Origin: Sialis fuliginosa
Taxonomy: Eukaryota > Arthropoda > Insecta > Megaloptera > Sialidae
Direction of reading: 5' to 3'
Length of the DNA stretch: 64,000 nucleotides
Assembly (NCBI GenBank): GCA_961205875.1
Contig: OY540819.1
Coordinates: 8,558,501-8,622,500 of the forward strand
Under the pieces are notes generated by a model that saw nothing but the letters and a program-made list of their open reading frames with translations, had not been told where the DNA came from and searched no databases. Shown one piece after another: positions 1 through 64,000 of the stretch (the stretch's first letter is position 1; the number at the start of each line of letters is the position of its first letter). The translations under genes were made by a program, and so were the position numbers.

Positions 1-128
1 ACGTGTTTTGTTCACGCATACTTATACATAGAGAAAGAGGGGCAAGATGGGGGCAGAAAATCAGACAGTACAGGTTTTTATCTCAAATAACACAACTAAT
101 ATATATTGCGGTACTTTAACTTTACAAT

Positions 129-622
129 GAGAGCTGTCACAAGTACTCATTGTCAGTAGCGGCGGATTTAGGCATGGGCAACATGGGCTACTGCCCAGGG
201 CGGCAAACATTTGGGGGGGGGGCAGATTCTGGGAGAATACAACTTTTTTAGTTAAATACACAACACTCTAAAAAAAGGAATACAAAAAACGATTATCAAA
301 ACGATTTTTCTACATCAATTATAAATATTTGTCAGTGATAGTACTTAAAGTATCAAGAAATTTTCGCTATTTTCAAATGTGCTTGAATTGTAAGTATTTC
401 AAGTACTTCACTTGTTAAGATCAAGTATTATGAAAAAGTAGGTACTTAAAGTATTAAGTTCTTCAAGATGATTTTAAATGTTGAGTACTTCAAGTAAGTA
501 CTTTATTTGTTGAATTTAAGTATTACGTTCGATAAGTACTTAAAGTATCAATAACTTTGACTATTTTTAAATGTACTTGAAGTAAAGTACTTGAAGTATA
601 TAGGTATAAAGTATTGACAGCT
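129..622. mobile_element. hAT-like element with AAGTACTT-rich interior, interrupted by a nested insertion
   Basis: The left end (from about 129) reads GAGAGCTGTCACAAGTACTC and the right end (to about 622) is its inverted counterpart, ACAGCTCT. The interior is a run of AAGTACTT-type motifs and their variants. The GAGCTGTCA terminus and the AAGTACTT interior recall hAT-type non-autonomous elements, but I see no target duplication for the outer element. A separate 171-bp piece (158-328) sits inside it. Confidence 0.5.
158..328. mobile_element. Nested insertion flanked by an 8-bp direct repeat TTGTCAGT
   Basis: TTGTCAGT occurs at 150-157 and again at 329-336, bracketing 171 bp that begin with GCGGCGGATTTAGG and contain a G-rich run. 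The same terminal type (CCGGATTTAG next to a G/C-rich run) recurs in inverted form at about 59465-59527. An 8-bp duplication fits a hAT-type insertion. Confidence 0.55.
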
Positions 623-1861
623 CTGGTTACCTACAATAAAGAAAATTCAAAGAGTAATATTTTAAAGTAAACAGTTTTTTATTTCTAAATTGATATTTAT
701 CTTAATAGTTAGATTTAAGGTAATGACTGATCATTTTACTTTTTTACAATTACATTTTTTAGCGTATATATCATTTTATCGTTAAGTATCCCGTCTTGCT
801 CTCATTTACCCTATTACATTGAAACATTGAAATAAAATTAAAACTTAATACTTGGACTGTTGGTAAGCATTAACTTTTATGTTAATTTTAATTTAAAAAA
901 TAACTAAAAAGCTTCTATGTGACCATCACCTTAGTCTCATTGTCTTTTAATCTGCTCGTTTATCAGCTATTATATAATACCTACTATGCTATAAAGAAAC
1001 TATTTTATATGTGATCACTTGACAATAGGTACACAAGTAAATTTATTATAATAGTGAATTTCCGCTACTTAAAAGAATATGGAATAATAGGGTGTGGACT
1101 ACATATAATATTCTTTCATTGGTTCTAACCTGTTATTAAAAATAAATCCGTTACACATGTTTGATTTACGATTATAATAATTTTATTGATTTCTACTACC
1201 AATTTTAAAATGACCGAAAAATGATCGAAAAAATCCCCACTGAATCTGCCCATTTTAACCCTGAAATACTACGTCAAAAATTCTATAGTTTAAAACAATT
1301 GGGATACACCAATGGATTTATTAAAATAAAATAAAATTAAAATACAACAATTCCATGAAATTTTAATATATAAAAAACTTCCCAAACAGGGACAGATATT
1401 CTAGAAGTAACTCGATACACACTCTCTATCTTCGTTTGAAATATAACCACATTTCACATTATCCTTACTCTAGAAATAGTGCAAAATCAGATAGAGAAAG
1501 GTGAACGCCGATATTGTCCAAGGTGATCTACTTGTCTTTTAACATAAAGTGCACAGACTGGCCCAAGTTTAGAGGATTTAAAATTATGTCTTGATTTTCT
1601 GATAGATATAACAAACAGTCGAATGTATTAATTTCACGAAAATATATGATATATTTATAATGTAATATATAATGCCATACCCTTAAGTGTTAAAACTGTT
1701 ATAAGTACATAAATAATTTGTTCATATATTTATACATATTGTGTATACGTTTCTATGCAATAATCATAAATCATTATATTAGTTTTATAGTGTATAACAT
1801 TTAGGTCATTAACGCATATAAAAATATAATAAATTTAGTTAAAAACAAGTGCATTTGTTTG
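623..1861. other. AT-rich intergenic sequence, no gene seen
   Basis: I find no coding exon, RNA gene or clear repeat boundary here. The sequence is strongly AT-rich with many short A/T runs. Confidence 0.6.
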
Positions 1862-1863
1862 TA

Positions 1864-2421
1864 AGGTAAAGACACCAGTTATGGCCGCTATAAGAGCAAG
1901 TTTTCGTTGTATTTTTTTTTATTAATGGGCTTGTTTTTTGTAATTCTCATGAACTTATGTTACTAGTAAAACAAGTAGCTCATTATTTAATCAATTTTAT
2001 TACCAAAGTCCGCAAATATAGTTTGTTTTTTAAATTATAGTATGTTTTTTCTCCAGTAATAGCAAAGGTAAAACCAGTAATGAGCAAGCAGTGATGGACA
2101 CTTGCTAATGATTACAAAATGATAAGTACTACGACACAAAAGATATAAAAGAAAGAATCGTCAATTTTGAAACAATCTAAAGCAGTTTCTATGGTAATAT
2201 AATAATTAATAAATAAATTATACTAATAATTAGTTTAAATGTCCACCATTTTGACAGCTATTGGTCGATTTTCATCAAATCACGCTGTAAGACAGTTAAA
2301 TGTATATAGATTATTATTCAGAAATGGTAGTACTCAAATATCAACCAATATTTCTAATTCAGTACATTTAATTAAAAAATAGCCATTGTTGGGGTCCTTG
2401 CCAAGACTGATGCCACTACCT
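1864..2421. mobile_element. TA-flanked MITE family A, copy 1 (558 bp)
   Basis: The termini are AGGTA..ACACCAG and the inverse, with TA at 1862-1863 and 2422-2423. It aligns as the reverse complement of the element at 39909-40339, including the blocks GGCCGCTATAAGAGCAAG and TGTCCACCATTTTGAC. TA target duplications with short inverted repeats suggest a Tc1/mariner-type non-autonomous element. This copy is longer than the 39.9-kb copy because of an extra internal block of about 115 bp. Confidence 0.75.
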
Positions 2422-2423
2422 TA

Positions 2424-3690
2424 TTATGTTTTTAAATAAAGTATTGGTTCAAAATGTAGATATTTTTTTGGCGAAAGGTAAAGTAATACACACCGATTAT
2501 TTGTGGATGGAAAAACCAGTTGATATAAAATCCTAATGTCTAGTGAGGTTAATTTTTTATTAAAGTAGGGGTAACTACTAAATTATTTATTATGTATTTG
2601 AAACTCAATTTGTTAGACCAAGACGAACTTAATTATTATTCGAATTTAAATACTCATGTAAGAGATTGTTTCGGATAGATTTGTTCTATTAATTATTTAG
2701 TTTGATAAAAATACAATCGAAAATAATTTGTCAACGAATGCAAGAATGCACACACTGATATCGCGAAGTAGAAATCAGTGCAATATATTATATCGACAAC
2801 TTCTCTTCCTTTAGTTGCTACTTTCTCTACATGTACACAATTAATTAATTATGCGATAGATTCTCTTTTTGTCCCATAAACAAATAAATGTCAAGTATAG
2901 ATAATAAGTACTCATAAAGTAGCAGTACACGATAATTGTAGGTAATTTATAAACTGAAATTACTATCATAGATACCTATGTACATCTATGATTCAGGTCA
3001 GCAGTCTTCAACCTGGGTTAAAGTAAAAAATCTAAAAAAGTTTAAGAATGTTTTATCGTTGTGATATAATACTAAAAAAAATACCTATACTTATAGATAG
3101 TGTTTTTAGTGTGTGTTTATTGAGATTTAAAATAATACAAAATAAATTTCTTTATTTGTTATTATTTTAAGTTAAGGTGCAAATTCGGCCGATAGTAAGT
3201 TTAACTGTTTGGGACGTCAAATTTTGTACAAACATTTATTATTATGTACGTATCTATTAAATTTACATATTTAACAAACAATGTTAATTATAAAAATAAA
3301 ATATATGAATTGTAAATTGTAAGTAATACTTACTAAGTAATTCCAAATTCACGGCTGCTTCGTGTTTATATAAATAAGTGTGTTAATGGCAGATTAAGAC
3401 AGCGTTATATGCAGATTAACCATTAATTAGAGTTTTTAAATTAAATTCATCAACTTACAATTTATGTTCTTACGTAATGCTGACATGAATTTGGAACTAA
3501 ATAATTTATTAAATTTTTTATATATTTAATATTTATACTATAAAGAAAGTGTTTCTTATTGTAATTTTACATTAACTAAAGTCTGTACTTTAATTAAAAC
3601 ATATTTGTTATGTAAGTATCCACTGTAAACGAAAAATGTGTATTTATTATTGCGATAACTAATATTTCTTCAATTTTTGTAAAATTAAAC
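2424..3690. other. AT-rich intergenic sequence with a hAT-like terminus
   Basis: There is no gene. Around 3000-3030 the sequence CAGCAGTCTTCAACCTGGG resembles one terminal repeat of hAT elements (the CAGTGGTTCTCAACC type), but I cannot find the partner end. Confidence 0.4.
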
Positions 3691-3742
3691 AAAAAAATGT
3701 GGAACGCTTCACGATTTTGCGTGTCATCCTTGCGCAGGGGCC

Positions 3743-3782
<40 letters not shown>

Positions 3783-3799
3783 ACTGCCGAAGCAAGTAC
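3691..3799 (-). ncRNA. U6: U6 spliceosomal snRNA
   Basis: Read on the minus strand, 3799 to 3698 matches U6 snRNA along its whole length and ends in a run of seven T at 3697-3691, the RNA polymerase III terminator. Recognisable parts in order are the 5' stem-loop with CTTCGGCA, the ATATACTAAAATTGGAACGA block, the ACAGAGA box, the AGC triad in GATTAGCATGG, and the 3' internal stem-loop ending GCGTTCCACA. The 5' stem is GTAC/GTAC, whereas fly has GTTC/GAAC and human GTGC/GCAC, so both sides changed together, as expected of a working RNA. A TATATATA box lies 24-31 bp upstream (3823-3830), the usual position for type 3 Pol III genes. I could not assign a PSE with confidence. Confidence 0.96.
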
Positions 3800-3821
3800 A
3801 TCTACCTATCCCTAAACCGCT

Positions 3822-3831
3822 GTATATATAC
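3822..3831 (-). promoter_or_regulatory. TATA box of the U6 gene
   Basis: TATATATA on the minus strand sits about 24-31 bp upstream of the U6 start at 3799. In insects the TATA box and its spacing from an upstream PSE direct RNA polymerase III to U6 genes. The region further upstream (3840-3880) should hold the PSE, but no consensus is obvious to me. Confidence 0.75.
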
Positions 3832-4225
3832 CGATCCAAAGTTAAATCACCTTGCTAGTGAGAGTTAAGTTGCGGCAGAAAAAAATTTAATAGAAATTTA
3901 ATTTCATGAACTTTTGCATGTAATATAAAATCTAAATTATAGGTCCAGTAGAAACAAACATTAGAAGAACTACAGGTATCAATAAACGATTTGCATGTTA
4001 GTCACGAAGGTCTGAAGATATAACATATTCCCGCCATGACCTATAAGATTTTATCCGCATATCTGTGTCGAAGCAATAAGCAGAAGAACAAAACAGTTTT
4101 TTATTGTTGTTGATGTGGTATTATACATACATTAGTGTTTTCATGATTACATACCATATTATTATTAAGATTTTTCACTAATTATCATTTCATATTTCCT
4201 CTAACAAAATTCTTAATTGAGCTAT

Positions 4226-4860
4226 TAATAATCGGAAGAGGGTTTGTGTTCTATTCGTGCATTGAAGTCTCCTTGTGAAATATTTTTTTTATGATTTTTT
4301 ACGTGAATTATATGTTTTCTTCTGCATTTGATTGTTACGGAATAATGTTTTAATTAATAATTAATTTAAATTATTTAAGATATTATCTATTTAGAAGGTA
4401 GATACTAAATTTGGCATAAGAAATTGTTTATGTTGACTTTTATTTTTTTAAATTTCGTAATTACCGTTAATTTTCGATTAATTCAAAGAGGAACTAGTTG
4501 AGACGGTCAATTATTTGCAATAAATTCGCGCATTAAAGTCTCCTAATAAAATATTTTTTGTGGATTAAATATTTTCTACATCCTGTGTTTGTTACAAAAT
4601 ATTACAAATATTAATTAAAAATTATAATTACCTCTATATGATATTATCAGTGAAAAAATATTTTATTCCTAATTTTAGTTTTTAATTTCAACGTAGGAAA
4701 ATATCGTGTTCACAATTCGCTTTTATTTCTTATATAACTGATATTCTTGTAATATAATTTCGATAGTTTTGATTCAGATTAGCCGATAAGGCAGTTTCAT
4801 ATATTATTATAAATAATAAAAAAGGTATGTGTTCTATTCGTGCATTGAAGAAAAATAATT
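4226..4860. repeat. Short repeated block around ATTCGTGCATTGAAG, three copies near U6
   Basis: GTGTTCTATTCGTGCATTGA occurs at about 4246 and again at about 4830. A diverged version, ATTCGCGCATTAAAGTCTCC, lies at about 4524. The first two units (about 4226 and 4497) also share the following CTCC..AAATATTTTTT and TTGTTAC..AATATT stretches, spaced about 280 bp apart. I do not recognise the sequence. It may be a small decayed tandem duplication or a non-coding unit. Confidence 0.5.
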
Positions 4861-5503
4861 TTATTTATTTTAAATATTATAAATAATAATTATGTTATGT
4901 TAAATTAAATAAAATAAGACAATCCGACCACTAATTAGCCAATAAAAACTAAATTGAATTAATTTAAAATTGATTCTCTATAGTCTACAGTCTACTGCAC
5001 TTGAGCATTTTCCAATTACAATATCTTATTTTGGTAGTAACCAATAAATTGTTAAGCAATAAAAAACAAAGAAGTTTTAATACTTGTCCAACTATGTCCA
5101 CTGCAATTTCGTCATCAAAATTTTTGAAATAAAAATAGAATTGACATTTATAATTCGTGAATCACAAATTAAAATTTAACAGATCGATAAGTTTATATAA
5201 ACTAGAAATTTTTATAAGAAAAATCATAAATTTGTATGCACATTTCTTGTGTATATAAAAAACGTTACAATTACAAATAAAAATAACATTTCTTTTCTGT
5301 CAGTGGAAATTTCTTATAACATAAAAATTTCCCACTGAATAATTAATACACAATATTTTTCATTTGTACACTATTTTATAATTACAAGTTAACTAGATCT
5401 ATCATTAACGCCAGAAAAACTCATAATACCAACAATTGAAATTATAACAATCATCAGCACTTTAATTAAGAACAAAAAACACCTGCAAAACATATACACG
5501 TAC

Positions 5504-5642
5504 CTTGGGAATTGGCGCGGCCCGGAACTAGGGCTGCTACAACCAGTAACGACAGGAGTGTCCAATATTGTAATCCTAAATTATTCCTGTACATTCTTTG
5601 TGATCTGTACCAAGGAACAATATGTCTGTCGTCCGATGCCAT
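5504..5642 (-). CDS. First coding exon of a secreted or membrane protein (gene continues beyond the left edge)
   Basis: On the minus strand an ATG at 5642 in good context (ACAAAACAATGG) opens 46 codons, ending at a strong splice donor (AAG|GTACGTG, 5503). The peptide starts MASDDRHIVPWYRSQ and then has a hydrophobic stretch, YWTLLSLLVVAALVPG, followed by RANSQ. That fits a signal peptide (with a long n-region) or a signal anchor. The exon is distinctly less AT-rich than its surroundings. The exon ends in phase 1. No downstream exon is recognisable between 5503 and 1, so the gene probably has a long first intron and lies mostly outside the window. I cannot name the protein. A GC-rich island at 6790-7040 could be its promoter or 5' UTR. 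Confidence 0.65.
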
Positions 5643-8600
5643 TGTTTTGTTTATATTTCTGGCACTGTTTATGTTAACACTTAACTTAACACTTCAAAAC
5701 AACATATCACTGAGGGTTATTATAGTATAGTATATTCATTAACACATCTTAAAATTGAAACAGATCTCAAATTTTAAATTGATATTAAGTGTGAATTTAC
5801 AAAGAATTCAAAGTAGAGAAATTATGCGAAATATTACAGACAAACTGATCATATAAAGTAATTTTTAGCTTCTTGTTATAAAATTAAAAATGCATTCCTT
5901 GATTTTTTTATTTGTCATACAGAGATAGTAAAACTTTTTTTTAGGGAAATGATTTTTGTTTTATTTATGTGGGTATTGCCAATTCACTCTAAAAAAAGCC
6001 TGATTCAGGGACAAAACTTTTACATTGGAAACTGTATATTGTAAGTTATGTCAGCCTCACCCTGTTTATATTTGTAATTCAACAGTAAATTTAATTTTTG
6101 TTTTGCTCAACCCTGTACGAAACGCATTTTCTTAATGACCACCAGCTGTTGGCGCCGTAAAATTGAATATCAAAATACGGTCACTAATTCAAAAAAAGAT
6201 TGGCATTTAGCATACAAATATGAAAGTAAAATTGTTTTTAAACACGTCCAAAATATATCTACATGTTATTAAAGTATGCATTATTAAAATTATCAAATTT
6301 TACTTTCAGAACGAACTATAAAATTATTTACTTCAGGTCGATTTAACTTTCATAAAAAAACATAACGATTATGATGTATTAATAATAAGAACACTTTCTT
6401 TTTTCGGTTTTTATAATGTTTATATTATAATTGTTTTATTTATAGTATATGTACAATACAAATGTATATTGCCAATTTTTAATTAACAAATTTTAACTGA
6501 AAATATATTACACTATAAACATTCCAGTAGACAAATGATAAATATCTTCAAAATAAAATCCTGTTCCCCTACGCAAATTACTTTATAGATCAGCCTTTTT
6601 TTGTATAACAATTATTACAATATTATCTTCTATGCATTCAAATAAAACAACATAAAAAATATTTCGCATACATTACGAAAATATGTATTTTAATTAAGGA
6701 AACGTCAGTTTAAAAATCACAAAGAACTTAAATAATATCTAGACGAATTATTATTTTCGTAACACAAAAACAAATGCAGGTTGTAACTAGTACCGAAATC
6801 AAAGTCGGTGTCACACGTGCACTCCACAACGTAATTTGCGCACTGAGACCACGGATTTGCGTACACGAGTGCCCCGTGTTTGTGTGGGCGGTGTGGATCC
6901 GATGTAACACAGACTGACAACTAAGGTTGACTGGGTTTGTTGGTGAAACGCGAAACCATGAAAGCCGAACTGACCACGGTGTGGTGCTCCCCCCCCTTAC
7001 TCAGGTGAGTGTTGAATGGCGGAATCGTGGGACAGGTAAGTGTCTGTGTATAGGGTGTAGTTCAAGAAATGCGTCAGTTGGATATAAAAATATCACGGCC
7101 AAGTGCGTGTTGGGCACGCACATGATAGGTTTTCGTAGTCATTACGATTTATTTCAATTTTTTTATAAACTATTCTAGCTACAGTGTTCGTTATAATTTT
7201 TATTGAAAGTATATTCTGGATTTTTATTTTATTTTTTTAATTGATAGTTTAGAAATTAGGGGGGAACGGACGCTCTGATTACGCCATTTAAATGCAAATA
7301 TATCGTGACTGAAGGGTTCAAATCAAAAGATCATTTAACATTTTTTGTTGTATTTTAGGAGACCTATCTAATGACATCCCACTCAATGGGGTAAATGAAA
7401 AGAAAAATGTGAGTTCACTTTTCAGTCTATGGGAGGGAGTCCAAAATAATTTTGACAGTGTTTGTTATAGTTTTCAGTGAAAGTACTAATTAAAAATTCG
7501 CTAAATTTTATCAGAACTGGCTAGTTAGTGAGTTAGCAAACTTTTTTTTGGTCGTTGTAAAAAAATGTCGGGTTTCTTAGCGGGAGTGGGCCCCACCGAA
7601 AATTCGCGATAAGATGTGCGACCATGACATCTCGCAACATTCTCTTATAAGGAATGATTGTTGATTGAACAAATTAGTAAAATTTCACGAAATTAATTAT
7701 GTATTCTTAATTTTATTACCTCAATAACAAATCACAAATTAATTAATAACACCACTGTCAAACATCACATGCATTGAATGTACTCAACAATTGAGTTGAA
7801 CAACATGAACTGAGCTACATTTGTGATTGGTTAGCGGTGGGTTAGCGCACTACAAATAGATCACGTGACTTATTTGTTGACGATGAACTTTGAAAAATTT
7901 GCGCGTTTTCTTTTAATTAAATTTAATAAGAAATTGTTTAAATTTTACCAAATATTTCATAGTGTATGCGGAATTGGGCTAACGCATACGCTAAGTTTTA
8001 CCAGAAAGATCTGATTCTACATGAGCAATAAGACCTTATTGTTCAAAATATTTTTCTGTAAACCACAGAAAACTGTAGCTTAATTTTGGAAATAAAAATT
8101 CTTAACGTTTTATTTTAAACGCCCAGTACGTTTTCGTTAGATCTGCAAAGGACTAAAACTTTATATAGGATAATAACATACAAACAAAAACTGTTTAAAT
8201 TATTTTTAATCAAATTTATTATACATAACTGTATCATGATACATACCTACATAACTACTAAAATTACAAAATGTTTCAAATTTAAACATCACATTTGTTC
8301 AGAAAAATCTCTTATGAATATACGACACCAAAAAATTACATCGTTAATTAATTATAAAAAAAAAATTAACGATTGTTCAACTAAATAATTTGAAATTTAC
8401 GTTTCATTAAAATCAAAGATATTTTTTAATTATTTTAAATAAGAGATTTTACTGTGTTTATAGTTAATTAAATAATAATGACAAATATTGGTGTTATATT
8501 ATAACTCTATTTTTTGGTGAAGAAAGTAGGCGTTTATAAAATTAAAATAAATAATAGTTCGACATTTTTTTATTTGATATATACATATATTAATAGATCT

Positions 8601-9786
8601 TAACGATCTTATAAGTTCTAATTTTAAATACTAATGATTCCAGTAAATGTCTGATATTGTCATGCATATTAATTTTGTACTGTGGATATTTTGCAATAAA
8701 GCAACATTCCAAAATTACAATCCGCAGGATAAATTCAGCCCTTGAAAGATTTATATCCAACCTGTCAATATTTCTAACAAAGGCCTGTGTATTTTCAAAT
8801 CTTATTTAAAACATCAATTTTTCATATTTAAAGAGTGTTTTATTATGCATTTTATTTTTTTATGACGCATTCAAGTAAAATAAAAATTTTAAAAAGCATG
8901 TCCGTTTATTAATTATTAATAACTAAATTGACATGGAATGTATTAATTGAATTTTGTTATCTTGAAATAGATCTATATATTTATTTATTATCTAACCGCA
9001 ATTCTGGAATATTAATTTTATTATAATTATTTTATTTTAATTATTCTTTTAAATATTTTCTTACGTAAAATAGAATTAGAAGTTTATAATTATTTATATA
9101 TCTTGAAAGTCAATGACAAATATTGATACGTCTGTCTTTTAGAATGGGGTGATAATGATCTATCAGTAAATTGCTGCTTTAATTTTAGCCGATTATGACA
9201 ATTTTAAAAGTAAATAAACACAATTTTTCTATAAGCCTAAAATAATTATCACAAGCGTACCACAATATAGAATGTGGTGAGAACAAAAAGATGTATTAAT
9301 ATCCAAACTAATATAATTACGAGGAACCGTCTGTGAGTTTGTTTGTTTATTAAGACTAATTTCAAAAAATACTCAACCAATTTTGATAAAACTTTATGAT
9401 TTTTTTTATAGTATAAGATATGTAAATTTACGCTATAATAGTTACCCTCGTAAATAGTAAAGAAAATGTAACAAACTGGAGACAATTTTTTAGATATTAT
9501 AATTGAATTTTATATTAGTATGACCTATTAAAATTTTACTTTTCTTACAAATTTACACTAGTTTTGAATTCAAAATACTTAAAATAGGTAATAAGCTATA
9601 TTTGCAAGAGTTTTTTGTATGTATATGTCACATTGTGTGCGGCAGTAGTTATTTTTATTTAATTATTTGATTTGTCATTATGATGACAATCTCTGCTGTA
9701 CTTTTATTGCTATCTCTTGTTTTCTTACATCAAAAGTTTTATATTCAATTTCTATATTAATTAAATATAAAAACGATGTGATACAA
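5643..9786. other. Intergenic region with a GC-rich island and interspersed repeats
   Basis: The stretch is mostly AT-rich filler. 6790-7040 is clearly GC-richer, and on the plus strand it contains two good splice-donor-like sites (CAG|GTGAGTG near 7003, CAG|GTAAGTG near 7036). It may be a promoter with non-coding first exons, but no coding exon is supported. An interspersed repeat occupies 7097-7500. A retroelement-tail-like piece (GAGGAACCGTCTGTGAG) lies near 9320. Confidence 0.45.
7097..7500 (+). repeat. Interspersed repeat family B (GGCCAAGTGCGTGTTGGGCA), copy 1
   Basis: It begins GGCCAAGTGCGTGTTGGGCA and continues through ATCGTGACTGAAGGGTT and CAGTCTATGGGAGGG, aligning block by block with 51157-51842. 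Starts of this kind (GGCCAAGTGCG..GGGTTCCGTAG) are common in insect interspersed repeats. I cannot assign the class with certainty. Confidence 0.65.
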
Positions 9787-12700
9787 TTACTTGTAAAATA
9801 TTAAATAAATACCAAAACTAATAGCTACAATAAACGGCATTACAAACCAATATTTTTTATATAAACTTTGTTCTTCTACTTCATTATATTGTCTACGTTC
9901 CCTGTACTTCTTTTTTGACTGGAATTTCTTCTCAAATTCTAGTACGTCTTTTTTATTTTTCTCTTCTTCAAGTTTCCTCTTCTGTTCTAATTCAAACTCT
10001 ACAGCTTTTCTGATTTCTTCTTGTTTCTGAGCACAGATTTCATCGCAATCGATTGTTCCATTTCCAGATCGCACAACATCACAGTGGAATTCTCTCTTGA
10101 GCCGTTTGCAAGTGCAGAACACTTTTACTTTTTTGTGACACTCTTCGGCACCGAGGCATTCGCCATCGTGGCAAGTCATGCGACAGCGGTGACCACATTC
10201 GTACTGTTAATATAGATAAATACTAAATACCAATACAACTTAAATTAGAATATCAATAAAAAGTTTAATGTCTCTAGTTTTTGAGCAACTTAGTTGGTTT
10301 CATAAATAAAATACACTTACGTTTTTAGGACACTGATTACCACAGTTCTTGAGCTTGTCCTGCTTGTCAGGGTCGGTCCAGTCGCCGCAACTGATGTACG
10401 GCAGATTGAGTCCACAGTAACAACGTATTCGAAACACTGTTCTGCAAGGAGGGCAGTCCCCTGGATGACACGGCTTCGGGCAGTTGTGCGAACAGCCTTC
10501 TGGCCGTGGTTTTGTACATTTTGATTCACAGACCTGACAGTTTCTACCAGCCTGAAAAAAATAAAATTATTTGAAAAAAAATAAAACAAAAACAAAGAAT
10601 TCAATACACTTTTTCTCTTTGATCATTCAAATACTAAATATTGTATCATTTGAATTTGAATAACTATCAAGATTTTAATTAAAAGATTCAAATAAGTTTT
10701 TATCTAATGTAACCTACCTTCTCGTCATCTTCCGCACCTTTCACCACATGACACTCAAGACCACACGTATGATTCCCACAATCCAGCTTGCGCCCACACG
10801 ACCGTCCACAAGACAAGGCCCTAACCTCATGGCAAGGCACATTGATGGTCTCGTGTTGTCCATGACAAGTCACCGGTATAGGCACTGGGCAAGGCGGACA
10901 CGGCAATGCACACTTCTCCACTAGCGGGCCTCTCGCCTCCCACGGCATTGACGGCTTGTGTTCATCCAACTTGACAAGCACGGACGCATGGCAAAGGGCA
11001 CCACAATGGTGGTTACAGTTTAGAAGTAGTATGTTGCATATCTGTTTACATGGAGGACATTCGCCAAAGTGACAACGGTGGGCTTCACGTTTTGTGTGAT
11101 GACAGTCAGGTAAGTTTCTGAAAAGTTGTTAATAAGTATTTTGAATGTATGTTACGTAATGAAAACTTAATTAACTTACCGACAAAGTTTAATACAGCGC
11201 GGAGGCCGAGTTTTTCGTTGTTTTCCACAAGGAACCGTTACTACTGTACCTCCGCAATGACACTTGATGTCAACTGTCCTTGGACACGGGTAGCAAGGGC
11301 CTCGGTGACAAGCTGAAGGACATTTGTGTGTTCCGCATTGTAACGTACGTCCACATGGTTTCTCACATGGAGGACATGAACCATCGCAGCACTTGATAAA
11401 AAAATATTGTCAGTAAAATTATTTTTTTTATAATTTCTGTACAATTATTTTTGATTTAACTTTTAACATGTTCTACTTACTCTACGATTACATGGATGTT
11501 TACTACAATCTCTTATTTGTTTACACTTGGTTTCACACAAGAATTCTTTCTGACATGGCAGCTCCTTACTATGTAAACCACAACGGCAAGTTTTCATCAA
11601 CACCTCCAAGCACTAAAAAACACACGTAATATATTACAAACATAAAACAATAATAATTTAATTGCAACTCACGCTTCCGCACTTATCAAAATGACACCTT
11701 TGCAGACAGTGATGAGATCCGCACTCAAGTGGTTTTCCACAGGTGTCTCCGCAAGTCGGCGTATCTTCAGTGCACGGCAGCTGGAATATTGACTTACCAC
11801 AAGGGCAGATTCGATCACCCAATTTGGGACATTCACCACAAGAGTCCGTGTGGCATATTTCAGTGCAATGGTGGTTACCACAACTTAGTTGTTTGTTGCA
11901 AACCTTTTTTAATGTAAATAATTTTTTTAAGTAAATCACAGACAGGTTTTGTAATAGTAGTTAATTTAAGTTACCTTTCCACATTTCCATCTTGGTTTAG
12001 CACATTCTCTCATTTGAGACTGTGCCCTACAATCGCATGGTTGTTTACTACGTTGTGAACAGGGATTACATTCTCCTGAATGACAATTCTGAGCGCACTT
12101 ATGCTTGCTGCAGGGTAACATTTTAGAACATACTGATGCGCATGACCATTCACGATTACTGCATCGCTGTGATCGTTGCTTCTTGCTGCAGAAACATTTG
12201 GTGTTAACAGTTTTAGGGCAAGGTGGACAAGGACCTAAAAAACAACATTATTTGTTTATTTGGTTTACATTATTTCATTATAATAAATTATAAACGAACC
12301 TGGATGGCAAAGTAATATACACTCATGACCACATTCTGGTTGTAGTTTCTTGCCGCAGTTTTCACCGCAAGAATGAGGAACAAGCCAAGGATGATATGGT
12401 GGGTTGAATAATTTGTTACAAAAACACATGTAAGAATTTGGTGATGCAGATGGCTCATATTCATGTCTGCATTTAGGACAGCACCAGAACAGATTTAATA
12501 TTTTAGGGTTTGGTACATCTTCCAGAGCTCTTTTTTGGTGTATTACACTGTCTTTTGCCCACCGTTGGATACAGTTGAGGTGGAAGAAACAGTAACACGA
12601 TAGACAGCTCCATATCTGAAAGTGGTTTTTAAAATTAATATTCAGCTGAAATATATAAATACTAGAAAGAATGAATCAATGCTTGAATAAATAATCGACA

Positions 12701-13299
12701 TAAATGTTAAAATAAATGTATGTATGTATGTACCTATCAATGTAGACACGCCTATAAATAAATTAAATAGATCTCTATATCTAAATAACTAAATAGCTTC
12801 CAAACAATATATATTTTTTGCAATATATTTTTCCATCTGTGTATACAAAATGAGTTATATTACTTACAGGATCTGACCGTTTCACTGTAGCAATACAAAT
12901 TAAGCATGTTGCTGCACCAGATATAAATGCTTCTTCCAAATAACGTTGTGTTCTTCCTAAGTCTTTTCCACCTAGCTGAGAGTAATTTTGTAAAACCGAT
13001 CCTAAAAAAATAAATGAATAATTATATAATTCAATCTCTTGAAAATATTATCTATTAAAAATATAACAATAATAAAATCACGGATACTAACCAATTACAT
13101 TTTCTGATTCTAAATCTTCTTCATCTGACGAAGATTCATAATTTTGAGTATGTTTTTGAACTGATTCTTGAAGTTTCTTCTGGGCTTCTCGAAATTTTTG
13201 TTCAGCAGTAGGTTTGGGCGGAGAAGTGTTAGTTTTCTTTGGTACATTTTTAGAATCTTCTCTGTTCCAAGGATTATTTTGTCTTCTTTGATTACTCAT
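9787..13299 (-). CDS. NFXL1: NF-X1-type zinc finger protein NFXL1
   Basis: About ten exons on the minus strand run from ATG at 13299 ([18 protein letters not shown]) to a stop at 9787. In order: an acidic, low-complexity N-terminus ([11 protein letters not shown]); a RING/PHD-like finger ([27 protein letters not shown], 12.2-12.9 kb); then a long array of Cys/His NF-X1 repeats, for example [19 protein letters not shown] and [20 protein letters not shown]; a Lys/Glu-rich coiled stretch; and a C-terminal membrane segment ([20 protein letters not shown]). The array order and the C-terminal transmembrane tail match animal NFXL1 rather than NFX1/shuttle craft, which lacks the tail. RING plus NF-X1 repeats suggest E3 ubiquitin-ligase or nucleic-acid-binding activity; the exact role is not settled. 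An in-frame ATG at 13362 would add a hydrophobic leader, but 13299 fits the family better. Confidence 0.93.
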
Positions 13300-13762
13300 A
13301 TTCAAATTCAAAATATTCGAATATATAAATAAAATAAGCCACGATGCACAGACGGCAAACACGTATTTTAAACCACATGACAGTTGTCAGAACGATTTCA
13401 GGGTTGCCAATTGAAAAATAAAATTTTTAACCGATGGAAGTGTATCCCAGTGTAGCCAACTTAACATAAATAAAATATATAAATTAAAATTGTAAATAAA
13501 TCAAATAAAGCATCAGAAATATAATAAAATACTGTAATTACAATAAACAGATCATTTTATTTCCTTTTATATGATAATTATTCACAATACAGAAGTTTTT
13601 AACTAATTTTTCTTTTCTGTTTGGATTTCTGAAGAATTTCTTATGTTGCTTCTACTGTAATGAAGCATACGTGAAGTGTCAAATAGCTAACCTGTATAAC
13701 CTAAAATCATATATATTTTATATTTAAATATTTTTGCGATATTTTATTATTTTTAAAATAAA
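13300..13762. promoter_or_regulatory. Shared NFXL1/ISY1 divergent promoter region
   Basis: The start codons of NFXL1 (13299, minus) and ISY1 (13763, plus) are 463 bp apart with no other gene between, so the two transcripts start from the same short region. I see no TATA box at a convincing distance from either start codon. The sequence is AT-rich toward the ISY1 side. Confidence 0.6.
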
Positions 13763-15052
13763 ATGGTAAGTTTTCATCGTTATTTTAGTCAATAATTTGT
13801 TAATTTCTAATTTTGTTTTAATTTTTTATAGGCTCGAAACGCAGAAAAAGCAATGTAAGTGTAACTACAATAATACTATTTAACTACATACATTAAATTT
13901 TTCTTGGACTAAAAAGCATCTAATGACTAATTACTTAAATTTTTCAGGACAACATTAGCTCGTTGGCGAGCAGCACAACTAGGAGAAAACGATAAAAGTA
14001 AACAACGTAGACCTTATTTAGCTTCCGATTGTAAAGATTTGCGTAAATGTGAAAAATGGAGACTACAAATAATCAGAGAAATAGCCAAAAAAGTTGCACA
14101 GATTCAAAATGGTAATTTTTATAGTAACAATATTTAAACTACTTATTATAATGTATATTCTATTATATTTTCAGCTGGTTTGGGTGAATTCAGAATAAGA
14201 GATCTAAACGACGAAATTAATAAATTATTAAGAGAAAAGAGACATTGGGAAGTACAGATAAAAGAACTTGGTGGACCAGATTATCAGAAAACAGGACCTC
14301 GGATGTTGGATCATGAAGGAAAAGAAGTTCCTGGTAATAGAGGCTATAAATATTTTGGTGCTGCGAAAGAATTACCAGGTAATTAGAAAATTAAAATCTT
14401 AAACATAATACTGTTAATACATACAATTAAAATTTTTATGTAATATCAATATCATTAATATTTGCAGGTGTTAGAGAATTATTCGAACAAGAACCTCCTC
14501 CACCTCCACGAAAAACAAGAGCAGAATTAATGAAGGACATTGATGCAGATTATTATGGATATAGAGATGATGATGATGGTATTTTAGCTCCACTTGAAGT
14601 AAAAGCAGAAAAAATATGTAAGTATTTATTTTATATTATTATAATTTTATTTTATACCAATTTTTATTTTGGGTGTGCAGCTATTCAAAAAGCAGTAGCA
14701 GAATGGAAGAAGAAAAAAGAAGAATTGTTAAATAATTCAGAAATAGCAGAAGAAGAAGATGAAGAAAATATTTATGCTGTAGACCCTGCAGAACAAGTAA
14801 GTTTATTTATTAACCCTTTCAGTGCTGGTGGCGTAAATCTATAGTAATTTCTGTTATCTAAAATAACTTTCTTTGCATTATTAGTCTGATGAAGAAATGC
14901 AAATATCGACAGATGACGGAATACAAACAAGATATATAGCCCATGTCCCTGTCCCCAGTCAGCAAGAAGTCGAACTGGCATTGTTAGAACGAAGGAAACA
15001 AGAACTTATGGAAAAATATGGCATACAGGCAAAATCAGAATTTGAAGATTAA
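13763..15052 (+). CDS. ISY1: Pre-mRNA-splicing factor ISY1
   Basis: Seven coding exons: 13763-13765, 13832-13854, 13948-14111, 14175-14378, 14468-14617, 14681-14796 and 14885-15052. The product begins MARNAEKAMTTLARWRAAQL and continues with RDLRKCEKWR-type and GLGEFRIRDLNDEINKLLRE motifs, which are hallmarks of ISY1, a component of the NineTeen complex-associated catalytic spliceosome. The middle holds IKELGGPDY and a Pro-rich EPPPPPRKTRAELMKDID segment; the C-terminus has an acidic stretch and ends YGIQAKSEFED. Length (about 276 codons) is close to the family norm. The first coding exon is only the ATG, cut directly by the donor GTAAGT, and the second is a 23-nt microexon. An AATAAA about 30 bp after the stop is a likely poly(A) signal. 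Confidence 0.95.
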
Positions 15053-15397
15053 GAATTAAAAGTAACATGTAATTTTTTATTAAATAAAATGTATTTTTAT
15101 AAAAATCAATGTCTTTATTGTTAAATGTACAAAATAAATAATTGAAGACTCAAACTACATTTATTTCTGAAAATATGTTATGTAAAGAACCAGAAAAAAT
15201 TTGATGGATTATAGAACGTAAATTATCACAAATTCTCACAATTTTACAGGAATATAATAAAATACGGTAAATTATTTAAAAACTATATTTCGCAACATGA
15301 CACGATCTTTGGGACAAAAAGTGAACATACGTTTTTATCTATCACATTTTTTCACTAAATGTAAAATAAAATTTCCAAATATTTACATAAAATACTT
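15053..15397. other. Tail-to-tail spacer between ISY1 and IPO13
   Basis: The 345-bp gap holds the 3' UTRs of ISY1 (plus) and IPO13 (minus), with AATAAA-type signals on both strands. There is no other feature. Confidence 0.6.
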
Positions 15398-18300
15398 CTA
15401 TAAAAATACACTCGTTTCATTTCCATATTCTGTGTTAACGAGACCTCGACAGATTAACGAGAACTCTTTAACAATTTCTTGTAACTTTCTTTTATTTGCT
15501 TTTTCCCTACAAAATAAAATATGATTAGTAAATATTCTTTAGATACAAAATTTAAACAATATTCATAGAAAAATTCGGTCTACGTAAATCAAATTAGATC
15601 TAATTTTCTCAAAAACCTTTCTTGATAACAGTGTAATTTCACTTTCTTACTAGATATACAAACATTTTAGTAACTGTTAATAAAGATATACTTGTAATTG
15701 AGTATTTAAAAAAATAGGTATGAAGGTGAGTAATTACTGAGATTACATAGATCCGCGTAGATCTACTTCAAAATTTAGATCGTAGATTTAAATTATATTT
15801 TACCGGATTATTGAATTCTTCTTGAATTTTATCTGATCACTAATTAACACTCTGTGAATTAAAAAAGGATTGTCTAATTAGAACAGGGGTCACCAACTTA
15901 TTTGAGAACAGGACCACTCATACAATTTTTAAATGGCCGCAGAAAAAAATAATTCAGGAATTTTTTTATTGTTTGAAGAATGTGATTTAAAAAAATCTAT
16001 ATTAAAATGGAGGCAATAATATGGGAATACGTACTTGAGTACTGATTTAACAAAGTGTTCTTTTTGTGCTGGCGTAGCTAGTGCGGACGGAAAAGATTCT
16101 TGAGTCATAATAAGACTAAACCATCGGGCTAAATAATCACAGTATTTTTTGTTGAGCACTAATAATATATCCACAAAAGGATCCAATCCTGCTCTCGGTG
16201 CTTCACCACCTAAAACATTTCATTCGCTCTTAAACCAATTAAAAGATTTAAAAAGCTCATAATAGTTCTTTTATCCTAACAACTATTTTTACCTATACAC
16301 GAAACTACTTTGACAACTAGTGATTCTCCATAATTTTGCATAATATTTACAAGAATATCCGATTCTCGACTAACTGATATTAATCGGAATAGAAACGATG
16401 CAGATGCTTTAACTATTGGTAATTCTGGTAGACCCAAACAAAGTATTGCTGTAAAAAAATAAAATAAAGTTTTCATTAATGTTTATCTATCTCTCGTTAT
16501 AGTAATTGCATTTAAAATCATACCACATTGAAAAAGACCACTAATATTTATTCCTTCGCTAATTATAAGTCCAAAATTTTTTTTGAGCAACTGAGTAAGG
16601 AAACTATAAAAAGCTTCTAACATATCAAGTTCAGAAAGATGTTGACTTGCATTTGTACATGTGTTTAATGTTATATCCACTATTTCACATAATAATTGGT
16701 GCATGGTTTGTGCATAGTCACTATCGTTTCCAAACATCAGCATCAACTGAAAATATACAATTATCCATTTTAATTATTTAATTATTACGATTGTGGCTAA
16801 CCTATTTATTTTTTATTTTTATACAAATTTTAATCCTGGGAGTTTGAAAATATAATTTTACACGATTTTCTCAATAATTACAGAACGGATTTTATTCCGG
16901 TTTTCACTAATGGATAGGTAAAGTTTAGGTGTATTAATTTTTGTATATTTTGTGTAAATTTCATAATGTTGGGTGGGCATGATTATTTTATGTTTAATAG
17001 AATTAATATCCCCACGTAACACTTGGTCCAATGAGCTAGTATTAAATAAAAAACGGCTTACCTGCTTAAATACATCTAGTGCAGACGCAAGTGGTTTCAC
17101 TCTATAACTCGTAACTAGCAACCGTAATATGTCATTAACTACAGGTTTGCAATCATCCATTAAGGTAGTAACTGCATGTTTCAAAGCTGCACTCAAAAAC
17201 TACAAGAGAGAGAATGGTAGAATTTTAATATATACTTTGCAATGTTGGTTTTTTTTTAAATACCTCCATAACTTCAGCATCTTGGCACAATTTTTCAACG
17301 ATTTGTACAAATAAAGGCATAATCTCTGGCAGAATCACTAAAATCGGTTGTGGACATGCATTAGACGCAGATCTTTCACCCTCTTTGATACTTGAATCGA
17401 GGGTAGAAAATAATGTCGATATCATTTTCAATCTGACGATAATACTTGATTTATTAGCAGGAGTCATCTAAAATTGTAACGAATAAAATTATGAATCATA
17501 TCAAATTTGAGTCTTTTTAATATACTTAAAAAAACCTTCATAATTCGTACCTGTCCAGAATTAAGTATTTCTTGCATGTTTTTTACAATTGGTGTTAAAA
17601 TCCTGTTAAGATAATGCATTACATCATTCAAAGGCATCACGCTTAACACTTTACCAATGGTAAACATTAGACGAACATTTTCTGAAATTCTTAAATTCCC
17701 AGTTTGTAGGACAACCTGAAAATAAATTAATTACAAACGTTAAACTGGAACAGTGGGGCTCTAATTTATAATAATAAATAATAAAGTTTGAGGCAAATAC
17801 CTCTGTTGCATCTAAAATAATTACGGCGTATGGTCCAATATGTTGGTGGCATTCTCGAGATATATCTTTAAGAGCCATTGTTGCACTCGGTGCCGTATCA
17901 CAACTTTGTAATCCTAATAAAAGTAAAGGCACCACCTTTTGTAGCATGTAGCTGTGTTCACTGATCCAATTCGCATATGCACCTAAAACATTTGAAAATT
18001 AAAGTAATTGTAATTTAGATATTTTAACTTAGCACTTACCAATAATATCTAAAGCTGTTGATAGAACCTTAGCATGCAGTTCTGAGTACGGTATCTGCTG
18101 TAGAATATCCATTAATCGTGGCAGATGGTCGCTTTCTTCGTTTTCAAAATGTTCGGCGATCGCAAAGTACGAATGTAAACAGGCTTCAATATGAGGCCAA
18201 TTAGCGCTAACTATTTTACCATTATTTGTACACATCTGTATTGCTTCGTGTAGTTTTACATTTAATATTTCTAAAAGGTCGGACGATAAAATTTCATAAC

Positions 18301-20435
18301 TATACATCTGAAAAATAAATAAGTACTATGAAGGACATAATAATAAAATACATTTTATATTCTATGATTTTTCATATTTTTTACAGCTGTAAAGACAAAC
18401 AACGATCTAACTAGCATCATATCTCTGAATCAAATTGCATCAAATAATCAGCCAAGAAATTTTTGTAGAAAATAATATTTTGTTCTAGTAAGCTTTGGCA
18501 AATAAAACAGCGTTAAAGCATAAATAAATGAGCCTGGCACTTTAGCCAACATTACATTTTGACACTGACTAACACTTAAGAAAGTAATTACCATTGTATC
18601 AGCAATATCTTGTCTATGACATCGTAATACTTCTTTAGACTCAGTAGTCCATTTAGGATCATCGTCATTGCTGGGGAGCATAGATTTTTGTAACAAAACT
18701 GTAATCAGATCTCTATAAAATGGTTTAATCATTTCAACACATGATGTACTTTGCTCTGGGTCAAGACTCAATGTTTCATCCTAAAATAATAACAAAGATT
18801 TAAATATTTTAAGTTATACAAAGATTAGTTAAGAGTCTTACTTGTAATAAATACCAGAACCCAAAAGTAAGGGTACTACATTCTTCATCTATTGGATTTT
18901 GCCCAGGAGTACTTGTGCACATTAATATTGTATGAATAATCCACATAACAACTTCACTCTCGTGCATTCCTTTTTTTAACAGATTCTGGATTAATAGCTT
19001 TACGTGAGTTTCTGCTGATGAAATAACTAAATTGTACAGAGGAATTAGTATATTCTGAAACAGAAATATTTAACATCAACATCCTGACAGGTTTATTTAA
19101 TATTAACTATGATTATACTAGGTAAACTTAATTAAAATCGATAGGAAATATTTACAAAAATTATTAATAACTAGCCTGCATTTATTTCAAATAAAAACCA
19201 TTTTCTTTTTATATACTTTAGACATACCATATTTTTATCCTTCTTATGGTGCTCAACTTCAACAATCTTAACTATTTTATTCATCATTTTATCTAAATGT
19301 GACATAACAATTGTTGGGTATTTATGTGTGTGCGGATGTGTGATCATTGACGTGTACGCTTCAACCGTTGCCTCGATCATCTCTAGTTCGTCAGAAGATA
19401 TAGCATCGGTATCATCTTTATGTGTCCAATAACAATTACAACATACATCTAATAAATACACTAACAAGTTTTCACAAGTATCAATAGTGACGCTACCAAA
19501 TTGAAACCACGAATTTGCACATCGTGCAGAATTGAGATGAGTCGTTGTATTTACTTCACTGTAAATTAATTAGATATTATTTATACATATATTACGTAAT
19601 TGTTGAGAAAAAATGATAAAATCTTACGTATTATTGCAGCTAGATGATAAATACATTTCAGTAACCTTTAATACTTCATTAGAAGCATTTTGAAGTTCAT
19701 TCCGGACAACATTTCTTTGTGATTGGGAAAATGTCATGCTCTGAAACTAATATATAAACAAATAAATAATAATTTTAGATTTTTGTATACATCTACTTAC
19801 TTCTTCTGGTATGAGTGTTAAAATTTCTAATAAGATCCATATAACTCGTTCTGGTTGTATGTTTGGCAAATTGTGTGGTTGAAAATTTGTTAGTAAATCA
19901 CCAATTGCATTTGGCCAATGAGAAGGTATTGTGTAGAGAATGTACGCAGATAACTATAAATAAGTAGTTTGTATAATAATATATTTATTGTGTTTAGTTT
20001 ATTTTATATATTTACTTACAGTTATACATAATCTGTTAAGAACTATTTTAGGCCCCATTGCATAATTGATTATGGCATCTATGATTTGTTTCTTAAGAGC
20101 ATCATAATGGTCAGCTGGTACTTCTTTCCAAAACCGTAGTACTTTTGTGTGCAATGTTGTTGCAGCGAAAAACTGAACTTCTGAACTCTAAACGCAATAA
20201 ATAAAAACATTAAAAAAAGGTTTTGTACTGAAAAAACATGGTAATACTCAGATGATTTGCTAATTTGCATATATTCACATACCTGGTGTGGTTGTAATAA
20301 TTCCCAAACAAAACTCCATGCTTGTGGAGAACACTGAGCTTCTGTGAGCCACTGATGTGCTTGAGCTTGTTGTACTGCTTCAGATCGGTAAAATAATGTT
20401 ACAACTTTTTCCAAATTTTCTGCTGTGAATTCCAT
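15398..20435 (-). CDS. IPO13: Importin-13
   Basis: This is a minus-strand gene of about 17-18 short exons with mostly short introns. Exon 1 (20435-20283) encodes MEFTAENLEKVVTLFYRSEA..QCSPQAWSFVWELLQPHQ, matching the importin-13 N-terminus. Exon 2 (about 20187) gives FFAATTLHTKVLRFWKEVPA followed by GPKIVLNRLC, again the importin-13 arrangement of HEAT repeats. The last exon (15506-15398) ends KEFSLICRGLVNTEYGNE. Importin-13 is a karyopherin-beta that carries cargoes such as MAGOH/Y14 and UBC9 into the nucleus and exports eIF1A, under control of RanGTP. All internal pieces read as amphipathic helical HEAT repeats with no stop. The start is fixed by the homologous N-terminus. It shares its upstream region with RANBP3. 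The inserted stretch at 15880-15960, in the last intron, starts CAGGGGTCACCAAC and looks like a transposon end. Confidence 0.93.
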
Positions 20436-20964
20436 CGTGATTTTGTTGAAGTAAGGTTAAAAATATAAATTAATCATAATCAATGATTGCACCATCAACT
20501 TTAAAAAAATATATTATTCGTATTTATATCATTCAAAATTACTAAAAATACTATCCGACATCAAAGTCTTTACGATCAATTTATTTTTAGTTTTAATATT
20601 ATTATTGAATGTTTTGACATTTTCGTTATTAACGTCAGACGACAAATATTGCCTGAATAATATTACGACATACGTGCCTGAAGAACCCAGAGGCACCTAG
20701 GGTAAAAAATAAAAACCAAATAACAAAATTTCGAATTATTCGAATGCACAATATAAAATTGTAGATAAATTTTACAAAAGATTTATCATGCTAATATCAA
20801 ATTTACACTCACTTTGAAAGGTTTAACTTAAAATAAATCAAAATCTGTTTTAAAATTCCGACGCTATTCATTAATATTAATTTTTCGCAAGTGTACGACT
20901 TTGCAACGTAAGTCGAATATTGAATACGCTTACTGTACGTATTTGGAATAGAAAAACTTAAATA
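20436..20964. promoter_or_regulatory. Shared IPO13/RANBP3 divergent promoter region
   Basis: Start codons are at 20435 (IPO13, minus) and 20965 (RANBP3, plus), 529 bp apart with no other gene between. The interval contains a locally less AT-rich stretch (20630-20700) that is the likely core. Both products act with the Ran GTPase, so coordinated expression is plausible, but this is inference from position. Confidence 0.6.
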
Positions 20965-23953
20965 ATGGCTGAGAAAGGTATTTTATAATTTATAATTTTC
21001 AATATAATCATTATATGCATTAATTTTACACTTAACAATGTTGTATAAAGATAATGGTTTCTTTATTATTTAATATACAACCCATATAATCATGATTCAA
21101 AAAATTCAATGATACCAATAACCTAAATTACACAATAAATAATACATTTTTACAATTATTTTTCTTAGGAGATTCAAATGACGTACAGTCGCCTATCATA
21201 ATGAAAGTAGATGGACCTCCAGATGAAAATAATGTTGAAGGTAATGTCAACTCTTGATTTACAATGTAAATGTTTATCGATTAGTTATACAACATTTTAT
21301 GTTTCAGAACCATCTCACGAGCCTAATGATAATGAAACAAATACAAATATAGAAAATTCTACAAATAACTGTACAAATTCGGTTACAAAAATACCTATAC
21401 TTGCTAAACCCAAATTTGGAACAGGGAATGCATTCTCTTTACGATCTAGTGTTCTTAGTAGCCCAAAGTTAGCTTTCGGTGGAAGTAGTAGTAAGTATAT
21501 TAGCATTGTTTTTATTTATTTTTTGCTACTTGCCCCAAAATTTATTTTTAAAATGTCAAGGTAAACCGTAGACTGTTGTATGTATAGTATTGTAGTGCAT
21601 CTACCTACAGTTAAATAAATTTTCATAAAGAAATTGTATAATCGAGTGTCTATTTAAGTTATTTTTATAATGAAAACAACTAACAATTTTGTAATATTAT
21701 ATTATTGCATTTTAAATCATTTTTCAATTTATTGATTAATTAAAACTGAAACCTTATAAAAGCAATTTATTATCTATCTTCATATGCATCAGTGTAAGTC
21801 AGATTATCAAAAATAAATAACTTTTAATAAGTTTATGTTTTACTGGTTGTTAGTTACTTGTTAATTACTCTCCTGCAAATGATCATTGAATATAAGTGTA
21901 TACAGTATATATGCACTGATATTGTACAAATGTGAGTAATTAGATGGAGATTAGATACAGATAGATTGATATCATTGCGTGTACGTGTATACATTTACAG
22001 TCTATGTTCATGTTTGTGGGAGGATAATCAACAAGTACCGTTTTATTAATTACTTTAAGGTAGTAAGTCGTTAATTTTACGACCATCTCAACTTCATGCC
22101 CAAACTACAAGTGAAAGAGCTAGTAAAAGTGAGTCTGTCACAAACTCTAGTATTAACCCATTTCTGAAATCTGATAATATAGATTTGGAAATAGGTGATG
22201 ATGAGAAAAGGAAAGAAAATTCTGTAGAAAACAATAAAGAGCCAGGTCCGAGTATAGCAGCGCCGCGGTTTGTACCCCTTGAAAATAAATCTTCGCCTGC
22301 TAATTCTACAACTGGAAATTTCTCGTCTACTTCAGCACCTGCGTTTGTTTTTGGACAAAATCTTCATGAAAGAGCAATAGCCGAACAAGATGGTAACTAT
22401 TTTTTCCTACTAAAAAATTAAATAGTTTCAAAATAATCATAAAAACCTAAACTTTATAAATGACAAATAATTTAGTCTTTTAAGTGAAATTAAATTAAAA
22501 TTTCAATAGAAGTTTATGAATTAAGTTATGATTTTACGACTTTAAAATTTTTGAGATTTTACGTAGAAGATTTAATTATTTGTTATTTATAATTAAACTG
22601 TTTATTTATAAGAATTAAAAATTTTCAGTGCCTACAAGTAGCTTCAGTGCAAATGCTACGGCAAGCACGAACGGCACATCTGAATCATTGTTCAGTAGCG
22701 CTGCAATACCTTCTCGATCTGATGCAGGAAGTACGAGCGAGACTAAGAGTCTCAGCGAAGCCGCTCGTGAGTACGAAGAGAGCAGGGCACAGAAACGCAA
22801 ATACGACGAGGTCGTTGTAGTTACAGGCGAAGAAGGTGAAAATAATGTTCTGCAGGTAAGAAGTGATAATTATTCAGGTGACCATTTTTTGTTATTGTGT
22901 GATATTTTAAGGGTTTGCGTTCTATCTACTGTTATTATTAACTTTCTTTTTTTTTCAGATCTCTTGTAAACTTTTTGCTTTTGATCAAGTGACCAGAAAT
23001 TGGCAAGAACGGGGCAGAGGTACTCTTCGACTGAACGACAGCTTTTCAAAAGATGATGAAACTCACAAGACTTCTCGTTTAGTTGTAAGGGCTGCAGGCA
23101 GCCTTCGTGTAGTTCTTAATACAAAGGTAAAGTATTCTTACGACTGTACATTTTTTTTTAAATGAGTAATTTATACTGAAATTTTTTTAGATTTGGGCAG
23201 GAATGTCTGTTCAACAAGCAAGTACTAAAAGTGTTCGTTTAACTGCAATGGATAGTTCTGGAATTGTTAAAGTGTTCCTTATAATGGTGTGTATAAATAG
23301 AGTTATGTATATTTCTGAGCGTACCTTTATTTTCTTTTTATGTAAAAATTCATTGGTGTTTTGTTTTGCTTCATTACAAATTTAGTTCATAAATTGGGTT
23401 TTTCAGAAGGAAATTTAATTTGTTTTCACATGTGTATAAGTATACTTACGAGTCTTTTTTTGCATATCTTTTTAATGTTGTATTTCACGTAAATTTGGGA
23501 GTTCCTCATTGTAGCGAAAGAGTGGAATTTTGAGTCACATCTACATACAATTAGTGAACATGTAAATAACAAGCATTAGATATGTTTAATGTGGAATTTT
23601 TTATTTGAGTGGGTGTTTCTCTTTATAGAAGTTATTACATACAAGTAGTGTACTATCACATGTAATAGTAACTGTATTATATTAAAATTTGCAATAATTG
23701 GAATTTTGTAACAATAGAAATTTGTAGCTCCACTACTCTTTTTTTTTAATGCAATTGTTGGTTTATTTATTTCTGTTTGCAGGCTAATACAACAGAAATA
23801 GAAAAATTATACAAATACCTTAAACAGCGAGTCGATTTAGAAATTAGTAGGCAAAACCAAAATTCTGAAAAAGATACTGCTACTAGTGACGCTGAACCAT
23901 CTCCGAAGAAGGTCGCCATTGAAGAAAGTAAAACAGAAGAAGCAAATGTGTAA
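20965..23953 (+). CDS. RANBP3: Ran-binding protein 3
   Basis: Eight coding exons: 20965-20977, 21169-21240, 21308-21490, 22060-22392, 22629-22855, 22960-23126, 23191-23286, 23783-23953. The N-terminal half is Ser/Asn/Thr-rich and disordered, with FG-like bits (KPKFGTGNAF, APAFVFGQN) and several ENN/ESK acidic patches. The C-terminal half is a Ran-binding domain: SCKLFAFDQVTRNWQERGRG, then LRLNDSF, RLVVRAAGSLRVVLNTKIW, and a helix ending EIEKLYKYLKQRV. RanBP3 is a nuclear cofactor for CRM1/exportin-1 that stabilises the RanGTP-CRM1-cargo complex. The tail EPSPKKVAIEESK contains a basic patch. Intron 3 (570 bp) and intron 7 (about 500 bp) are the longest. Exon phases join without a break. Confidence 0.94.
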
Positions 23954-24810
23954 CATTTATTGAACTTATTATCTTTTTGTAACTTCGTGAAGTGTCGTCA
24001 TTAGGCATTTAAAGCAAGTGAATGATTGTATGCATTGTGTTTTTTTATATTTTTGGTTTTAAAATTAAAACGTTTTATTTTTTATTTAATTGATTATTTT
24101 TAATGGTACTTTTGTTATGAATGTTTTTTTTACAGGTTATTTAAGCAAAGTTCTGGACAGTTTTGTTTAGTGCTATTTGAATGTAAAAAAAGTTATTTTT
24201 TATGATTTTCATTAATTTATAAATTCTGTATATCTGATGTTATGTTAATAATTACTATAATTAGTATGCAAAATAATTATCAATATTTAAAATAAATAGT
24301 AATTTTCTAACATGTGTTTTTATTTACATTGTAAATTCAAATTTATCAAATATAGCTCAACAGTACCAGCTTTAAGGAGTAAGGTTGGGTGACCACCCAG
24401 GACACCAGACCAGGAGTAGTGGCAAACAACCGCACAGAGAAAAACAGTTCAAATATTCTAGAAAAAATTAATATTTAAGACAAAAATTACGAACATTATA
24501 ATTTGGAAATAATTATGTAATCTTAAAGTTTTTCTTATAAAAGTTGCCCTTCAGAAGTTTAAAAATTAGAAATTTGTATAAGAAAACTATATATTTAATG
24601 ATCGACTTGATGTAATCTCACCCAGGGAGCCAGACTCGCTAAGGCCAACCCTGTAGCTCAACATAAAAGCATTTTTTAAATGACCTTCACTTTACTATTG
24701 ACCTGTAATATTTATAACAGAGAACAATAAATATAATTTATAACAAATTTAAGTTGCTATAAATAAAAAATCCTCAGATAATTCAGTATGCATTTATTTA
24801 CCTATCAAAA
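23954..24810. other. RANBP3 3' region and spacer carrying one insertion
   Basis: The region holds the RANBP3 3' UTR (AATAAA-type signals near 24290) and a 291-bp insertion at 24363-24653. No gene is seen. Confidence 0.55.
24363..24653. mobile_element. 291-bp insertion with a 10-bp direct repeat TAGCTCAACA
   Basis: TAGCTCAACA occurs at 24353-24362 and 24654-24663. The insert is GC-richer at its ends (GGTTGGGTGACCACCCAGG on the left; the right end reads inward as CAGGGTTGGCCTTAGCG). There is no coding capacity. It is probably a small non-autonomous transposon, possibly hAT-like with an 8-bp core duplication. Confidence 0.6.
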
Positions 24811-26158
24811 ATGTGGAAACTGTGTATTTTGTATTTTTTAATTAATTCTACAAGAAATGTTTTCTCGACTGAAACGATTTCAAACAATAAACTAAAAAGT
24901 GATAAAGAAATAAACGGTGCTCCGTATTTTTCTCGATCAAAAGATTTAAACAATTAAGTTTTTATTACTAACATCTCGCCATGAAATATTAAATATCAGC
25001 TTAATAAATAAAACAAAGACTACGTTACCTATTTCTAACTTAAGGAACGTAATCTCTTTAGATTATGATATAAAAAATAATTGCATATATTGGGGAGATA
25101 CAATAAAATCACGAATAGGTCGTAAATGCTTATCAAACAGATATACAAAATCTGAAATCTTATTGGTTCCTCATAATGCAGGTAACTTAGAATCAATAGC
25201 TCTGGACTGGATATCAAATGTACTCTATTTCATCAATACAAGACAAAGAAGGATACAAATAATTCGTACTGATACAAAAGAACTTCAACGAATGCTAACA
25301 ACAATTTTAGGACCGAAATATCTTTTTAAACCGAGAGCACTTGCAATTCATCCAATGGCTGGTTACTTATTTTGGGTTGATTGGTCAGAAGAAGAGCCAT
25401 CAGTAAGTAGAGCTAATGTCGATGGAACAAATGTAAAACGTTTGTTTGTGACACCTGTTGTGAAATGGCCTAATGGCATTGCTATTGATTTTACAACTGA
25501 AAGAATATATTGGGTTGATTCTAATTTAGATTATATAGCCAGTTCAAATTTAGAAGGAGAAAAATTGAAAAAAATAATTGAGAATAATGATAGGGTGAAA
25601 CATCCTTATGCAATTTCTGTATTGAATGATGAAATAATTTGGAACGATTGGGATAAGAGAACAATACTTTCTGCTAATAAAGATTATGGTACACCTATTG
25701 AAGTGATTGAACCTCATATATATACAATATATATAAAAGCGATAAGCTATGATGAATCACAAAAAGGTACCAATCCATGTGCAAGTTTACCTTGTTCACA
25801 TATTTGCCTAGGTGCACCTAACAATACTTATGTATGTATCTGTCCAGATGGTATGACACTGATAAACGGTAATTGCACTTGTCCAAACTCTGATAATTAT
25901 GACTGCGCTACTTATCGTACATGTTCCGAGCAAGAGTTTGCGTGCAACAATGGTTTATGTATATTTTCAGACTGGAGATGCGACGGTGTAAAAGATTGTG
26001 ATGACATTAACTCAGACGAACTAGGATGTATAGCTACATGTGGTGATATGTTTACTTGCAATAATGGAAAATGTATTTTGCATAGATATGTATGCGATGG
26101 AGATAATGATTGTGAAGATAATACTGATGAACAAAATTGTAGCAAAAAAGTACATTAA
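24811..26158 (+). CDS. LDL-receptor-like protein: YWTD propeller, EGF-like and two LDLa modules (gene or remnant)
   Basis: An open frame without an ATG at its head runs from about 24950 to the stop at 26156-26158 (about 402 codons). It begins KFLLLTSRHEILNIS (first propeller strand) and contains YWTD-type blades (NNCIYWGDTIKSRIG, GYLFWVDWSEEEPS, RIYWVDSNLDYIASSNLEG, IWNDWDKRTI). Next come an EGF-like module (NPCASLPCSHICLGAP) and two LDLa modules (ACNNGLCIFSDWRCDGVKDC and TCNNGKCILHRYVCDGDNDC), both with the Asp/Glu calcium ligands. Just upstream, ATG at 24811 starts a signal-peptide-like sequence, MWKLCILYFLINSTRNVFS, in another frame that stops at 24955. Either a very short intron or a frameshift separates the two. 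No transmembrane segment follows the last LDLa; the chain ends CSKKVH. The modules belong to the LDLR/LRP/SorLA superfamily. It looks like a small secreted receptor fragment or a decaying partial duplicate. Confidence 0.7.
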
Positions 26159-26893
26159 ATATCTAACCATTATGTTTGTATGTTTTTCTCACAGGTTTTT
26201 CTATTGTCTTAAAATCCTATATTTATAATTTCAAAAAAAATAAAGTACGTATTATCAACTTATTGTTAGTGTATTGTATTGCATATTAAAAAAATATACA
26301 TAATACATATTCAAATTATGTACATATGTACATTTAACGGAAGTACCGGCTGTACAGTTTCTAGATCATAAACTTCTATAAGTGTATGTTCTAGATTAAC
26401 TGTCCACCATAGATAAGTGCGTGCAGAGGCAGCCTTGCCGCTCGGCCGTGCAAAACAAGCGTGCGAGAGAGAAAGCGCAAATAAGTTTACATTCTTTCTC
26501 TCTCGCTCCGCGTGCTGAATTCGGCGAGCAAAAGAGAAAGGTTGTAAACTTATTTGCGCTTTCTCTCTCGCACGCTTGTTCGCACGGCGGACGGAAAGGC
26601 TGCCTCTAGTAGATCCGACGTTAGTACATTGCAACGATTGCATCGATTGCATCTCTCTCTGACAAGTACAGTTAAATTATGTCTATGCCTGTCGGCCTGT
26701 CTATCAAACAGTCCACTGGATGATAGAGTTATAGTTAGCCATTCGGGCCGGTAATTATTGGCGGTTAAAAACTGTTTAGTTTTCTGCACGTTTTCTGTTA
26801 TAGTCTATGTTTGTTTTTATTTCGAATTTAAGACAGATGCGTTTTAAAATAAATTAATGAAATTTATCATCTGATTAATTAAGTATTTTTATA
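26159..26893. promoter_or_regulatory. NDC80 upstream region containing a fold-back element
   Basis: The interval holds the 3' end of the LDLR-like gene (AATAAA near 26240), a fold-back repeat at 26424-26607, and about 290 bp of sequence leading to the NDC80 ATG at 26894. The NDC80 transcription start must lie in or close to the repeat or after it. Confidence 0.5.
26424..26607. mobile_element. Fold-back element upstream of NDC80
   Basis: The arms 26424-26490 and 26544-26607 are inverted copies, about 66 bp each, with only a few mismatches. The outermost part is AGAGGCAGCCTT and the inner part GCGAGAGAGAAAGCGCAAA. The loop itself has a weaker inner inverted repeat (CTTTCTCTCTCG against GCAAAAGAGAAAG). 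It is GC-richer than its surroundings. No clear target duplication is visible. Confidence 0.75.
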
Positions 26894-29800
26894 ATGAAGA
26901 AAATGTCAACAGGAATACGTTCATCTGTTAATATACAAGGGCGTTCTAGCCAAACGTATGTATGATTTTAAGTTTCGTATTTAGAAAATATATAAAAATA
27001 ATTATATTTTTTAATAAGTTAGTCATTATTAGTGTATAAAAAAGCATATGACGACAATACTTTTAGAAAAGAATAGAATATTATGGAGTATACTAATACT
27101 GCATGATAGTTTTAAACTTTGGGGTGCTTTGGGGTAAAACAACAAAATCCAACAAGAAACACATCAAGGCCAACATAATGGACAACAATCAGTTATGTCA
27201 GGATTTAACATGTCCCATGATATCAATTTTAAGATATCGATTTTAGACAATTAATAATTGATAAAATTTACTTAATTCATATTTTAAATTCTGATAATTT
27301 GGGACCAATCTCGCCTAAGGGACTTAATCTTTACCGCAATAAACTGTTATTATACATTTTACTCCTATTGTACTTGCAAGAGGATAATTAACAAGTACTA
27401 ATTTTAATTATAGTAATGGATCTACAAGAATACCCAGATTAAGTCGTACGAAAAATTCAATGGATCGTGGTGGTATAGAAAATGGAAAAATTCCTAAACC
27501 ATTACAACGATCAAAAAGCAATTTGGGCATTGGATCTTTTGTTAGTATATTTAAAATTCATATTCAAGTAATGTCAGTAATAACATTCAAATTTTTAAAT
27601 TTTTTAGACACCGATACGTAGTTCTCGGGCAGCAAGTACTGGACGAGTATCAAGTAAAATTGGATCTGCTCAAAAACAACCACACGTGACTTATTTAGAA
27701 AATTTATTTCGTAACAAAAGTACTATAAAAGATACAAGGCCGTTAACAGATAAACAATATTTATCTTCACAATTAACTAAGGTGCAGTTCTTAATTTTTG
27801 TCAATAGCCATATATTTTAAAGTTTGTAATTAACAGGTTGACTGCCAAGAATAAAACACAAAAAATGTCTCAGATGCCAAGTAGAAAATAATTATTAAAA
27901 TCATATTCTCAATTAGTTCTATTGTTTTTTTTTTTATTTATCAAAATCGATATGCCATGGCGGTCATATACGACTGCCATGGCATATCGAACATTTTATA
28001 CAGCGGTCGTATACGACCGCCATGGCAGCCAACCTGTTAAAAATATTTCTTATTTTTAAATAATTGTTAATTTTTATTTAATAATTAGGTACAAAATTAT
28101 CTGCAAACACTTCCTGGTGGATCAGATATCTTAAACAGTGGTACAAATTTACGACCGCTTACAACTAATATGTTTGTTCAAGCGTGTAATTTATTACTGA
28201 AAGAACTAGATCCGGTGTATAATATTACGATGGCAAATTATGTAGAAGAATTACCTGCTGTAATGTCAAAGTTAAGATATCCTACTACGATTTCTAAGTC
28301 TCTCATGGTTTCAGGTAATATTTTAACATTTTGTTAGAGCTGGCCTTGTTCAGAAGCTAAAACAATTAAGTCCATTTGACAAATGAAAAAATTAATGCAT
28401 AAACATATGTTGTTTCAGCCAATATACCGAGAAATTGGCCTAACGTACTTGGAATTTTGGCATGGCTTGTTGACACTGTAGAAATCTGTAATGTGCCTAT
28501 TGAGACAGTGTTAGAAGAAAACAGTGAAATTGGTGGGCAATATAGGGTAGGTAATAAATACTGAAAGCACTGACTGTTGTATTTTAAGGACAAATAACCG
28601 AATATCAAATATAAATATAATTTATATAATATTTCCTCTGTTTTGAAATAGTTGTTACATTTATAATCTTTTTAGAGTTCTGTAAGAAACCTTGTTAATC
28701 TCACTTTGTTGTCCTTCTGTATGTATGTAATGGTCACAGCAGAATCTTTCGTAAATTATATAAGCTAAGTAATGACCCCCAGACATAGATGAAAATATTT
28801 AGATATAAGAAAAAAAAAACATTTTTATACCAAGGCATGTGAGGTGCCAAATTTAGATCTCAATGAGTAGAATTTGAGCCTAATTTAATTTCTTCCTAGA
28901 CCCCCCCCTCACACACCTTCCTCCATTCTTTAAATAAATATTAGTTTTTATTTATTTATGAACTTATGTTTTAGATGGTAAATTTAGGTGTGCAGTGCTT
29001 TAAGCTATGGATGAATGAAGAAAATTATACTCCTTTAATTGATGAATATTTTAATAATGGTAAATTACTTATAAATAAATAAATGAAATAATATTTTTAA
29101 TCATCAATTCTATTTTAGATTTGGAAGGAATTGGCTCTGAAATTAATGAAAGTAAAAAAAAAATTGAAGAATTGTCTGAAAAGCGAGCAGAACTTTTAAA
29201 AAAGAGCGCTGATAGGGACGTAAGTTAATTAAGTTGAAAAATATTTATGTTTTTATTATTTGTTGTCTTGTTTTCTCTAGAATTTAAAAACAAAAATGAA
29301 TGAACAAGAAAATTCTTTTACAACATCTAATAAACGGATAAAGGAATTGCAAGATCTATATCAACGTTCTACACAAAATATAGCCAACATAAAAAATGAT
29401 ATTGTTGTAGTTAGTAAGTATTTTTAGTATTTGTATTTCGGTTGCAGTTTTAACAGTAATGTAATTATTGAACCGTTGAGAAATCAATCAATAATTCGGT
29501 AATTAATTATTATATTTTTATTATTTATTTGTTTATTGCTATAAATTTAATATTTTATTAATAACAGGAAAGTCTGAAAATGAATATAAGAAAACAATAC
29601 AAAATTTGAGAGAACGTGTTGCAAAACAACCAGCCAATTCAAAGGAAAGAGATGTATTGAAATTGGAGTGTGAAGATATAGAGAGAAGAATTTCTCATAA
29701 ACAAGATATACTCGATCAACTAATTAATCAAAATAAGGATTTAGCTGAGAAAATAAAAGAAAAGAAAGAAACTGTATGTATTTCTATAATAATTATTTTT

Positions 29801-32115
29801 TTGTCCTGTAACATTTAATTTTTATAAACTATTTATAATACATACACATATATTATTTTTTAAATTTATATTGTTGATAAATGTTATGTTGCTTCCTCAT
29901 CATATTGGAAGGATAGGGGAAGCTATGTGATCATTTTTGAAAGCAGATCAAAATTAGTTTTTTTAATGAATTTTGATAAAGAATTTGACTTTATTGTGTA
30001 TTTATTTGGTCCTTTTTAAGAATTTGTCCCATTCCCACAGTTAATGTTCAATTATTTTATGTTGTTGAAAAGCATAAGTATTTTTACTATTTTCTAATTA
30101 TGGTGTATGCTATTATTTTCAGCTGGATGATTTTGTGAAAAAGTATAACAAAGATGTACTGTTGTATTCTACCGACCACCCTGAATTTGCAGGGTTCGTA
30201 TTGCCTTGTCTTACAGTGGAACACGACAGTGTGTTGAAGGTAAATATTATTTAAATTAACAGTTTTAAATTTTTAACTATCTAATCTAAAATAAATAAAA
30301 ATGATATTTGCCGACTTTGGTAATTAAATTGATTAAATAAAGAGTTACTTGTTTTATAAGAAACATAAATTCATGAGAATTACAAAAAAGAAGCCCGTCA
30401 ATCACAAAAACAGTAAACTTTGCTCTTATAGCGGCCATAACTGGTGCCAGTACCTTATTAATGTTTTGATTTAGTTAATAAGAATAAAGTGGTGAGTGAT
30501 GAAAAGTATTGGATAAATGTATTTCACCTTGTTTAATTGTGTTTTTTCAGTACGCAATAATCTATTTTTATTTTATATTATATCTGTGTTTATATTTTAC
30601 AGGTGATTGATGATATGATGAATATGATGCAAGATATGAAAAATAGTAAAACTGAGTTGCTGGCAAGCCAGACAAAGAAGCTTGTAGAAATGAAAGATGA
30701 AATCAAAAAGGTAAATAATATTAATATAATATTCAAATGTAGGATTATTGTATTTTAACTGCCAATCTTTTTAATTAATAAAAAAAACAGCAACAATATT
30801 TTAACTTATTTAACAGATTTTGGCATATGTTCACAAGAAAGTACAAAAAAAAGTCTACAATTAAAAAAAAAAAATTACCCTACGATGTTTTCTCATTAAA
30901 TGGCAAGCTTTTCTGTGAAAATCTTTCTTTATATTTCAATTTTCAATCAATATAAGTATTTTAAAATATTTAATTTTTAATTAATTACCTAAATGACAGT
31001 TGTATACTGTGACATCATGGAAATATTGGAAACAAAACATGACTTGATAAAGTTTTTTTTTAGTCTTTTGTTAAATCTTTGAAAATTATCTAACTGTTGG
31101 TGAAAACCACATTGAAATCGGCTCAGTTTTGTGAAACTAATTACAAATTATGTATATTGTTTTTTATATTTGTAGAAAGATGAAAACTGTTTCCGAGTTG
31201 GGTCACAATTGAATAAATTAAAAGTGAAATTGGTTTCATCAATTGAAGAAGAGAAAAAATACAATAAATTATTAGAGAATGTAAGTTGTAGTACTTTATT
31301 TTGTTTAAACTAATATTCTTAATATAAAATATGTGTATTGTAGATGAAAAAAGATTATGAAATGAAATTAGAGGAGTGCGAAGAAAAATTAAGATTAGCA
31401 CAGAATTTCACAAATAAAGAAGATATGAAAAAATTAGAAAACAGTGCTGCTGAAGCAGAGGAAAAGTAAGTGAAATGAAACATGTTTTTTTTAATTTGTA
31501 TAAGTTGAATTTGTTAAATATTTCAGGGCTAAAGAATTCAAAGAGAGTGTTAAAGCATACACTTTAGAGATTCGTCAGAAATTAAAAGATGAATATGCAA
31601 AAATTACATCTTACATGGAGCAAATAAAAGTGAGTATATTTATTACTTGTATATTATTTTCATCAACTGCCATTTAACGCCATGTTTTACAACTGAACTT
31701 TAAAATTTCGTTTCTTAAAAATGAGTTGGTCAAAAACTCTGAAATTTCAGTATTTCATTTATTTTGAATGTTTAAACAATTATAAGAAATTTCAATTTAT
31801 TCTTACTGGTTTGACATAACTTCTCAATCTCCTTAAGTCTGTATTAAAAGGGGATTAAGATGATCCAGATTAATTGTTTGGTGAGAAATGTAATTTCTGT
31901 CCTTCACGTGTTATGCAAAAAATTCATATAATCGGCTATTTTTTCTTTTAAAATTATCTATTTTGTACAATCGAGATAGTCAAGGTTCTATTGTAGTTAT
32001 TTTATAAATTATGTAAAAATTAAAAATGTATTATTGTTTTTTGCAGGCACTCACAGAAAAAACTATGAATGAAATTATAGAAAGTAACAAAAAATTGAAA
32101 GATTACTCGATATAA
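26894..32115 (+). CDS. NDC80: Kinetochore protein NDC80
   Basis: Fifteen coding exons: 26894-26955, 27418-27540, 27608-27781, 28089-28314, 28419-28546, 28975-29059, 29119-29219, 29281-29413, 29568-29773, 30123-30239, 30603-30710, 31176-31280, 31344-31465, 31527-31629, 32047-32115. The N-terminus is basic and Ser/Arg-rich (RSSRAASTGRVSSK), the tail that binds microtubules and is an Aurora B target in this family. Next is the calponin-homology head (IKDTRPLTDKQYLSSQL, TISKSLMVSANIPRNWPNVL, LAWLVDTVEI). The rest is long coiled coil (LEGIGSEINESKKKIEELSE onward) to SNKKLKDYSI. NDC80 is the microtubule-binding subunit of the NDC80 complex at the outer kinetochore. All exon phases join in frame. 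Length, about 620 codons, matches the family. Introns carry a piggyBac-like MITE and a truncated family-A MITE. Confidence 0.94.
27834..28036. mobile_element. piggyBac-like MITE in an NDC80 intron, TTAA-flanked
   Basis: TTAA flanks the element at 27830-27833 and 28037-28040. The ends are CAGGTTGACTGCCAAG and the inverse of CAGGTTGGCTGCCATG. TTAA duplications with TGACTGCC-type ends are typical of piggyBac-derived MITEs. Inside, CGATATGCCATGGC and its inverse form a hairpin around 27948-27990, followed by further GTATACGAC palindromes. Length is 203 bp; no coding sequence. Confidence 0.8.
30304..30455. mobile_element. TA-flanked MITE family A, truncated copy in an NDC80 intron
   Basis: The right-hand part (GACTTTGGTAATTAAATTGA through CTGGTGCCAGTACCT) is the same as the right third of the element at 39909-40339, ending at TA (30456-30457). 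The left part is missing, so this is a partial copy. Confidence 0.7.
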
Positions 32116-34235
32116 TTAATTAGTTAAATAATTTGTCTGTTTTCTATTTTTTTTTATTTCCAAAAAATAATTATGATTTTCGGTCACTTCTGTTTTAATG
32201 AGACTGCATCCGATTTTCACACAATTTTATAAATCAATTGTGTAAATTTTTAATATTTGAGAAGAGTAATAAAATTTACACTACCCATTATATTCTATTC
32301 AATATAGATGTATGTGTCAATTTTTATTAACTTTGTCTATTTCATTTTCAATGTAATTTAAAGTCAATGTAAAAATGAATGCATACAAATTTTATTAATT
32401 AAATGCTTAATAATTTAGATCCAGTTTAGATAAAGCAGTGCTTTATTAATTTTTTAAAATATAATATGTTTGTATTTTTCTATTATTAATTAATAATATT
32501 TTTTAATTTGTAAATTAGTTCGTATATTGTAATTTTTGTTGGAAGTATGGGAGATAGTTAATCTGCCATTGTTTAAATGTACATACATTAAGTGATATTT
32601 GCTTTATTTAAATATAAATAAATAATTTTTATATGAGAAGATGTTTTTTAATTATTTTTGTATATAAGTATTATTTAATAGTACATCTCAGGACTGCAAA
32701 GATTTGTTTCATGATTCTACATGTATGATGTGGTTTACGAAACTAAATTTCAATAAAATTGTTGAATACCATTTTATATAAAACAAAAAACAATTCATTT
32801 AAAATATATTTTATTTAGTACTTATTTATTTTAACAAATATTTTATATAAAAGAATTATTATTTTATTCAATAGTTAATACATATATCATCTATATTTAT
32901 AATATTACTAAATAATATGTAAAATACAAATAAAAACTTAAGTCTTTTAGTTACGTATTACTACATTAAATGTGAATATAAAGTATATTATATATACAAA
33001 TATAAAAATTATATGCACAATTTCTATACACCTTTTAATTGAATAATAATAACAGTTAAAATATATATTTAAAATAATATATAATAAGGCACATGATAAT
33101 GATTTATTCTATTATAATCTACTACATATGTTTTAAAGATTACTTTTTGTAATATTAAAATTATCATCGATATATAGTCTTTAACACGTCACATGTAACG
33201 AGACCAACAGTGCTGTTCTATTTCAAGAAGCACAAAGTACTGAAAAGCAGGTAGTACGTACTTTCAGTAGATAATAATACTAAATAACATTAAATATATA
33301 TTTAACATACCGTTTTGACTCTAAACAAACATATTTCAGTTGGCTCATCTTGTATTATAAAACAAATCAGATATAGTTTGTTGAGGATATATTTATGTAC
33401 ATTTTACTATTTTACATCAATGTTGAATGAAGATGATCGGAAATTCAAAACAATTGTCTTATTAGAGCGTGTCAGACATAACGTAAAAACTAAGATGTTT
33501 TTATATTAATAAGTAGTCTGATCACCGTCGTTGCCTCACAACTTCCACTAAAACTCAATAGCCCCAAACATACAACTTTACTGGGTCCACAGGAGAATTT
33601 TACATGGCAGGGGTAGATCAAGTTATTCTTGGTACCTAAAGAGAGGCTTCATCGGAAATACTGCGTTCTTCTAATTGCTATGTTTTTTTTATCATTAAAG
33701 ACGTTTTCTAGCAAAGGTAGAAAATTAACTGAGTTATAATCGCTTTCCAAACATAAGTGTTCCCTGACATATAAGACTATGGATCATGATACACAATAAC
33801 CAATGCTAGTCCGTATATGAAATTGTTACCAAAATTTAAGGCAGTCATCTTTTCTTAAATGTCACTTTTGACATTTCCATGATTATTATCCCAAAGGCGT
33901 CAGTTGAAAATTTATAATATGCAAATATGCTTTATATGAGAGATGATAGTTCCAAAATTTGTCCTTCATCTTTCCTTGTCTAAGGACTTTATGGTCAAAA
34001 GAATCGTGTCTTGGTAATATTTATATAAAATAAAAATTAGTATTGTAGTCTCCAAGTAAACCTGAACTTTTATGTAGAAACAAAAACACCTTATAAGTAT
34101 GTCAATAGTTCTAAAATTAAGTATTTTTGCATTAATAATATAAATTACTATAAAAGGTATTTATTTCTGTAATTTATAATTTTTTTTGACATTTTCATTT
34201 ATCGTGAATATTTTGCATAAGTGTAAAATATAACA
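32116..34235. other. Spacer between NDC80 and the ABCG gene, convergent 3' ends
   Basis: The region is mostly AT-rich (32116-33180) with several AATAAA signals for NDC80. A partial family-C MITE lies at 33765-33990. No gene is supported. Confidence 0.5.
33765..33990. mobile_element. MITE family C (TTAGACAAGGAAAGAT ends), partial copy
   Basis: It shares blocks with the two copies near 56 kb: GACTATGGAT at one end; GGCGTCAGTTGAAAATTTAT and TTGCATATT-type sequence in the middle; TGTCCTTCATCTTTCCTTGT at the other. Several internal blocks are missing. Confidence 0.65.
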
Positions 34236-37200
34236 TTATGGCCTATTTGGGTCTCCTCGTCCTTTTTTATACAACATATTATCTTTTCGTGATCTACAAC
34301 AGCCAATTAAAAACCCAAAGCAAGTAATAATGAAGCATATTACATAAAATACAACAAATGATACTGGAGAATACGGATAATTCCCTTTAGTGAAGTCTTC
34401 TACATTATAATAACCAAAATTCAAAAGTGCTTGTGTTCCATTTGGAGGTGGACATGGTAGTTGTACAATTATGTCTTGATGTTGAATCTAAAATTAAATT
34501 AAATTAAATACGTTGCTAATTTATAATAATCACTTAAACTAAAAATATACACCTTATATACACACGTGCCAAGGGACATTGTTTTATAGTGTATACTTTT
34601 AGTTTAAGTGACTAAGAAACCACAGTAAATATAAATACTTACTTGTTTATTTCTACATAGTAAGTTAGCAGAACTACTTGCAATAGCTTCGGTAGAATAT
34701 TCTTTATGTAATAATAAAGGTAACAGCCATTTTGTTGGACTTATATATTCTAGCCAGTCTGTATAAATGGTCAAGTCATTGAAATGTATCGTAAATCCAG
34801 AAACGATAAACATAGCTGTTAAAATAACACCAGCAATGATAGCACCTAAATTGTAATGAGGTATAGTGTACACAAATACTGTCAAAAATATCTGGACGCA
34901 GCATAAATAGAGTAACATGTAACCTGTAAAATAATGTTGCAAATGCGTTAGTTTTATGATTAAAATATATAATTATTTTTTGCCTTACCTCCGTAAAAAT
35001 AAAATCCATTAAAATTTGTGGGTCCTTGCATGTATAAACCAGACATTGTATAGCTTGGAATTATATACGTTAACCAAACGAGGATTGATGGAATAAGATT
35101 GAAAATAATCTGAAATTTAAACAAACTTATAAGAAAGATGTTTTTTCTGTGAGAAATCAATTTACTTTAACAAATGCAGATCTTACCTTAGTAAAAATAT
35201 AAATGAAACGGCTGTACAATCCATCTACGATATCACGTTCAATATATTTTCTGTTTCTCCGTACTTCTGATATAGTAAGAACTATCAGCAGTGGCCAAAT
35301 GCATACACACATGACAGTATAATGGAATCCGATTCTATCATTCAACGTTAACTGAGGATCTGTACTTGGGACATCCCAAAATATAGCTCCAATAATTAAT
35401 GATAACGACGCTGCCAAAATGATATGCGATATCCAATTCAGAAATGATACAGGTTGAGTGTAAATTAACGATTTTCTAATAAAATAAAAATAAAAATGAA
35501 TTATAAATAAATGCAGACAAAAAAATATACTTACAAAAATAGAATATAGACTTGTTTGAAACAATTTGCTCTTTTTACTGTTAACGGTAAGCTAGTTGGA
35601 GGACCTGGATCACTAAGTGGTTCTTGTTTTCGTCTAAATATATCTGCCAATTGTTCGATTCTTTGCGATGACTCTAGCATTGCCTCGGCAGATAAATCAT
35701 CTAATGTTACTAAATCCACTAAAAGGAAAAATAATACAATTACACAACAAATCTTGGATTAAAAATCTAGCCATTTAGAAGCTTGGTTATCTACTATCAT
35801 TATAAATTATCTTGTGTTGGCTTATTTATTAATATTATTACTAATATCTTACAATAATAATCTGAGGGATTTTTAAATGAAGGACACGGGTATTCAACCA
35901 GTGCAAAATATGGCAGCATATCACGTCTACGTCCACTGAACATTACACGTCCTGCAGACATCAGTAAAACTCTTGAAAGCATTGTGAATATTTCATATGT
36001 TGGTGGATGGAGAGTTAAGATAACAATACGACCTAAGAATACGATAATTATTTAGTCAAAAGTATTTATAAAAGCGTTTGATTTGTTTAATTAATACCTA
36101 TTGCATTTCCACTTCCTCCATTTGCCCATTGCCGTAAATATTCAACTAAAAAGAATGTATCAAATATGTCAAGTCCTTTTGTTGGTTGATCTAATAATAC
36201 AATGTCAGTATCCAGTAATAAATGGCAAGCAACATTTAATCTTCTTTTTTCTGATGTATTTATGTTACTAATTTTTGTGCTCCGGACTTGTTCTAAACCC
36301 AAGTCTTCTATTAAAACATTTATCTAAAACAGTATCAAACAAGTTAAGTAAATACATGCATTTACAGTTTAAATTTAAATATATTTGTATAAGTACGTAC
36401 TCTATCTGCAGCGTCTATTTTCAAATGACCAAGTTTGTCTGTTGGCTTTTTTAAATCGTAATGAAATCGTAACATTTGTTGAACGGTGAGATCTTCACAT
36501 AAATGAGAATCCGCTTGTACAAACGCAACCCTAGACTTGAGCACTCGTTTTGAGATATTTTGTCCGTTTAATAAAATATCACCAGCTACGTGGCCACGAA
36601 CTCCAGCTAATACATTGAGAAGACCAGTCCCTTCAAGTTCTATAAATAATAATAATACAAATTAATGTTATATTGATAGTTTAACACATAAATATGAAAC
36701 CAAATGAATAAGTTTTTTGTTAATTTTGACAAATTTTTAATATTTCAAATAATAAATGTAATACTAACCAGAAGTTGCCATCACAGCCATGACTTCACCT
36801 CCTCTAACTTCAAATGAAACATTTTGTAGTAATAACATCCGTTTATCTATAGGTGAAGCAATTTCTAATGATCGTACCTATAAGTTTAAAAAAAAATTGA
36901 ACATATTGCAATTGAAAAGAAAAACAGTAAAGTTGTATTGTATTATACCTGTAAATGAGGGTACATAAAACTAGAACCTAAATCTTCTTGCTCTTGCGCA
37001 AGATAATCACTACGAATTATTGAGGGTGACATTCGACTTCTTCTAGATTGCGCTATTGACATATGGCTCTCGGCTTTGGACATTGGTCTTCTAATTTGAC
37101 TAGGTGTTAACAGAACACTACAAGTATTAAAACATGTGAATATAACTGAAGTTATTTGTTTAAATAAATAATAAATTACCTGTCATGACCAAATTCTGCT

Positions 37201-40200
37201 ATACTATTTCTCCTATTATTTGTATTATATTGATTGGAATGTCTACTGTATGCATCACTCGATAATAAGTTTGCTTCCGATATACTTTTATTTCTATTCC
37301 ATTGAGAATCTCTTTGACTTTGTTGAATGGCAGCGAGAGGAATTCCAGGGTTCTAAAACAGTACATATATTATAATATATGTTAATAAAAAATAATATAA
37401 TGCATACATAAGGTGTATATCCACTTTGAAATCTAAAATCAGGATCCGATCTGTATTTCCGACTCTGTTTGTATTGTTGTGATGTGTCGTTGTCAGAACT
37501 GTCGTATCCAGAAGATCCGTCGCGTAGGCCACGAGTATGTAACTTGTTGCCTCTGAAAATTAATTATAATCAAATTAATTAACTCAAGTTATTTAAAATT
37601 AGTGTGTTAAAATTATGTTGTTGCTGGTGAAGTTTTAGTACACAAATAACACTAAAAAATATTTAGTCAGCAATGAACAGGGCCAGCCTTCTTTCATTTT
37701 TGGGCTCCCACTAAATTTCTCAATGATACAAAAGTTTAACGATTTTTTGCAAACAAAATAATAAAGCTGCCCCCTCCCATCCGTTGGTTACGCCACTGCT
37801 GGGCTTCCTGTCTCTCTACTGGTTACAACTAATTATGTCACCAAATTTATTCCAAATTGTACATTTTAAGGCTTTTATGGTGGTCTGTAACTTATTTGAA
37901 TTCTGGGTGTAAGTCATGTCTTATCAATTGTATCGTCGGCAACATATACCTACACTTTTCGAAGCAGTGGAGAATCTAATGGTGTGTCGGTGGGGGGTAA
38001 ATTTTGCCTCGAACGAATTGCAATTATTTTTATATTTCAATAGAGAAAATTTTAATCGGAGTAAATTTTTTAACGTTTCTAAAATACGACAAAAAAGATG
38101 CAACTCACACCAAGAATCCCAGTTTTTAAGAGCAGAAGATTTGTACAGAGATTAGAGTAGAAGTTTAAAAATAATAGTTATATTTATACAATAGAAATTA
38201 CCTTGGTTGAGGAGGCGGCCTCCCTCCCCCTCTATTTACAGGTGTTCCAGACCTATGAGAACCGTTGTGGTTTGGTGGAAATACTCTTGGCAATCCAAAC
38301 TTTAGGTAAGTGTACATATTAGAACCCAACGCTGATCTGTAAAAGAAATAATAACCGTTAGGATATTTTATATTCGGCGATTCATTTAGCGCGGATTTTT
38401 CGTAACGCCTTTATACGGAGGTACTTTACTTACTTCGGTCCATATCGAGGGTGGGATAGAATCGACTGTACAGTTGTATCCCGTAGTTGAAAGTTTCCAT
38501 AAGGCAGTGGGCTTTTATCAGTTGATCCTAAAGCACTATCTGTGAAGTCGGAATTGAGATTTTGCCTGAAACAATACAAAAATATTATTATTATATATTA
38601 TTGTTTAGATATTGCTAAATTATCATAAATTATACATCACTAGGGGTCGACCCTCCTTTAAGTAAACCTAATGTAAGGGGCAAAGGTCGAATTAATATAA
38701 TTTTTTTGTTAATAAAAAAAATGTTTAAATTAAATTAGTTAAAAATTATTTTTAATATAACAACGGTATCAGTAGTAATGACAAAAATTGGCAATGAAGT
38801 GAATTTGCCGCTAGCAATCCACAATTTTGCGCTTTCTAGTAATTTTGATGACTTTTTTTATGGTTGCTACCTCAAATTTGCCACCCTTAACAAACTGCCG
38901 CCTGGAGCAAATGTCTCCTTTCCCTCTTGGTACGCTACTGGGTTCGCCTCTAGATACTAATTATTATTGTAGATGCTCTGCAGACACACTATTTATAGAT
39001 ATAGGCACTTTAAATGTAACAAAAACCTAGTTCGATAGATGATAATAAGTCATCGTCGAACTAGTTTTTTAGTAGTCTTGTTCCAGGATGTATTCATAAT
39101 TACTTGAACGTTAGTTCTATATACATACATAATACACGTATGTACATGTCATTGTATGTAAGATGTGAACATTGTTCATACGTTATATTTTATATATGCG
39201 AATGTACAAAATTCAAACCTAAATATTTATATGTAAGTATATATTTTATTTAATTTAAAAGATGTATCTCTATCAGCGGTTCCTAAACTTATTTTGTCTC
39301 AGAGCCCTTACACGATTTTTGCGGAAGCTTAACCATCTTTATGTTTACCCCCCCCCCCCCCCCCTCCTTCCACCGTATCCGAAACTGAAATCAAGGAAAA
39401 AGTTTCCTTATCGAAACCTGAAATAAAAAAAAATCCGGCACGAAGACCTGTGAAAATAAAACTAATCTGATATTTTGTTTAGTTTTCATCCATACACGAT
39501 GGTTTTATCATTCGTTCATTCCAACCGGTTGGTTTGTCAGTTAAAACTGTTAAAAATGTGTATTGGGCTCTTTAAAGAGACACTTTTTTTTACCGCAAGG
39601 TAAATTAAAATATATTGCAGTATTTTTGATAGAAAGCTCTACTGATACAAAATTCCATACATCGGAGTGACTAACTTGAAAAACTTTTATGTGTTTTGCA
39701 TGTATGTAATTATGTATTTCAGAACTTTTCATGAATGTGAATTCAGATTAAAGAATGGGAATCACGAATCGTTCTAGTTAATTTTTCTCTGAGGTTGAAC
39801 CAGTGACGGCTCGAAATACATTAAAAAAATATGTATCTATATTGTAAAAAATATAAAATAGGTAGTTGAACTGTTTACTTACAGTCTGATGTTTTAAAAC
39901 ATAAAATAAGGTACTGGCACCAGTCTTGGATATGACCCCAGTAATGGCTATTTTTGAATTAAATGTACCGAATTAGAAAGGTGTCAAAATGGTGGACATT
40001 TAAATTATTAGTATAATTTATTTATTAATTATTATATTATCATAACAACTGCGACGATTCTTTCTTTTATATCTTTCGTGTCGTAGTACTTATCATTTTC
40101 TAATCATTAGCAAGTGTCCATAATTGCGTGCTCATTACAGGTTTTATTTATCCATTACTGGAGAAAAAACATAAACAAAATAAAAGGCTATAATTTTAAA

Positions 40201-43200
40201 AAACAAACTATATTTGCGGATTTTGGTAATTAAATTGATTAAATAAAGAGTTACTTGTTTAATTAGTAACATGAGTTCATGAGAATAACAAAAACAGTAA
40301 ACCTTGCTCTTATAGCGGCCATAACTGGTGCGAGTACCTTATATTACTAAAACAATTCCATACCAATCTGACCATCTCACCCATTTTCTAACCACAAACA
40401 ATTGATCCAATATACCACGCAAAATGCCCATGATGGTTAGTTTCTAATCACAATTTTATTTTGTTCTTAGTTTTCTGCATGCGATTATAAATTAAGATTT
40501 ATTCTATCTAGATAACACCATATGTAAAAACTTATCTACTGAAGTAAAGAGAAAAAAAAATGGCATAGGTCATTTAAATTATTAATTACTTTTTTAAAAT
40601 TGAATATTTTATTTTGACGAGCCGTCACTGAACTAACAATAAGTATTAATTTTGATCATCACGGTAGATACAATGTCGGAGTAATTAAAATTAAATTAAA
40701 AGCGTTTATGATGTAATTTTGTGATGAATTATTTATTTATTTTTGAAACATAACAAGCATGTAATTACCTCATTACAACTTTTCGTTTAATTTAAAAGTA
40801 ATGTAGTTTGATCTCGACATGACTGTTGTATAATAACATTGTGACAAAATAATTAATTTATATTGACAAATATTTTGTACTACCTACATATCTGTCAAAT
40901 AGAATTACAATGAAGATTTTGAAATGGGACCGTTCTCAAGCCAGACCCAACCATCCAACCAAGTTTCATTAATATCGGTTCAGTTGTTTATGAGTCATGC
41001 GTGTGACATGGATTCAAGGGACAAACAAACACACACAGACAGACAGATAGACAAACAAACAGACACGGAATGAAAAATGTTTGTCTTGACCTGAAACCGA
41101 AAGATCAATTTAAAATTTTGAAATCGGGGAACAATTTTTTTGTCTCATTTTAAAACGATCGATGAAAATGTTATACAAGTAAATTATTCAGAATGTTTTT
41201 ACCCACACCTGATAATAACTTATTTTTGTTTTCTTTAAGAACCATATACATATACCAACAAAAAATATACCATATCATAGTTGGCTAAATTTTAACAATA
41301 CTTTAAAAATCGCAAGGGAAATGAGTATATTTGATGATATAGCAAAACCAAGTTTTTTTTATATAGTTTGCTTATTGAAGTAAGAAGGATATTTTACATT
41401 TCTAACCACGCTCTAGTAATGAGGTCTTTTCACAACTTTCATGCAAATTAGTAATTAATATATGCACGTAGTACATTGTATATGTAGATATTTCTCTTTA
41501 AAATAACATTACATTTAAAAGATAGTTTCCATTTAAATTAAGTTAAATAAATAGCATATTTATGTAAACATTTGGATGTAATATATCCGGGCTAATTGAA
41601 ATAACAATACTTCTGTCAAAGAAAGACCGTATCCATGTAAAGAGAGTAAAATATATAAACTAAACAGAGATGCTAAGGAGGATATGGAAGCATTTCTTAT
41701 ATGGGTACATTTTGTTTAAAGAACAAAAGGCATTAAGATTAAACTATATACTTAAATATATGTATATAATAAAAATATGCATATTTTTACTGTTTTATTT
41801 ATTTATACACAATTTATAATGTTGAAAATATTAAAGAGATTTAAGGGCCTAAACACACGACATCTTTTATAAAGACGATGAGCGTTTAACAGCGCCGAAA
41901 AGTTCCATAGAGCTGTGTATGTATCGCGCATAGACATAGAAAATGGACCGCGCATTTTGTATTAACATAATGGTGTAACATTTCTCCAAAACAGTGAGAG
42001 AAATACGGTAGGTATAAGAATGAAATAGACACTCTTGTTTAAAAAAGAACAAGTATATCCCAAACCATTTTCTATCACTTTCTTTTTCACACGACTCTCT
42101 TTAGGCCCTAAATGACTAAGTCAAATTGATATTTTCTTTAAAAATTAAAAAAATTACATACATATGTATGACAATGTACGTAAAATGTCTCAAAAAATAA
42201 ATGTTTTATGTAGATATATATTCTTTACATATACATACATCCTTATATTGTAAAATCAATGTCTCTCTGTTTGTCTGTCTGCGCTTATCACTCGATAACT
42301 ACTTATCCGATTTACGTGTTTTTTTTACATTCATATATATGTTCTTTGCCAGGTTTTAGTATATATTTTGTTACGTAGGTAACATAAGGAATTAAGTGAT
42401 TATATTTTTTGTAATACACTTAAATACTGAACAATATAATGTAGTACAGAATTGTGTAGAATAAAAAGATCTAAAATAAACTCTGCGATACCATATATTT
42501 AACATTTATATTTAAGCGAGCGAAGCCGCGGACACAGCTAGTATTACATATGTAATACACATTATCATATATATTTTATATTTTGTTTGTTATAATATTA
42601 TAGTGCGTAACTAATTAATTGTAAGTTATGCATTAAAACAACGGGTAGGTATAGTAATATGTCTGTATTATAAATGCAAAATATCTTCCTGTTTTGTCAG
42701 TAATCTTGATATCGTTATTTAAAGGCTTGCTTATCGTAGACTATACTTTTATCAAATTCTCAGAATATTTTACCAAAAGTCTTTTGCACATTAACTATAT
42801 AGAAAAATTAAAACAAAAAATAGTAAAATATTGTAACAAAGGACAGCACAAATTAATTTTATCGTTTTAAAGGTGTGTGTGTGTGTATTTATTAAAAAAA
42901 TGGGCGAAACTTTAGTATCCGACGAATACACAGATTTCATATTTTTGTTTGTTGGCAATACATTATTTGGATGTGCGCGCGCATATCATTTATGTTAGTG
43001 ATTGAACGGTGTTCAAACGGTGGAATATATGCGACAGCTAAAAGATTATAGTATAATAAAATAATATTATAATTATATTATATATAATTCTATATAGATC
43101 GCTTTTTTAGTATCGCACCTTTTTTGGAAAAAATCAGCCTAAACCCAAAACTCAAGCTCAAAAATAAAATTAAATGCTCAAATAAAAAAAACTGGAAATC

Positions 43201-46200
43201 AGAAAATTCTAAAAATTTGGATTTCGACTATGTTCGCTTTTATATGTCGTTTTTTTGGTATCGCACACCTTTTTTTTGTATGTGGCTGTGTAGTTCATAA
43301 ACAGACAGACGAATTTTCGATTCAGGGAGTCTCAGTTAATTTTCGAGGCCTCCTTCGGCTATTATTAAGAAATTAAAATTGATAATTTAACATATAAGTT
43401 TAATAGTTAATATGTCAGCTTGGCGCGATCGAGCAGACTCCAGTTTTTTTTAAATATTGCTTACACCATTATCTTTAAGACTATCTAATGCCCTAAGACC
43501 TTCGAGACCGCCTTCGGCTATTATTAAGAAATTTAAATTGAAAATTTAACAAATAAGTTGAATAGTTAATATGTCAGCTTGGCGCGATCGAGCAGACTCC
43601 AGTTTTTTTAAATATAGCTTACACCATTATCTTTAAGACTATCTAATGCCCTAAGACCTTCGAGACCGCCTTCGGCTATTATTAAGAAATTTAAATTGAA
43701 AATTTAACAAATAAGTTGAATAGTTAATATGTCAGCTTGGCGCGATCGAGCAGACTCCAGTTTTTTTTTTAAATATAGCTTACACCATTATCTTTAAGAC
43801 TATCTAATGCCCGAAGACCTTCAAAAAAGTGGTGTGTGCTGGGGTACAGACCCAATTTTTCTTTTGTATTTTTTCCCGCTGAACACGAATCCGTCGTCAT
43901 AATTGGGGGGTGATAAACAAAATCACGAGAAACCGGTTTTTATCGTTTTTTTTTGGGTTTTCTCGTGATTTTGTTCATCAACCCCCAATTATGACAAGAG
44001 ATTCGTGTTCAGCGGGAAAAATACAAAAGAAAAGCTGGGTCTGTACCCCAGCACAGACCACTTTTTTTTGTAGACCTGTGTTATTACCTTCCACAATAAA
44101 TATTCTTGTAAATCCCAATGTACAGCACTTATCACTAAACACAGTCCAAAACACTAACCATGGAGCAACAAACCGAACCACTTTAAAGTAACTTTTCATT
44201 CACACAGAATCTGTTAACAATACCTGAAACAGAACGGTTGTAAGTTTCTAACAATTAATATTCGAGTGAAAAACAAAAGTTTTATGTCAGACGCGGTTCT
44301 GCTCTGTTGGCCTCGACTACTTCACTTACACATGTTCGGAGTTATGTTTGCACGTTGCGTTATTATTGTTATTATTATTTATATATTGCTAAACGGTGTA
44401 AGCGAACGCCAGTGGCAGCTGGGGTATAATAGACATGATGCCTTATTAAAAAAACTATTCTATGATGATCTTACATATATTAAATAATTATTTCTGCAGA
44501 AAATAAAGGTTCAATCATTAAAATTGACTCTTTTAAAACTAATTTTGAATTTGACGCCAAAACGTAAACACTCATTGTCAACAATAATAAATCCTTGTTC
44601 CATCGCTATCGGCTTTAGTTTTGGTAACACAAAACCGAGCAAATTGATAATTTAAAACCACAAAATAATTTATAAACAATGCAGATATTAATGAAATAAA
44701 AATTATGTTTATTTAGGCGTTATGTCATTCACTCTGATTGGTGTTCCATCTAACATGGCGGATTGCTGTATTTTGTGTTTTTATTTTAACAAAAATTATA
44801 TTAATCTCGCTTTTAATATAAAAATAAATACATTTTTTAGAATCTTTATAACCTATTTTATTATTTAAAATCATAATTTCAGTGATACTTTGTTAGTGGC
44901 ATCGTGCCTACTGTCGATTTTGAAAAGTTGTCATGTTCTCAAATCAAAAGTTTGCAGGAAACGAAAAAAAACATTCTACTGGTGTGATATTTTCATATTT
45001 GCTGGTAGTGGTAACCATTTTTGAAAATTAGATACGAGACAGAGACGATATCAACTTTATAAGTCTCGTCGAGAGTCCTGGAAATCGTACATATCATAAC
45101 CTTGACATTTGCGCGATAAATACAATCAGCGACTTAAGTTCTGCCAAATGTACCTCATAAAATGTATAGCATTTACATTATTATACATTTATTACCACTG
45201 CTTTAAAATATCAAACAATTTCATAACAATTTGACACCTAGCAGATAGCGTTAGCTGGAAACTAATTTTCATTTGCACTCAAGCAAATTCTTTATAATAC
45301 CGCGTATAAGTGTAGAGCAAAAAAAGAGGTAATTATTATTTGTAAGAGAGTGTACAGCAAAAAAGCAAAAAAAGGTATTTACAATTGAAAAATTTTCTAA
45401 CTAATTTAAATTACTTTTCTTACTCATTTTAGTCAGTAGTCAGAAACATCGATGACAACCTAAATATTATTATCTGGCCCGCCTGCACTGGTTTCCCATT
45501 ACACGAAACAAAACTATCGCGTTTGTATAATGGTGTAAATCAGTTTAATATTATTATTATATGGGAAGTCTGTTTCATGTGAAATATTTATGTTTGGAAT
45601 TAAATTTAGTGGGTATTAAGGTAAAGGTTACCGTGAATAAAATTGAATACAATAAAATCTGTGTCGATAATTATATTGCTATTAAAGTTAATGATGTATT
45701 AATATGTTATGGGATTGCAAAAATTAAAAATCATTGTAATGATATTAAATTTCAATAGCATAAAAATTGATTAAAACATGACAATGATATTAATTTGATA
45801 TACTTTCTATCAAATTAAATAAAAAAATATAATTATATACAGGCTGATTTACAACGAATTTAAATAACTTTTATAGTGGATCGGGTGTATTAAAATTTTT
45901 TTTTTTTTTTAAAGAATATGTCTGAAAATAAATTCTTCGCGAGGGAGCTGCAACCTCTCAAAAACTAGTTTTATCCATTATCTGGAGAACTCATTGTCAA
46001 AATTAGTACGTAATTTAATATTAATAAGTGCTATCAATTATTAATATCTACCATTAATTATTTAGACCAAAAATGATGTGGGAAATGACCCCTCCCCCAT
46101 ATAAAATAGTCTGCGTATTTTTATACAATGAATATAAATAATATATAAAATAATTGAAGTTTGAAAATAAAATAACATCAATATTTATGAGTTAAGTTTT

Positions 46201-49200
46201 TCTTAAGCGTATGCATTTATATTATCTAAATGTATTCTGATTTGGTTAATTGTTCTTCTACATTAACGAAAATGTTTGCTATAAATTTGATAAAAGTGAA
46301 ATTCCTTTTATAACCCGTTAATTGAATTCAATAACACTTAACGAAATTCTTTGATAAGTTCCTAGCTTTCATTTTTTAATAGTGTTTTGAAATTATTCAT
46401 CAAATAATGTACTATTTATTAATACATTTTTCAGATTTTTAATCCTACAATAGGTATGTTCCCAATAGACAATAACATATATATTTTGGCTGCAATTCAT
46501 AACTCACTTCCGCACAATTATTAGAGTTCCATGCGTAAAATAATCGGAAATGAATAGGGCCAAGCCTTCGGTGCAGCCATCCGACTAAAGTGTTATTATC
46601 AGTGCACCCACAAATCAAATAACCATGCTCTGTGAAATATATAAGCATAGTACCATGGCACAGTTATTAGACTTAACTGCGTTGCCAAAAATGGGTGCGT
46701 CAAGTGTTTGTAGGTGCACTGAATAGAGTTTTGGGAGAAAACCAGAGTAGCATAATGCTAATAAGAACATATTGACTAACAATAACTAGAGAATAAAGAT
46801 CAATGTTCTTAAAAGGATCTTGTTGCTCTTTGAGAAATACCTTAATGTTGAAAACAAAACACGATTGACTGATTTAAAATTTATCTGTTTATTTCGAAGC
46901 AGTATTTCAAAATACACACCCTCATATTTGTACAGGCATTTCTAATTCACCTAATTTTAAATTTCCTATTTCTTTTAAATAAATAGAGCACTACTAAACA
47001 TTTTTATATAAATGTGTTAAAAAAATATTTTGCTCTCGTTACGAATAACGTTAGTTTTTGATCTAAAATAATTTTAAGAGGTGCCGTAAGGAGGGGTCCC
47101 GTTTCCCATTTAAATATGATGGTACTAAAATTGGCATTACTGATTTATGATAACTACATCATTTTGTAGAAGATAAAATTCTCTACAAAAGTGTATTTCA
47201 ATTCAACGTATCAAAAATTACAGTGTTGTTAAATTGTATACATCTAAAAGGCTCTCACGGCTAAACTACTGTTTCTATAAAAATAAGTTAAATAGTAATT
47301 TTGTAGGAAATTTAATTCTCTATAAAAATAGTTCAGAGAATTAAAGCTTATAAGCGTTTTAAATATTTTTTTACAAAAATCAACAATTTAACGTCATTTT
47401 TTTATAAATATCAATTAAATAGCATTTTATTACCCTAACTGTCGGAAAATAAATAACTAAGTCGATAACTAGCATTATTAGAACATAATTTTATTCTTTA
47501 CAAAATGACGTCCTTAATTTTTTTTTATCAGTTATCATGAATCAGTAATAACATCTTTAGTACTAAAGAATAATTTTTCCATGTTATTTAAATGGGAAAC
47601 AAGACCCCCCCTTTGTGGCACCTCTTAAAATAGAACTACAGGGTAATCCTTGTGGGGGATATATTATTTCGTAACGAGAGTGAGGAAAAAAGTATCGATT
47701 TTTTTCTGTCGGTGGTTTATGATAAATTTAGTATTAATGTATCAATATTAAAATAAAAAGAAGATGAATAACTAAAACATTAGAAGAACAATAATTATAA
47801 CTAAAAATTCAGCGAGAGGGGGTGACTAGCGGACATGATTATATTGTAGCTGATTCTATTATGAAAGTATGATAATTTTTGACGCATGATTGACTGGATT
47901 TGCTATAATGTAACCGAAAGTTGGTAATTATCATTGATGCAAGCTTTATTGCGGTACGTAAGTACCATACAAGGGTATGTGCTTAACTCATGCATGGCGT
48001 CCGACCGAGCGTAGAGTGGATCGCGAGATATATTGCAGCATCTTTACAAGCGTTAATTTGTTTAAATATTTCACACGTATATGTAATGTAATCTAGATGG
48101 GTGTGGAATTTTAGCGCCTAACCTATGTAATTTCTAAATCGATGTACAATATTTTTATACTTATATGTATATGAAATTCTTTATATGATAATTTAAATAT
48201 TTAAAATATACCCAGTGTTCTGCTAATTATTTTTATCAGCGCTTCCCCTATTCAGACAAAATATCTTAAGTTCCTATAATTCTGAATAGAACGTGATGCG
48301 ATACTTTTCAGACATTTTTTAATACACGTTAGACAGTCTAACATCTCCTCCTGTGTAAAGGATGATCCTGTCGATTGAGTATAAAAAATATTTGAAAAGT
48401 ATCACGTTTTTAATGACTTATTTAGACTCACCGTAAAAAATATTAAAATCTTACTTATTCTAAGATAAATGTAAGTTTTTTTAAACAAAAATAGTCAATT
48501 CATGTAGGTATTATGATAGGTTTTTCGAAAGGGTATAAAATAGAGCAGTTTTTAAAAGTGTACTAGATTTTATAAAATAATTTTATCAAAGTTTTATAAG
48601 TTTTTAAATGTTAAACTGCAGCCATTTTTTGTTTTTGTTATTCATAAATTTTATTTTGATCTGATAGTGTAGCATAAACATTTAAAAGTAATATAAAAAT
48701 CATGTTTATAAAAAATAGGCTCTTTAACATTTGAAATTTTGCGATTAACATGTATAAATCTGGGTTTTTTAAAAAAATTTACTGAAATGGTCGATATAAA
48801 AAACTTCTATACGTTCCTTCAAAATATTCGTATCGCCGAACCAAACACCGTGTATAATTTTCATTTTTTTATCTACCATAATTATTAAATTAAATAATGT
48901 ATAAAGATAAATTCGGGGGAGGGGTCAAATCCCTAAAACCTTCTCTTGGTTGTGCCAAGTCTGAATATGAAAAAATACACTAAATAAATACAACCGTAAA
49001 GAAGTAAAATATATGTACATAGGTACCTACATATAAGTTTATATGAATAAAAGGGTATGTTATTATATTTTTGTATAGTTATATGTTACCTGTATATGGA
49101 CCAGGCATGCAGATCCTCGCTGGCCGCGTTATGCATGTGGGATTGGTGGGACCTAGCGTCGATGTTGGACGGTACCGAGTACTTGCGCTCCATCTCGTAT

Positions 49201-49250
49201 CCTTGGTGCGGCGGAGGCCCCCCGGAGCCCCGCCCTCGTCTAGACATCAT
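34236..49250 (-). CDS. ABCG8-like half-transporter with degenerate ATPase motifs
   Basis: Minus-strand gene. The first coding exon (49250 to about 49090) reads MMSRRGRGSGGPPHQGYEME..DLHAWSIY; after a 10.5-kb intron the second is 38565-38434 (NLNSDFTDSALGSTDKSPLP). Further exons down to the stop at 34236 give a long Ser/Arg-rich N-terminus, the nucleotide-binding domain (about 36.9-35.8 kb), then six membrane segments and a C-terminus ending KKGRGDPNRP. The order of domains is that of ABCG half-transporters. RVLLMSAGR, EYPCPSFKNPSDYY, DLVTLDDLS and DIVDGLYSRFIYIFTK resemble ABCG8 most. The NBD is unusual: the Walker A position reads ATSELEGTGLL (no Lys), the signature INTSEKRRLN instead of SGGE, and Walker B LLDQPTKGLD (Gln for Glu). 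The Q-loop Gln (AFVQADSHL) and the H-loop His (LTLHPP) remain. ABCG8 acts with ABCG5 in sterol export in mammals. The partner is not in this window. Confidence 0.85.
34535..34612. mobile_element. Hairpin retroelement fragment related to the palindrome at 58.1 kb
   Basis: Within an ABCG intron, CACTTAAACTAAAAATATAC and GTATACTTTTAGTTTAAGTG form an inverted pair around a CACGTG centre. The right side goes on with TGACTAAGAAACCACAGT, exactly as in the 58-kb element (58285-58302). The hammerhead core itself is not present in this copy. Confidence 0.65.
39348..39364. repeat. Poly-C run of 17
   Basis: Seventeen consecutive C follow ATGTTTA within a hAT-like terminal region (CAGCGGTTCCTAAACTTATT at about 39276). 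Such runs are prone to assembly length error. Confidence 0.9.
39909..40339. mobile_element. TA-flanked MITE family A, copy 2 (431 bp)
   Basis: TA flanks it at 39907-39908 and 40340-40341. The termini are AGGTACTGGCACCAG and its near-inverse CTGGTGCGAGTACCT. It is the reverse complement of the element at 1864-2421 along its whole length except for a missing internal block. Confidence 0.78.
41844..42110. mobile_element. Short TIR element (AGGGCCTAAA), related internally to the 52.3-kb element
   Basis: The ends read AGGGCCTAAACACACGAC and, inverted, AGGGCCTAAAGAGAGTCG. The interior from 41928 (CATAGACATAGAAAATGGAC through AAAAAGAACAAGTATATCCC) aligns with both end segments of the element at 52328-53157, so this is a compact relative lacking that element's middle. 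Confidence 0.6.
42236..42542. repeat. Interspersed repeat ending GCGAAGCCGCGGACACAGCTAG
   Basis: The terminus GAAGCCGCGGACACAGCTAG at about 42520-42542 is a form seen repeatedly at the ends of insect interspersed repeats. The left limit near CAATGTCTCTCTGTTTGTCT is approximate. The class is uncertain. Confidence 0.45.
43345..43815 (+). repeat. Satellite-like tandem array, about 159-bp unit, three copies
   Basis: The marker CCTTCGGCTATTATTAAGAA recurs at about 43352, 43511 and 43669, giving periods of 159 and 158 bp. Units share GTCAGCTTGGCGCGATCGAG and ACACCATTATCTTTAAGACT and differ at few positions; copies 2 and 3 are nearly identical. A diverged set of the same unit lies at 59050-59265. 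Confidence 0.88.
43823..44069. mobile_element. Fold-back element abutting the satellite
   Basis: The left arm starts AAAAAAGTGGTGTGTGCTGG and the right arm ends with its inverse (CAGCACAGACCACTTTTTT). Arms of about 105 bp include GGGTACAGACCCA and AACACGAATC..CATAATTGGGGG; the loop is about 25 bp. It starts within a few bases of the last satellite unit. Overlapping open frames on both strands here are a by-product of the palindrome. Confidence 0.8.
47033..47680. mobile_element. Fold-back/TIR element of about 650 bp
   Basis: The ends CTCTCGTTACGAA and TTTCGTAACGAGAG are inverted copies. Further inside, AAAATAATTTTAAGAGGTGCC pairs with GGCACCTCTTAAAATA, then CCGTTTCCCATTTAAAT with ATTTAAATGGGAAAC. 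There is no coding frame and no evident target duplication. Confidence 0.7.
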
Positions 49251-51156
49251 CTACGCCACCTGAAAACGAAAATACAAATTAGATAGATATATGCAACATA
49301 CATTTTTATTTGTAATTTGTACAGGAATTGAGTAAAATTATTTAGATTCCATATATTTAGTAAAACATATCTTCAAGTATAAATTCTACCTCTCTAAAAG
49401 TATATCTCCCCCCACCCCCCTAGATTTCTTTGACATTTTCCTGGACCAAAAAAAAACTTATATTTTTCTCAACTTTTAAAGCTAAAATAAATTATGAATA
49501 ACATTTGTCATATAGAGTACCTTAATTCATTGCTGAATAAGTGGCATATTTATAGGAAATCTGGTAACTAAAATTATTAACTTATATCCTAGAAATTAAA
49601 GTTAATTCTGATGTGGATAATTTTGTCTATTACACCTAAACCATAAAATGTACGAAGCTATCTACAAAAGACCCGATACAGTGGGCAATAATTGATGAAA
49701 AAGAAGAATTTTGCCCATATTCGTTTATTGAATTAAAAAGTAAATTGGTTCTGTACAATGTACATGATGAGAAAAATTATAAATTGTATATTTTCAAAAC
49801 CAATTTGTTCAAAAATATCATATGAATAATTTTATAAAGAAGTAGGTATATGAATAAACAATTACAGTCTTTTATAATTACTTAATTTAAAAAAATAAAA
49901 TAATAGATAATCATAAAATTATTTTAATTTGTAATTTGTCTGGAATAAAATAAACACGATTATAAAAAAGATAAAAACTGATATTAAATACATAACTACT
50001 CATTGTATTTATAATATGTACCTATATACTTACTTATTTTATTTTCCTATTTACACTTTTTTATTTTAAAATTACTCTATAATTTAGTTCAGAGAGTTCG
50101 GACATACGAGAACGTTTTTAAGATTTCTACCGACATTGTAACACGCGTGTCTGCTGTCGTTTTTTCCCCAACTTTTTGTTATTGTTTAGCACATACATCT
50201 TAAGACATACCGACACGTTTTAGGGAGCAACGTATTACAGAAATTAAAATACTCGGTGTTTAATGAAGTGTTGCGATAACACTTTTTTCAGTGATTGTTG
50301 TCAGGTACAGACATTAAGAACTAACTTATTTGTAGGTAAAATATCCGGTTCAATGTAATATGCTATTTATTAATATCTACACTAACTTTTACCTCATTTG
50401 TATTTTTAAATTGGCGAATGCCCTCGCGACCGACTGCTCTAAATAGGCATCCACCGCATTACTATCTCTATCATAGGAAAAAATAAATTTCATCTACGAA
50501 GTGGATCAAATTAGATCTAATTTTTTCGATCAATGAAGATATAAATTTTTTAATTAGATGTAATTTGATCCAAACAATGTTTTGTCGAACGTACTGCTCT
50601 GTATTTCTTTGAAATAGTGTATGATTCTATAAGATAGTATATATAATTTAAACTAAACCTAAATTTGATTCTGTAACAATGAAAATCCCACTAGGATCGG
50701 TTCAGTATTAATTTCTTCGAACGTGTTCAATGTTACTGCTCAGTTATTTGATGGTGTAGCGTGATGATATCTAGTCCTAACTAATTCTATTTTTTTAGGC
50801 CTCTAACAGTGAAAGTCCTATCAAAATCGGTTCAGTAGTTTTCAAATTTACTTGGAACAAACAAATAAGATAAAAAGTTATGCAATGATTCTTAATTAGT
50901 GAAACCAGTGAAGATATATGTATCTAGTCAATATAAATATACAGACTGTTATAACGGGCTACAGTTACAAAAAGTGGCAATAATATTTCTATTTGAAATA
51001 TGGCTTGATAGCAGTTGGATGAAATCTAATAAGAGTCAATTTAGACGAGCAAGTTTTTATCACCTCTGCAGAGTAGTATTGTCTTATAGGGTTAATCACA
51101 TGTTTGTGTTGAAGTTTTAAGGGTTCTTCACAATAAAAAAATGTTGTTTTACACGA

Positions 51157-51842
51157 TCAAGTGCGTGTTGGGCACGTACATGATAGGGTTCCGTAGCCAT
51201 TCTCAATACTATTTATAAAAAATAGATATTCCAAAATGTTTCATAAACTATTTTTTCTATAATGTTCGTTATAATTAAAAACTACATTCTGAAATTTTCT
51301 CAATTTTTTCTGATAACGACATTGAAAAGTAAATATATCGTGACTGTAGGGTTAAAATCAAAAGGTTCTTAAACATTTTTTTTTACTTAATGGGGTAAGT
51401 GAGAAGTGAGAAGTGAGAAAAAAATGTGAGTATACTTTTCAGTCTTTGGTAGGGGGGTCCAAAACTTTGTTGGCAGATTTCGTTATAATTTTCATTGAAA
51501 GTACTAATTAAAAGCTACCGATGGTTTAGATTTAGAAATTAGAGAGACGGGGGGAGGGACGCTCTGATAACGACATTGAAAAGCAAATGTATCGTGACTG
51601 AAGGGTTAAAATCAAAAGGCCCTAAAACATTTGTTGTTGCATTTTAGTAGATCTATCTAAAAAAATCTAACTTAATCGGGTAAGTGAAAAAAACAACTTT
51701 GAGTACATTTTTAAGTCTATGGAAGGGGGGTTCAAAAATATTTTTAAAAACATCTCATCATTTCTGTTTTTGGGTTGTGATATACATACAAACAGACTAA
51801 CGACAGTACCGAAACTATAAGGGTTCCTTGTTTTCTACGGAA
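51157..51842 (+). repeat. Interspersed repeat family B, copy 2, with an internal duplication
   Basis: It starts CAAGTGCGTGTTGGGCACGT and ends near GGGTTCCTTGTTTTCTACGG. The block TCTGATAACGACATTGAAAA followed by ATCGTGACTG.AGGGTTAAAA occurs twice (about 51308 and 51565), about 257 bp apart, each followed by a CAGTCTTTGG/AAGTCTATGG block. Copy 1 (7097-7500) has the block once. Confidence 0.7.
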
Positions 51843-52327
51843 CTCAAAAAATGCTCCCAGATGTACGCACTAAATGCATTATATTCTTATTTAAAACCCA
51901 CTGTCTGTCTCGTGTGAAACGAGTCGGTAACTGTACCATCACACACAACATCTGCACTGTTAAGGCGATTCGATAGTTACGTAACGCGTTTATAACAATC
52001 CGGAAAAACTGGACCGCGAGACACATGTGGTGCTCGTGCGGTAATTACATTAGAGATCAATCTGTGGTTATTAATATTGACGCAATGTCACGGCCGGATA
52101 CAGAGATTCAAGGCATTTAAATACAGTCAAATTTCTCTAAGCTATGACTATACCCACGTTACTAAATAAACCGTGTCGTGAAATTTTGGGACAGTTAACT
52201 TTTGATTCAAAGCTAAAACATAGACCAATGGGACCGAAAAAATAAAAATAAAAAAAACACCCTAATGTAGATAGGTATACTAAAATCTAAGTAAGCAACA
52301 CCGTGTTTTTGACAAAAGTGCAATAAA

Positions 52328-53157
52328 CCATAGACATAGAGAATGGACAGTGCATTCTGTATTAACACAATGGTGTAACATCTGTTCAAAAAGTGAGAGA
52401 GAAATGCAGTGTAGTTTGGAATATATCTATCTCTTTTTCTAAGAATCTGATTGATAGCTTACTATAGTTCAGGGTAGTATTTCTGTCCGATATATTTTTG
52501 TATATCTATCTTGTGATTTTTGTGCAAGTTTTTTATTAGAAAAGTAAATAATATAAACAATAAACATACTATAATGGTTCATATTTCATCGAGGAAATTT
52601 AAAAAAAAACATCAATTGATCTGATAGAAATTTGCAAAATTATGAACGGATATTCCGGGAAAATTACATTTTTGCTACCAAAAATATTAAATATATATTA
52701 ATAAAAAATAGTTTTAAATCAATTCCCATGTGGTTGCTACAAAATGATGAGGTGGATTGCACTTACAAACAACACATAGGTACAAGATTTACTTAACAAA
52801 ATTTTAAATATTTTTTTTGATATTAGGTTACATTACGAAGCTACGAAAAAGGAAGAACGAGATATTAAAATTGGGTCAAAAAATTCGAAACTTATGTTAT
52901 TTAGAAATCAATAATTGTTTTTTTTTTAAATAAATTTTTTTTATAACGTTAATTATTTTTTGTTTTTTAACCTCTTTATATACCTATAGTATGCATATAG
53001 TATATCTATGAATATTTTTAATGTTCGGGGCCAAGAATGAAATAGTTACACTCCTGTTTAAAAAAAGGACAAGTATATTCCAAACCTGTTTCTATCTCTT
53101 TCTTTTGGCACGGCTCTGTTTTCGAGTCAGATACGTGGTCCATTCTCTATGTCTATG
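52328..53157. mobile_element. TIR element with a 7-8 bp target duplication (CAATAAA)
   Basis: The termini CATAGACATAGAGAATGGAC and its exact inverse GTCCATTCTCTATGTCTATG bound about 830 bp. CAATAAA precedes the left end (52321-52327) and follows the right end (53158-53164); an 8-bp duplication CAATAAAC/T is equally possible. The size of the duplication suggests a hAT-type element. No transposase frame remains. Confidence 0.78.
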
Positions 53158-54737
53158 CAATAAATCGGAAATAACATTATTATTAAAGGTTACCTTTTTA
53201 TTCATATCTAATCTTATATTGCACCAAAAAAGTTGCAGTGATTGTATATATTATTAATTATAATTAACAAACTAACAATAGACTGCAATGCCCCAATGAT
53301 TGAGATTCTTCGAGTTAGTTATACGAGTACATGCATATGTAGATTTCATTCTTTAATAAATATTATTAAAGTAGCAACGGTGTAAAACTAGATTCGAAAA
53401 CTATAATTAAATTAATTATTTGATAAAATCTTGGGTTCAGCAAACTTTTTTTTGGAATATAATTATTCCTAGGAATATTCTACTATAATTGTATTTAATT
53501 AGTCATTTTTAATTTTTGTATTTTTGTATGTTTGTAAACAAAAAAGTTGTAGTAAATAAAAAAAATATTTAAAATTGTTATTTATTCATATAATACAATC
53601 TTTAAGGCTTCCGCGGTGATCCTTGTAATATGTAAATACACCTTGAACATTTTTTTAAATGTCAACAAAAACAACCTTGTATGGCAAAATCTTCGAATTA
53701 ATCGATTTCCATTCCTTGTGTTTTTCAAAATATCAATTTTCAAACGTCATTTTTCCGAAAACCGCTGATTTTAGAGATATGGTATGTTTTACAAAAAGTG
53801 TTCAGAATTTACCGTACAATTCAAAAATGGCATAATATTTAATGTTCCATTAAAAAAATCAATGATGACTGCATATGTTCTTCTTGAGACACCTGTATAC
53901 AATTTTCTTATGTCAAAAAATCCGCAACTAAAAATACTAATCGACGTGTCCGAGCGTTTTTCCACAAAATAATTACCTGAATTTTAAGCGAATTTGTTCA
54001 TTTCATCATGAAATAAGAAGAAAAATTAAAAATTTGCTGACAAAAAATTGAATTTTTTTTCGTTCTCTAGGTACTATAAAAAACATGTTTGGCTTCTTGT
54101 TAATTTCGTATTTTATCATGCAAATAGGTAGATATAAAATGATCATGACTATTAACAAAAATGTTCACTTTATTGCTAATTCCAGTATCATTAACAAGTC
54201 CAGTGCAGAATAAAGAACTGTCAGTTTTTGCAATGTTTTCTGACAGCCTGAAATATCGCTGATGAGCAAATTACAGTTGTTATAAATTACTACACCAGAT
54301 TAGTTTCTACGGTAGCTAGCTTATAATTGAGTGTTTTATCGTAAGTTATAAGCTATAGAACTTAACCCTTTCTATGTTAAATGTACATGATTATTAATAT
54401 TCTTGATAACGAGATTTGTTCAACTACTTTTAAATATGTTTATTCTAATAATATTGGTGTTTTTATTTATAGATTATAATACATAATTTAGGCAGTGGCG
54501 AAGCGTCCATGGAAGCAAGGGAAGCAGTGTAATAAATAATTTAAAAATATTATTAGAATATTCATCTTTATGCGCAACCCAAACATTCTAATGAAAAGTC
54601 AAAAATAACATTTAATATTAATTTATACGTTCAATTATAAAACTATAATACCTCTACGTCTTATTTTCTTGTATTTTAGTCGATATTTGTATGACGAGTT
54701 GAAGTTCAGTGCAGGAAATTTCACAAATTTTTTTTGC

Positions 54738-55321
54738 ATTTTTGATTTCGTTAAAAGTATGTTTATTGTATAGAAAATGACGCGAAAAGTTGAAATTTTC
54801 AAACCGCAGGTCTGTATCTTAAACCGTTCTCGAAATATAACCTCTCAAAGTTTCATTTTTTTCAAAATTTTGAAGAAAAATGGCCCTAACTTTTGAACGC
54901 GTGGTCGGAATTGATTTTAGTTGACGGATTTATAATCAGCGTGTCAAAATCTATATAATGACATATATAATACCTTAAAACTCGAATAAAAAAAATTCGC
55001 GAAAAATCGAAAAAATTCAATATTCAATTTCAATTCAATAAAAAAATGTCGATTTTTGACCAAATTTTTTTTGTCGGATTTTAAATTATTATACATGTCA
55101 TTATATAGATTTTGACACGCTGATTACAAATCCGCCAACTAAAATCAAATCCGACCACGCGTTCAAAAGTTATGGCCTTTTTTCTCAAAAAATTTGAAAA
55201 AACTAAAACTTTGAGAGGCTATATCTCGAGAACGTTTTGAGATACAGACCTGCGGTTTGAAAATTTCAACTTTTCACGTCATTTTCTATACAATAAATAT
55301 ACTTTTAACGAAATCAAAAAT
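54738..55321. mobile_element. Large fold-back element, arms of about 270 bp
   Basis: The left arm (54738 to about 55000) and right arm (about 55060 to 55321) are inverted copies with scattered mismatches. Matching blocks include TTGATTTCGTTAAAAGTATG, AAACCGCAGGTCTGTATC and GACCACGCGTTCAAAAGTTA-type sequence. The loop is AT-rich and about 60 bp. Confidence 0.85.
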
Positions 55322-56011
55322 TCATTATTGGAACTGCAGAAATAAGCTACAACTACACACTAAAATAACCCCTGGTGTTATCCTTAAAAATGCAATTAAT
55401 CCTTATAAAAAATTAAAAACGATTAAATCTTTTGTAGCATCTATTCTTGAATTTTCAGTAAAATATTTATTTTTAAACTTTTAAAACAGAATAATTGCGT
55501 TAAATCAAATTATAACAAAAATACCAGCACGTTGACATTCATTTCGTCAGTTAAAAAAACTGTGTATAATTAATAAATTATAAACACTAATTAAACACGA
55601 AATCTGAAATATTTTTTGATAAAAGAGTAACCGCGGTTCCCAAGATTCGACACAGGCAGCAGCCAGCCTGAATGACGACGCCATAGTACGCGCAGTGTCC
55701 GCTAGATGCAGACACGCTCGCGTACCGTTCTTCGCCGAAGTCAGTAACCCTGACCAAGGTTAGGGCTCCACTCTTCGCGCGTACGAGGTTCCAGTGTGCG
55801 TGGCCAGATAACACACAGATGTGTCTATAGTTGTTGAGCTCAAGATTAAAATTTAGTGTACATAAACTATACATTTGCTGTAGTTTGTTTTAATTAATAT
55901 TTAATTTTTTTCTAAAAAACTATAATTATTGTTTTTATTTTATTTTTAAATTTGTATAGCCAAGTATTGTTAATTTCCTGAATTCATTCTAACTATTTTT
56001 GCCTTAGACTA

Positions 56012-56390
56012 GGAAAGATAAAGGACAAATAACACATTACCTAGCGTTGTTACCATATCGCACCACGAAAAATCGCGCCACGAGTCATTGGCGTATCATT
56101 CAGATTTTTAAATAAATATCAATTGTTTTGAATTATAAAATGAATTAATAATAAATGTTTTATATTGACTTTAAAAGTATTTAAGTGAAAATTGATTAAC
56201 AGAAAAACGTCTATTTGGAACTATCATCTCTCATACATACTAAATTCAATTGTAATTTAAAGCATATTTGCATATTATATGCGGTTTTGACAATTAAAAA
56301 AAGATAGCCGCCGACAAATTTTGGTAACACTTTCATATACGGACTAGCATTGGTTGTTATGTATCCATAGTTTTCCCTAATCTAAGATTT
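56012..56390 (+). mobile_element. MITE family C, copy 1 (TTAGACTAGGAAAGAT)
   Basis: The ends TTAGACTAGGAAAGATAAAG and, inverted, TTAGATTAGGGAAAACTATG form terminal repeats. Shared internal blocks with copy 2 include AAACGTCTATTTGGAACTAT and CATTGGTTGTTATGTATCCA. It carries an extra block (ATCGCGCCACGAGTCATTGG) absent from copy 2. Confidence 0.72.
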
Positions 56391-56550
56391 TTGCCATTAT
56401 GTCTGTATGTGTGTCTGTCTGTCGACGCTGTAACTCAAAAACGCAATACATAGAAGGGAGAAAATTTCTTGTTTTTGAAAACAATTTGACAACCGCGAGA
56501 ACGGATAAAAGTTGTAAAGAATATTATTTATCTTTATAATTTATGTTCTA

Positions 56551-56826
56551 TTCTTAGATTAGGAAAGACTATGGATACATAACAACCAATGCTGAAACTG
56601 TTACCAAAATTTTGCAGTAGCCATCTTTTCTTAATTGTTACTATTGTCATTTCCATGCATATTATCCCAGAGGCGTCAGTTGAAAATTTATAATATGCAA
56701 ATATGCTTTAAATTACAATTGAATTTGGTATGTATGAGAGATGATAGTTCCAAATAGACGTTTCTCTGAGTCAGATATGATAACAACGCTAGGTAATGTG
56801 TATTTGTCCTTTATCTTTCCTTGTCT
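56551..56826 (-). mobile_element. MITE family C, copy 2, inverted relative to copy 1
   Basis: It is the reverse complement of the 56012-56390 element with the same ends (TTAGATTAGGAAAGACTATG on the left; the inverse of TTAGACAAGGAAAGATAAAG on the right). The two copies face each other 160 bp apart and together could form a large hairpin. Confidence 0.72.
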
Positions 56827-58123
56827 AAAATTCTATTAATCAAAACAAAAGTTAACAGAAGATATTTATTTTATATTCCAAAGAAGATATACAACACAAG
56901 GTTTATTTTCAGTATTACGTATAAGAATGTCCCGGGACACCCATAACAAATATTCTAGACGTAGTATACATGTCATCTACAAGTAGATAGTCTTGTCTCG
57001 CCTCTTGATAGCATTTTAAAGCCAAAATGATTAATTCTGTATAAAGTATAATGTGGCAAATACAAAAAATATTAATGAGGTATTTAATTTCTAATTCATT
57101 CACTATTTTTAATGAATGTATTGATAAATAGGTATAAATTTGTATAAATTTGTATAAATTTGAAAAAGGCCCGGGCAAAATAACATTTCTGGGCCTCCAT
57201 ACCCCTCCATTTCGCGTATGTAAGGAAATTTCAAACATATTCCGTTTTATCCTTATCATTTTCGGGGCCCTCCTAGCCCCCCTTCTATCTGAGCCTGTAT
57301 CTGTATATAATAAAAATATTAACCCAATATATCAACTTTTCTGCACTAGCTGTAAATTAAATTTCAGAATATTTAAAAAAAATAACCGAAAACTACCAAT
57401 ATTCAGACACGTTCAAAATAACACCAAATACGGAGAACCGAACGTTGCACGCATGCATCATTGTGCACACAAAGAAAGTGCAACTGGGGTCATTTGCATA
57501 CAATAATGCAGTCACCGGCGTCGCGTGGGAGTGTGCTAATGTGTCTGTCAGAGAACGGGCACAAACCGCGGCCGGGTTCACGTACTAGAAACTAATTTTG
57601 TTGTGATCGGTACAAGACTTCGGCAAACGTGGATTTACTTTATAAGGGATGAGATGTATTCATTTATAGTAAAAGGTTGTAGTTTTGGTTTGTTTGTGTA
57701 GCAAATAAAGGCTAGGGATAAATAAACGAAGTCGTATAGAAATTGAGAGTGATATGAAAATAATAACAGTAAGAATCGATTTTCAGATAGTTGTCATTAG
57801 ATATTAAAAAAGTTTATGTATAAATAGGTAAACATTTAAAGCACACAATTTAAATTATAATTATCCCAATTGTATTCAAAAACAGTGTATATGTATAAAA
57901 GTTTTTGTTATGAAAATTTGTCTTTATACATTTACCTATAACTTGAACTATTTTAAAGTAATCATGGTTGGACAGAAACCATTATTTAGAGCATTAATGT
58001 CCGGTATTATAAAGGAGCTAGCAAAATTTGCTAGCTAGCAATTACTTTCAAATGGGGTATTAATTCTGTACTAGTATCTATGAATTACTAAACTAAAAAT
58101 ACACCTTAACCACAAAAATTAAT

Positions 58124-58175
58124 GTCACTCGACACGTGTTTCGACTTCACAAGAAGTCCTCATCAGGAGCCTAAC
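58124..58175 (-). ncRNA. Hammerhead ribozyme-like motif, mirror copy on the minus strand
   Basis: Because the palindrome is perfect, the minus strand carries the identical motif: CTGATGA core at 58166-58160, GAAA at 58142-58139, and the GTC cleavage triplet ending at 58131. In a plus-strand transcript the two arms would pair fully and hide the ribozyme fold. Confidence 0.75.
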
Positions 58176-58196
58176 GATTCCAGACAGTCTGGAATC

Positions 58197-58248
58197 GTTA
58201 GGCTCCTGATGAGGACTTCTTGTGAAGTCGAAACACGTGTCGAGTGAC
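58197..58248 (+). ncRNA. Hammerhead ribozyme-like motif, minimal type I, plus-strand copy
   Basis: CTGATGA (58206-58212) is followed by helix II, G-GACTTC/GAAGTC-closing around a TTGT loop with one bulged G (58213-58229), and then GAAA (58230-58233). Helix III is ACAC/GTGT (58233-58240) with no loop, so it would have to form between two molecules, as in known dimeric minimal hammerheads. The cleavage triplet is GTC (58239-58241). Helix I pairs CTC (58203-58205) with GAG (58242-58244), then, after an internal loop, GTTA with TGAC. All core nucleotides are present. Activity is not shown by sequence alone. Confidence 0.78.
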
Positions 58249-59049
58249 ATTAATTTTTGTGGTTAAGGTGTATTTTTAGTTTAGTGACTAAGAAACCACA
58301 GTTTCTCCGTTTTTCAAGTAAAAAAAAAAAAAAAAAAATCTATGAATTAGTTATGGAATTTAGAGCAGTGACACTTCAACTAATTGTAACACGGTTGGCA
58401 TCTTTCACCGTACAAAATAATTTTCATAATATCACCACTGTTTTAATACCGTTGGTATTTACCTACAACGCGTGCGCGAAACTTGTCAAAGTCTTCAACA
58501 AACTCCAAAAGAACTGTCATATAAGTTTGATATCTCACTTGCTAGCTAACAAATTTGCTAGCTCCTTTATAATAACGGACATAAATGTTCTATAGATTCC
58601 TAGTTGGATTTCATATAAAAACAATTGTGATATGTGAATGACTTCAGAGTGGTTTGTTGTATGACATTAAGTAGGTGTTGCTGAAGTGTAACAATCAAAA
58701 TTAAAAAAAACGAGGAAATTTCGAAATCTCATCAAGTAAATTCAAGACCTTTACAATTACACGCTTTGCTAATGCATTCAGGTAATCGTCTAGCCAACAA
58801 TAAGTATCGGAACATGTAATTTATTTATTTAACGCTAACTGTCCGTGTACAATCAGATTTCCTCAAGAAAACGCGCAGTTTCCGCCAAACCTGGAGGCTG
58901 TCGGAAACTATAAAAAACAGTGGTTTTCAATCAGTTTTTAACAAACTCTTCACATATAGGGTTCCGGGAAAAAATTTTGATCTAAAGTGATGATTGATAG
59001 ATCTGCATTTTTGCACAAATATCTCTAAAGATCGTTGTAGATCGTGATA

Positions 59050-59265
59050 GAGATTCAAAATTAAAATTGATAAATTAACAAATAAGTTGAATAGTTAATA
59101 TCTCAGTTTGGCGCGATCCTACAAACTCCAACTTTTTTTTTAAATATAGCTTACACCATTAACTTTAAGACTATCAAATGATCTAAGACCGTCGAGACCT
59201 CCTTCCCCTAGTATTAACAAATTAAAATTGATAAATTAACAAATAAGTTGAATAGTTAATATTTC
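59050..59265 (+). repeat. Diverged copies of the 159-bp satellite
   Basis: AATAAGTTGAATAGTTAATA occurs twice (about 59080 and 59244), and GTTTGGCGCGATCCTAC, CACCATTAACTTTAAGACTA and GACCTCCTTCCCCTAGTATT match the 43.3-43.8 kb unit with more mismatches. There are about 1.3 units, in the same orientation as the main array 15 kb away. Confidence 0.8.
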
Positions 59266-62200
59266 CGTATATCTTCTCATATTTTTTTAACGACTCAGAT
59301 GAAAAAAATTCATAGAACTTAATTTATACTAGACTACAATACGAATAAAATGAGCTCAATTTGAACTATCTACCACTAATATAACCGGAGATACATATGT
59401 CGTCGTGAAATTGGGTCTCCGTACATCACAAGTATATGTGAGCATTCTATAGGTCGTAATTTAATTTACCTGGCCTGGCGCCTTGGGCGGTCGCCCTGGT
59501 TCGCCCCCCTCCCTAAATCCGGCGCTGATTATAATAAAATTAAATTTAAATGTATCGGGTGTTAAATTAAAAAAATGTATTTTTTTAAACTTGAAAATTT
59601 CAATAGATTTTTGACATTATTCGTCCTAGGTAAAAATACTGATGCTTTACCCATTATTTGATATTTTTACCTCTATAATAATAAAGTTGGCAATGATCCT
59701 TTCCCACGATTACGAAAATTAGTCAATAATCAAAATGACTCATCGTATGTTAATTTTTAAATGCGTATATTCGAATACTAATTTAAAATTACTTCATTCA
59801 AGGTCGTGCAATATAAAAAACACATATAACTCATTAAGAAAAAAATAAATGAATATAAATAAACAAACACATATCACCTACAATACTTTTAAACAATGCA
59901 CATTATTATGTATCAAAGTAAATATATCACAATCATTCACATAATGACCACCGCGGAAGTCCTATAACTGTAAAAATAATGTTTCATAATTACTGGGTGA
60001 ATGCACATAGTTCATGTGCTTAATAAATATTTATTATTATTGTGATTTTAATTGTTAATAGTCACAAATAAATAAATGCACCTAAACCCACACGTGTTAG
60101 TCACCTTGCGAGTGTCCTTAAGGGGATATGTGTAGAGTAATTAAAATGTTTTGTAATTTGCAGCTGTGTGTGTGTCGTCAGAAATTGTTGTAGGGGTGAT
60201 TCAGTGATGTCATGACAAATAATGTTTTTTTCCCAAAGATGTTGAATATATTATATGTATTTATATGAAGCATTCTACGTCAATATATCCAGTAAAATAT
60301 TAATTCGATCTATGTACGTAGGGTAAAACTATACATATTGCGGTGAGTACCATTAAAATTCATTTTTGTCAGACACTTTATACTATATACCAAATTGGTT
60401 AAAATATGTAGAAACTTATTATAACACAATAAAACCACCTTGTATAAAATAAAACTTAATTTCTGTCACATTATCTAAATATCCGCCTGACTGCATATAA
60501 ATGTTGATGCAGATTTTTATTACGAGTAGCAAATAAAACGACTTGACCCCAACAATACCTTGAAAGCTGAGTCACACAAACAATTTATTACAAGATGAAT
60601 ACACTTGGGTTCTTTCTGAGCAAATTATCCGTGAAATTGTTCTCACCTTTTTGCAATAATTAATATTTGTAAATCAATTTTCATTATCTGAACCGTACAT
60701 AACACAAATTGATAAATCATTATTTATAAACGTAATTGCTGTTAAATGTTTTAATTCTGATGGCTTTTGTTACATGGATTAAAGTGGGACTTCCGGTATA
60801 AGTAAGACACAATTGTTATAATAAATTCTAACAACTAGGGCTGGTATCAGTTTAGTCTTCGGTATGTTGTAGTAGAACTAGACATTTTGCGTGTTTCGAA
60901 TTACCCACCAGAAATTGAAAAAGCATTGCGTCTGTTTTCGCCATATCTAAGAATTAATTAATGTATGTACTTCGAAATACTTGAGTCAGATTTTATGAAT
61001 AAAAAGCTAATTTGAATTTTCATTTGTATAACTGCATTCATTGATAATTTTTAATGTTCCAAAAACCATATTTAACAAAAAAAACCTCTCCAACAACCCC
61101 CTTCCCCACTTTTTTACTCGACACTCGAAAATTATCTGTATGCCGGTCCTGCTAATAACACATTATAAAATAACTCATAACAAAGATATAATGTGTTTTA
61201 TTCATTATTGAATAAAAATCACAGTTGCCATGGGAAACTAAAATATGTTGTCAATCAGCCAAAACTAAACTATCACTTTAAATTCAAAAACAAGTAAGCT
61301 TTGGAAAAAAGAATGGTTGATGTTTGATTTTATATTTATTAAAATGCGTTGCTTATTTTAAATTATTGTAAATATTATTATAATTATTTTATATTTAATG
61401 AAAATTATCATAATATAATAATGATTAATTTAATAATAATTAATTTTAATGTTGTTGCTTCCTTTCGATAAAACATTTCAATAGGTAATACGATATCCTG
61501 ATAATGTTACTATTGTATTACATGGTAATAAGTAATAAATATTAAAGGAAAATCATCTGTGGTTTCCAAATAACGGATGCAGGTTTATTTATCTCTAGCA
61601 TTTGTAAGGATACGCCTTTCTCGTTATTTTTCTTAGAATAATGAGAACAACAATTGATTCAAGATCAAATCGTAGGAGTGAAGAGGATTTTGTATTTCGC
61701 AATGTCATTTCCTTTGTTCGTGGATGCAGCATGACTTTATTTTTACATTTTGTTAATTTGTTATTTTAATTAAAAAGTTAATTTAACTTTATAAGAACAG
61801 TGACCATTTTTTGTTGTTGTGTGACTTGTTTTAGTTTTTTTTAAAATGAATATTTTGTCCTTTGTCTGCAATATTCTCTACAATTCATATGTAATTATAC
61901 CTTAATATATTAGACGTTATCACTCAAATTAATTATTAATTTCCTGAGTAACACTGGGTTCTAAAAGTTAGTAAATTATAAAAAATGTGTTTTTAGGTAT
62001 AATGAATTAATTTATTGCATATAAGGTGTACGCATAAAAAAGTTTACTTAAAGAAAAAAAAATGTATTACTTTACATAATCGTGAATGTCAAATAATATA
62101 AAAGAATAAAAAAATTTCGGATACTCAGCCAGAACAGAAGAGGCGAACATAAAGACAATAGATAATGGGACGTGAGTCGCACAAAAGATTAAAAAAAAAA

Positions 62201-62420
62201 CAATTATTATTCATAGACGAAAGTCTTTGTGTCTGTTTTATTTTGAATGTTTCTACGAATTCGTGCCTATTAACTCACCATCTCTCTTGTATGTATGTAT
62301 GTGGATGCATTCTATGCAAAAACCCTACTATGCAATTTTCGTTCCGGTAAATGGCGTGTCTGACTCACAAATGCACCGACGTATTTTGCATACATATTTA
62401 GATTATTCAGTTATTAAGTG

Positions 62421-62617
62421 GTTACATCTAATTGTCACTTTGAAAAATGTTAATTTTTTTTTAGAATAATAAAAAAAGCAATCAAAGGAAATTTAGAAGG
62501 TTTATTGTACATGTCTCAAAACATACAAAAATGTATAGGGGTTACATCTAATCGTCACTTCGAAAAATAATAATTTTTTTTTTTTTTAGAATAATAAAAA
62601 AGCAATCAAAGGAAATA
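62421..62617 (+). repeat. Two direct copies of a 75-bp block
   Basis: GTTACATCTAATTGTCACTT through AGCAATCAAAGGAAAT occurs at 62421 and again at 62541 with a few changes and a longer T run in the second copy. The intervening piece is about 45 bp. No function is evident. Confidence 0.75.
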
Positions 62618-64000
62618 TAAAACAAAATGGTGACTTCAGCGTTGCTACACTGAGTGCATCTTTTTTGTTATGTACTTTTTTGTTTTGTAAATTGTTTCTT
62701 AATATGGATCTTGGCTTCTGGGTGTAAGCCGCGTCAGTTTGGTCGTGTTATCGACCAACGTTTTATCACACATTGCAGTGGACATCTTCAGAAGTTAAGA
62801 TTCAGTTTCGGATACGTATATGAAATTATTTTGATTTCGTTTTTGGATACGGATTTAATATTACTTAATATTTGTTGTTTGTTCACAGATTTTGTCTCGG
62901 GGCTTGGGTAATTCTTCGAAATAATGATTTCGAATATGATTTCGGTTTTGAAGGTCAATTTCTAATTATTTCGGATACGGTTTTGGAATCGTTTCGGATA
63001 TCCAATAGATTGGAATACGAAGCTCCGTAATATTCATAATTTATACATATGCATTGCATCAACCTACATAATATAATTAAAAATATAATTATATATAGAA
63101 TTATAATACAATATTTAAATGTCTTCATATACATTGCATGCGATAGAGTACCTACTCGTATAACCAGATGTGAATTAAAGTGTCAACAGCCTATCATAAA
63201 GAGAGTTATTAACAGCGAGTATTCATATCAGTGTCTCTCTAAACATGTCTAATGACATAATGAAAGGAAATTGCAGAAATTATCACCTGAATATAATAAT
63301 TGTTGTGCAATAAGTGAAAACAACGAATTTATTTAAATCATTTATTAATTTATAATAATGATTAATGAAGCATTAATTAATTTTTTTTGTTTTGAAATGT
63401 TTTGTAATATGAGTTTGTATAGAACATGATTAATGATTTAATAATGATAAAGTGTATGTGAGGAAATGTTTATTTTAGTTTAATTTAGATAAAAATGTTG
63501 TATAATGATTTCTTAATATTTTTATATAGACTTAAACATATCATTTAATTCACCAATTTAACATATACAAAGAAAGTATAGTTATTACTCGAGATTTCAA
63601 CGGAATTATATCTATTTGTCTGTGAACGATCTACAGCCTAGCAACGAAACTTACAAAAAATTTAAACTGAAAGATTTTGAGTACAGTAGTTGTGCACTTC
63701 CTATTTTTGAAGATCATCCCAAAACCGGAAACAAATGTTTACACTTGTCAATTTTGGAATTTTAAGGAATTAAGTTCTTAATTTAAATGAATAATAAATA
63801 ATATTTCATTAACATGATATTTTCTTCAACTAATGAAGCTACATACGTGTATTTTTATTATGTTATATAATTATGATTTTAATTAATTAATAAAAAAAAC
63901 GTTATGGTTAATTATCGTGATCATCTCACTAAAAATAAATAATTCAAGCGAATGTTTGCGCTAATTCATTAACTTTTATAACACATTCATAAAATCATAC

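What the first reader, a model, noticed from the sequence alone, without database searches (positions are those of the whole stretch)
58088..58337. Retroposed perfect palindrome carrying a hammerhead ribozyme in each arm
Seen: CTGATGA, a TTGT-capped stem, GAAA, a loop-less ACAC/GTGT helix and a GTC triplet in the order and spacing of a type I hammerhead, present on both strands because the 199-bp palindrome is perfect. Known: Penelope-like elements and retrozymes carry hammerheads of this minimal, helix-III-poor type that act as dimers. Inferred: this is a small member of that group. A plus-strand transcript would fold into a long hairpin that competes with the ribozyme, so transcription start and orientation could switch between a silent hairpin and a cleaving RNA.
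Basis: partly seen in the sequence, partly recalled or inferred. Interest (0 to 1): 0.85.

Follow-up and report, generated by a model that had tools for sequence, protein, structure and literature searches.

The report
Two-sided insertion of a Penelope retroelement
The perfect DNA palindrome is a recent insertion of the end of a Penelope-type jumping gene that seems to have been copied onto both strands of one cut site, and its many sister copies show how this little-understood class of element may insert itself.

Summary
Confirmed: window 58087-58285 is a perfect 99+1+99 palindrome with an A-run and a 12-bp target-site duplication; a related MITE (L081) keeps the empty site. Each arm carries a hammerhead-like motif, below the Rfam cut-off (17.7 versus 34 bits).

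The genome (392 Mb, unnamed) holds 1043 tail and 2403 hammerhead motif matches. The sense arm plus 35-nt tail is the 3' UTR of Penelope-like elements (PLEs) with an RT domain and a weak GIY-YIG match. Their UTR has TATAAATA at -31 and a TCAGT initiator; +1 is the first base of the arm.

The palindrome looks newly made at each insertion: 19 apex joints in 38 copies, arms truncated independently, one arm starting about 35 nt inside the other. Six of seven PLE inverted dimers (0.7-2.1 kb) show the same one-sided tail and 12-bp duplication.

Best reading: both target strands primed reverse transcription of one sense RNA from two internal start sites (both activities reported in vitro for an anole PLE), and the cDNA ends were joined. 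Hammerhead activity is untested.

The parts
58076..58087 (.). left copy of the 12-bp target-site duplication ATCTATGAATTA
   Evidence: exact direct repeat; single copy in the empty MITE of L081
58088..58185 (-). A arm: antisense cDNA copy of the PLE 3' UTR, started about 35 nt inside the tail end and running to the RNA 5' end
58186..58284 (+). S arm: sense copy of the PLE 3' UTR; 58186 corresponds to the initiator A (+1) of the autonomous PLE
58285..58319 (+). tail, present on this side only; 3' end of the PLE copies
   Evidence: 1043 genomic matches to its 24-mer, control 0; 40 of 41 scored copies have it on one side only
58320..58337 (+). run of A between tail and duplication, of variable length in young copies and absent in old ones; unexplained
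58338..58349 (.). right copy of the 12-bp target-site duplication
58202..58245 (+). hammerhead-like motif of the S arm (helix I 58202-58205 with 58242-58245, stem II 58214-58229, predicted cut after 58241, extra G at 58213)
58127..58170 (-). the same motif on the A arm, by symmetry
58276..58291 (+). predicted stem-loop whose loop holds the inner reverse-transcription start
57987..58592 (.). host MITE interrupted by the insertion (inverted ends 57987-58028 and 58551-58592)

Best explanation
The palindrome is a very young, non-coding insertion of a Penelope-like element (PLE). A PLE promoter just behind the stop codon (TATA at -31, TCAGT initiator) makes a sense RNA that starts at what is now the apex and carries the hammerhead-like motif, a stem-loop and the 35-nt tail (promoter inferred from sequence and from where cDNAs end). 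The PLE enzyme cuts the two target strands 12 bp apart (shown by the duplications). Each cut 3' end primes reverse transcription inside the same RNA species, one at the outer end of the tail, one about 35 nt further in, in the loop of a predicted stem-loop (start points shown; priming by both strands inferred, and both-strand cleavage and extension has been reported in vitro for an anole PLE). Both cDNAs run to the RNA 5' end or stop short, and their 3' ends are joined with little or no homology, giving an inverted dimer with a tail on one side (product shown, joining inferred). The palindrome is then a footprint of insertion and not a transcribed hairpin. The hammerhead is a usual PLE passenger, with no sign that it is used in this step.
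For: (1) Source: S arm plus tail follow a GIY-YIG coding end in L055 and L081 and RT/GIY-YIG ORFs in L084 and L086 (RVT_1 E 1.2e-12 in L084); 42 loci (capped list). (2) 5' end: in L086 TATAAATA starts 31 nt before A+1 of TATCAGTCTGG; 96 of 121 inner arm ends of 64 small copies lie at positions 1-12, and 21 of 46 in the tail-selected sample without L055 (my count). (3) Two starts: the A arm begins a median 35 nt inside the tail end, 52 of 53 copies at 25-40 nt (4 further two-armed copies with a shorter outer end were not in that count). (4) One-sided tail: 40 of 41 scored copies and 6 of 7 larger PLE dimers. (5) One event: 12-mer duplication with at most 1 mismatch in 43 of 64 small copies against 0.9 expected from shuffled partners, and around 6 of 7 dimers. 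(6) Apex: 19 different joints in 38 usable entries; the commonest recur in both old and young subfamilies. (7) Both arms share the variant type in 15 of 15 young copies, random pairing P 2e-7. (8) Of 20 two-armed tail-selected copies the A arm reaches further in 11 and the S arm in 6. (9) PMC11167929 parts 1-2: PAc cuts and extends both strands and starts at two adjacent internal sites that bound the 'tail'.
Against: No enzyme or RNA of this family was tested. 15 of 64 small copies show no duplication at up to 2 mismatches; 7 of 64 have an S arm only. One copy (L022) has a tail on both sides. A few old copies run 2-9 nt upstream of +1 (L037, L044, L045). Apex differences could partly come from later deletions at the centre of an unstable DNA palindrome. 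GIY-YIG matches of this family are under Pfam's cut-off (17.9 and 18.2 versus 22.6 bits). The sample favours full-length copies, and the seven dimers were picked, six because they looked head-to-head. The A-run of young copies is not explained.
Confidence: 0.82

Rival explanations
1. Self-priming: the RNA (antisense in the published proposal) or the first cDNA folds back at its 3' end and primes the second arm, so that one arm is copied from the other.
For: Proposed for head-to-head inverted Penelope copies with palindromic junctions in Adineta vaga (PMC3846280, passages). Explains matching variants in both arms.
Against: A fold-back arm cannot reach further inward than its template, yet both directions occur (A further in 11, S further in 6 of 20) and only the S arm has the tail. 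Inner ends sit at the start of a sense promoter, unexpected for an antisense 3' end. S-only copies with the same 5' end exist (L051, L071). The direction of the arm bias itself is not significant (P 0.33).
Confidence: 0.09
2. Inherited hairpin: a palindromic master gene is transcribed through both arms, and the hairpin RNA is copied by a LINE-like enzyme; apical differences come from template jumps or from later deletions of an unstable DNA palindrome.
For: Subfamily differences are the same in both arms; the window copy has a run of A; deletions around the apex occur.
Against: The PLE source has a single arm. Inverted dimers of 0.7-2.1 kb with unequal arms show the same ends. Some apices have added bases or bases from upstream of the PLE start (L037, L044, L045, L047, L050), which deletion does not give. 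The old subfamily has no run of A.
Confidence: 0.05
3. Small retrozyme with a regulatory switch: the hammerhead processes the RNA, and the hairpin form silences it.
For: Motif in both arms; the hairpin would be very stable; metazoan retrozymes and PLE hammerheads are known (PMC7229834, passages).
Against: No tandem unit in the window; mobilised RNA holds one arm; no cDNA end at the cut site in 121 (weak, about 2 expected if the 25 truncated ends were even); Rfam score under cut-off.
Confidence: 0.02

Closest known systems
Penelope elements of the rotifer Adineta vaga with inverted pLTRs and an optional 31-bp tail (PMC3846280; passages seen)
   Same: Head-to-head inverted pLTRs, tail at the 3' end of one of them, short TSD (8-10 bp in passages seen), palindromes at the junction, putative promoter motifs in the pLTR.
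   Different: Here the inserts are mostly short UTR-only pairs with over a thousand tail matches; TSD is typically 12 bp; the authors infer antisense self-priming, whereas this data set fits two-sided priming on a sense RNA.
PAc (Poseidon from Anolis carolinensis), an EN-positive PLE active in vitro (PMC11167929; parts 1 and 2 of 4 and passages seen)
   Same: Two adjacent internal RT start sites bounding the tail, one in a stem-loop; hammerhead in the pLTR; AT-rich targets; both target strands cut and extended in vitro.
   Different: The text seen treats tandem copies and uses 'inverted' only for a chemical block; in PAc the tail lies at the start of the ORF.
Metazoan non-LTR retrozymes (PMC7229834; passages seen)
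   Same: Small, non-autonomous, type I hammerhead, PLE often in the same genome.
   Different: Those are tandem repeats giving circular RNA; these are inverted pairs without tandem units. One locus, L091, has four 176-bp units in tandem.
Twin priming of LINE-1 (recalled, not looked up)
   Same: The second target strand primes on the same RNA and gives an inverted segment.
   Different: Here the second start is a fixed RNA site and both cDNAs cover the same region up to the RNA 5' end.

Membership tests
Penelope-like element, EN-positive (this as a non-autonomous copy) | ORF with reverse transcriptase in the elements that share the UTR and tail | tested here: met
   L084 ORF: RVT_1 48.4 bits, cut-off 29.6
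Penelope-like element, EN-positive (this as a non-autonomous copy) | C-terminal GIY-YIG endonuclease | tested here: inconclusive
   GIY-YIG 17.9 (L084) and 18.2 bits (L086), cut-off 22.6, at the expected C-terminal place; the young type also lies beside weak GIY-YIG hits, one in an 854-aa open frame at C9:1397543
Penelope-like element, EN-positive (this as a non-autonomous copy) | pLTR with an optional 30-40 bp tail at one end, inverted or tandem arrangement | tested here: met
   35-nt tail on one side in 40 of 41 scored copies; inverted PLE dimers
Type I hammerhead ribozyme | Conserved core CUGANGA / GAAA / cleavage triplet with helices I, II, III | tested here: met
   Letters in place, with one extra G before stem II and a loop-less helix III
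Type I hammerhead ribozyme | Score over the Rfam gathering threshold | tested here: not met
   17.7 versus 34 bits; no match at E 0.001 in the genome, though the control genomes rang in none
Type I hammerhead ribozyme | Self-cleavage | not testable with these tools
   Needs an in vitro assay
Metazoan retrozyme | Tandem repeat units each with a hammerhead | tested here: not met
   The window copy is an inverted pair; tandem units seen at one locus, L091
Metazoan retrozyme | Circular RNA | not testable with these tools
   No RNA data
microRNA precursor | Rfam microRNA family over its cut-off | tested here: not met
   Best mir-4529, 65 versus 88 bits, alike on both strands

The most novel reading that the evidence does not exclude
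The inverted dimer is a regular, perhaps the main, product of PLE retrotransposition. Two RT molecules of a protein dimer, each holding one cut target strand, start 35 nt apart and copy the same RNA one behind the other to its 5' end; the cDNA ends are then joined. UTR-only palindromes arise when both start in the 5' UTR of the PLE mRNA. This would be a distinct integration mode, two-sided target-primed reverse transcription.
Probability: 0.5. Interest if true: 0.8.

Novelty: new variant of a known kind. Interest (0 to 1): 0.64.

Why it matters
How Penelope-like elements integrate is open. A 2013 study inferred self-priming on an antisense template and asked for experiments to discriminate (PMC3846280); a 2024 study reported two internal start sites and action on both target strands in vitro (PMC11167929). 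This family, with many short inserts whose start sites, tail, joint and duplication can all be read from one 250-bp product, ties the two together and makes the question directly testable.

Tried and rejected
microRNA precursor: under cut-off and alike on both strands. LINE-driven poly(A) SINE: old copies have no run of A, and the tail is the 3' end of PLE copies. DNA transposon or Helitron: considered because of the palindrome and the small hairpin near the 3' end; dropped on the 12-bp duplication, the truncated arms and the PLE partner. Two separate insertions in opposite orientation: unlikely, since one duplication encloses the dimer. Hammerhead-cleaved RNA as template: no end at the cut site in 121; about 2 would be expected if the 25 truncated ends fell evenly (my arithmetic), so this is weak. 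Rfam Hammerhead_1 search of the genome: nothing at E 0.001, and nothing in the 14 control genomes, so uninformative. No PDB sequence relative of the L084 ORF at E 0.1. Literature: the six searches listed no title or abstract start that derives inverted PLE dimers from priming on both strands; most listed papers were not opened, most subscription papers are not held, and PMC8557442 was not held. PMC12910113: 12 passages only, nothing on inverted Penelope copies in them.

Full report
What is there. Window 58076-58349 holds one insertion: a 12-bp duplication, a 98-nt antisense (A) arm, a 99-nt sense (S) arm, a 35-nt tail, a run of A and the second duplication. The arms are complementary to the last base, so the insertion is young. 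It sits in a MITE with 42-bp inverted ends (57987-58028 and 58551-58592); a related MITE in L081 has the site uninterrupted.

Copies. The own genome is 392 Mb in 20 contigs. A DNA search scored 41 palindromic copies (40 candidates scored of 1708, so a lower bound), a group mostly 94-100% and one of about 88-93% identity to the window copy. Pattern counts at up to 3 mismatches, both strands: tail 24-mer 1043, hammerhead 24-mer 2403, hammerhead 34-mer 1959, the PLE stretch just upstream of the start 24-mer 219; each reversed control gave 0. That is about 2.3 hammerhead motifs per tail, and few copies that extend upstream of the start; the stretches decay at different rates, so this is rough.

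Source. L055 and L081 carry the end of a GIY-YIG coding region upstream of the S arm; one search listed 42 loci with that coding end (40 scored of 306 candidates). In L084 and L086 the ORF ends SLKRDKPF and stop. L084 has an RT domain (RVT_1 48.4 bits, cut-off 29.6); GIY-YIG is under its cut-off there (17.9) and in L086 (18.2 versus 22.6). In L086 TATAAATA follows the stop codon at once, and 31 nt after its first base comes A+1 of TATCAGTCTGG; the names TATA and initiator are recalled. Small copies start at or near this A: 96 of 121 inner arm ends of 64 copies are at positions 1-12. Centre bases of a palindrome can be given to either arm, so single positions are soft. In the tail-selected sample (30 loci, 27 rows after 3 repeats), which has no bias to full length, 21 of 46 inner ends are there, leaving out L055, a longer PLE copy (my count). 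Some old copies run 2-9 nt past it (L037, L044, L045). For the young type, one search found 14 exact sites with the upstream sequence, several beside weak GIY-YIG hits, one of them, C9:1397543(-), in an 854-aa open frame; I could not fetch it.

Two start sites. On the tail side copies end at position 132-141 (old) or 134 (young) of my rulers. On the other side the A arm starts a median 35 nt further in, 52 of 53 at 25-40 nt (L022 is the exception, and 4 two-armed copies with a shorter outer end were not in that count). The place is the loop of a stem-loop predicted in the old, young and L086 RNAs. Of 41 copies, all reach the tail end on one strand; on the other strand 40 stop by query position 210 (tail 199-232) and L022 reaches 233. 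Of seven fetched PLE loci (0.7-2.1 kb), six (L084, L086-L090) have the full tail on one side only and a 12-bp duplication around the whole dimer, five exact and one with a mismatch. L085 ends inside the tail and has no duplication. These seven were picked, six because they looked head-to-head.

The joint. One search lists 40 apex strings. Two are artefacts of the search expression (L013, L055) and that of L037 is cut short. The 38 left fall into 19 strings: six shared by 2-7 entries (25 entries, among them L014 and two places of L015 that are copies of one duplicated stretch) and 13 seen once. CCAGACTGG and CCAGACAGTCTGG each occur in old and young copies. They are what joining two ends CCAGACT with small trims, overlaps or additions would give. 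Arms of different copies differ by 2.0% (young) or 2.5% (old), arms within a copy by 0.5% (18 young) or 1.5% (20 old). A transmitted hairpin should have an apex as constant as its arms; later deletion at the centre of an unstable palindrome could add to the variety but not the extra bases.

Same RNA species. In 15 of 15 young copies that could be typed at two sites, both arms share the variant (6, 6 and 3 of three types; random pairing P 2e-7). So both arms come from one source type, perhaps one molecule.

Against self-priming. A fold-back arm cannot reach further inward than its template. Among 20 two-armed copies of the tail-selected sample the A arm reaches further by more than 10 nt in 11, the S arm in 6 (in L052, L057 and L063 the A arm is interrupted and resumes, by eye), and 3 are equal. 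The direction is not significant (P 0.33), but both occur, and only the S arm has the tail.

Duplications. A 12-mer with at most 1 mismatch flanks 43 of 64 small copies, against 0.9 expected from shuffled partners; 15 of 64 have none at up to 2 mismatches. Seven of 64 have an S arm only; one of these, L055, is the longer PLE copy.

Hammerhead. The motif is the same in my old and young rulers, while stretches beside it differ. The scan also finds a similar motif in another PLE family, L083, again with one extra nucleotide before stem II; one in L082 I saw by eye only. Rfam scores stay at 17.7 bits. Hammerheads in PLEs are known (PMC11167929, PMC7229834, as far as read). In PAc cleavage needed the protein and insertion did not need cleavage. 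No cDNA end at the cut site here agrees, weakly. That an extra nucleotide at this place is tolerated in a viroid hammerhead is recalled, not looked up.

Model and limits. Shown: the source, the start points, the one-sided tail, the joints, the duplications and the unequal arms. Inferred: that both target strands prime on one sense RNA, that this RNA starts at the initiator, and that one enzyme does both. The anole PLE work makes the enzymatic steps plausible. The run of A in young copies is not explained.

Noticed in passing
window 3693-3799, - strand: U6 spliceosomal RNA match, 117.9 bits, cut-off 44.
   Followed up: no
L091 110-816 (C1:39236050-39237150): Four tandem 176-bp units, each with the hammerhead motif joined to a foreign stretch; such an array could give retrozyme-like circular RNA.
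   Followed up: partly
window 57987-58592: MITE with 42-bp inverted ends that hosts the insertion; a related copy lies in L081.
   Followed up: partly
window 58320-58337 and young copies L001-L018: Run of A of variable length (one or two to over 30) between tail and duplication in young copies only; old copies have none. Poly(A) RNA end or polymerase slippage are open.
   Followed up: partly
L082 (C14:2855700-2860000): Another PLE family with RT domain as a head-to-head inverted dimer, ORFs of 527 and 642 aa, beside TA-rich sequence.
   Followed up: partly
L083 (C2:18695300-18699000): A further PLE family with facing 3' ends and a hammerhead-like motif with a 7-bp stem II in both copies.
   Followed up: partly
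window 43342-43822 and 59058-59292: 158-bp tandem array (3 copies) and a related single copy about 15 kb away.
   Followed up: no
window 54735-55324: Inverted repeat, arms 276 nt, 90% complementary, 38 nt apart; not checked for a PLE or MITE origin.
   Followed up: no
L022 (C2:1384514-1384744): A copy with an old-type A arm including tail and a young-type S arm with tail; either a two-tailed mixed insertion or one insertion into another.
   Followed up: no
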